NCBI GenBank assembly: GCA_028873925.1 | Contig: JAPPNA010000180.1 | Location: forward strand, 1 to 41,229 | Direction: 5' to 3' | DNA length: 41,229 nucleotides | Origin: Bacteroidota bacterium | GTDB taxonomy: Bacteria > Bacteroidota > Rhodothermia > Rhodothermales > Bin80 | Part shown: positions 1 through 41,229 of the stretch, one piece after another | Layout: every line of letters starts with the position of its first letter | Position numbering within the stretch: position 1 is the stretch's first letter | Notes under the pieces: model-generated | The model's input: the letters and a program-made list of their open reading frames with translations, nothing else | Database searches by the model: none | Told to the model about the DNA's origin: nothing | Made by a program: the position numbers and the translations under genes

Positions 1-1
1 C

Positions 2-127
2 GGTTGGGATCGTGGCCTTGAGGTGAGCGGAGCCGGATTGCCATCGGGAATGTATATGTACCGCATGCATGTGGACCTGCCCGATGGCGCAACCATCACA
101 TCCGGCAGTTTCATTCATATCCGGTGA
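2..127 (+). CDS. C-terminal end of a T9SS-sorted secreted protein (partial)
   Basis: The first bases are open in frame 2 up to a TGA at 125-127. The translation ends in a segment of the form GLPSGMYMYRMHV followed by a short strand ending FIHIR. This is the shape of the type A sorting domain of the type IX secretion system: a beta-rich tail with a glycine-Y-Y-R core, ending in a basic residue just before the stop. The domain is removed when the cargo is anchored or released at the cell surface. Only about 41 residues lie in the window, so the function of the cargo is not visible. I see the tail motif; the secretion route is known for the family; the cargo identity is unknown. Confidence 0.6.
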   Translation, partial: GWDRGLEVSGAGLPSGMYMYRMHVDLPDGATITSGSFIHIR

Positions 128-627
128 ACAGGCGCTATTGACTGCGATCTCCCATGGAAAGCGCATCCAGGGACATACCCGAAGGGTCGTAGTGGAAAAG
201 CAGGTCCCGCCCTGGCTTCGGCAGTACGTTTGGTCTTTTCTTGCACGCACGCAGATCGCCGCCAGGTAGAGGGAAAATGCCGCGCAGGAACGGCGCACCG
301 GCGCGAGTCAACCATCAGGCGGTAGAGGTACGCACCAGACGGAATCTTCATCTGCGGCAAGGAAATTTGGCGCCCGTAGCCGGCCGCCAGGTTCGCCGGC
401 GATTGTCTGAGCACACGCCGCCCCGATACATCCAAGATTTCTACCCCAACGCGGGCTGGGCCAGGCAAGTAAAACCGTAAGGTGGTAGATGCGCGCAAAT
501 CATTATCGGGCGGAGCACGCAGGTCCAGAGTTTCTTCAACGGAGAATAGGGAAAGACTATTCAGTTGCAGGAAGCTATGAAGGGGGCTTCCGACAGCCTG
601 CTGACTTCCGTATTTTGGTCTCGCAGG
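115..627 (-). pseudogene. Remnant of a second T9SS-type C-terminal domain
   Basis: On the minus strand a frame is open from just after a TAA at 630-628 down to 115. Its middle part reads TTLRFYLPGPARVGVEILDV, then SGRRVLRQ, then IPSGAYLYRLMV. This is the usual order of a FlgD-like/T9SS type A tail (strand, DVSGRRV turn, GxYxYRL strand). After LYRLMV the normal short ending is missing, and the frame runs on for about 60 low-complexity arginine-rich residues. Upstream only about 40 residues precede the domain before a stop, and no good start is visible. I read it as a decayed gene end, convergent with the T9SS gene at the left edge. A genuine short protein using TTG at 498 is possible but less likely. 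Confidence 0.4.
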
Positions 628-644
628 TTAAACCCTGAAGATCG

Positions 645-1004
645 ATGAGAATAGTGCTTGCTACCGTGAACCTGGGTGCCGCCGCCTTCTTTCTGGTCTG
701 CGCCGGATGGCAGCTTAATGACCCGGATGCCATGGCATGGGCGGTCCTGTACAGTATGGCTGCCTTGGGCGGTGTGCTGGTGCAGCTCAAACGCCTGCCA
801 TGGACAGCGGCCGCCTGGTTCGGAGCCGGTTCACTCGTGCTCGGACTGGTGCTGGCCGGTCAGGTCATCATCGAGCGTCAGTACTACTTTGACGAAGTCG
901 GCCGCGAAATGATGGGGTCCGTGCTGGTGGCTCTGTTTATGGGAGTGCTGGTGCTGCAGATCCGTGCCCAAGAGCGCACTAATCATCATACTTCCGATAG
1001 CTGA
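645..1004 (+). CDS. TMEM220-family small integral membrane protein
   Basis: A 119-residue protein made of about four hydrophobic segments: residues 4-23, 31-46, 53-72 and 87-106. The sequence QLNDPDAMAWAVLYSM after the first segment matches the short conserved Q-x-NDPD-x-x-x-W motif of the transmembrane family 220. This family is common in Bacteroidota and Proteobacteria and has no assigned biochemical function. ATG at 645 places the first helix at the N-terminus, as in other members. The 3' end overlaps the convergent amidohydrolase gene by 26 bp, so the two transcripts are complementary at their ends. Family assignment is from the motif and topology; nothing here suggests a pathway. Confidence 0.8.
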   Translation: MRIVLATVNLGAAAFFLVCAGWQLNDPDAMAWAVLYSMAALGGVLVQLKRLPWTAAAWFGAGSLVLGLVLAGQVIIERQYYFDEVGREMMGSVLVALFMGVLVLQIRAQERTNHHTSDS

Positions 1005-2691
1005 TGTTCCCGCCGACGATGGTGTAGAGCACTTCGGTCTCCAGAATTTCGGAGTCCGGGATGGTCATGATATCCCGCGACAGCACCGTTATGTCGGCGA
1101 GTTTGCCCGATGTCAGCGTGCCCTTGATGTCTTCCTCAAACGCGGCAATCGCATTGTTGAGGGTATAGGATTGCAGGGCCTGCTCCCGAGTCAGCCGCTC
1201 ATCGGGAAAAAAGACCGTGCCGTCCTGGAGCTGCCGGGTCACGGTCGCATGGAAGCTGGCGATTGGGTCCACATCCTCTACCGGTGCATCGGTGCCGTTG
1301 GTGACCAACGCATCGGACTGCCATAGTGTCTGCCAGCGGTACGCCCCGCTTTCGGCACGTTCCTCGCCGAGGCACCGATACACCCAAGGGCCATCACTGG
1401 TGGCGTGTACGCCCTGCATGGAAGCAATGACCCCCAGCGCGCCGAATCGGGGGATATCATCGGGATGTACATGCTGAGCGTGTTCAATGCGCCAGCGCAA
1501 GTCCTGATCAGAGGACCGGCCGTAAAGGTCTTCAAAAATATTCAGCACCTCGTGATTCGCCCGATCACCAATAGCATGAATGCACACTTGGAATCCATGC
1601 TCCAAGGATATTTCTGCGGTGCGGCGCACCTCTTCCGGGTCAACCGTCACCAGCCCGACACTCCCCGGCATATCGCTATAGGGCTCCAGCAGCCATGCCC
1701 CATGCGATCCCAAGGCCCCGTCAATCGATCGCTTCACACTGCGCACGGTGAGAAAATTGTTGCCGTAGCCGATCATCCTGTAATCGGTCAGATTGGCGGC
1801 CAGCGCCTCGCTGCTTGCCCGGATCATGACATAAAGGCGGACGGGCAGTTCGCCTTCATCCGCAAGCTGCCGGAACATGTCCACGGTAGCAAATGATACG
1901 CCCGCATCATGGAATGAGGTTATGCCTTTAGCGAGGCTCTCCTGGGCGGCCAGGGCAGACTGCTGGCGGGCTTCGGCAGCGCGTTCTTCGTCCGTCATGG
2001 ACTCCCGGGCGCGGGCGCGGGCCGCACCCACGAGGCTCTGGGCTGTTTCACGGAGCAGACCGGTCAGCTCACCCCGGGCATCCCGAATGAGTTCTCCGCC
2101 TTCAGGGTTGGGGGTTTCAGGGCTGATGCCGGCGGCATTCAGGGCGGCCCGGTTGGCAAAGGCGGCATGACCGCTGGCGTGCCTCAGCAGCACCGGGTTG
2201 TCCGGGGACACTGCACTCAGGCTGTGATGGCTGGGTACGCCGTCCACAGTGTTGGGAGGCAGGCTGTCCCATTTTTCCTGATGCCAGCCGCGTCCGGTTA
2301 TCCATTCACCGCTTTCGGCGGTTTCTGCGGCCTCGGCCACCATATTGACAATGTCCTCCCAGCTCTTGGCTGTGGTCAGATCCAGAATCATGCGGGCTTC
2401 TCCAAGCCCCATGTAGTGGCCATGGCCTTCTATAAGACCCGGTATGGCCAGCCGCCCTTCCAGGTCTATGACTTCCGTCCCGTCTCCGATATATGCGGCG
2501 ATGTCGGCACTGGACCCTACCGCAGCAATGGTGTCACCCATAACGGCCAACGCCTCCACCTCCGGCTGCTGAGCGTCAACGGTGACAATTTTTCCGTTGG
2601 TGAGCACAAGCCGGGCGTATGGATCATCCGATGAGCAGCCCAAAAGGATGCAGCCGCTGACCAAGGTAAGCGTGAAGAGCCGAAATTTCAT
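979..2691 (-). CDS. Lipoprotein amidohydrolase of the YtcJ/amidohydrolase_3 family
   Basis: A 570-residue metal-dependent hydrolase. I chose ATG at 2691 because it gives a lipoprotein signal, MKFRLFTLTLVSGCILLGC, with the lipobox LLGC and serines after the cysteine. An upstream in-frame start at 2802 would bury this signal and overlap the cupin gene. Visible features: the N-terminal composite-domain strand LVLTNGKIVTVDA, the first metal motif GHGHYMG, CIHAIGDRANHEVL, the EHAQHVHPDDI stretch, and TDAPVEDVDPIASF near the end, which holds the conserved aspartate. These are the landmarks of YtcJ-like amidohydrolases, which cleave amide or carbamate bonds. The substrate is unknown. The protein probably sits in an envelope lipid leaflet. 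It is transcribed divergently from the cupin gene. Confidence 0.88.
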   Translation of the reverse strand: MKFRLFTLTLVSGCILLGCSSDDPYARLVLTNGKIVTVDAQQPEVEALAVMGDTIAAVGSSADIAAYIGDGTEVIDLEGRLAIPGLIEGHGHYMGLGEARMILDLTTAKSWEDIVNMVAEAAETAESGEWITGRGWHQEKWDSLPPNTVDGVPSHHSLSAVSPDNPVLLRHASGHAAFANRAALNAAGISPETPNPEGGELIRDARGELTGLLRETAQSLVGAARARARESMTDEERAAEARQQSALAAQESLAKGITSFHDAGVSFATVDMFRQLADEGELPVRLYVMIRASSEALAANLTDYRMIGYGNNFLTVRSVKRSIDGALGSHGAWLLEPYSDMPGSVGLVTVDPEEVRRTAEISLEHGFQVCIHAIGDRANHEVLNIFEDLYGRSSDQDLRWRIEHAQHVHPDDIPRFGALGVIASMQGVHATSDGPWVYRCLGEERAESGAYRWQTLWQSDALVTNGTDAPVEDVDPIASFHATVTRQLQDGTVFFPDERLTREQALQSYTLNNAIAAFEEDIKGTLTSGKLADITVLSRDIMTIPDSEILETEVLYTIVGGNISYRKYDD

Positions 2692-2786
2692 GGGTTCGGG
2701 GTAAACCTGTGGATGCAATGGACCGGACACCAAAACCTTTTGGTGCGCCTTAGCTATTATACGGATGACCATTAACTCTGTACACG

Positions 2787-3152
2787 ATGAGCCAAGAGGC
2801 ACAAATCTATCGCTGGAACGATATGCCGCTTGAGCGGGTGAAGCCCGACTTGGGCCGGCGACTGATAACGGGCGACCGTATGATGATTGCCCATGTCTAT
2901 CTGAAGAAAGGCTGCGTGGTGCCCTGGCATGAGCACGATAATGAGCAGCTCACCTATATTTTAACTGGCAGCCTGCAATTCTTCCTGGGCCGGGAGGGAG
3001 GTCAGGAAGTGATTGTGCACGAGGGCGAGGTGCTGGTCATCCCGTCCGGTTTGCCCCATAAGGCGGTGGCCCTGGAAGACACGCTGGATGTGGACATTTT
3101 CTGTCCGCCCCGGCAGGACTGGCTGGATGGTACCGATGCGTATTTGCGTTAG
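2787..3152 (+). CDS. Single-domain cupin protein
   Basis: A 121-residue protein with one cupin barrel. The first cupin motif is PWHEHDNEQLTYILTG, with two histidines and a glutamate spaced as in metal-binding cupins. The second is VIPSGLPHKAVA, which supplies the last histidine. The acidic ending IFCPPRQDW resembles small cupins often annotated as sugar- or pectin-degradation cupins or as isomerase-like proteins. Its end overlaps the start of the GH13 gene by 17 bp, so the two are probably co-transcribed and translationally coupled. A role in carbohydrate metabolism is an inference from this neighbour only. Confidence 0.82.
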   Translation: MSQEAQIYRWNDMPLERVKPDLGRRLITGDRMMIAHVYLKKGCVVPWHEHDNEQLTYILTGSLQFFLGREGGQEVIVHEGEVLVIPSGLPHKAVALEDTLDVDIFCPPRQDWLDGTDAYLR

Positions 3153-4953
3153 TCTTTGGCTCGGCTGCTGGCTGATAGGGGCAGCTGCGGCTCAACAGCT
3201 GAGCAGTCCGCCCGCCTGGGCGGAGGAGGCTGTCTGGTATCAGATTTTTGTGGAACGTTTCCGCAACGGGGATCTGTCCAACGATCCGACCTTGGACCAG
3301 ATGGAAGGGTCGTGGCCGCATTTGCGTCTGGAGGGCTGGGCACCGACACCCTGGACACACGACTGGTATCAGCAGGAGGACTGGGCGGCGGCGAGCGGAG
3401 AGCCGTTTTACCGCACCGTTCAAATGCGGCGCTACGGGGGCGACCTGCAGGGGGTGCTGGATAAGCTGGACTACCTTCAGGATCTGGGTGTGACCGCGTT
3501 GTATTTCAATCCGCTCAATGATTCGCCTTCGTTGCACAAGTACGATGCGCGGCACTACCGGCATATTGACAGGAATTTCGGGCCTGACCCCGAAGGCGAT
3601 GCCCGCATCATTGACTCGGAAGATCCACTGGATCCCGACACCTGGCAATGGACCGCAGCCGATCGGCTGTTTCTCATGGTTATTGAGGAGGCGCACCGGC
3701 GGGGTATACGCGTGATTATGGACTATTCCTGGAATCACACCGGGATTACGTTCTGGGCCTGGCAACATGTTCTGGAGCATCAGCAGGCCTCCCCGTATGC
3801 CGACTGGTATGACATTGCGTCCTTTGACGATCCGGCTACACCCGATACCAGCGAGTTTGCCTACGATGGGTGGCTGGGTGTCAAGACCCTGCCGGAACTG
3901 GCGGAGGTGGAACAGTCGGGCGAAGGCATGCTTCACCCGGAGGTCAGCGCGCACATCTACAATGTGACGCGACGCTGGCTGGACCCGAACGGTGATGGGG
4001 ATCCTTCTGATGGTGTGGACGGGTTCCGGCTGGATGTGGCGGAAATGGTCCCCAAGGGCTTCTGGCGCGCCTATCGCACTTTCGTCAGGAGTATCAATCC
4101 AGAAGCCTACCTGGTGGGTGAGGTCTGGTGGGATTCATGGCCGCACCACATGACCGATCCCGCTGCCTGGCTTCAGGGGGATGTGTTTGATGCGGTCATG
4201 AATTACCGGTGGTATATGCCGACGCGGAGTTTCTTTGCGCAGGCACCGCCCAACCTGACAGCCTCGCAGTATGTCGCGCACATGGATTCCATCATGACCG
4301 GCTACGACCGGACGTTCTGGAATGCCATGATGAATCTGACGGCGAGTCATGATTCGCCCCGTTTCGGGACCAGTATTTACAATCCGGGCCTGTATAAATA
4401 CCGCATGAGTCCGAACGGCAACCCGGACTTCAGGATGGATCGTCCAGATGCGCGTGCGCGTGCGATTCAGAAGATGATTTTGGTCCAGCAATTCACTTGG
4501 CCGGGTGCCCCGCATATCTGGAACGGCGATGAGGCGGGCATGTGGGGCGGAGATGACCCGGATGTCCGGAAGCCGCTGCTGTGGTCGGATCTGGCCTATG
4601 AAGATGAGAGCGCGCATCCGTTCGGAGGCGAGCGTAGACCCGATGTTGTTGCCCCGCATCTACAGCTGATGGCCTTGTACAAAGAACTGATCAGGCTGCG
4701 AAAATCCCACCTGCAGCTATGGGTACACGGGGAGACCACCTGGCCGGTCATTGATGATGATCGGCGTATTCTGGTCTATGAACGCAGGCACGATACCGGC
4801 CGGGCCTTAGTCCTGTTCAATGCAGCCGAAGAGCAGCAGGCTGTGGTGATCCCGGAAAGCACCTATCGTCAGGTTTTTCCGACGGGAGCAGTACAAACCC
4901 TGAGTCAGATTGCCCTGCCGCCCCTTAGTGCAGTCGTGCTCTTGGCCAAGTAG
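3136..4953 (+). CDS. Secreted alpha-amylase-family glycosidase (GH13)
   Basis: A 605-residue protein with a signal peptide (MRICVSLWLGCWLIGAAAAQ). ATG at 3136 is preferred because the longer frame from 3013 would be a shadow of the cupin gene. The GH13 barrel begins at WYQIFVERFRNGD. The four conserved regions are visible: DYSWNHTG (region I), DGFRLDVAEM with the nucleophile aspartate (region II), GEVWWDSW with the acid/base glutamate (region III), and ASHDSPRFG with the third carboxylate (region IV). The C-terminus is a small beta domain ending LPPLSAVVLLAK. The enzyme should hydrolyse alpha-1,4-glucans or short malto-oligosaccharides in the periplasm or outside the cell. Subfamily (amylase, neopullulanase-like or cyclomaltodextrinase-like) cannot be set from the motifs alone. 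Confidence 0.92.
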   Translation: MRICVSLWLGCWLIGAAAAQQLSSPPAWAEEAVWYQIFVERFRNGDLSNDPTLDQMEGSWPHLRLEGWAPTPWTHDWYQQEDWAAASGEPFYRTVQMRRYGGDLQGVLDKLDYLQDLGVTALYFNPLNDSPSLHKYDARHYRHIDRNFGPDPEGDARIIDSEDPLDPDTWQWTAADRLFLMVIEEAHRRGIRVIMDYSWNHTGITFWAWQHVLEHQQASPYADWYDIASFDDPATPDTSEFAYDGWLGVKTLPELAEVEQSGEGMLHPEVSAHIYNVTRRWLDPNGDGDPSDGVDGFRLDVAEMVPKGFWRAYRTFVRSINPEAYLVGEVWWDSWPHHMTDPAAWLQGDVFDAVMNYRWYMPTRSFFAQAPPNLTASQYVAHMDSIMTGYDRTFWNAMMNLTASHDSPRFGTSIYNPGLYKYRMSPNGNPDFRMDRPDARARAIQKMILVQQFTWPGAPHIWNGDEAGMWGGDDPDVRKPLLWSDLAYEDESAHPFGGERRPDVVAPHLQLMALYKELIRLRKSHLQLWVHGETTWPVIDDDRRILVYERRHDTGRALVLFNAAEEQQAVVIPESTYRQVFPTGAVQTLSQIALPPLSAVVLLAK

Positions 4954-5172
4954 CGCGGCTCCACATACCGGCGCAAATTCCATATTGTGCGGACTGTAAA
5001 TCTCGGGGGGCGTTTCGCAGGCTCAAGTAGGTTGCCATCTGCAGAGGCATAGTGCGATTCAGCCCCCCTTGCAGCACCTTGCACCGCTCGTACCCCGCTG
5101 TGCCCGGCCCGGCTCAACACTGTTGGACGTGCGGCGTTAGCTTATGGGTGTAAAATCAGGCCTTCAATTGCG

Positions 5173-5937
5173 ATGGGATGGACTGCTGGGCGGATTCCAG
5201 GCGCACTGGCACTGGTGGCGCTGCTTGGCTCTGTGCCATCGGCAGCGCAAGATATGGCCTTGGAAATCGTTCAGCGGAGCGAAGAGCTGATGCGCGGCGA
5301 ACGGGCCGTAGGCAGTTACAGGATCACCATTCTGCGACCCGGCTGGCAGCGGGTTCTTGAGTTTGACTCCTGGGTGGACGGCACTCGGCAGTCGTTTATT
5401 CTGATCAAGGCACCCGCCAAGGAGCGCGGTGTGACCTTCCTTAAACTCGGACGCGAAATGTGGCAGTATGTGCCGCGTATCAATCGGGTGGTCAAGCTGC
5501 CGCCATCCATGATGATGCAGTCGTGGATGGGTTCAGGATTCACCAACGACGATCTGGTACGATCATCCTCGCTGGTGGAAGATTACGAGCATTCGTTGGT
5601 GGGCACACTTGCAACCACCGAGGGTGAAGCCTGGCAGATAGAACTTAAGACGAGGCCCGAGGCACCGGTGGCATGGGACCGGATGCTGATGTGGATCCGC
5701 ACGGCGGATTACCTGCCGGTTAAGGCCGAATTCTATAACGAACGGGCCGAACTGGTGCGGACGATGACCTACAGTGAATTCCGGCTGGTCGGCGGTCGGA
5801 CGCTACCCTCCAGAATGGAACTAACCGAGGAGCGATTCGCCGATCGCAAGACCATTCTGGATATCGTCTCCATGTCCTTTGACGAAGCGATTGATCCCGG
5901 CGTGTTCACCCAGCGGAACCTGCGGCGCTCCAGATAG
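5173..5937 (+). CDS. Outer-membrane lipoprotein-sorting (LolA-like) protein
   Basis: A 254-residue protein with an N-terminal signal peptide (GALALVALLGSVPSAAQ). The mature part matches the LolA-like family often annotated as outer-membrane lipoprotein-sorting protein. Landmarks are YRITILRPGWQRVLEFDSW, FILIKAPAKERGVTFLKL, MWQYVPRINRVVKLPPSMM, and SWMGSGFTNDDLV. Such proteins have a half-barrel that binds acyl chains or lipids in the periplasm. The gene is followed after 3 bp by an FtsX-type permease and sits at the head of a four-gene operon with a second permease and an ATPase. This suggests that it receives a lipidated or hydrophobic substrate from that ABC transporter. The substrate is not known. 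The 219 bp upstream hold no recognisable gene and presumably the operon promoter. Confidence 0.85.
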   Translation: MGWTAGRIPGALALVALLGSVPSAAQDMALEIVQRSEELMRGERAVGSYRITILRPGWQRVLEFDSWVDGTRQSFILIKAPAKERGVTFLKLGREMWQYVPRINRVVKLPPSMMMQSWMGSGFTNDDLVRSSSLVEDYEHSLVGTLATTEGEAWQIELKTRPEAPVAWDRMLMWIRTADYLPVKAEFYNERAELVRTMTYSEFRLVGGRTLPSRMELTEERFADRKTILDIVSMSFDEAIDPGVFTQRNLRRSR

Positions 5938-5940
5938 AGG

Positions 5941-7164
5941 ATGGCCAGACTGCTGACATTGGGATGGCGCGATATCTGGCGTAACCGCCGCCGATCACTG
6001 CTTACCATGGGGGCCATAGTGTTTGCAATGCTGGTCGTGGCGCTGATCAAGTCCAGCAATGACGGCACCTACGATGCCATGGAGGAACGGATTGCGCGCC
6101 AATATACGGGCGACCTTCAGGTGTACAGGGGCGGATTCTTTGAAGACCGAGCGCTGGAGCAGTCAATCACGGAACAGGAGCTGGATGTGAGTACGCTCCG
6201 GCAGCAGAACGACTGGATCACCGCTACAGCCCGGCGACTGGACGGGTTTGGACTGGTCAGCAGTGATTTAGCCAGCGCCGGGGCCCTGATTACCGGCGTG
6301 GATCCCGCGTCTGAGCTGGAGCTGGGCAGCTATATGACCCATGTGAGCGAGGGCATCTTTCTGGCTGATGAAGACCATGGCCAGGCCCTCCTTGGCCGCG
6401 TAATGGCACAGAATCTTTCTGTTGGGGTCGGGGACTCCATCGTGGTGCTGACGCAGGGCTACCACAGCGTAATGGGTGCTGAGATCTATGTGGTAAAGGG
6501 ACTCGTCGGGTCCGGTTCGGGAGAGTTGGACCGCTCCGCCATGATTCTGACGCTGCCGGCCGCTCAGGAACTGCTGTCCATGCCCGGGCGCTATACGTCT
6601 TTGATCATTCAGACCGACAACCACCGAAGGGCGGACCATCGCGCGCGCAGTCTGGCCCTTGACGGGTATGAGGCTAAATCCTGGCGGGCCATCATGACCG
6701 ATCTGGTTCAGCTGCGAAATCTGGACAATGCTGGCAATTTTGTCATTTACGCGTTTCTCTTTCTGCTGGTGGGGCTCGAAATATTCAATACGACGACCAT
6801 GAGCATGCTGGAACGGGTGCGGGAATTTGGCGTGATGATGGCGATCGGACTCAATCCGGGTCAGATCAGTGTGCTGATCATCCTGCAGGTGCTCATGAAG
6901 GTGCTGTTGGCGGTGGTCGCAGGCGGCGTGCTGATTGCCGTGGTAACCGGCATTTGGTCACATTACCCGATACCCCTGCCTGCAGAGATCCAGGAGTTCA
7001 ACGCGGAACTGGGCTTCGCCGTGGACGGAGTCTATTTTTCCAGCCAGCCCTCGATTCTGCTGCTTCCGGTCGTAAGCGTACTGATAATGTCAGCGGTATC
7101 GCTGATTTATCCGGTGGTACGCGTGCGGCGGTTAACACCGGTAGCCGCACTGGGCAGCAATTGA
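5941..7164 (+). CDS. ABC transporter permease, FtsX/MacB (LolC/E-like) type
   Basis: A 407-residue inner-membrane protein. It starts with a cytoplasmic RRSLLTMG stretch and one helix (residues 20-40), then a periplasmic domain of about 220 residues, then three C-terminal helices starting at FVIYAFLFLLVGLEIFNTTTMSMLERVREFGVMMAIG. The EF-GVMMAIG segment is the conserved FtsX-domain coupling helix. This topology (one helix, large periplasmic domain, three helices) is that of MacB, LolC and LolE permeases, which move substrates out of the outer leaflet by mechanotransmission instead of through a channel. It lies 3 bp after the LolA-like gene and 8 bp before a second permease, so it most likely forms a heterodimer with that protein. 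Confidence 0.9.
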   Translation: MARLLTLGWRDIWRNRRRSLLTMGAIVFAMLVVALIKSSNDGTYDAMEERIARQYTGDLQVYRGGFFEDRALEQSITEQELDVSTLRQQNDWITATARRLDGFGLVSSDLASAGALITGVDPASELELGSYMTHVSEGIFLADEDHGQALLGRVMAQNLSVGVGDSIVVLTQGYHSVMGAEIYVVKGLVGSGSGELDRSAMILTLPAAQELLSMPGRYTSLIIQTDNHRRADHRARSLALDGYEAKSWRAIMTDLVQLRNLDNAGNFVIYAFLFLLVGLEIFNTTTMSMLERVREFGVMMAIGLNPGQISVLIILQVLMKVLLAVVAGGVLIAVVTGIWSHYPIPLPAEIQEFNAELGFAVDGVYFSSQPSILLLPVVSVLIMSAVSLIYPVVRVRRLTPVAALGSN

Positions 7165-7172
7165 GGCGAGGC

Positions 7173-8390
7173 ATGTTTCCACTTATGGCCTGGCGCAATA
7201 TCTGGCGTAATCCACGCCGTTCCGGCGTGCTGATATCAGCGGTGGCTGCCGGAATATTCAGTTTTCTGGGCCTGACCGCGTACATGGCCGGATTCTCCAT
7301 GCAGTGGCTGGATGCGTCCATCCGGCTCCAGGGCGGCCATATCCTGATTGCTGGTCGGGGCTACTATGCGAATCCCGAGGTACGCAACTTGATAAAGGAT
7401 GTACGGCCTGTTGAAGATGCGCTGGCCGATATACCCGGTGCATCCGCATTGGGCCGCCTGGAAGTCCTGGGCATCGTCAACAGTGCGGCACAGGCTACGG
7501 CGGTTCAGATCACAGGGGTGAACCCCTTGCAGGAGCGCCGCAACAGTCCGATTCCCGGAGCGATTACCGCGGGCGTGTACATGGATGAGGCTGGCGAGGG
7601 TCTCGTGATGGGTGCCGCTTTGGCCGATAAGCTGCAGCTCCAATTGGGAGAGCGCGCCGTGCTTATGGTTAATGACTTAAGCAACGAACTGGCGAGCACA
7701 GCCGTTCGTGTTATTGGGCTGTATGAGTCAGCCAGCCGCAGCCTGGATGAGCGCGTGGTATTTCTGCACCGACATGACATGCAGGCTCTGGTGGGCTTTG
7801 AAGACCACGAGGTATCAACAGTGTCGGTCTTCCTGGACCGCGACCGGGATGTTGAGGGTATTGCCCGGCAGCTGCGTGCGGTTCTGGCCGACCCTTCAAT
7901 GGAACTGCTGACCTGGCGGCAGAGGCTGCCCATGATCGTGTCTATGGAGAGTATGCTGGGTTTGGTGAGCATCCTGATAGTGGTCATCCTGTTTGCCGCG
8001 ATTGGCTTTACGCTGATCAATTCGTTTCTGATGGTCATTTACGAGCGCATGCGCGAGATCGGCATCATGATGGCCAACGGGGTGGCTCCGGGTCAGATCC
8101 GGCATCTGATCTGGCTGGAGGCCGGATTCATGGTTCTGATTGGGGTTGCGGCAGGCAGCCTGCTTGCGTTTGGACTGATCGCGTGGTGGAGCCGGACAGG
8201 ACTGGATCTGTCGGCGTTTGCGGAGGGACTGCGCAGTTTTGGTGCCGATACGATTGTTTATCCCCGGCTGGACAGTGCCAGCGTTCTCTTAGGGTATATC
8301 ACCGTGATGATTATGATTACGCTGGCGGTTGCGTGGCCAGCGTGGAAGGCCAGCCGATTCCGGGCGGTAGATGCCCTTCAGCACACCTGA
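7173..8390 (+). CDS. Second ABC transporter permease, FtsX/MacB (LolC/E-like) type
   Basis: A 405-residue permease with the same plan as the preceding gene. The N-terminal MAWRNIWRNPRRSGVLIS parallels the WRDIWRNRRRSLLTM of its neighbour, and the C-terminal FtsX domain has YERMREIGIMMANGVAPGQ. ATG at 7173 has a purine-rich GAGGCGAG just upstream and is the only start giving the short cytoplasmic N-terminus; the longer frame from 6954 overlaps the previous gene heavily. Final helices are followed by the basic WPAWKASRFRAVDAL typical of the family end. Two dissimilar permeases plus one ATPase is the LolCDE arrangement. Confidence 0.9.
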   Translation: MFPLMAWRNIWRNPRRSGVLISAVAAGIFSFLGLTAYMAGFSMQWLDASIRLQGGHILIAGRGYYANPEVRNLIKDVRPVEDALADIPGASALGRLEVLGIVNSAAQATAVQITGVNPLQERRNSPIPGAITAGVYMDEAGEGLVMGAALADKLQLQLGERAVLMVNDLSNELASTAVRVIGLYESASRSLDERVVFLHRHDMQALVGFEDHEVSTVSVFLDRDRDVEGIARQLRAVLADPSMELLTWRQRLPMIVSMESMLGLVSILIVVILFAAIGFTLINSFLMVIYERMREIGIMMANGVAPGQIRHLIWLEAGFMVLIGVAAGSLLAFGLIAWWSRTGLDLSAFAEGLRSFGADTIVYPRLDSASVLLGYITVMIMITLAVAWPAWKASRFRAVDALQHT

Positions 8391-8396
8391 AATCCG

Positions 8397-9101
8397 ATGT
8401 CAGATGCAATCCCGCTGGTGCGGGCCACAGAGCTTGAAAAAGTGTACGCTCAGCCGGGACATGTGCCGGTCCGTGCAGTGGACAACATCACCCTTGAGGT
8501 GCAGTCAGGTGAATTTACCGCGGTGGCGGGGCCTTCAGGATCCGGAAAGACCACGCTGCTCAACCTGATCGGAGGACTTGACAGGCCAACCGGCGGCCAG
8601 GTCACGGTGGCCGGGCAGCATCTTGGCGAGCTCAGCCGCACCGAACTGGCCGCGTTCAGGCTCAACAATCTGGGGTTTATTTTCCAGGCCTTCAACCTGA
8701 TTCCGGTGCTCACGGCAGAAGAAAACGCCGAGTTCATTCTGCTGCTTCAGGGATTGCCCAAGGGAGAGCGTCGCGCTCGTGTAGCTCAGGAATTGGCGGA
8801 ATTGGGTATTACGGCGGACATGATGCGCCGCAGGCCCGCGAAGTTAAGCGGGGGTCAGCAGCAGCGCGTGGCGATTGCGCGCGCACTCGTAGCAAGACCC
8901 AAACTGATTCTGGCGGATGAACCTACCGGTAATCTGGATTCCACCAGCGGTGCCCGCTTGCTGGACAAGATGCGCGATCTTAGCGAGCGAACCGGCATTA
9001 CGTTTTTGTTTTCCACGCATGACCCGATGATCATTGAACGGGCCAGGCGGCTGGTTACGCTCAGAGATGGCCGAATCATCAGTGACAAGACCCGCAGATG
9101 A
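8397..9101 (+). CDS. ABC transporter ATPase, LolD/MacB type
   Basis: A 234-residue nucleotide-binding subunit. Walker A is GPSGSGKTT (about residues 45-53), the Q-loop is in FIFQAFNLIPVLTAEEN, the signature is LSGGQQQRVAIARAL, Walker B is LILADEPTGNLD, and the H-loop is in FLFSTHDP. The FQAFNLIPVLTAEENAEF region and overall length are those of the LolD/MacB/FtsE class, which pairs with FtsX-type permeases. It follows the second permease by 6 bp and closes the operon. It should power the pair of permeases encoded at 5941-8390. Confidence 0.94.
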   Translation: MSDAIPLVRATELEKVYAQPGHVPVRAVDNITLEVQSGEFTAVAGPSGSGKTTLLNLIGGLDRPTGGQVTVAGQHLGELSRTELAAFRLNNLGFIFQAFNLIPVLTAEENAEFILLLQGLPKGERRARVAQELAELGITADMMRRRPAKLSGGQQQRVAIARALVARPKLILADEPTGNLDSTSGARLLDKMRDLSERTGITFLFSTHDPMIIERARRLVTLRDGRIISDKTRR

Positions 9102-9341
9102 ACTGCTGGCCAGGACATGAAAGTTTGGCATTTTCCCAACGAGAAGACCGTGCCCCGAGTCGCAGCGGTGCACGCCGCTGACTTAAGGATCACTACACTT
9201 TCATAGGCTGTGTGCCAATGATATTCCAGGCAGATCCGGGCCGATGGGTTCCCGGAAATGAGGGCGGGAATGAAGTTGGACCCGCGCTTACGACCGCTTT
9301 TATGCACCGGTCTCGGACGGATCATGCTGGCAAGGGCGGCG

Positions 9342-10805
9342 ATGCCGCTGAGCCTTGATAGGGAGATGGATGTAACATGCAGGCCGCCCGGGGGCACCCT
9401 TCTGTGGCTGCGCCGTGATCTGCGGCTGGCGGATCATCCGGGCTGGGAGTTGGCTATCAGGAAAGGTGAGCCCGTGTGGCCGGTGTTCATTCTTGATCCC
9501 GTCACGGAAGAGGCGTATGGTGCGGCTCCCCGCTGGCGACTCGGGGAAAGCCTGCAGTCTCTGGCTTCAGCGCTGACCCGCAGGGGCAGCGGCCTGATTC
9601 TGCGTCGGGGTGATGCCCGGAGAGTGCTGCAGAACCTGATAGCCGAAACAGGAGCGCAAAGGGTCATCTGGTCAGACCTCTATGATGAACGTTCCGCCGG
9701 GAGAGACGAAACGGTCCATGCCGCGCTTACCGCCGATGGCATAGAGGTAGCTACGGTCAACGCCTCGCTGATTATTGAGCCATGGGCGGTCAAGAACAGG
9801 CAGGGCGGCCATTACCGCGTTTTTACCCCCTACTGGAAAGCGGTCCGTCAGCACCGCGTGCCCCGGCCTTCGGGGTCACCTCAAGATCTGCGGCCACCTA
9901 CGCACTGGCCCGCAAGTGAACAGCTATCCGAATGGAAGCTCGAGGCTGCAATGGGTCGGGGCGCTGTAATCGTCGCCCTGCATACCCAAGCCGGGGAGTC
10001 TGCCGCTTATGATAGGCTCGGCCGATTCGTAGAAAGCGCTTTGGAAAACTATCAGAGCGAGCGCAACTTCACCGGCCGAGACGCTACTTCCAGGCTGTCG
10101 GGACACCTTGCCTTTGGCGAAATCTCACCGCACCGAATCTGGCATGCGTGCCTGAATGCCAGGGACGACAACGGCCAGCCGCGTGAAGCGGCCCCATTTC
10201 TGCGGCAGCTGGTCTGGCGCGAATTTGCCTATCATCTGCTGTACCATTCGCCCCAACTTGAATTTCAGAACTGGCGCCCGGAGTGGGTTGCCTTCCCGTG
10301 GCGCGGAGATAACCCGGATGCGGAGACCTGGCGGCGGGGGATGACCGGCATTGAAATGGTGGACGCAGCTATGCGCGAGATGTATGTGACCGGGACCATG
10401 CATAACCGTGCACGCATGCTCGTGGCCAGCTTCCTGACCAAGCATCTGTTGACGCATTGGCGGGTCGGTGAGGCGTGGTTCCGGGAGTGCCTGACTGATT
10501 GGGATATTGCTGCCAATGCCATGGGATGGCAATGGACGGCCGGGTCGGGCCCGGATGCCGCGCCGTACTTCCGCATTTACAATCCGGATATCCAGGCCCG
10601 AAAATTCGATGCCCGTCGGCGATATCGGGACCGGTTTCTGGCGGAAGGCCGCCTGATTCCGCATAGCGATGCGCTCGGTTACTTTGATGCCGTTCCCCGG
10701 TCCTGGGATCTTTCCCCCGATCAGGCGTATCCATCTCCCGTGATCGACCTTAAAGCCGGCCGGGAGCGGGCACTGGAAGCGTACAGGAAGTTCAGGGATC
10801 GTTAG
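9342..10805 (+). CDS. phrB: Deoxyribodipyrimidine photo-lyase (class I CPD-type)
   Basis: A flavoprotein that repairs UV-induced pyrimidine dimers using light. The N-terminal antenna domain starts at TLLWLRRDLRLADHP. The FAD-binding domain contains TSRLSGHLAFGEISPHRIW, QLVWREFAYHLLYH, GMTGIEMVDAAMREMYVTG, MHNRARMLVASFLTKHL, and WDIAANAMGWQWTAGSGPDA. These are the catalytic-domain landmarks of class I photolyases, including the conserved tryptophans. ATG at 9342 (487 residues) is preferred because AAGGG lies 5 bases upstream; starts at 9258, 9324 and 9366 are also possible, the last giving the tightest match to the usual N-terminus. The C-terminal WDLSPDQAYPSPVIDLKAGR is typical. It stands alone, 240 bp after the ABC operon. 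Confidence 0.93.
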   Translation: MPLSLDREMDVTCRPPGGTLLWLRRDLRLADHPGWELAIRKGEPVWPVFILDPVTEEAYGAAPRWRLGESLQSLASALTRRGSGLILRRGDARRVLQNLIAETGAQRVIWSDLYDERSAGRDETVHAALTADGIEVATVNASLIIEPWAVKNRQGGHYRVFTPYWKAVRQHRVPRPSGSPQDLRPPTHWPASEQLSEWKLEAAMGRGAVIVALHTQAGESAAYDRLGRFVESALENYQSERNFTGRDATSRLSGHLAFGEISPHRIWHACLNARDDNGQPREAAPFLRQLVWREFAYHLLYHSPQLEFQNWRPEWVAFPWRGDNPDAETWRRGMTGIEMVDAAMREMYVTGTMHNRARMLVASFLTKHLLTHWRVGEAWFRECLTDWDIAANAMGWQWTAGSGPDAAPYFRIYNPDIQARKFDARRRYRDRFLAEGRLIPHSDALGYFDAVPRSWDLSPDQAYPSPVIDLKAGRERALEAYRKFRDR

Positions 10806-11013
10806 TTATTTCCGCTGGCATCCGGCCGACCCGATGGCGGAATTCGCCGGTTGAATGCACGGATCTGCGTTAGATCGTATACCATCGCAATCCGGCAACC
10901 GCCCCACTCTTGCTTTCCAGGCACCCGCACGAGCCTAGACCGCGCGGGACCTATCGGCCCGAAGAAGGATGTAATCTATTTCAGAGATCGTTCGTCAGAG
11001 GGATGCCTCGCTC

Positions 11014-12354
11014 ATGGAATCATTCAGGCGGATTCTTCGCGGCAGACGTAGATCGGTGCGCGCCCCGCGTTTCATAGAGCGTGTGGATGACCGCGGAGCG
11101 GCCAAGTATTTTCACGGCCGTACCAGGGAGCTGGCCATATTTGAATCGCTATGCCACTCAGCAATGAATACTGGGGGCGGTGCTGTTTTTGTCATTCTGG
11201 GGCCGCCGGGCGCAGGCAAAACCGCGCTCCTGCATGAATGTGCTCGGCAGTCTCAACAGTGGGACCGGCGGGCAGTTCGCATTCGCCACGACGCTCTTTG
11301 GGACAGTGACTCCCTGCACAACTCATTTAGACGCCCCCGGTGGTACACACGCCTTGAAGAAGGCGGGTTTGCGGGACCTGGAGGCTGGGGGATATCCGGG
11401 AGGCTGCGAAAAATGTCAGCGCCGGATCTGCTGCAATACCACATAAGAAAATCCAAACAGTGCGTGCTCCTGATCCTTGACGAGGCGCAAACGCTGGTGC
11501 GCGCACAACAGTCTCCGGTAGAGCATACGTCCGCTGTGAAGATGTTGGATGACATTCACAACGGCAAAATGGATGAGCCCGTGGTCCTGTTGGCTGCGGG
11601 GCTTGGACACACCCTGGAAGGGCTGGAGCGCCTTGAGCTTTCCAGATCCGGAATTGACGACACAATCAATTTAGCATGCCTGGACCCTGAGTCCACCAAA
11701 TCTGTAATCAGCGACTGGCTGGGGAAAGAATGCGGGGCTAAGGGAGATGTCGCTTATTGGGTAGATATGATTGCACAACAGTCCGATGGCTGGCCACAGC
11801 ACATCAGTGCATACGTGCAGCGCGCCTTCAAGCAGCTCAAGGACGATAAGGGATGCCTTACCGATGACGGGCTGGCCCGAGTGCTCCAAAAGGGGTACCA
11901 GGATAAAATGACGTTTTATAACAGCAGACTCGGTCAGAAGGTGGGAAGCCGTGAACGCCAGCTCCTGGGACTGCTGATCGCTTGCTGCGACTGGAATGCA
12001 GAATGGACCAAAAAGGAACTGGAGTCCGTTTTCCCTGCGCTGAAGCAGGCGCTCACATACTCAACGGAAGACACTGTTGATCGGATGATAAGGAGGGAGG
12101 TCATCGGGGGCAACGGCCGGGGTGGGTACGGTATACCAATCCCGTCCATGGATCGTTTTCTGGTGGGCCATGCGCTTGAACTCAATCGGGAAAACAGTGC
12201 GTGGTTGCGGGAACTCGTGATAGAGGTGGTATCTGCGCTGAAAGAAACGAAATACTCACTTTCGCCAGAACGGGAGCGACTTATCTTGTCTGATCGCCAA
12301 GGAGACCTGCTGGCAGCGATGACATCCGGCCGATCACTGCCGAACACTCCGTAG
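11014..12354 (+). CDS. Orphan AAA-type ATPase of unknown function
   Basis: A 446-residue soluble protein. Walker A is GPPGAGKT at residues 63-70 and Walker B is VLLILDEA at about 151-158. The segment VVLLAAGLGHTLEGLERLEL fits a sensor-1 strand. The N-terminal KYFHGRTRELAIFE resembles the box that opens STAND/ORC-like AAA ATPases. The C-terminal third (DKMTFYNSRLGQKVGSRERQLLGLLIACC onward) looks helical and may hold a winged-helix domain. I do not recognise a specific family. The gene stands alone between photolyase and a Fic protein, with 208 and about 590 bp of empty sequence around it; this isolated setting is typical of accessory or defence genes, but no partner is visible. Confidence 0.8.
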   Translation: MESFRRILRGRRRSVRAPRFIERVDDRGAAKYFHGRTRELAIFESLCHSAMNTGGGAVFVILGPPGAGKTALLHECARQSQQWDRRAVRIRHDALWDSDSLHNSFRRPRWYTRLEEGGFAGPGGWGISGRLRKMSAPDLLQYHIRKSKQCVLLILDEAQTLVRAQQSPVEHTSAVKMLDDIHNGKMDEPVVLLAAGLGHTLEGLERLELSRSGIDDTINLACLDPESTKSVISDWLGKECGAKGDVAYWVDMIAQQSDGWPQHISAYVQRAFKQLKDDKGCLTDDGLARVLQKGYQDKMTFYNSRLGQKVGSRERQLLGLLIACCDWNAEWTKKELESVFPALKQALTYSTEDTVDRMIRREVIGGNGRGGYGIPIPSMDRFLVGHALELNRENSAWLRELVIEVVSALKETKYSLSPERERLILSDRQGDLLAAMTSGRSLPNTP

Positions 12355-12941
12355 GCTTGATTCGCCGCCACCGCAGCAGACCGGTTTGGACCACGATGGT
12401 TGAGATTCCGGTCGACCCAATTCAGGCAGATCAACCAATCCGCTCCGGCCGCGAATGAGCGGATTTAGGAATGCCCTCGGAGCGGTGATTTCTGCGGAGT
12501 ATCAGCTGAACGGTCACCCCGCACGGTTGCTCAGCAAATCATCTGCACCGCTGCGTCGCCAGCCGGGCCTGCCCCACCGGCACATTGAATCACCAGCACC
12601 GATACCAGCTGCGACAATCCTCGTAAAGCATGCGGATCAGAACCGGGAGTGCCCGGATGTCCACCGGGGACCCCCGGGTCACCGAATCACCGCCATCCGT
12701 TAAAGAACAAAACGTTCTTAGCGGAATTCCTAAAGAACGGAAGCGGCCACATCTGGCCCTTACACGCCTTCAAGGCCCCCGAATTGGCTTTCCGGGACTT
12801 CTGAGATCGTTGCGCCACACCCTTAGCCACATGGGTCAGTCGGCACGGGCCTTTAGGCTAAAGTCGTTACGGCCTGAAGTGGGCCCTGTTTGGGGATGCT
12901 TCTGGAATATTGCATTGCTTCGCGGCTGAAGAGTCCCGGAT
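12355..12941. other. Intergenic stretch, no gene recognised except a TAAAGAAC repeat cluster
   Basis: This 587 bp stretch holds only short frames with no recognisable domain and atypical composition. The one clear structure is the TAAAGAAC repeat cluster at 12701-12748. A six-base inverted pair (AGAGTC at 12930, GACTCT at 12952) overlaps the end of the fic gene but has no T-run and is weak as a terminator. Confidence 0.5.
12701..12748. repeat. TAAAGAAC repeat cluster downstream of fic
   Basis: Three copies of a TAAAGAAC-type word: direct at 12701-12708, inverted (GTTCTTA) at 12714-12720, and direct at 12731-12738. The first two form a short inverted repeat. The same direct-inverted-direct order occurs upstream of fic at 14148-14197. 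The 19-base stretch at 12730-12748 matches 14148-14166 at 16 of 19 positions, and TCCTAAAGAAC occurs identically at 12728-12738 and 14187-14197. Confidence 0.7.
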
Positions 12942-14099
12942 TCAAGCTGCCGACTCTACGCCCTTACTGAGAATCATCCAATAGGCATCATAAATGAACG
13001 CTTGATATCGCTTCTTGCCCGTAATCTCCCGGACAATGCCCAAATCCACCAGGTGCTGGATGGCTCTTCGCACCGTCGGAGGTGCAAGGCCGACCGTAGC
13101 AGCGGCAAGGGAAGCCGTAGCGATCGGACGCTCCTGCAGGAACCTGTGGACCCGTAGCGCCGACGATGCCGGCCGTCCGAGTTGCTTGATTTTTTCCCTG
13201 TCCGATTCAAAGAGGCCGAGAATCTTTCTGGCTGTGTCGGTTGCCTGGGTTGATGTGGTGGTCACTCCGTCCAGAAAGAACTCAAGCCAGGCCTCCCAAT
13301 CGCCATGAGTCCGAACGCGTTGCAGTAACTCATAGTAACGCGAGCGGTGAGTCTTGAAGTATAGACTCAAGTACAGCAGCGGCTGTTTCAGGACACCACT
13401 GATGCACAGGACGAGCGTGATCAGGAGTCTGCCAAGCCGACCATTTCCGTCAAGGAATGGGTGAATCGTCTCAAACTGAACGTGAACAAGCCCGGCTCTC
13501 ATCAGGGTCGGCAATTGCGGATCATCTGCATGGATAAACCGCTCAAGGTCGCTCATCAAATCCGCAACATTGCCGGGTGGAGGAGGCACAAACACCGCAT
13601 TCCCCGGGCGACTTCCGCCAATCCAGTTCTGAGAACGCCTGTATTCTCCGGGAGCCATATTACTTCCTCGCCCCTTGGAGAGCAGCACAGCGTGGATTTC
13701 CCGAATCAGACGCTGGCTGAGCGGGAATCCCCCGGCTATACGTTGCAGACCATGAGCCATGGCCGCGACATAGTTGGACACCTCAGTCACATCGTCCACC
13801 GGAACGCCCGGGCTGCCATCAACTTCATACAGAAGCAGGTCAGACAGTGAAGACTGCGTCCCTTCAATTTGTGACGATAAAACTGCTTCCTTCCGTATGT
13901 ACGTATACAGGAAGATGGGCGCATCCGGTAGAATTGAGGCTACTCCATCCAGCCGTCCGATGGCGAGATTGGCCCTTTCGATCCTACCCGCCAATTCATC
14001 CAATCGTACCGGTGGCGCTGGCGGAAGTGGAGGAGGTACATATGCCTCGGCTCTTTCTCCCGTGGTTGAGATCACGACTTTCCGCCCGATGCGCGACAT
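12942..14099 (-). CDS. Fic-domain protein with C-terminal winged helix
   Basis: A 385-residue protein. The Fic core motif HPFLDGNGRLGR is at residues 213-224, with the catalytic histidine first. The inhibitory helix motif SSQIEG is at about 75-80, so this is a class II Fic protein whose glutamate blocks the active site until released. Fic enzymes normally transfer AMP (or another nucleotide part) to hydroxyl side chains of target proteins. The C-terminal part (ALRVHRFLQERPIATASLAAATVGLAPPTVRRAIQHLVDLGIVREITG) is a winged helix-turn-helix, suggesting DNA binding and self-regulation. No antitoxin gene adjoins it, which fits self-inhibition. The region just upstream of its ATG carries three TAAAGAAC-type repeats that could be its operator. 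The function of the target is unknown. Confidence 0.93.
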   Translation of the reverse strand: MSRIGRKVVISTTGERAEAYVPPPLPPAPPVRLDELAGRIERANLAIGRLDGVASILPDAPIFLYTYIRKEAVLSSQIEGTQSSLSDLLLYEVDGSPGVPVDDVTEVSNYVAAMAHGLQRIAGGFPLSQRLIREIHAVLLSKGRGSNMAPGEYRRSQNWIGGSRPGNAVFVPPPPGNVADLMSDLERFIHADDPQLPTLMRAGLVHVQFETIHPFLDGNGRLGRLLITLVLCISGVLKQPLLYLSLYFKTHRSRYYELLQRVRTHGDWEAWLEFFLDGVTTTSTQATDTARKILGLFESDREKIKQLGRPASSALRVHRFLQERPIATASLAAATVGLAPPTVRRAIQHLVDLGIVREITGKKRYQAFIYDAYWMILSKGVESAA

Positions 14100-14147
14100 G
14101 TGCGGGTCTGGGTCAATTTTGATGACAAAATGCGCCTTATGTTGGTG

Positions 14148-14197
14148 CTAAAGAACGCGAACGGCCTTATCTGTTCTTTGTTCGCGTCCTAAAGAAC
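14148..14197. promoter_or_regulatory. Candidate operator repeats upstream of fic
   Basis: Starting about 49 bp upstream of the fic ATG, three AAAGAAC words lie in direct (14150-14156), inverted (GTTCTTT, 14173-14179) and direct (14191-14197) order. GCGAAC/GTTCGC words sit between them. The position and palindromic arrangement fit a binding site for the winged helix of the Fic protein. This role is inferred; no promoter elements could be placed with confidence. Confidence 0.5.
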
Positions 14198-14389
14198 ATT
14201 TTGTGCCGTATCGGGATTTTCAATGCGGCTTGTGCGCTGACATTCGCTGGATGAGGGCTTGTCCAAACAGTAGAGGCGTAACACATGCCCGGAGTGTCTC
14301 CAGCGGCCCCCGCGGCCTGACACCCCAGTGCTAAAGCAACCCATCGGAGCTTGCGATAGTCCTACATTCGGTCAAAACGGAATAACAGC

Positions 14390-15484
14390 ATGAGGCTATC
14401 GGTGGTAATGCTGGGCTGGTTGCTTCTGGCTGCTGGGGCGCAGGGGCAAACCCTTGAGGTGGCCGGGTACGGCAAGAATCTGACCATCAGCAGCCGACTG
14501 CCGGAGGATAATGAAGCTTTCCTATTGAATCTGAGCCGCATCCGCGCCGAAGCACAGCGATCCATCAACCGCAATGTGCGCCTACAGGTCTGGCTGGACA
14601 CAGAAATTCTGACCGGAAGTTTTCTTCAAACAGAGCTGTACGAAGAATCCCGTCGTGATACCACCCAGCGGTGGATTGATCTGGATTGGATCGTAGCCCG
14701 GTCTAAGTCTGTGGAAGTCAGGCAGCGCCTCTTTCGCGCTTTTGCCACTGTAGAAGCTGGCCCGACGACCTGGACCCTCGGACACCAGCGTATTGCCTGG
14801 GGTACCGGATTCGCCTGGAATCCGACGGATCTGTTGAACCCCTTCAACCCGGGTGCCATAGAACTGGCCGAGCGCGGCGGCATTGATGCGGTCCACACCA
14901 GCGTTGCACTCGGGACGCTCTCCAGAGTGGAGGCCGTGGTCGCCGCAACGGGCCCATCCGGCGGCGTTCAGTATGCGGGACGTGCCGGCACCAACTGGCG
15001 CGAGTATGATGTCAGCCTGATGGCGGGAGTGTTCGGTGATCGCAGGGCGATTGGGGGAGACTTTGCTGGCTACATCGGCGGGGCCGGGGTGCGCGGCGAG
15101 GGGGCGTGGATTGATCCAGAGGCCGGGATTTCGTACGTGCGGGCCGTGCTGAACGCTGACTACACAATCCAGCCGGGTGTGCACGCGCTTGCCGAAGTGT
15201 ATTTCAACGGGCTCAAGTCGGTTGCGACAGGCGAAGCCTTCGGCCTGGGGCGATGGTATGCTGCCTTCACGCTATCCGCCCCCGTAGCCCCGCTGGCGGG
15301 ACTGAGTGCCTACGGCTTGGTGAATGTGAGCGATGGCAGCGCACTGTGCGGGCCCGCAATTACTGTGTCACTGACGCAGGAACTGGAACTGCAGGCCGCA
15401 GCCTACCTGTTCGCAGGTACGCGTCACAGCGAATTCGGGCGCCGGCGGCATGCGGTATTCGCCGCCCTGCAATGGTACTACTGA
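14390..15484 (+). CDS. Outer-membrane beta-barrel protein of unknown function
   Basis: A 364-residue protein with signal peptide MRLSVVMLGWLLLAAGAQGQ. The mature protein is made of alternating amphipathic strands and ends in the aromatic HAVFAALQWYY, as barrels handled by BamA do. The stretch GHQRIAWGTGFAWNPTDLLN is close to a motif (GRQ-x-x-WG followed by NP-x-D) seen in DUF1302-like and related porin families. It may transport or bind hydrophobic compounds. In other bacteria such barrels occur with LolA-like proteins and FtsX-type exporters; the exporter operon here is 5 kb away, separated by photolyase, ATPase and fic genes, so a link is possible but unproven. It ends convergently with the OsmC gene, overlapping by 7 bp. 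Confidence 0.75.
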   Translation: MRLSVVMLGWLLLAAGAQGQTLEVAGYGKNLTISSRLPEDNEAFLLNLSRIRAEAQRSINRNVRLQVWLDTEILTGSFLQTELYEESRRDTTQRWIDLDWIVARSKSVEVRQRLFRAFATVEAGPTTWTLGHQRIAWGTGFAWNPTDLLNPFNPGAIELAERGGIDAVHTSVALGTLSRVEAVVAATGPSGGVQYAGRAGTNWREYDVSLMAGVFGDRRAIGGDFAGYIGGAGVRGEGAWIDPEAGISYVRAVLNADYTIQPGVHALAEVYFNGLKSVATGEAFGLGRWYAAFTLSAPVAPLAGLSAYGLVNVSDGSALCGPAITVSLTQELELQAAAYLFAGTRHSEFGRRRHAVFAALQWYY

Positions 15485-15912
15485 CCGGTAAGCTGCGCGT
15501 CCAGGGTGATCGTGGTCCCGGTAAACAGCTTTGAAATCGGGCACCCCACTCGCGTAGACTCGGCGGCCTGCTGGAAAGCCTCCTCAGAAATTCCCGGCAC
15601 CGCGGCGCGCACCACCAGGTTGATTTCCGAAATGTGGAATCCTCCGGCGGGGTCCGGCCCGAAATTAACCGTGGCATGCGCCTCAACGCGGTCGGCCACA
15701 TTACCATTGGAGGCCAGTTCATTTGACAGTGCCATGGCATAGCAGCTGGCCTGAGCGGCGGCCACCAGATCTTCCGGACTGGTGAGGCCTCCGTCCTCCG
15801 TGCGGGAGGCAAACGTGAATTCTGTCTCAAATCCGCCCTGGTGTTCCTTCATGTGTCCTCGTCCGGACTTGAGGTCTCCTTCCCATACGGCATCAGCGTG
15901 GCGAACAATCAT
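15478..15912 (-). CDS. OsmC-family peroxidase
   Basis: A 144-residue protein with the OsmC/Ohr fold. Starting at ATG 15912 gives MIVRHADAVWEGDLKSGRG, which matches the usual OsmC N-terminus; ATG 15954 would add 14 residues and overlap the upstream gene by 23 bp. The two redox cysteines are in AAQASCYAMAL and STRVGCPISKLF. These thiols reduce organic hydroperoxides, regenerated in the family by lipoyl proteins or other thiols. The gene is the second of two OsmC-type genes in tandem on the minus strand, so co-transcription is likely. Confidence 0.9.
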   Translation of the reverse strand: MIVRHADAVWEGDLKSGRGHMKEHQGGFETEFTFASRTEDGGLTSPEDLVAAAQASCYAMALSNELASNGNVADRVEAHATVNFGPDPAGGFHISEINLVVRAAVPGISEEAFQQAAESTRVGCPISKLFTGTTITLDAQLTGQ

Positions 15913-15931
15913 TTGTACAAAGGGATTGGTG

Positions 15932-16363
15932 TTAAAGAGAGTAGGACTGGCCATTGATGGACCAGGTGACCCGGATGGGGGTCGTTTTTTCCAGTATACG
16001 GGCCACTGAGCAGTACTTGTTGATGCTCAGATCTACGGCCCGGCGCACCTTGGCCGGATTCAGGCGGCCAGTAAACACGTAATGGATGTGAATATTCGTG
16101 AACAGGGCGGGCGTAGCCTCCGGGTCGCGTTCATAGTCGAGGGTCACATCAAACCCGGCAAGGTCTTCCCGTTGCTTCTTGAGAATCAGCACGATATCAA
16201 TCCCGCTACATCCGCCCAGGGCCATGATGACGGCCTGCATGGGGCCTACGCCCTGCCCGCTGCCGCCCTCTTCAGGACCCGTGTCCAGGTGAAGGGAATT
16301 GCCGGCTTCATTCGTACCGACAAAATGGACCTTATCGTCAACTCGGCTTAAGGTGACCCGCAT
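15932..16363 (-). CDS. OsmC-family protein, YhfA-like
   Basis: A 143-residue protein of a different OsmC subgroup from its neighbour. Cysteines are in MALGGCSGIDIVLILKK and INKYCSVARIL; the GGCSG and KYCSV settings are typical of YhfA-like members. Other landmarks are GPEEGGSGQGVGPMQAVIMA and LDYERDPEATPALF. The family reduces peroxides or handles reactive thiols, but the physiological substrate of YhfA-like proteins is not settled. It is first in a two-gene minus-strand unit and divergent from the GAGN-repeat gene at 16497, with 133 bp between them for promoters. Confidence 0.88.
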   Translation of the reverse strand: MRVTLSRVDDKVHFVGTNEAGNSLHLDTGPEEGGSGQGVGPMQAVIMALGGCSGIDIVLILKKQREDLAGFDVTLDYERDPEATPALFTNIHIHYVFTGRLNPAKVRRAVDLSINKYCSVARILEKTTPIRVTWSINGQSYSL

Positions 16364-16496
16364 GCGTGCGCTGTGTTCTGTCAGGCCCTATAAACTGGCA
16401 TAGGTGCCCCAAGGATCCAAACCGTGTAACCTTCGCCGCGTTCGTTCCGTACTACGGGTTGGATGCTTTGTCAAATTTGGGCTTTGCCGTGATTCC

Positions 16497-17390
16497 ATGA
16501 AGATTTTCACCCGACCTACCCTGCTGACCACGGTCGCAGCCTTGGTGCTGATGGCCGCTGCCGTGCCGCGTGAGCGCGATGTGATCAAGAAAGAATTCAA
16601 TGTGGCACCGGGCGGCACCCTGTTTCTTGATCTGGATTACGGCAGAGTGGAGATTGAATCAATCGAGGAGGATAAGGTCCTCATTACGATGGAACGCATC
16701 GCCACTGCGCAGGATCGCAGCCAGGCGCGCGAAATGCTCAATTCCAGTCACCGCTACGAGTTTGAGAAGCGGCAGGACAACAGCGTCCACATCGAATCCC
16801 GGGTGGACCGCGGACGCCGGATGAATCTGCGCAGGCAGGGCAGCATCAAAATCCGCTTCACCATTCGGGTGCCGGAGGAATTCAATATTGATTTCAAAAG
16901 CGGCAGCGGTGATATGACCATTGTGGATGTCTCTGGAGATGTGCGCGGCCACACGGGTGCCGGTAATATCCTGCTGGAAGAGGTCGGCGGCACGGCGGAA
17001 TTAACGTCGGGCGCGGGCAATGTTGACGTGCAGGGCGACGATCTGGAACGCGTACATATCAACACTGGTGCCGGCAATGTGACGCTGCGCGGGATCACCG
17101 GTTCTGTAGAAGCCAACACAGGTGCGGGCAATATGTATGTGGAGATTGATGACCAGCCCGTCGATGACAGCCGACTGCGCACCGGGGCCGGCAATCTGAC
17201 CGTCCTCCTGGATGAAGATGTGAGTCTGGATTTCAACGGTAAGGCGGCTTTGGGCAACGTTACCTGCGAGTTTCCGGTGGAGATTTCAAAGAGCCTGCTG
17301 AGCAGGTCCTTTTCGGGCAGTGTTAACGGGGGCGGTGTGGTGCTGGAGATGCGTGCGGGTGTGGGAAACGTGATTCTCAAGCGGCAGTAA
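16497..17390 (+). CDS. Secreted DUF4097-type repeat protein
   Basis: A 297-residue exported protein with a signal peptide (MKIFTRPTLLTTVAALVLMAAA). ATG at 16497 is chosen because it begins this signal; a longer frame from 16404 has no such start. The C-terminal half is a ladder of short beta repeats, each containing GAGN: residues 154, 172, 191, 209 and 230, with ALGN at 251 and GVGN near the end. Spacing is 18-21 residues, which fits a right-handed beta-helix or beta-roll of the DUF4097/DUF4098 type. Such proteins are put in the envelope or secreted and may act as scaffolds or adhesins; no enzyme motif is visible. It precedes the fad operon by 92 bp on the same strand but appears to be unrelated in function. 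Confidence 0.8.
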   Translation: MKIFTRPTLLTTVAALVLMAAAVPRERDVIKKEFNVAPGGTLFLDLDYGRVEIESIEEDKVLITMERIATAQDRSQAREMLNSSHRYEFEKRQDNSVHIESRVDRGRRMNLRRQGSIKIRFTIRVPEEFNIDFKSGSGDMTIVDVSGDVRGHTGAGNILLEEVGGTAELTSGAGNVDVQGDDLERVHINTGAGNVTLRGITGSVEANTGAGNMYVEIDDQPVDDSRLRTGAGNLTVLLDEDVSLDFNGKAALGNVTCEFPVEISKSLLSRSFSGSVNGGGVVLEMRAGVGNVILKRQ

Positions 17391-17482
17391 CCTGCGGCCG
17401 GGGTATATTGGGGCAATGCGTGTACGGTTTCCCGCCTGCATGCCGGCGCTCATTTGTCCCGACTTCAACCTGGTGGTCGCTT

Positions 17483-19843
17483 ATGGTCTACAATTCCGGC
17501 TTTCTGCCCCTTAGAAAAGCGGCCGTGCTCGGTGCCGGCACGATGGGTGCGCAGATCGCAGCTCACTTAGCCAATGCGGGGCTGGAGGTCCTGCTGCTGG
17601 ATATGCCGGCGGCCGCCGGGCAACCTGCCAACCGCGTGGTAGAGCGCAACCTCAAGGCTGCCACCCGCCTGAAGCCCGACCCGCTGTTTACCGCCTCAAC
17701 GCGCCAGCGCATCACCTGCGCCAATTTCAGAGACGACTGGGCCCGAATCGCCGATGCCGACTGGGTCATTGAGGCGGTCATTGAGCGGCCGGAAATCAAG
17801 CAGTCAATCATGGCTACGGTGGAATCCCATGCGCGGAGTGATGCGATTATATCCACTAATACCAGCGGGATTCCAATCCGGGTGATCAGCAAGGGGCGCA
17901 GCGCCGGATTCAAGAGCCGGTTTCTGGGCACGCATTTTTTTAATCCGCCCCGGTATCTGCGGCTGCTGGAGATCATTCCCGGTGAGGCTACCGATCCGAC
18001 CCTGGTATCCTATCTGCGGTGGTACGGGCGCGTATATCTCGGCAAAGGCACCGTGATCGCCAAGGATGTCCCCTATTTTATCGGCAACCGGATTGGCATC
18101 TACGGTATGATGGGTGCCATGGCGGAGTTTGCCGGCGGGGCGTATACCATTGAGGAGATTGATGCTCTGACCGGACCACTCGTGGGGCGACCCAAATCGG
18201 CGACGTTTCGGACTGCCGATCTGGTGGGGCTGGATGTAATGAGACTGGTGGGACAGAATCTGTATGAGAGCGTGCCTCACGATGAGAGTCGCGACCGCTT
18301 CAGTGTACCGCCGCTGGTGGACCGTCTGGTGGCCATGGGGGCTTTGGGAGCGAAAACACGCGCCGGCTTCTACCGTAAGGAGGGCCGCGTAATCAAGTCC
18401 ATCAACCCGGTTTCGGGCCGGTATGAACCGCCGGCACCGATGAATCTGGGGGACTTAAAGGCGCTGCGACAAGCGGGCGGACTGCACGCGCGTCTTCAGG
18501 CGCTGTACCAGGATCAGGGCTGGGCCGGAGCGTTTTTTCGGCGTACCTCCCTGGATCTGATGGGCTATGCGGCGCGCCGGATTGGTGAAATCACCGACTC
18601 ACCCGCCGCGGTGGATCAGGCCATGCGCTGGGGCTTCGGCTGGAAGTTGGGACCGTTTGAGATGTGGGATGTGCTGGGGTTTGACCGCGTGCGCTCCGAT
18701 ATGGGGGCGGCCGACATTGCACTGCCGGACTGGGTAACCGGCAGGCCTGACCGCAGCAGCTTCTACGGCCGGGGCGGTCGTCGGGTGTATGTGCCGGCAG
18801 ACGGGGCATTTGCGGAGGTGGACACCCCGGCGGATGAGCGCGGGCCAGCCATCCTGAAGGCGGCCGGCCAGGCGGACCTCTGGTTCAATCGGGAAGCCGG
18901 ACTGGTGGACTTGGGAAAAGATGTGGTGCTATTCGAGTTCCGGTCCAAAGCCTGCACGCTGGGGCGCCGGGTAATTCGCGGGTTGGTGGAGGCCATTGAC
19001 TATGTTGAATGCAACGCGAACCTGCGCGGAATGGTCATCGGCAATGAAGGAACGCACTTTTCCGTAGGTGCCAATCTGGCAGAAATGGCCCAGGCCGTTG
19101 GCGATGGGCAGTACCGGGTTATCAGTGATTACATTGGCGAGTTTCAGCGCGCCATGCAGCGTGTCCACTATGCGCGCAAACCGGTCGTCGCCGCAGTGCA
19201 TCAGCGGGCTTTGGGCGGAGGTTGTGAGCTTGTGATGTCTTCCTGTCATCCGGTCGCCGCTGCGGAGTCCTACCTTGGGCTGGTGGAGCTGGGTGTAGGC
19301 CTGATTCCTGCCGGTACCGGGTGTATGCGGCTGGCTGGGCGTGCCAGCGAACGGCACGCGGCTTATGACAGCGATCTGCAGCCCTTTGTGGCCCGATTCT
19401 ATGAACAGGTAGCGAAAGCGGAAGTCTCCACGAGTGCGGAGCGTGCCAGGGAAATGGCTTACATACCCGACCATACGCCGATTGTGATGAATGCGGCCCG
19501 GCGGTTTCATGTTGCCATTGAGCAGGTGCTGCATTTGTCCGAGCAGGGATACCGTCCCCCGGTCACGAAGGCAATTCGTGTTCTGGGACGGCCGGGTGCC
19601 GCCGCGATGTCCATGGGTGTATATCAGCTGCATCAGGGGCGGTTTATCAGCGATTACGACCGATTTCTGGCGGACCGGCTGGCGTATGTGATGACCGGAG
19701 GCGACTTGAGCGGTCCGCACGATGTGACCGAGGCGTATCTTCTGGATCTGGAGCGGGAGGTGTTCCTGAGCCTGTTGGGACAGCCCAAGACTCAGGAGCG
19801 CGTTATCGGGCTCTTGAAAACCAACAGACCTATCCGCAATTGA
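17483..19843 (+). CDS. fadN: 3-hydroxyacyl-CoA dehydrogenase/enoyl-CoA hydratase (FadN type)
   Basis: A 786-residue bifunctional beta-oxidation enzyme. ATG at 17483 places the NAD-binding motif AAVLGAGTMGAQIAAHLANA near the N-terminus. The dehydrogenase part also has GTHFFNPPRYLRLLEIIPG with the catalytic histidine and GRPKSATFRTADLVGLDV in its C-terminal domain. The enoyl-CoA hydratase domain follows, with KPVVAAVHQRALGGGCELVM (oxyanion-hole region) and LGLVELGVGLIPAGTG. Dehydrogenase before hydratase is the FadN order, the reverse of E. coli FadB. It oxidises and hydrates acyl-CoA intermediates in the cytoplasm. The thiolase gene follows after 3 bp and FadE after that, the same order as the Bacillus fadNAE operon. 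Confidence 0.94.
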   Translation: MVYNSGFLPLRKAAVLGAGTMGAQIAAHLANAGLEVLLLDMPAAAGQPANRVVERNLKAATRLKPDPLFTASTRQRITCANFRDDWARIADADWVIEAVIERPEIKQSIMATVESHARSDAIISTNTSGIPIRVISKGRSAGFKSRFLGTHFFNPPRYLRLLEIIPGEATDPTLVSYLRWYGRVYLGKGTVIAKDVPYFIGNRIGIYGMMGAMAEFAGGAYTIEEIDALTGPLVGRPKSATFRTADLVGLDVMRLVGQNLYESVPHDESRDRFSVPPLVDRLVAMGALGAKTRAGFYRKEGRVIKSINPVSGRYEPPAPMNLGDLKALRQAGGLHARLQALYQDQGWAGAFFRRTSLDLMGYAARRIGEITDSPAAVDQAMRWGFGWKLGPFEMWDVLGFDRVRSDMGAADIALPDWVTGRPDRSSFYGRGGRRVYVPADGAFAEVDTPADERGPAILKAAGQADLWFNREAGLVDLGKDVVLFEFRSKACTLGRRVIRGLVEAIDYVECNANLRGMVIGNEGTHFSVGANLAEMAQAVGDGQYRVISDYIGEFQRAMQRVHYARKPVVAAVHQRALGGGCELVMSSCHPVAAAESYLGLVELGVGLIPAGTGCMRLAGRASERHAAYDSDLQPFVARFYEQVAKAEVSTSAERAREMAYIPDHTPIVMNAARRFHVAIEQVLHLSEQGYRPPVTKAIRVLGRPGAAAMSMGVYQLHQGRFISDYDRFLADRLAYVMTGGDLSGPHDVTEAYLLDLEREVFLSLLGQPKTQERVIGLLKTNRPIRN

Positions 19844-19846
19844 GCC

Positions 19847-21031
19847 ATGCCCCAACAAGCCGTAATCGTTACAAGTCTGCGCACCCCCGTCGGCAAGGCC
19901 AAGCGGGGCACGCTGCGGTACATGCGGCCCGAAGCCATGGGGGCTGCCGCGGTGCGGGCTGCCGTGGAGCAGACACCCAATCTGACACCTGACCGCGTGG
20001 ACGATGTGCTGATGGGCTGTGCGTTTCCGGAAGGCCCCCAGGGCATGAATATCGGGCGGATCATCGCGCAGATGGCAGGGCTGCCGGAATCCGTGCCCGG
20101 AGCCACGGTGAATCGTTTCTGCTCATCAGGCCTCCAGACGATTGCCATGGCGGTGCAGTCCGTCAGTGCCGGATGGGCCGATTGTGTTGTCGCAGGCGGA
20201 ACGGAATCCATGACGCTGGTGCCGATGAGCGGCTATTATTTCCTGCCCGATCCCACGGTGGCGAGCAGGAATCCGAACGTCTATGTCTCCATGGGCAATA
20301 CGGCCGAGAATCTGGCTGAACAAAATCAGATTTCCCGCGAGGAGCAGGACCGGTTTGCGCTGCAGTCGCACCGCAAGGCCTTGGAAGCCATAGCCACGGG
20401 CAGTTTTAATGCGGAGATTGTGCCGCTGGAGGTGGGATTCACCACATTTGAGCAGGGTAGGTCCAAAGAATGGTCCGTAACGCTCAGTACGGACGAGGGC
20501 CCCCGGTCGGATACGAGCAGGGAAGCGCTGGCCCGTTTGCGCCCGGTATTCCGCAGAGGGGGAACGGTAACGGCGGGCAATGCCTCGCAGATGTCTGATG
20601 GGGCAGCGGCCAGTGTTGTGATGAGTGAGGAATTGGCCAAAAAACTGGACGCGACTCCGCTTGCCCGGATGGCCGGGTTTGCCGTGGCTGGCGTGCCTCC
20701 GGAGGTAATGGGAATAGGCCCGGTGGATGCGGTGCGTAAGGTGCTGCGTCAGACCGGGCTGAAGCTGAGCGATATCGGACTTGTTGAGCTCAATGAGGCG
20801 TTTGCAGCTCAGGCACTGAGTGTGATACGCGAGTTGCAGCTGGACGAATCCAAAGTTAACATATACGGGGGTGCGGTAGCACTGGGCCATCCGCTGGGGT
20901 GCACCGGGGCCAAACTTACGGCGACTCTGTTACATGCAATGGTCCGGCGGCGCGTCCGCTGGGGTATCTGTACGATGTGCATTGGCGGCGGGATGGGTGC
21001 AGCGGCCGTATTTGAGAATCTCGTGATGTGA
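19847..21031 (+). CDS. fadA: Acetyl-CoA acyltransferase (thiolase)
   Basis: A 394-residue thiolase that cleaves 3-ketoacyl-CoA to acetyl-CoA and a shortened acyl-CoA. The acylated cysteine lies in [18 protein letters not shown]. The histidine is in [12 protein letters not shown] / [17 protein letters not shown], and the second cysteine is in [15 protein letters not shown]. Length is normal for the family. The gene starts 3 bp after fadN, and the fadE start lies at its stop (GTG at 21028 overlaps it; ATG at 21034 follows it by 2 bp), so the three are translationally linked. It completes the last step of the beta-oxidation cycle. Confidence 0.95.
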
Positions 21032-21033
21032 TC

Positions 21034-23484
21034 ATGCAGGACTGGGTGCTGTACGGGGAGCTGGCATGGTGGCAGGTGACGCTTGGGGCTGTCGCGGCCG
21101 TTGCCGTGCTCGGGTATACAGGCACCCGGTTCTGGTTGTGGAGTGTACTGGCACTGATCCTGCTGTACTTTGGAGGTGCTGGTCTGACGGTTCTGGCGGT
21201 AGTTTTGGCGGTCGCGCTTGTGTTTGTCTCATTGCCGCTCCGACGGGCGCTGGTCACCCGCCCGATCATGGCCATCATCGGTCGCATGGGGCTGCTTCCC
21301 ACCATCTCTGATACCGAGGAGGTGGCGATAAAGGCGGGGACGGTATGGGTGGAGGGTGAGCTGTTTTCGGGCCGGCCGGCCTGGAAGCGTATCCTTACCT
21401 CCGCTTATCCGCGGCTCAATGCTGAGGAGCAGGCTTTTCTGGATGGTCCGGTGGAAGAGTTATGTGCGATGGTGGATGAGTGGCATGTGTGGGTAAACCG
21501 CCGGTTTCCCGAAGAAGCCTGGCAGCTCATTGAGCGCGAAAAACTCTTCGGCATGATCATCCCCCGCGATTACGGGGGACTTGGTTTTTCGGCCATGCTG
21601 AACAGTGCGGTGGTTCAGAAGCTGCAGTCACGCTGCAGCCCGATGGCCACTACGGTCATGGTGCCGAATTCGCTCGGCCCGGCCGAACTGCTGATTCACT
21701 ACGGCACGCAGCAGCAGCGGGACCACTATCTGCCCAAACTGGCGGATGCCACCTTTATCCCGGCTTTTGCGCTGACCGAGCCGCAGGCAGGATCCGATGC
21801 AGGGGCGATTAGGGCCGAAGGGGTGCTGTTTCAAAGCTCGGATGGTGAGCTCATGATTCGGCTGAACTGGCAGAAACGCTATATCACGCTGGCTGCGGTG
21901 GCCCATGTGCTGGGTCTTGCCTTCAAACTGCGGGATCCGGACAATCTGCTGGGGCGCGGCGAACATCCGGGCATCACCTGCGCGCTGATCCCGTCGGACG
22001 CGCCGGGTATTGTGCGTAACCGGCGGCATGATCCGCTGGGGGTGCCCTTTGTGAATGCGCCTTTTGAGGGACATGATGTGACTGTGCCGCTGGAGGCCGT
22101 TATCGGCGGTGCGGATGGGGTTGGACGGGGCTGGCGGATGCTGATGGAATCGCTGGCGGCAGGCCGGGGGATTTCGCTGCCGGCATCCGCGTTGGGAAGT
22201 GCTAAGCGGGTCTTTCTGGTGGCATCAGCTCATGCGGCGGTCAGGCGGCAGTTTGGTCTGCCAATCGGCAAATTCGGCGGCATAGAGGAGCCGCTCGCCC
22301 GGATCGGCGGATTCACGTACCTGATGGACGCGGCGCGTCGGTACACACTGGGTGGAATTGATAAGGGCGCGGCACCGGCGGTTGTTACGGCCATGGTGAA
22401 GTACTATCTGACCGAACTCGGGCGCAACATCGTCATGGATGGCATGGATATTTTGGGCGGCAACGCGATTTCCTGTGGTCCGCGCAATCTGATGGCCTCC
22501 GTCTATCTGAGCAACCCGATTGCCATTACCGTTGAAGGTGCCAACATCCTGACGCGCACATTGATGATTTTCGGCCAGGGAGCCATTCGCTGTCATCCTT
22601 GGGCCTACAGGGAAATTGTCGCCCTACAGCAGCGTGATTTGAGGGAATTTGACCGAACCTTCTGGGGGCATATCGGCCATGTCGTCCGCAATGCCATCCG
22701 CAGTCAGCTCCTGGCGGCGACACGCGGCTATGTCAGCCGGCTGCCGGTGCGGGGAGCGGCGAGGCGCTACGTCCGGCGCATCAACTGGGCATCGGCCTCG
22801 TTTGCCTTTTTGGCCGATGTAGCGATGGGCGCACTCGGCGGCAGTCTTAAGCGTGAAGAGAAGATTACCGGCCGTTTCGCGGACATCTTTTCGTGGATGT
22901 ATCTGGGGTCGGCCACCGTACGGAGGTTTGAGGCGGAAGGCAGGCGCAGTGAGGATCTGCCGTACTTCCGGTGGTCCATGGAGTACGCGCTGCACCAGAT
23001 CCAACTCGGCTTTGAGGGTCTGCTGTTGAATCTGCGTGTGCCCGGGCTGACCTGGTTTATTCGGGGTCCGGCATTCTGGCTGCATCGGATGAATACTTTC
23101 GGGCGGGGACCGTCGGACCGCACCGGACATCAGGTGGCCCGGCTGATGCAGATCCCGTCCAGGCAGCGGCGGCGAATGACCGAAGGGGCTTATGTGCCCA
23201 CGGATACAACTGAGGCCTTGGGCAGACTTGAAGCAGCATTGATGTTTGCACATCGCGCCCAAGGGGTGGAAGCCAAGATCCGTGCGGCCGTTCGATCCCG
23301 TCAGCTGGCAGGCCGACCCAGGTCCACGCGAAAGGATCGCGCGCATGCGGCGGGTGTGATTACCGATACTGAGTTGGCTCTGTTACGTGAGGCGGAGGCC
23401 GCCTGCCTTGATGCCATTCAGGTAGATGCGTTCGATCTGGAATCCTACGCCCGCCATTACCAGAAAGAGAAAATCCCAGCCTAA
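21034..23484 (+). CDS. fadE: Acyl-CoA dehydrogenase, FadE type
   Basis: A large (816-residue) acyl-CoA dehydrogenase. The N-terminus carries two or three hydrophobic segments (about residues 13-65), as in proteobacterial FadE, so the enzyme is membrane-associated. The dehydrogenase core has FGMIIPRDYGGLGFSAMLNS, PAFALTEPQAGSDAGAIR (FAD/substrate binding), RQFGLPIGKFGGIEEPLARI, and GGNAISCGPRNL. The long extra C-terminal domain seen in FadE follows. It introduces the first double bond in acyl-CoA. A GTG at 21028 is an equally possible start that would overlap the thiolase stop. This FadE form, rather than the shorter Bacillus one, sits in a Bacillus-like fadNAE order. Confidence 0.94.
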   Translation: MQDWVLYGELAWWQVTLGAVAAVAVLGYTGTRFWLWSVLALILLYFGGAGLTVLAVVLAVALVFVSLPLRRALVTRPIMAIIGRMGLLPTISDTEEVAIKAGTVWVEGELFSGRPAWKRILTSAYPRLNAEEQAFLDGPVEELCAMVDEWHVWVNRRFPEEAWQLIEREKLFGMIIPRDYGGLGFSAMLNSAVVQKLQSRCSPMATTVMVPNSLGPAELLIHYGTQQQRDHYLPKLADATFIPAFALTEPQAGSDAGAIRAEGVLFQSSDGELMIRLNWQKRYITLAAVAHVLGLAFKLRDPDNLLGRGEHPGITCALIPSDAPGIVRNRRHDPLGVPFVNAPFEGHDVTVPLEAVIGGADGVGRGWRMLMESLAAGRGISLPASALGSAKRVFLVASAHAAVRRQFGLPIGKFGGIEEPLARIGGFTYLMDAARRYTLGGIDKGAAPAVVTAMVKYYLTELGRNIVMDGMDILGGNAISCGPRNLMASVYLSNPIAITVEGANILTRTLMIFGQGAIRCHPWAYREIVALQQRDLREFDRTFWGHIGHVVRNAIRSQLLAATRGYVSRLPVRGAARRYVRRINWASASFAFLADVAMGALGGSLKREEKITGRFADIFSWMYLGSATVRRFEAEGRRSEDLPYFRWSMEYALHQIQLGFEGLLLNLRVPGLTWFIRGPAFWLHRMNTFGRGPSDRTGHQVARLMQIPSRQRRRMTEGAYVPTDTTEALGRLEAALMFAHRAQGVEAKIRAAVRSRQLAGRPRSTRKDRAHAAGVITDTELALLREAEAACLDAIQVDAFDLESYARHYQKEKIPA

Positions 23485-23485
23485 C

Positions 23486-23929
23486 ATGTCATTTTTGCAT
23501 CAGAGCCTTGTGCTGCTTCATGTGATAACCGCCGCGGCGTGGTTCGGTCTGAGTCTGCGATTGGGTCCGCAGGCGCGTTTGGCGGCTTCCGGTGCCGCTG
23601 CCGTAGTTGAAGATGGTCAGCACACGGTACGGCTGTTGAATCTGTTTATGCTGCTGACATTTGCGTTTTCGATGGGGGCTTTAGGGTTGGGCGGAGGGTA
23701 TGTGGGTCAGATGCAGTACCACATCGCGTCAGCACTGATCGTGGTGTTGTTGGCCTTCCAGTACTTCCTGATCCGCCCGGCCTGGGGCCGACTGGCGCGC
23801 CTGGCGGCGGCTGGAGAGTCCGCCGAGCCTGCTGCCCGCCGCATCGGGATGTATGCGGGTCTGGGGCATCTGATCTGGCTGATCCTGTTGGTGCTGATGT
23901 TCTGGAACCGCTTCGCGGCTGCGTTGTAG
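23486..23929 (+). CDS. Small four-helix integral membrane protein
   Basis: A 147-residue protein with about four transmembrane helices: residues 5-20, 46-68, 76-95 and 118-143. ATG at 23486 is 1 bp after the fadE stop, so it is probably the fourth gene of the operon. The N-terminal SLVLLHVITAAAWFGLSLRL, with a histidine and W-F-G in the first helix, resembles small CopD/DUF2269-like or cytochrome-like membrane proteins. I cannot name its function. Its position suggests a link to membrane-bound electron transfer from FadE, but that is inference. Confidence 0.7.
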   Translation: MSFLHQSLVLLHVITAAAWFGLSLRLGPQARLAASGAAAVVEDGQHTVRLLNLFMLLTFAFSMGALGLGGGYVGQMQYHIASALIVVLLAFQYFLIRPAWGRLARLAAAGESAEPAARRIGMYAGLGHLIWLILLVLMFWNRFAAAL

Positions 23930-23974
23930 GATCATCTGTTTGGTTCCGATCATAAGACGAGAATTTCGGGAATT

Positions 23975-24169
23975 ATGGCTACGAAGCGTATGAATGAGAG
24001 CTGGCAGCAGGTTAGGAGCCAGATTGAGTCCATTTGGAGTGAGGCCACCTTTTCAGATCAGGAGATGAAGAAGGCTCGAGGCAACATGCGCAGGATGGTC
24101 AATTTGATTCACCAGAAGACCGGTGAGCCGACATCTGAGATCTTCCAGAAGATCAGCGCCATAATTTAA
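23975..24169 (+). CDS. CsbD-like small protein
   Basis: A 64-residue, strongly charged helical protein. The pattern ESWQQVRSQIESIWSEATFS followed by a basic helix and HQKTGEPTSEIFQKI resembles CsbD-type general stress proteins (tryptophan followed by a K/Q-rich helix, then a second helix with K-x-G). Such proteins are induced by stress and have no defined activity. The gene is 45 bp after the membrane-protein gene and ends 20 bp before a decayed gene. Similarity is by pattern only, and it could be a different small helical protein. Confidence 0.6.
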   Translation: MATKRMNESWQQVRSQIESIWSEATFSDQEMKKARGNMRRMVNLIHQKTGEPTSEIFQKISAII

Positions 24170-24189
24170 GCGCGGGTGTCCGTATCCGG

Positions 24190-25235
24190 CATTTGTGTTC
24201 ACCCTGTGAACTCCCAGATGGCCCCGCCGCGATCGTCAGCCGGGCCTGTAGCTTCGCGAGTCACCTGAGACTTGACCTTGCCGGGTGCCGCCTTTGTGCG
24301 GCAGCATTTGCTGCGGCCGTTGGATTTGCTGCTGCAGCCCAAGAGATGCCTCCCCGATTCTTGGTGGATGAAGGTAGCCCACCTATGTCCGGGACTTCGG
24401 ATACTCCGACATTGGGCCGGATTGGGCCATCGCTGCGGACAACGACGAGGGTCTGTTTCTGATCGAATCAGACCTACGCACCGCGAAGATTGGGGTGGCT
24501 GGGGATGGGCCGTATGCAATCCGTCAGGTGTCGTCGTTCGCTATCACGCGGGATAAGTTGGACAACCGGCTGGGGCGGATAATCAATTTCAACAGGTTCG
24601 TGGGTTGCCGAGGTTACGGACCTGACCTGTGTCAGCAGTCTGAGTAGGGTGGATGGCTCGTACTACTGGGCATCAGCTAAACATACCAGCTTAACGCCGG
24701 GGGACCGGCCACTGCTGATTCGTCTGGTACTGGTGGTGAGCCTGAATTGTTGGGTCTTTCTCCAGAAGCAGACCGCCTGCTGATCCGCACGACGGCCGGA
24801 TGGCGGCTCCATCCGATCATGATAATGGATGGTGTGCTGCCATTCTCACATCGCGTTTGGAAGCACGATTTGCGGAACACGGAGGCATCCTACATCAGGT
24901 TAGCGCACGATTCAGGCGATATTTCCAGATACGCTCAGGCGGCAGACTCAAATGACATTGGCGAGGCAATGGCGCAACTGGAATCTGCATTGGGCCTGTT
25001 CCTGCTGGAGGATCATTTCAAAGTGTTATCCAAGCGCCAAAGGCGGCTCGGACTGTGTTCCTACAGCGAAGGGCGAAATCCGCATCACATTGATTTCGCG
25101 CGTGGAGGCCGGTTCTACAGTCTCAATAAGACCGGGTCGGAATCAGGTATCTACGAATTCCTGCAAGTTGCGCCGCCGGGGAGCAGGTGCGCCGGACCGC
25201 GGGGAGCGGCCAGTCTTCTTCGCAGACGGGTGTGA
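24190..25235 (+). pseudogene. Frameshifted secreted protein, probably 6-bladed beta-propeller
   Basis: Protein-like sequence continues through at least three reading-frame changes. A signal-like stretch (CAAAFAAAVGFAAAAQEMPP) is in frame 1 until about 24370. Frame 0, 24378-24647, reads YVRDFGYSDIGPDWAIAADN, then EGLFLIESDLRTAKIGVAGD, then IRQVSSFAITRDKLDNRLGR. Near 24595 it passes to frame 1 with EVTDLTCVSSLSRVDGSYYW and then LTPGDRPLLIR. After about 24720 it returns to frame 0, ELLGLSPEADRLLIRTTAGW, running to a stop at 25235. The DIGPDWAIAADNDEGLF and RLGRII pieces are like blades of Bacteroidota 6-bladed beta-propeller proteins. Either this gene is decayed or the assembly has indels here. 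Boundaries are approximate; the family assignment is moderate. Confidence 0.5.
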
Positions 25236-25649
25236 CTGATTTCAGAGCTGTCCGTAGGACCTGGTGTTACGGTCGGATAGGGCGGTGTCGCGACCTCTTG
25301 GGTGGTGCGATTCTGCCTGCCGGGTATCAGAATTTTGCGGGACTTTTGGCCGCAATCGTTATGGACTCTGCAAGTTCAAGATCATGCTGCGCATTTGTCC
25401 GCCCTAACGTTCCGGCTACCGCATCCCTATGCGTTGCACGAGCGCATGGCGATGGCCCGGCGCACCGGATGCCGCCGCAGATTCACGGGTTTTGCGCTGG
25501 ATCAGTAGCAGACTTGGGCGCTGTGCTCCGAGGAGACTGGCAGCCAATGTGAGCAATTGTGCAGCAAGTCAAGGCCCGCCGCGTCCGATTGGGCAACACC
25601 GGGTAGCCACGGCATTATCCGCATTCCTGAGCCGCGTATCTTGTACAGC
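25236..25649. other. Gap before the GWxTD gene, no clear gene
   Basis: One short plus-strand frame (25302-25508) translates to LPHPYALHERMAMARRTGCR and similar, which looks weakly protein-like but matches nothing I know. It may be a further remnant of the decayed gene to its left. No promoter or RNA was recognised. Confidence 0.35.
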
Positions 25650-27647
25650 ATGGCATGGCTTTTTCTGTTTCTGCCCATACTTGCGGCTCCTGCAGACGAT
25701 TTGCGAGCGGCCAAAGAGGCCGTACGTGACGGAGAGTATGCGCACGCGATTACGCTGCTGAGCACCTACCTGGAGGCCAATCCGTCCGATCTGGAGGCAC
25801 ATTACTGGCGGGGTATCGCCTATCGAGAGCGTGGTAAGCACCCCACACTCAAGAATCGCGTGCGGCAGATCCTGCAGCGTGGCGCACAGGACTTTGAAGG
25901 AGTGCTGGCCCAGGATTCAGCCTATCAGGATGTGCTGTTTCAATACGCGCTACTTAAGAAATATCAGGGAGACCTTCGTACAGCAATCAGTCTCGGTGAG
26001 GCGCAGCTGCGCCACCGCAGGGACATGGTGCATGTGCTTGCCGGTGTGCTTGACCTGTATTGGCGTTATCTCGCCGAAAACGCCCCGGAAAAGGCCCGAC
26101 AATGGTTGCGTACTCAGTCGGGCCTATTCACCCAAGTCTTCATCGGGCGCACGTATGAGCGACAGGGTCTGTTTGATCTGGCCGAGTCGTACTACGAAGA
26201 GGTGATTGCGGAAGAAGAGGATCATGCTGCACTGGTGCGCCTCCCGGTAAGGCTTGCACTCGCGAGACTGGACTTTGCACGAAGGTTCCCGGAAGCCGGA
26301 ACGGTCGGGGTTATGGAAGCGATAGAGGATGTTGAGACCGCAACGGAGGCGCTGGTCCTGTTCCAAGAGATCAGGACTATCGCCAGCCCGGCGGAAATCT
26401 CCGCCTTCCGAAGTATTCAAAACCCCGCCGACTACCGAATCTTTTTTGAGGTATTCTGGATCAGTAGGGATCCTATGCCAGCGGCACCCTACAACGCACG
26501 TATGGCCGAGCACTATCGACGGCTGCGCGTGGCGGAGCAGGATTACTTGTTCTACGGGTTCCGGTCGTGGTACCGCAGTCAGTTTACTCATGAAGCGGCA
26601 TTCTTCCCCGAGACCTATACGCTGAGTCAGGACTATGATGACCGTGGAATCATTTTCATCCGTCACGGCGAACCGGATGACTACACGGTGGGCGAAGCTA
26701 ACTCCTGGCTCTATCGGGATTCGCTCCTGGTTTTTCACTTTGCCCCCACCTGCATGGGGAGTGTGTGCAGTGTTTTCACGCACTTTGTCCCCTCGCCCGA
26801 AGGTCCCACGTTTCATCCTGGCATCGTTGGGTTGGACTATATCGATGCTGAGCGTCGGACCGGCGCTTTTCTGATGCAGGGGCTCAGCACGGACCGCCAC
26901 ACCTGGCCCGCCGGCACGCGGCTCTGGGAAATGCCCTATATGATGGCATCTTTTCGCGGCCTGGATGGGCGGTCCCTGGTGGAGGTATATTATCGCGTGC
27001 CGTTGGAGCCTGATGATGGCCGCGACTCAACGCTGGTTGAGGTCGGATTCGCGGCGCATGACGCACGCTGGCAGCAGGTCAGTTATGTCAGAGCCAGCCG
27101 CCGGAGAGCCGCCGGAGCGTTTGTAGAACGCGTCCAGGTGGACCTGGCGGCGGCTCCGCACAATTTGAGCCTGTATGCCCGCGAGGCGGACGGCCCACAT
27201 CTGGCGGCTCATCGTTTCCAATACACGCCCGCCCGGTTTGATCAGCTCGGGCTGAAGGTCAGTGACTTACTGTTGGCTGACTCAATAAATGTGCTGCCGG
27301 ATGCGCAGCTCCGCGAGGATTATCTGGTCCATGTTAATCCGGCCGCCACGGCAACTTCTGCGGAGCCCGTATTTGCTTACTTTGAGGTTTATGACTTACT
27401 CGCGGCCCCCGACGGGCAGACCCGTTACTATCTCGCGTACACGCTGATTCCGGACAGAGGGGGCCGCAGCCGGGCCATAGCCCTGCAGACGCAAGAGCAG
27501 CGCAGCGAATCTGCGTCTCCTATTGAACATGTTGCCATTGATCTGACAGATGTTCCAAAGGGCCGGTACACGCTGGAGGTGACCATCACTGACTTGGAGC
27601 GTGGCCAGGAAGCCGTTACGTCAAGGTCATTGGAGATCAAGAACTGA
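25650..27647 (+). CDS. TPR and GWxTD-domain protein, exported
   Basis: A 665-residue protein beginning with a short hydrophobic signal (MAWLFLFLPILAAPAD) when ATG 25650 is used; the longer frame from 25557 would hide it. The first third has tetratricopeptide-like repeats (DGEYAHAITLLSTYLEANPS and later helices). The centre carries the GWxTD-type domain: DYLFYGFRSWYRSQFTHEAA, YDDRGIIFIRHGEPDDYTVG, and NSWLYRDSLLVFHF. The last part is beta-rich and ends GRYTLEVTITDLERGQEAVT. GWxTD proteins are found mainly in Bacteroidota, Ignavibacteria and Acidobacteria; their biochemical role is not established. It ends only 13 bp from the convergent polyprenyl synthase gene. Confidence 0.88.
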   Translation: MAWLFLFLPILAAPADDLRAAKEAVRDGEYAHAITLLSTYLEANPSDLEAHYWRGIAYRERGKHPTLKNRVRQILQRGAQDFEGVLAQDSAYQDVLFQYALLKKYQGDLRTAISLGEAQLRHRRDMVHVLAGVLDLYWRYLAENAPEKARQWLRTQSGLFTQVFIGRTYERQGLFDLAESYYEEVIAEEEDHAALVRLPVRLALARLDFARRFPEAGTVGVMEAIEDVETATEALVLFQEIRTIASPAEISAFRSIQNPADYRIFFEVFWISRDPMPAAPYNARMAEHYRRLRVAEQDYLFYGFRSWYRSQFTHEAAFFPETYTLSQDYDDRGIIFIRHGEPDDYTVGEANSWLYRDSLLVFHFAPTCMGSVCSVFTHFVPSPEGPTFHPGIVGLDYIDAERRTGAFLMQGLSTDRHTWPAGTRLWEMPYMMASFRGLDGRSLVEVYYRVPLEPDDGRDSTLVEVGFAAHDARWQQVSYVRASRRRAAGAFVERVQVDLAAAPHNLSLYAREADGPHLAAHRFQYTPARFDQLGLKVSDLLLADSINVLPDAQLREDYLVHVNPAATATSAEPVFAYFEVYDLLAAPDGQTRYYLAYTLIPDRGGRSRAIALQTQEQRSESASPIEHVAIDLTDVPKGRYTLEVTITDLERGQEAVTSRSLEIKN

Positions 27648-27660
27648 TCGGCCCGCGCAT

Positions 27661-28686
27661 CTATCGGTTGCGTGTAATGATGAACCGGCTCAGTGTGGCC
27701 AGTGCATGACGGGCAGGGGAAGGGGGTGAGATGTCCAGTAGCGCCAGGGCCTGATCCAGGTGGGACTCCATCCGCAGCCGCGCATGGGCCAGACCTCCAT
27801 AGTTTGCCACAAAGTCACGAACCCGCTGACGATCCGCCTTGCGCTTGCGCCGCTGGCGCACAATTCTTAAAATTCTGCGCCGTTCGGTACGGCCCGCCTG
27901 ATTGAGTGCGTGAATCAAGGGCAGCGTAACGAGTCGCATGTCCAGATCGGCCCCGACCGGCTTGCCGATATCAAAGGATTCAAAGTCAAACAGATCATCT
28001 CTGATCTGAAAGGCCAGCCCGAGATGCTCGCCGAACTGGCGAAATCGCTCCGTCGTTGCGGCATCCGCCCTCGCGCTGTACGCACCGCAGCGCGTACTTT
28101 CGGACAGCAGCGAGGCGGTCTTGTCCGCAATAATCCGGTAATAGACCTCCTCATCGATGTCCATAAAGCGTTTTTTCTTGATCTGCAGCAGCTCGCCCTC
28201 GCTCATGCGCTGGACGGTGTGGCTGAGAGCCTTGAGGATTTCATAGTCCGCATGCGTGGTCGCCAGATGCAGTCCGCGGCTCAGCAGAAAGTCGCCCAAA
28301 AGGACTGCCACTTTGTTGCCCCAAAGCGCATTTACCGAATGCATGCCCCGGCGCAGTTCGGACTCGTCTACCACATCGTCATGAAGGAGCGTGGTGGTGT
28401 GGACCAGTTCAAGTAACGCGGCGGCCCGGTAGCTCTGCTCCGTTACGCCTCCGCAGGCTTTGGCGCAAAGCAGCACCAGGGTGGGGCGGATCTGTTTGCC
28501 CTGTCGCCTGAACAGGAAACGCAGGACCAGATTAAGCAGGGTATGCTCGGTCTGCACCGATGAGCGAAAATACTGCCGGAACTTCTGCAGGTCCTCCTGA
28601 ACGACGGATTGGATGGCGCGGAGAGAAGGCGCGGGATTCGCTGGCACGCGGGCGTAATTGGCTGTACGGCGCAGTTCAACACGCAA
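27661..28686 (-). CDS. Long-chain polyprenyl diphosphate synthase
   Basis: A 341-residue trans-prenyltransferase, likely making the side chain of menaquinone. The first aspartate-rich motif is LLHDDVVDE, preceded by a threonine-rich helix (VHTTTLLHDD); a small residue five positions before the motif usually means a long product. The second motif is FQIRDDLFDF. Other landmarks are GKQIRPTLVLLCAKACGG, GNKVAVLLGDFLLSRGL and KTASLLSESTRCGAYSA. It condenses isopentenyl diphosphate onto allylic diphosphates. Exact chain length cannot be set from sequence. The annotation octaprenyl/heptaprenyl synthase would also fit. It is a single gene on the minus strand. Confidence 0.93.
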   Translation of the reverse strand: MRVELRRTANYARVPANPAPSLRAIQSVVQEDLQKFRQYFRSSVQTEHTLLNLVLRFLFRRQGKQIRPTLVLLCAKACGGVTEQSYRAAALLELVHTTTLLHDDVVDESELRRGMHSVNALWGNKVAVLLGDFLLSRGLHLATTHADYEILKALSHTVQRMSEGELLQIKKKRFMDIDEEVYYRIIADKTASLLSESTRCGAYSARADAATTERFRQFGEHLGLAFQIRDDLFDFESFDIGKPVGADLDMRLVTLPLIHALNQAGRTERRRILRIVRQRRKRKADRQRVRDFVANYGGLAHARLRMESHLDQALALLDISPPSPARHALATLSRFIITRNR

Positions 28687-29083
28687 TGTACCCAGCGTGT
28701 TCAGCTACCGGAGGGGGATTTCCACGATGAACAGCCGCTGAATGGTAAACCGCTACCACGTCCAGCCCGGCTGCGACCCGAGCGGTCGGGTTCCTGTTCA
28801 CCTACGGATTCGGCCCCGTAATGCCCCAAAGTCACTCAATACCGCCATATGTAAACTGCTGACTCCGGCTAAGTCGTCAATTCCAGCTGCGCTTACCGTC
28901 CTCCGAGCACTTAGCCACCCAATTTGAATCAACACGCTCAACGCGATTCGGATGGCCTGCAGAAGATCTATCAGTAGATGTTTGAGCACGGGATGCAACG
29001 CGCAGGCCGCGGCTACGTCAAATGCTCATTTGGTCCATGCCTGCTGCTTTATTCCGGCATAGTTTGCGCCCGAATCGGATGGA
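28687..29083. other. Gap downstream of the reverse transcriptase, no clear gene
   Basis: This 397 bp stretch holds one minus-strand frame (28998-28798) with a hydrophobic N-terminal part (LKHLLIDLLQAIRIALSVLI), but no domain is recognisable. It lies just downstream of the reverse transcriptase gene and could be a small accessory gene or chance. No terminator was recognised. Confidence 0.35.
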
Positions 29084-30421
29084 TCAGTTGCCGACCTCGG
29101 AGCTTTGAATCCCAGAGCGGGCGTTAGGTGACAGTCGGGTTATTTCGCGCTTTAGCGCAGAGCAGTGGTTCCGCAGCTGTGCCTTGATAGCAGGCTCATC
29201 CATGCGATCGGCAGCTCGATTGGCATAGCCGACATAATTCCGCTTTCCGTAACAGGTGTAGCGCTCGTACAGTCGTCTCTTGGGCAAGGGCCTGTTGCCG
29301 CCCAGAGCATTCGATTTGGATGCCCGTCTTACGGCTCTTCGCATCCGGCGATTGAATCGTGTTGAGCTGGAGTCGCGGATCCGAATATGGTCGCCATCAA
29401 ACTGAAATCCCAAGTACTGGAACGGGCCGTTTTTGCCATCTAATCGCGTTAACTCACCGCTGCCATCATTCAGATGCCGGAATTGCGCCTTCTCGGTCTT
29501 CGCCTCATTGACCTTTAGTTTGTGCCGCTCCAGTTGATCGTTAACGGCATCTATAATCCGACAGGCATGTTCTGGTGGGCAAACGATCATGATATCGTCG
29601 CTATATCTCCGATACAGGCCATTAAATTCCCGGACGAGTTTTCCAATATGCTGATCAAATCGGATCATATAAGCGTTCGACAGCACGGGACTGATTGGCA
29701 GCCCTTGGGGTATGCCCTTTTGCTCCTTATTGCTTAGCAAGTAGCCCTCGCCTCGTATCCGTTGGCGGAACTCTTTGGCACTGATAATCTGCTGTCCACG
29801 CTGCTCCTCCCTTGGTCTAAGGTAGAAGTCCCTACATGCGGGGATCCGGCGCAGCCGGCGGTCAGTCACGAAGGAATAGGACGTTACGGACCGGAAGATT
29901 TTGAAATGGTCATCGGGCAGGCGCTGCAGTCCCAACAGATTCGTCCATCTTTCTTTCAAGATTTCATGATCAAGATTGTCAAAAAAGCCGCGCACATCCA
30001 TGGCTATGGCGCAACAGTCTTGCTGAGCACGGACGTACTCAAAGACTTCGTATGCAAAGTCAATGTTGCACTTCCCGTCGAGTGAACGATACGCAATGGG
30101 TACGTCTGAAATCTGCCATTCTTGAAGTGCCGAGTCATACAAGCCACCGATCAGCTTGGCATAGTACGAGTAGATGTGAGCGTCCAAATGGGCAGCCAGG
30201 AAGATGCTGCGCCGCTTGCGGCGTATTTCCCGCTTGTGCTGGTCTGCTGAGCCTTCTGTCCTCTTGTAGTGCGTGCTGACAATTGGCTGCTGTATAAAAG
30301 GAAAGAAGGCGTGCCGAGCGACTTGAGCAGGACAGGTAACTATCGGCTCAGCTTTCTTGCGTGACACTTCCCCGTCAAAATGGGGATAGCCGCGGTACCG
30401 ATACCAGCCTTCAGTCCCCAT
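29084..30421 (-). CDS. Stand-alone reverse transcriptase, DRT2/UG-like antiviral type
   Basis: A 445-residue RNA-directed DNA polymerase. ATG at 30421 gives the N-terminus MGTEGWYRYRGYPHFDGEV; the frame continues upstream only through the structured leader. RT core motifs: AMDVRGFFDNLDHEILKERW (motif A, first catalytic aspartate about residue 142), GIPQGLPISPVLSNAYM (motif B), YRRYSDDIMIV (motif C with the DD pair at 275-276), NEAKTEKAQF (D) and YLGFQFDGDHI (E). There is no maturase X, HNH or integrase domain, so it is not a group II intron protein, and no retron msr/msd pattern was found. The RGYPHFD start, AAHLDAHIYSYYAKL and CNIDFAYEVF fit my recollection of UG-type defence RTs, closest to DRT2. 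Other UG classes such as DRT9 remain possible. A strongly folded leader lies 35 bp upstream. Confidence 0.9.
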   Translation of the reverse strand: MGTEGWYRYRGYPHFDGEVSRKKAEPIVTCPAQVARHAFFPFIQQPIVSTHYKRTEGSADQHKREIRRKRRSIFLAAHLDAHIYSYYAKLIGGLYDSALQEWQISDVPIAYRSLDGKCNIDFAYEVFEYVRAQQDCCAIAMDVRGFFDNLDHEILKERWTNLLGLQRLPDDHFKIFRSVTSYSFVTDRRLRRIPACRDFYLRPREEQRGQQIISAKEFRQRIRGEGYLLSNKEQKGIPQGLPISPVLSNAYMIRFDQHIGKLVREFNGLYRRYSDDIMIVCPPEHACRIIDAVNDQLERHKLKVNEAKTEKAQFRHLNDGSGELTRLDGKNGPFQYLGFQFDGDHIRIRDSSSTRFNRRMRRAVRRASKSNALGGNRPLPKRRLYERYTCYGKRNYVGYANRAADRMDEPAIKAQLRNHCSALKREITRLSPNARSGIQSSEVGN

Positions 30422-30455
30422 CCCGGAATTCACTTGATTCACGAAGAGTTTAAGC

Positions 30456-30690
30456 CGGGGCACGAGACAGCGGGCATCTCGATTTGTGCCCCGACGCACA
30501 TCGGCTCGCGCCATCGTAATGAATTGCCCGAAAACGAGCAATTCATCCCGCTAAGAATAACTACAGTGAATCCATGAGGGTAATCATGCAATTCTTGGTG
30601 GCCTTGATAGGCTCCCTGCATGAGGAAGCGTTCTCAAGGAACACATACCCCTCAAGCCAAATGCTCAAGGCAAGCACTTGAATTGAGTGC
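30456..30690 (-). ncRNA. Structured leader RNA upstream of the reverse transcriptase
   Basis: Read on the minus strand, five hairpins follow each other. H1: GCACT/AGTGC (30690-30674). H2: CCTTGA/TCAAGG outside GCTTCCT/AGGGAGC (30639-30602). H3: AAGAAT/ATTCTT outside CATGA/TCATG (30596-30553). H4: ATGAATTGCTCG paired with CGGGCAATTCAT across a TTTT loop (30546-30519), 12 pairs with one G-U. H5: CGGGGCAC/GTGCCCCG outside GAGA/TCTC (30493-30456). The RT start codon follows 35 bases later. This is where DRT2 and DRT9 systems encode their template ncRNA, so I propose that this RNA is the template and partner of the RT. Ends and promoter are not defined by sequence. A rival view is a cis-regulatory leader controlling RT translation. 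Confidence 0.65.
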
Positions 30691-33304
<2,614 letters not shown>

Positions 33305-33437
33305 ATCGGGATACGGAGTGCTGCAATGCGGGTGGCCCCCCAGACGGGGTCCAGCCCGGTTGCCCGACCGGCTGCGTTCTGGAGCGCTGGACTAACGCGT
33401 GCTTATCGCAGCGTAATCTCATGATGTGCATGCTGGG

Positions 33438-34457
33438 TCAGCCGCCGAAGCCATAATTGCTGCGGCCCAGCAGGAACAGGAAAAACGGTACGCCGCACAA
33501 CGCCGTGACAATGCCGACCGGCAGCTGTTCACCGGGCAAAAGCAGTCGGGCGGCAAGGTCGGCCCACAACAAAAAGAGTGCGCCGGCCATAAAGCAGGCA
33601 GGAAGTACTCTGCGATGCGTTACGCCGGTAACCATCCGTACGGCATGGGGCACAATCAGTCCGACAAAGCCGATGGCACCGCTGGCCGCTACAATCGAGC
33701 CCGTTACCAGTGCGGCCAAGACTATCAGCAGTCTCTTGATAAGCTCAACGCGGACACCCAGATTGTGGGCTGATTCCTCACCCAGAAGCATGGCATCCAA
33801 TGATCGGGCCAGCATGAACAGAATGCCGAAACCGATCAGTGTTGCTATAGTCGGCCAAGGCAGCACGGCCCAGGTAGCATTGTGCAGCGATCCCATCAGC
33901 CAGAAAAGCACGGCGCGGAGCTTGTCCGGCTCTGGCGAAGACAGCGATACAAATGAAGTGACCGATGCCATCAGTGCGGCTACAGCCACGCCGGCCAACA
34001 GCAGCCGGGCGACCGACAACCTGGAATTGCGGCCGGCAACCGCGTACACGATGGTAATGGCCAACAGTCCGCCGGCAAAAGCCGCAAGGGGCATGCTCAG
34101 GCCCTTGGATATAAGGGGCGGCAAAAACCCCAGAAAGAACAATGACGCTCCGGCAGAGGCTCCACTAGAGATTCCCAGTATGTAGGGTTCAGCAAGTGGA
34201 TTGCGTACCAGTGCCTGCATAGAGGTGCCTACAATGGCCAGGCCGCCGCCCACGACTATGGCCAGAATGGCACGGGGCAACCGCAATTGCCAAACGATTC
34301 GGTCCGCTATCAGGTCGGCCGGCTGTGTCTGGCCAAACGACAGATGGTACCAGATGACATGACCGACATCCCGCAGCGATACGGTATCGCCCAAGGCGGT
34401 GGCCATGGCGACGCTGGCACAAAGAAGAAAGCCCAGCAGGGCGTACCAGCCCTTCAT
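33438..34457 (-). CDS. FecCD/BtuC-type ABC importer permease
   Basis: A 339-residue polytopic membrane protein with about nine or ten helices. Landmarks of the FecCD family: WQLRLPRAILAIVVGGGLAI, GTSMQALVRNPLAEPYILGI, GASAGASLFF, GAIGFVGLIVPHAVRMVTG, and ARLLLPGEQLPVGIVTALCG. Such permeases form dimers that take up iron-siderophore, haem or vitamin B12 complexes from a periplasmic binding protein. Its start overlaps the end of the binding-protein gene by 4 bp (ATGA). The expected ATPase (FecE/BtuD) is not encoded downstream, where katG lies on the other strand, so it must be supplied from elsewhere. Confidence 0.93.
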   Translation of the reverse strand: MKGWYALLGFLLCASVAMATALGDTVSLRDVGHVIWYHLSFGQTQPADLIADRIVWQLRLPRAILAIVVGGGLAIVGTSMQALVRNPLAEPYILGISSGASAGASLFFLGFLPPLISKGLSMPLAAFAGGLLAITIVYAVAGRNSRLSVARLLLAGVAVAALMASVTSFVSLSSPEPDKLRAVLFWLMGSLHNATWAVLPWPTIATLIGFGILFMLARSLDAMLLGEESAHNLGVRVELIKRLLIVLAALVTGSIVAASGAIGFVGLIVPHAVRMVTGVTHRRVLPACFMAGALFLLWADLAARLLLPGEQLPVGIVTALCGVPFFLFLLGRSNYGFGG

Positions 34458-35335
34458 GGCTCAAGGTCAGGATGCAGCACACGGGCCAGCTGCCAGGCAC
34501 CTTCAACCAATCGGGGGCCGGGCCGGAGAAAGTAGCTGGCCTCCAACGCATATACACGGCCGGATTCAACCGCCCCCAGCACATCCCAGGTGGGATGATG
34601 CAGGAGCAGGTGCTCGGGCTTGAAGTCAGCACCAAACGAGCCGACAATGATATCGGGTTGCTGAGCCAGTACGAATTCGTCGGTGAGTACCGGTGCACGA
34701 GTGGTCAAATCCGCGGTAATGCTGCGTCCGCCCGCGATGTTGATCAATTCGTGCATGTAGCTGCCGTGACCAAACGAGTACAGGGTCACATCGCTGATCA
34801 AGAACAGCGTTGAAGGTCGATGCTCGATTTCCTGTGTCCTGAGGCGGAGGCGGTCATGTGCCCGCTGAAGTGAATCCGCGTTGCCGTGAGCCACCGCTTC
34901 GGTGTCCAGGAGCGTTCCGAGCGTGCGGATTGCCCGAAATACATCATCCAGGTTAGCAACGGATACAAAGTAGGTAGGCACATGCACAGCAGCCAGCGTG
35001 GCGGCATCGTTAGGACCGTTCACCTGTTCTGAAGCCAGTACCAGATCAGGATCCAAAGTAAGGATGGCTTCAAAATCCACCGGGAGCGCACTGATCCGAG
35101 TCAGGTGGTGCACATCCGGGGGGTAGTCATCGGCTGTGGTTACGCCGACCAGTTTGGACTGCCCGCCCGCGGCATAGATGAGTTCGGTAACACTGGGCGC
35201 CAGGGATACCAGCCGATCCGGCACACCCTCAAGTTGAACGGCGCGCCCCAGATCGTCCGTCATTGTGACCGTGCGGACCGGTTCCCGGACACAGCCGTTC
35301 AGCAGGACGAAAAACACAATCAGTGCACGGCACAT
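34454..35335 (-). CDS. Periplasmic binding lipoprotein for a metal chelate or cobalamin (BtuF-like)
   Basis: A 293-residue binding protein. ATG at 35335 gives a short lipoprotein signal, MCRALIVFFVLLNGC, with lipobox LLNGC; the frame further upstream is not a signal. The mature protein has the type III binding fold pattern: RLVSLAPSVTELIYAAGG, LVGVTTADDYPPDV, DPDLVLASEQVNGPNDAATL, and PDIIVGSFGADF. SLAPS-x-TE plus GVT-x-x-DYPP is typical of BtuF/cobalamin and related chelate-binding proteins. It delivers substrate to the FecCD permease encoded immediately downstream. Ligand (B12 against ferric chelate) cannot be decided; I looked upstream for a cobalamin riboswitch and did not see its conserved box. 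Confidence 0.9.
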   Translation of the reverse strand: MCRALIVFFVLLNGCVREPVRTVTMTDDLGRAVQLEGVPDRLVSLAPSVTELIYAAGGQSKLVGVTTADDYPPDVHHLTRISALPVDFEAILTLDPDLVLASEQVNGPNDAATLAAVHVPTYFVSVANLDDVFRAIRTLGTLLDTEAVAHGNADSLQRAHDRLRLRTQEIEHRPSTLFLISDVTLYSFGHGSYMHELINIAGGRSITADLTTRAPVLTDEFVLAQQPDIIVGSFGADFKPEHLLLHHPTWDVLGAVESGRVYALEASYFLRPGPRLVEGAWQLARVLHPDLEP

Positions 35336-35479
35336 GGGCAAACCCAAAGGGGCGTAGCTTACTGAATACAGCCCGACATCAGGCGAATGGTCAGGTACGG
35401 GCCCATAAAGCCCTGGCCCTATATCCACCGCATGGAAGCTGTATTCGTGTCCCCATCGTTACCGGCCGCATGTCTGGAT

Positions 35480-37321
35480 CTATCGCGCAAGAACGGCCGC
35501 TGCCGCCGCTGCCTCGTCAAACCACTCACTGCTTTCAACATGCTTGCGCTCCTCTATGCACGCCATGATCTTTTCGATGAGTTCCGCTCGCTCAGGACTC
35601 TCACGATCGAGGTCATGATAGTCCTCATGGAGCTCGGCCATTCTGGTGTCAACCATCTGCCGCCAGATGGCCTTAATGTTGTCTCTGGCTATGATGTCGG
35701 GACGCTCGTTAAGCGCGGGTACCTCCACATCCCTGCTCTTCCAGTTCTGAGAGAGCTGATAGCGTGGAAAGGCTATCTCAGCAGCCAGTTTTTGTACTTC
35801 TGGATCGTCGTCCAGTATGTTCGCTGATACGGGAGCCTTTAGCGCGTCGCCGTGCAATCGAACTAGTTCATGCAGGTCGGCCGCGATCCGTCGGTAGATG
35901 CCCTCCGCGAAATGTTCCGGTTCAAGATAGCCGAACACCAGACGGATGACAGGTGCACCGTACTGGAGCATTATGTCCAGCAGCTGCATATCGGGCGAAT
36001 TGTTCGTTGGGCTTAGCGGCTGCGTCGGTTGGACCGGAGGCCTTTGCTTCCAGCGTGCCAGTTGATCCACCGGAATATCATAGCAGTTACTGGCCAGATT
36101 CAGGTACTCGTTGGACAACACCTGATCCTGTATGAGGTCGATTTTGGCGAGTACATCCTTGATGCTTGCGGTACGACCCTCCGGCGTTGTGAGCTGGTCG
36201 ATGACCTGCGCCCTAAGATGCAGGAACCGTACAAAATCCATTCTTTGGTCCTCAATCAATTTCTGGAACCGGTCTGCCCCCTGATCCCGGACAAATGAAT
36301 CGGGATCTGCTCCCTTGGGCAGGGACACCACATATGGGGTGAGCCCATTGCCGAGGACCAGGTCCAAGGCCTTTTCCGCGGCTGCAATGCCCGCCGGATC
36401 CGCATCGTAGATTAGCACCAGGGTCTTCGTGTAGCGGCCCAGGATTTTGACCTGCGTTCCGGTCAGTGCGGTACCGCATCCGGCCACCACATTTTCCACG
36501 CCGGCCTGATGGAGCGCCAGCACATCGGTGTATCCTTCCACCAGGATGGCCTCACCTTGCTGACGGATGGCACTGCGGCTCTTTTCAAGTCCGTACAGGA
36601 CTACGCTCTTGTGATAGACATCGGTTTCCGGCGAATTGAGGTACTTGGGGACGTGTTTGTCAGCGGAGAGTCGTCGCCCGCCAAAGCCTACAATACGGTT
36701 GCCGGACGACCAGATCGGAAACACTATCCGATCCCTGAACGTATCGTAAATACGGCCTTTTTCAGACTTCCTGACCAGCCCGGCAGCCAACAGTGTATCG
36801 GCGGATATATGATGGCGGGTCGTGGATTCCAACAGTCCGCGCCACGCGTCGGGCGCGTAGCCCAGTCGGAAGCGCTGCGTTGTTTCGGGTGTGAATTGGC
36901 GGGCTTTAAGAAACTTCTGTGCCTTCTGTGACTCATTGAGCTGAATCTCAAAAAAATCGGCAGCAAATCGCAGTGCGTTGAACAACGGATCACGCCGCCG
37001 CTCTTCTGATCTGTCGCGGGACCGTTCCGGCAGGGGGATATTCGCTCTTCTGGCGAGCGTACGCAGCGCTTCGCCGAACGTGAGGCCGTTGGTCTCCATC
37101 ACAAAGGCGTAGACATCCCCGCTCTTGCCGCAGCCGAAGCACTTGTAGTACCCCCGCTCAGGATCTACGTTAAACGAGGGTGTGCGCTCATTGTGGAACG
37201 GGCAGAGTCCGAGCCAATTCCTGCCGCGTTTCTTGAGCTTGACCTGCGAATAATGCTGAACTACCTCAAGAAGGTCGGATGCGCGACGAACTTCATCAAT
37301 TACTTCACGATCCTGCCGCAT
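35480..37321 (-). CDS. dnaG: DNA primase
   Basis: A 613-residue replication primase. The CHC2 zinc finger is WLGLCPFHNERTPSFNVDPE with YYKCFGCGKSGDVYAF (Cys, His, Cys, Cys). The catalytic core has RFRLGYAPDAW and DRIVFPIWSSGNRIVGFGGR. The TOPRIM part has AILVEGYTDVLALHQAG and LVLIYDADPAGIAAAEKAL. The C-terminal helicase-binding domain follows and is divergent, as usual. ATG at 37321 (MRQDREVIDEVRRASDLLEVV) matches the family N-terminus; longer starts at 37366 and 37498 add residues unlike DnaG. A tiny lipoprotein frame ends 17 bp into its start. No rpoD or rpsU neighbours it, unlike in many bacteria. Confidence 0.96.
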   Translation of the reverse strand: MRQDREVIDEVRRASDLLEVVQHYSQVKLKKRGRNWLGLCPFHNERTPSFNVDPERGYYKCFGCGKSGDVYAFVMETNGLTFGEALRTLARRANIPLPERSRDRSEERRRDPLFNALRFAADFFEIQLNESQKAQKFLKARQFTPETTQRFRLGYAPDAWRGLLESTTRHHISADTLLAAGLVRKSEKGRIYDTFRDRIVFPIWSSGNRIVGFGGRRLSADKHVPKYLNSPETDVYHKSVVLYGLEKSRSAIRQQGEAILVEGYTDVLALHQAGVENVVAGCGTALTGTQVKILGRYTKTLVLIYDADPAGIAAAEKALDLVLGNGLTPYVVSLPKGADPDSFVRDQGADRFQKLIEDQRMDFVRFLHLRAQVIDQLTTPEGRTASIKDVLAKIDLIQDQVLSNEYLNLASNCYDIPVDQLARWKQRPPVQPTQPLSPTNNSPDMQLLDIMLQYGAPVIRLVFGYLEPEHFAEGIYRRIAADLHELVRLHGDALKAPVSANILDDDPEVQKLAAEIAFPRYQLSQNWKSRDVEVPALNERPDIIARDNIKAIWRQMVDTRMAELHEDYHDLDRESPERAELIEKIMACIEERKHVESSEWFDEAAAAAAVLAR

Positions 37322-37442
37322 CAGGCCCGAATGGTGAGGTGAGCGCGGATTCTGCCGGGGCGGCATCAGGTTTGTCGGCGCACTGACACGAGCCCAGCAT
37401 GAGGCAGAACAACAGGACCAGGAACGTAAGCAGTCGCAGCAT
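37305..37442 (-). CDS. Very short lipoprotein upstream of dnaG
   Basis: A 45-codon frame encoding MLRLLTFLVLLFCLMLGSCQ followed by a small acidic/alanine-rich tail (CADKPDAAPAESALTS and beyond). The hydrophobic core and LGSC lipobox make a convincing lipoprotein signal, and the mature peptide would be only about 27 residues. It overlaps the dnaG start by 17 bp and lies on the same strand, which suggests co-transcription. The function is unknown. Short mature lipoproteins like this are easily missed in annotation; it could also be a chance frame, but such a clean signal is uncommon. Confidence 0.6.
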   Translation of the reverse strand: MLRLLTFLVLLFCLMLGSCQCADKPDAAPAESALTSPFGPDAAGS

Positions 37443-37548
37443 GGGCAAAACTGAAATCCGGGCAGTCCAAAATACGGAAGGCCGCACCGTCTGTTCAAAC
37501 CGACTGGCCGCTATTGAGTAATTTGGACCCGGACCAAACAAATCTGCA

Positions 37549-38298
37549 GTGAACATACTCGGCATTGATATCGGGGGTAGCGGGATAAAGGGTGCCCCGA
37601 TTGATATCAGCACCGGCCGGTTAGTTGAGCCCAGGCTGCGATTGGACACGCCTATCGGTGCACGCCCGGATGATGTAGCCAGGGCTGTCAATAAGCTGGC
37701 TTCTCACTTTCAATGGGACGCACCCATCGGCCTGACCATTCCGGGTCGCGTAAACAACGGCATCGCCTACACGGCCGCCAACATTGACGATGCCTGGATC
37801 GGCACCAATGCACAGCAGCTTTTTGAAGACGTTGCCGGATGTCCGTCCATTGTCATCAATGATGCGGACGCGGCCGGTCTCGCTGAAATGGTTTTCGGTG
37901 CCGGACGCGGCTGTGGGGGTACGGTCCTGGTGCTGACGGTGGGCACCGGGATCGGATCCAGCCTGTTTATTGAGGGCAAACTGGTGCCGAACACGGAACT
38001 GGGGCATCTGCGCATCAAGGGCAGGGTGGCGGAAGAACGCTCCTCAAACCGCGCACGGAAGCAGAAGAATCTTACCTGGAAGGCATGGGCGAAGAGACTT
38101 CAGGCGTACTTGGACTATCTGGAATTTCTGCTGGACCCGGACCTTATCATATTGGGCGGAGGTGTCAGCCGTCCGAAGCGGACCATCCGATACATGCATC
38201 GGCTGTCCACCAAAGCACGCCTGGTGCCGGCGCAGCTGCAGAATGAAGCCGGCATGATTGGAGCTGCCTGTGCGGCGCACAGGCTGGTCAATGGATGA
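37549..38298 (+). CDS. ppgK: Polyphosphate glucokinase (ROK family)
   Basis: A 249-residue sugar kinase that phosphorylates glucose, using polyphosphate (and usually ATP) as donor. It starts with GTG at 37549, giving MNILGIDIGGSGIKGAPIDI, the phosphate-binding loop of the ROK/PPGK group. Other landmarks: IGLTIPGRVNNGIAYTAANI, NDADAAGLAEMVFGAG with the catalytic aspartate, LTVGTGIGSSLFIEGKLVPN, TELGHLRIKGRVAEERSSN, and LDPDLIILGGGVSR. The NTELGHL motif followed by WKAWAKRL, and the absence of the ROK zinc site, are typical of PPGK. It is divergent from the short lipoprotein and dnaG, with 106 bp between. Confidence 0.9.
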   Translation: MNILGIDIGGSGIKGAPIDISTGRLVEPRLRLDTPIGARPDDVARAVNKLASHFQWDAPIGLTIPGRVNNGIAYTAANIDDAWIGTNAQQLFEDVAGCPSIVINDADAAGLAEMVFGAGRGCGGTVLVLTVGTGIGSSLFIEGKLVPNTELGHLRIKGRVAEERSSNRARKQKNLTWKAWAKRLQAYLDYLEFLLDPDLIILGGGVSRPKRTIRYMHRLSTKARLVPAQLQNEAGMIGAACAAHRLVNG

Positions 38299-38573
38299 AT
38301 CTTGAGTCGTGCGTGGCGAAGATCCGCCAACGGCTGATGAAACATGTGAAGACCTGATTGCCGCGCAGGCCGGGTTCGCGCTGCTGTACGATCTGGCGCA
38401 GCAGCATGTCGTATTCACAAGCGAAGCTGTTCCCCGGACTGCGGTTGCAGCGGGCGTTTGAGCGTTCGGGCTTCGCCGCAGCACAGAGCCTGTCGCCGTA
38501 CGCGCCCGTGAAGGTGAAATGTCACGGCACCCGCACAGGTAGTGCCATGGTGCCGGAAGACGCTCTGCGCCAG

Positions 38574-39134
38574 CTATCGGATCACGACCTGGTCGGGTAC
38601 AATGAAGGCATTCGGGTAGCGGTCCTCCACGAGTGCCAGCATTCGCTGCGCATCCTCACGGCTGGCAAAATTGCCAATCCGCACCCGATAATAGGGGGCC
38701 CGATAGTCTTGGTAGACCGGCGGTTCCCATTCCTGTGTGGTATATATGTCCGCGAGCGCTTCATCGCGTTCCAATTCCTGCCACCATGCTATCGCTTCGG
38801 CGGTTGCCCGATCGGCTTGCTGAGATTCAAGGGTCGAAAATATGCTGATACGAAACCCCGACTGTTGACCTGAGGCCTGACCTTGGATACCTCCGCCGGT
38901 GAGCAATTCAGCAGGTGCATCATGGATGACTTCCGGTCGGGCGGAGGGCGGGTCTTCACGGTATCGATCCGCATTGAAGTCTTCATAATCCGCCCAGTTG
39001 ACTGGAGTGGTGCCGGGCTCGGCCTGCGCACTGTCTGAACCGGCCGACGAAGACAATTGTGAGCAGCCGGGCAGTACAATCGCGACGCATACCAGTGCTA
39101 GCGCGGGGTAGAGTCCAACAGAGTGCACAGTCAT
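38574..39134 (-). CDS. SPOR-domain lipoprotein
   Basis: A 186-residue lipoprotein. The N-terminal LYPALALVCVAIVLPGCSQL contains the lipobox LPGC. A serine- and acid-rich linker follows (about residues 28-90). The C-terminal domain FRISIFSTLESQQADRATAE with YYRVRIGNFASREDAQRMLA and YPNAFIVPD is a SPOR domain, which binds denuded peptidoglycan at division sites or other remodelled places. It is anchored in the outer or inner membrane. The gene starts in the ATGA overlap with the end of deoC, so it is co-translated with that gene although no functional link is evident. Confidence 0.9.
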   Translation of the reverse strand: MTVHSVGLYPALALVCVAIVLPGCSQLSSSAGSDSAQAEPGTTPVNWADYEDFNADRYREDPPSARPEVIHDAPAELLTGGGIQGQASGQQSGFRISIFSTLESQQADRATAEAIAWWQELERDEALADIYTTQEWEPPVYQDYRAPYYRVRIGNFASREDAQRMLALVEDRYPNAFIVPDQVVIR

Positions 39135-39913
39135 GCTCGGATCAAGGTTGTGGAACGGCTGGTGCCTATTCGTGTCGCCCCATGGCGAACCAGGATGTCG
39201 GCCTGTTCAAACGTCTTGATGCCGCCAGATGCCTTGATTCCGGTTTCAGCCTCCACGGTACATCGGATCAGCGCAATATCTGATGGGGTGGCTCCGCGGG
39301 CGGCGAAGCCTGTGGAGGTCTTGATGTAGTCGGCACCTGCGTACTCCGAGATCAGGCTGCCAATGATTATCTCCTCATCCGTCAGCAGGGCCGTTTCCAG
39401 GATCGCCTTGACCTTGACGTTCTTGCCACCCAGGCAGTCACTGGCATCAACAACCGACCGGACATCGCGCTCAACCAGGCGGTACCGACCGCTCTTGAGC
39501 CAGCCTATGTTGATCACCATATCGATTTCGGTTGCTCCATCGCGCACAGCCAGTCCAGCTTCCAACGCTTTTAAAGACGGGTAGTTGGCACCCGTAGGGA
39601 ACCCGACGACGGTACAAACGGCCACTTCGGCATCCTTGAGCCAGGTTGCGGCCTGCTCAACATAGCACGGGGCAATACAGACCGCAGCAAAGCCATGCTC
39701 CCGGGCCTCTTCGCATACCGCGCGCACCTGTTGTGCGGTCGCTTCCGACCTCAGGAGCGTGTGGTCAATCAGGCGCGCGAGGGTTTCCCGGCTTTTCGGG
39801 GGTTGCACGGGCTGATTTTGGGCATTCTGCAGGATGCGCGCTATGAGCGGTCTGTTCACCGGAGCATCATACAGCAGCTGCTCAATCAATGCTGATTTCA
39901 GCTGAGTATCCAT
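39131..39913 (-). CDS. deoC: Deoxyribose-phosphate aldolase
   Basis: A 260-residue class I aldolase that splits 2-deoxyribose 5-phosphate into acetaldehyde and glyceraldehyde 3-phosphate, letting the cell recycle deoxynucleosides. The barrel motifs visible are LIDHTLLRSEATAQQVRAVC, GAVCIAP-like AAVCIAPCYVEQA, VVGFPTGANYPSLKALEAG, ATEIDMVINIGWLKSG, KVKAILETALLTDEEI, and GADYIKTSTGFAARGAT, whose lysine forms the Schiff base. An N-terminal helical extension of about 40 residues precedes the barrel, as in many longer DeoC proteins. It is first in a two-gene unit with the SPOR lipoprotein. Confidence 0.95.
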   Translation of the reverse strand: MDTQLKSALIEQLLYDAPVNRPLIARILQNAQNQPVQPPKSRETLARLIDHTLLRSEATAQQVRAVCEEAREHGFAAVCIAPCYVEQAATWLKDAEVAVCTVVGFPTGANYPSLKALEAGLAVRDGATEIDMVINIGWLKSGRYRLVERDVRSVVDASDCLGGKNVKVKAILETALLTDEEIIIGSLISEYAGADYIKTSTGFAARGATPSDIALIRCTVEAETGIKASGGIKTFEQADILVRHGATRIGTSRSTTLIRA

Positions 39914-41170
39914 GAGATCATTCAGTTCTCCAGATCAAAGACTTAAATACCCCGGCGGCGGGTCGGTGTGCCGAAGTTCGCCAGGGCGGTTCGGTATGGC
40001 GCACCGCTTCCGCAGGCAGACAGCTTTCAACATCCGCCTGAGAGCGTACCGGTGCCTGTCGGGCGGCTCCAAATGGCGGTGATGCCTGCAATGGTAACCT
40101 ATGGAACGCAAGACAATGCCTTGCCCAACAGTACGGTCATTTGAATTGGGTTGAACCCTACATTTGTTCTTCTGCGAAACAGTGTTCCACATGATCTGGA
40201 ATCGGAATAATCGGACCGAGGTCAGGATGCAGCACGACATCGGTGTCTGTTGAACCGCCGGGCGGATCGGTTTGTCATGTCCGCATGGCTGACACAGTTA
40301 CAGCACCCGGAGAAGACCGATCCAGCCACGGCCCGAAGCGTCCGGCTGCCATTGAGTCCTATATCCGGTCTCTTCGCGATATCTTGGATGCCAGCTTTGA
40401 GCTGCAACGCGGTAAGTTTGGACGAATCTGTTAACAAGCGGTTCGGGACGCTCATGTGGGCCCTAGGACCATCTCAACAGGTGAATTTGCCCTGCTGTTA
40501 CGGATTCTTTGGTCACTCGCTGATGGCACCTATGGGGGTATGCTCGTCGACGTAGGACATCTTCGCCAATCTCATCAATCTGCCACCGGGGGCGTTCAGC
40601 AGATCTGTTGAGTGGCAGCACGCCCGTAGAAGAGATTGACGTTTACCGTGAGATAATCCGCCGCTGCCTCGTTGCGTTGGGCGTGATGCGATAAATGGGC
40701 AGCTGCCGAATGATTGATCACAATAACTCTCGTAACCGACGACTGATGAAGGGCCTGATTGCTGCAGCGGGACACCGCCTTATCTGCAGGGCCCCGCAGC
40801 GAGAAGCAGGCTTTACCCCCAAAAATAAGACACATTGACGGGTACCTACGGCTGGAGGCGGATCACAACACGGTCGGATAGTGGAATCGCCTCAACAGCC
40901 AGCCGGTATGATCTAAACGGTCAGGAAGCAAAGAGCCGATCAGGATATCCTGGCGGCATAGGGGCGGTGTCGTTCTTACCTCCCGATGCGACACCCGGGG
41001 CAGGATTGCCGCAGTGAGCCGGTCCACCACAGTCTCCCGTGCGTCTGTCAGTAAATTCGCGCAAAACAGACTGCGCACCCCATAATGCCGCTTCGCCGGA
41101 TCCACCCTAAACGCAAAGCGCCCCAGTGCCGCAAGACACCGGGGCGCTTATGAACCGAGTCAAAACCCGG
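39914..41170. other. Gene-poor stretch before the right edge
   Basis: About 1.25 kb in which I find no gene that I can support. Several frames of 60-100 codons exist on both strands, but none has a recognisable domain or consistent codon pattern. Two plus-strand pieces look faintly protein-like: one around 40276-40434 (SYIRSLRDILDASFELQRGK) and one around 40615-40695 (PVEEIDVYREIIRRCLVALG). They are in different frames and may be remnants of a lost gene. No tRNA was seen. The terminator of the next gene closes the stretch. Confidence 0.5.
41115..41150 (-). terminator. Rho-independent terminator of the right-edge T9SS gene
   Basis: On the minus strand a GC-rich stem (GCGCCCCGGTG paired with CACTGGGGCGC, one G-U) with an 8-base loop is followed by TTTGCGTTT. 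It begins about 20 bases after the stop codon of the T9SS cargo gene at 41171, where a terminator is expected. Confidence 0.8.
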
Positions 41171-41229
41171 CTACTTGATCAGCACCATTCGGCCCGTCTC
41201 CACCTTCACGCCTGATTCCATGTCGGCAA
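41171..41229 (-). CDS. C-terminal end of a T9SS-sorted secreted protein (partial)
   Basis: The last bases, read on the minus strand, encode ADMESGVKVETGRMVLIK followed by TAG at 41173-41171. The ending T-G-R-M-V-L-I-K is the normal last strand of type A sorting domains of the type IX secretion system (often R-K-M-V-L-x-K or similar before the stop). A clear terminator follows. Only 18 residues are inside the window, so the cargo identity cannot be told. The gene runs off the right edge. Confidence 0.65.
   Translation of the reverse strand, partial: ADMESGVKVETGRMVLIK

What the first reader, a model, noticed from the sequence alone, without database searches (positions are those of the whole stretch)
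29084..30690. DRT2-like reverse transcriptase with its own structured RNA
A stand-alone RT with a YSDD active site and without maturase or integrase parts is preceded by 235 nt that form five hairpins in a row, two of them long and near perfect (30546-30519 and 30493-30456). This is the layout of DRT2/DRT9 antiviral systems, in which the RT copies an upstream ncRNA into cDNA. The N-terminal RGYPHFD and IYSYYA motifs fit what I remember of the UG2 class, but I cannot run a search. If correct, it may be a divergent member in a Rhodothermia-like genome.
Basis: partly seen in the sequence, partly recalled or inferred. Interest (0 to 1): 0.82.

Follow-up and report, generated by a model that had tools for sequence, protein, structure and literature searches.

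The report
Divergent DRT2 antiviral reverse-transcriptase system
This is a distant member of a known bacterial anti-virus system (DRT2), in which a reverse transcriptase is predicted to copy a short RNA over and over into a repetitive toxic gene; here the repeat is unusually short, its jump signal differs from the published one, and the usual promoter at the repeat joint is missing.

Summary
The gene at 30421-29084 (minus; ATG start at 30421, not the TTG at 30541) is a DRT2/UG2 reverse transcriptase: NCBI equivalog Drt2 457 bits (cut-off 390), 36% identical over its whole length to KpnDRT2 of known structure. The RNA before it (about 30670-30450) is a diverged DRT2 ncRNA. Rfam's DRT2-type family RT-12 misses it, but two covariance models built only from KpnDRT2-like RNAs find it, full length, as their only hit in 41 kb (27.7 bits, E 1e-5). 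It has the 5' handle, tower, buttress and a pseudoknot (GCGGG/CCCGC) whose pairs covary among homologues. The published ACA/ACA jump motif is TTC/TTC here. Across nine DRT2 lineages this trinucleotide differs, but its two copies always match at the same two positions (9/9; swapped control 15/72). The bounded 84-nt template is a multiple of three, with one stop-free frame, an SD and an ATG, predicting a 28-aa Neo repeat with a hydrophobic start. Unlike all eight homologues examined, no sigma70-like promoter forms at the repeat junction. DRT2 and katG interrupt a gene order conserved in relatives. Verdict: a real, new variant of a known kind. Its activity is inferred, not shown.

The parts
29084..30421 (-). 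DRT2 (UG2) reverse transcriptase, 445 aa, YSDD active site
   Evidence: NF041746 457 bits, PADLOC Drt2 482 bits, PDB 9c0i 36% identity, Foldseek best hit 9c0i E 1.8e-32
30450..30675 (-). predicted DRT2 ncRNA (about 220-230 nt; exact ends not determined)
   Evidence: fold z -4.3; covariance-model hits over 30558-30447
30650..30670 (-). 5' handle hairpin CCTTGAGC-ATTTG-GCTTGAGG
   Evidence: same place and spacing as the handle of KpnDRT2-like RNAs
30558..30641 (-). predicted 84-nt template (28 codons), from TTC-1 to just before TTC-2
30639..30641 (-). jump motif copy 1 (TTC), position of ACA-1
30555..30557 (-). jump motif copy 2 (TTC), position of ACA-2, 6 nt before the pseudoknot
30547..30551 (-). 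pseudoknot 5' strand GCGGG
30520..30545 (-). tower hairpin TGAATTGCTCG-TTTT-CGGGCAATTCA
   Evidence: helix 1 of the covariation count
30503..30512 (-). buttress hairpin GGC-GCGA-GCC
   Evidence: helix 2
30454..30495 (-). 3' hairpin that presents the pseudoknot loop, with a 5-nt 5' bulge
   Evidence: helices 3 and 4
30470..30474 (-). pseudoknot 3' strand CCCGC, in the loop of the 3' hairpin
30558..30641 (+). neo repeat unit as read from the cDNA: NYSESMRVIMQFLVALIGSLHEEAFSRN, repeating
   Evidence: the only stop-free frame of the three
30576..30579 (+). Shine-Dalgarno-like GAGG of neo
   Evidence: sequence; spacing as in KpnDRT2-like neo
30586..30588 (+). predicted neo start codon ATG (MQFLVALIGSL...)
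28687..33437 (.). segment with DRT2 and katG between ispB and fecCD, which are neighbours in relatives

Best explanation
A complete DRT2 anti-phage system. The RT binds its upstream pseudoknotted ncRNA (inferred from conserved anatomy). On infection it copies the 84-nt stretch between the handle and the pseudoknot. On reaching the 5' TTC the cDNA end (GAA) re-pairs with the 3' TTC and the RT starts again, giving head-to-tail cDNA repeats (inferred from the matched motif). After second-strand synthesis the repeats form an endless frame with an SD and ATG in each unit, expressed as a Neo protein of 28-aa repeats that halts growth (inferred by homology to KpnDRT2). How this neo is transcribed is open: the usual sigma70-type junction promoter is absent.
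For: RT identity. Models R1 and R2, built without the window, hit 30558-30447 full length, alone in 41 kb: 21.2 bits, E 0.0013 and 27.7 bits, E 1e-5. On the alignment that includes the window, 26 of 32 scaffold pairs show changes on both sides, 0/500 shuffles. Pseudoknot complementary in all 10 RNA types examined, with different sequences. Jump trinucleotide matches at the set positions in 9/9 lineages against 15/72 when 5' and 3' ends are swapped between lineages. In the window, motif + multiple of three + open frame occurs in 2.3% of dinucleotide shuffles, and with SD and ATG in 0.8%. Hydrophobic stretch at the Neo start, as in homologues; 1.3% of shuffles. KpnDRT2 mechanism: PMC12039810, PMC11100668.
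Against: No sigma70-like promoter at the junction (7/12, shuffle p 0.81), against 10-12/12 in eight homologues; no Bacteroidota-type promoter (TTTG/TANNTTTG) either; no other boundary restores a good one. Rfam RT-12 does not hit. The repeat is shorter than the 111-129 nt published. No relative closer than 41% was found, so the window's own boundaries rest on one sequence. No expression or defence data.
Confidence: 0.72

Rival explanations
1. A DRT2 system that makes concatenated cDNA from this ncRNA, but whose neo is not switched on by the host's housekeeping promoter at the junction. It may use an alternative sigma factor or a phage RNA polymerase, or act through the cDNA itself.
For: The junction promoter is absent here and present in all eight homologues tested. 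TATAAT is not enriched before genes of this genome (2 against 3.0 expected), while TTTG and TANNTTTG are. Wilkinson et al. predicted that some DRT2 might rebuild phage-specific promoters (PMC12039810).
Against: SD, ATG and the hydrophobic open frame are all kept, which suggests that Neo is still translated. Host promoters were sampled from about 0.5 Mb only (153 upstream regions).
Confidence: 0.17
2. A decayed DRT2: the RT is intact but the template no longer encodes a working effector.
For: Missing junction promoter and unusually short repeat.
Against: Intact RT with its catalytic motif, intact pseudoknot and scaffold with no broken pair in the R1 alignment, in-frame template with a matched jump motif.
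Confidence: 0.07
3. A different ncRNA-using RT, such as DRT9 (homopolymer) or DRT10 (short tandem repeat).
For: Same general layout of ncRNA plus a single RT gene.
Against: Drt2 482 bits against Drt9 60 bits; fold E 1.8e-32 for DRT2 against 4e-10 for DRT9; the scaffold matches the DRT2 RNA.
Confidence: 0.02
4. A non-defence RT: a group II intron maturase remnant, a DGR or a retron.
For: Weak shared RT core: group_II_RT_mat 76.6 bits, far below its cut-off of 300.
Against: Drt2 equivalog cut-off passed; no maturase, Cas1 or effector domain found by Pfam.
Confidence: 0.01

Closest known systems
KpnDRT2 of Klebsiella pneumoniae (PDB 9c0i; PMC12039810, PMC11100668)
   Same: RT fold and full-length homology; 5' handle, template, pseudoknot, tower and buttress in the same order; matched jump trinucleotides at the same two places; repeat divisible by three with one open frame, SD, ATG and a hydrophobic Neo start.
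   Different: RT only 36% identical and outside the KpnDRT2-like clade; TTC in place of ACA; 84-nt template in place of 120; no recognisable junction promoter; no duplex between linker and RNA 3' end seen by eye.
Rfam RT-12 RNA (RF03016)
   Same: RT-12 matches the scaffold of the KpnDRT2-like RNAs in L049, L024 and L019; the window has the same layout.
   Different: The window does not reach RT-12 even at E 1.
Rfam RT-13 RNA (RF03017), rhizobial DRT2
   Same: Stands before a DRT2 RT (L065, L066) and shows the same jump-motif and neo layout (GTT, 129 nt).
   Different: Different 3' hairpin; no hit in the window.
DRT2 on viral contig L022 (IMG/VR 2856844358)
   Same: Closest RT found (41%); similarly short template, 87-89 nt.
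   Different: Keeps a TTGACA/TATATT junction promoter; its exact jump motif is ambiguous (GTA gives 89 nt; a two-base GT match gives 87).

Membership tests
DRT2 (UG2) reverse transcriptase | passes the curated Drt2 profile and covers its whole length | tested here: met
   457 bits, cut-off 390, profile 1-416/416; PADLOC Drt2 482 bits
DRT2 (UG2) reverse transcriptase | YxDD active site and stand-alone RT without effector domain | tested here: met
   YSDD; only RVT_1 in Pfam
DRT2 (UG2) reverse transcriptase | DRT2 fold with long thumb | tested here: met
   AlphaFold2 model (pLDDT 73) has 9c0i as best hit, TM 0.70, next hit E 4e-10
DRT2 ncRNA | 5' handle, tower, buttress and pseudoknot in the RNA before the RT gene | tested here: met
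DRT2 ncRNA | two matching jump trinucleotides at the template ends | tested here: met
   TTC/TTC, offsets 8 and 6
DRT2 ncRNA, KpnDRT2 clade | the jump trinucleotide is ACA | tested here: not met
   TTC; also not ACA in eight of the nine lineages
DRT2 ncRNA, Rfam RT-12 | gathering score 44.2 | tested here: not met
   no match up to E 1 in 30400-30760, none in the whole genome up to E 10
DRT2 neo gene | template length divisible by three and one stop-free frame across junctions | tested here: met
   84 nt, one frame open, the other two closed
DRT2 neo gene | SD and start codon in each repeat | tested here: met
   GAGG, 6 nt, ATG in frame
DRT2 neo gene | sigma70-type promoter rebuilt at the repeat junction | tested here: not met
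   7/12, p 0.81; homologues 10-12/12
DRT2 system | rolling-circle reverse transcription and phage-triggered double-stranded repeats | not testable with these tools
   needs sequencing of cDNA
DRT2 system | protection against phage by growth arrest | not testable with these tools
   needs plaque and growth assays
DRT9 | best profile is Drt9 | tested here: not met
   Drt9 59.7 bits against Drt2 482.3

The most novel reading that the evidence does not exclude
A DRT2 subtype whose repetitive neo gene is hidden from the host's housekeeping promoter and is switched on in another way, for example by a phage or alternative-sigma RNA polymerase. More broadly, the jump motif of DRT2 RNAs is free to drift to any trinucleotide as long as both copies change together.
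Probability: 0.25. Interest if true: 0.68.

Novelty: new variant of a known kind. Interest (0 to 1): 0.5.

Why it matters
In the first DRT2 work, ncRNAs could be predicted for divergent clades but Neo was hard to annotate, and alternative mechanisms were suggested (PMC11100668). The paired-motif rule found here lets neo be read in several divergent systems. It also gives natural covariation evidence that the cDNA end jumps by base pairing, as a telomerase realigns. The missing promoter in this system makes the question of how neo is transcribed directly testable.

Tried and rejected
Rfam gave no hit in the window; controls showed that Rfam does hold DRT2-type RNAs, RT-12 and RT-13. Closer relatives were sought in 245 genomes of the class, 394 of the phylum, GTDB contigs (one pattern scan), viral contigs (six scans), plasmids and phages; none is above 41-42% identity. 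The same-order relative L015 (contig end, RT cut off) did not give a readable ncRNA by eye. L016 and L022 have a matched trinucleotide, but the template is 145 and 89 nt, not divisible by three; L022 fits with a two-base match (87 nt), L016 stays unexplained. Other jump boundaries in the window (GTA 84, GTT 81, TGT 78, GGG 102 nt) also keep the frame open, so TTC is preferred on position alone. A minus-strand R1 match in L023 (24.1 bits), an artefact of the palindromic hairpin, outscores the window's 21.2 bits; hence the second model and the pseudoknot test. A 15-nt direct repeat flanking DRT2+katG is absent from the relatives' empty sites and may be chance. DRT9, DRT10, DGR, retron and group II intron readings were rejected on profile scores and fold.

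Full report
Observation. The minus-strand ORF ending at 29084 encodes an RT with YSDD. Mechanical ORF calling extends it to a TTG at 30541, but homology to DRT2 starts at the ATG at 30421 (MGTEGWYRYRGYPHFD).

Identity of the RT. NCBIfam Drt2 equivalog 457.1 bits (cut-off 390) over the whole profile; PADLOC Drt2 482 bits against 60 for Drt9; PDB entries of KpnDRT2 at E about 1e-85 over the full length, 36% identity. An AlphaFold2 model (pLDDT 73, pTM 0.72) finds 9c0i first (E 1.8e-32, TM 0.70), the next hit being DRT9 at 4e-10. It is the only DRT2 in its genome. In a tree of 36 homologues the KpnDRT2-like clade (98/97) excludes the window, which joins other deep DRT2 lineages in an unresolved group. 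The best relative found, L022, is 41% identical.

The ncRNA. By eye the window has the parts of the KpnDRT2 RNA in the same order: 5' handle (30670-30650), template, pseudoknot strand GCGGG (30551-30547), tower (30545-30520), buttress (30512-30503), and a 3' hairpin (30495-30454) whose loop holds CCCGC (30474-30470). As an independent test, model R1 was built from seven KpnDRT2-like scaffolds without the window. It hits 30558-30447 over its full length, with no broken pair in the alignment, as the only match with E below 1 in 41 kb (21.2 bits, E 0.0013). Model R2, with L024 and L019 in place of L023 and again without the window, raises this to 27.7 bits, E 1e-5. On the alignment with the window, 92.9% of cells pair, 26 of 32 pairs change on both sides, and no shuffle of 500 reaches this; that alignment was fitted to the model, so it leans towards the structure. 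The pseudoknot, which the models do not contain, is complementary in all ten RNA types examined although its sequence differs (GCGGG/CCCGC, GCGGT/ACCGC, GCGGC/GCCGC, TGCGT/ACGCA, GGATT/AATCC and others). Rfam RT-12 recognises the KpnDRT2-like RNAs and RT-13 the rhizobial ones, but neither recognises the window. The helix that RT-12 forms between linker and RNA 3' end was not seen in the window by eye.

The jump motif. In KpnDRT2 two ACA triplets bound the template and guide the jump (PMC12039810, PMC11100668). The window has TTC at both places: 8 nt after the handle stem and 6 nt before the pseudoknot. The same rule was applied to one member of each of nine lineages (5' offset 6-9, 3' offset 5-7). 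All nine match themselves (ACA, AGA, GTT, GTT, TTA, AAG, TTC, GTA, CTG), whereas 5' and 3' ends swapped between lineages match in 15 of 72 cases. Caveat: handles and pseudoknots were placed by hand, and the offsets were set after several loci had been seen. Seven of the nine give a length divisible by three with an open frame.

The neo frame. The window's template is 84 nt, that is 28 codons. One frame is free of stops across junctions (NYSESMRVIMQFLVALIGSLHEEAFSRN); the other two have stops in every repeat. GAGG and, 6 nt on, ATG precede a hydrophobic stretch (MQFLVALIGSL), as in the homologous Neo frames (MSIVHLLVSLWSV, MNMITAILSVIIEL, MLDVSFIITFLLAQII). Motif, length, open frame, SD and ATG together occur in 0.8% of dinucleotide shuffles; as hydrophobic a stretch in 1.3% of shuffled open repeats.

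The missing promoter. Eight homologues rebuild TTGACA/TATAAT-like boxes (10-12 of 12 matches; 17 nt apart in six, 18 in L002, 19 in L022 with an 89-nt unit) exactly across the predicted junction, which also supports the predicted boundaries there. The window does not (7/12, p 0.81), and no other choice of boundary yields a convincing one. Upstream regions of this genome are not rich in TATAAT but are in TTTG and TANNTTTG, so a host-specific promoter is possible, yet that consensus is absent from the junction too. This is the main open point.

Context. In seven relatives of the same family, ispB and fecCD are neighbours (47-96 nt apart in six, 508 nt in one). In the window DRT2 and katG lie between them (28687-33437). 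No other defence gene adjoins the RT; flanking genes are housekeeping.

Shown and inferred. Shown: RT family, ncRNA homology, pseudoknot, paired motif, open frame, absent sigma70-like promoter, interrupted synteny. Inferred: RNA binding, rolling-circle copying, Neo translation, growth arrest and phage defence, all by homology to KpnDRT2.

Noticed in passing
L016, L019, L022, L003, L002, L030, L065, L066 upstream of drt2: In DRT2 RNAs outside the KpnDRT2-like clade the ACA jump motif is replaced by other trinucleotides whose two copies match.
   Followed up: partly
L065:1186-1320 and L066:1177-1305: Small antisense 'hypothetical protein' genes annotated before rhizobial drt2 lie at the predicted neo template, so neo may already be partly annotated there under another name.
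   Followed up: no
own genome G000:C31, locus L121:350-2953: A second defence RT, DRT1 type (Drt1a 773 bits), in the same genome.
   Followed up: partly
window 12942-14099 (-): Fic-domain protein matching the candidate defence family SoFic, 395 bits.
   Followed up: no
window 28760-28774 and 33349-33363: 15-nt direct repeat (14/15) in the intergenic regions on either side of the DRT2+katG segment; absent from relatives' empty sites, possibly chance.
   Followed up: partly
L016:1320-1470: Nitratidesulfovibrio DRT2 RNA: good scaffold, but the template by the motif rule is 145 nt and not in frame; unexplained.
   Followed up: partly
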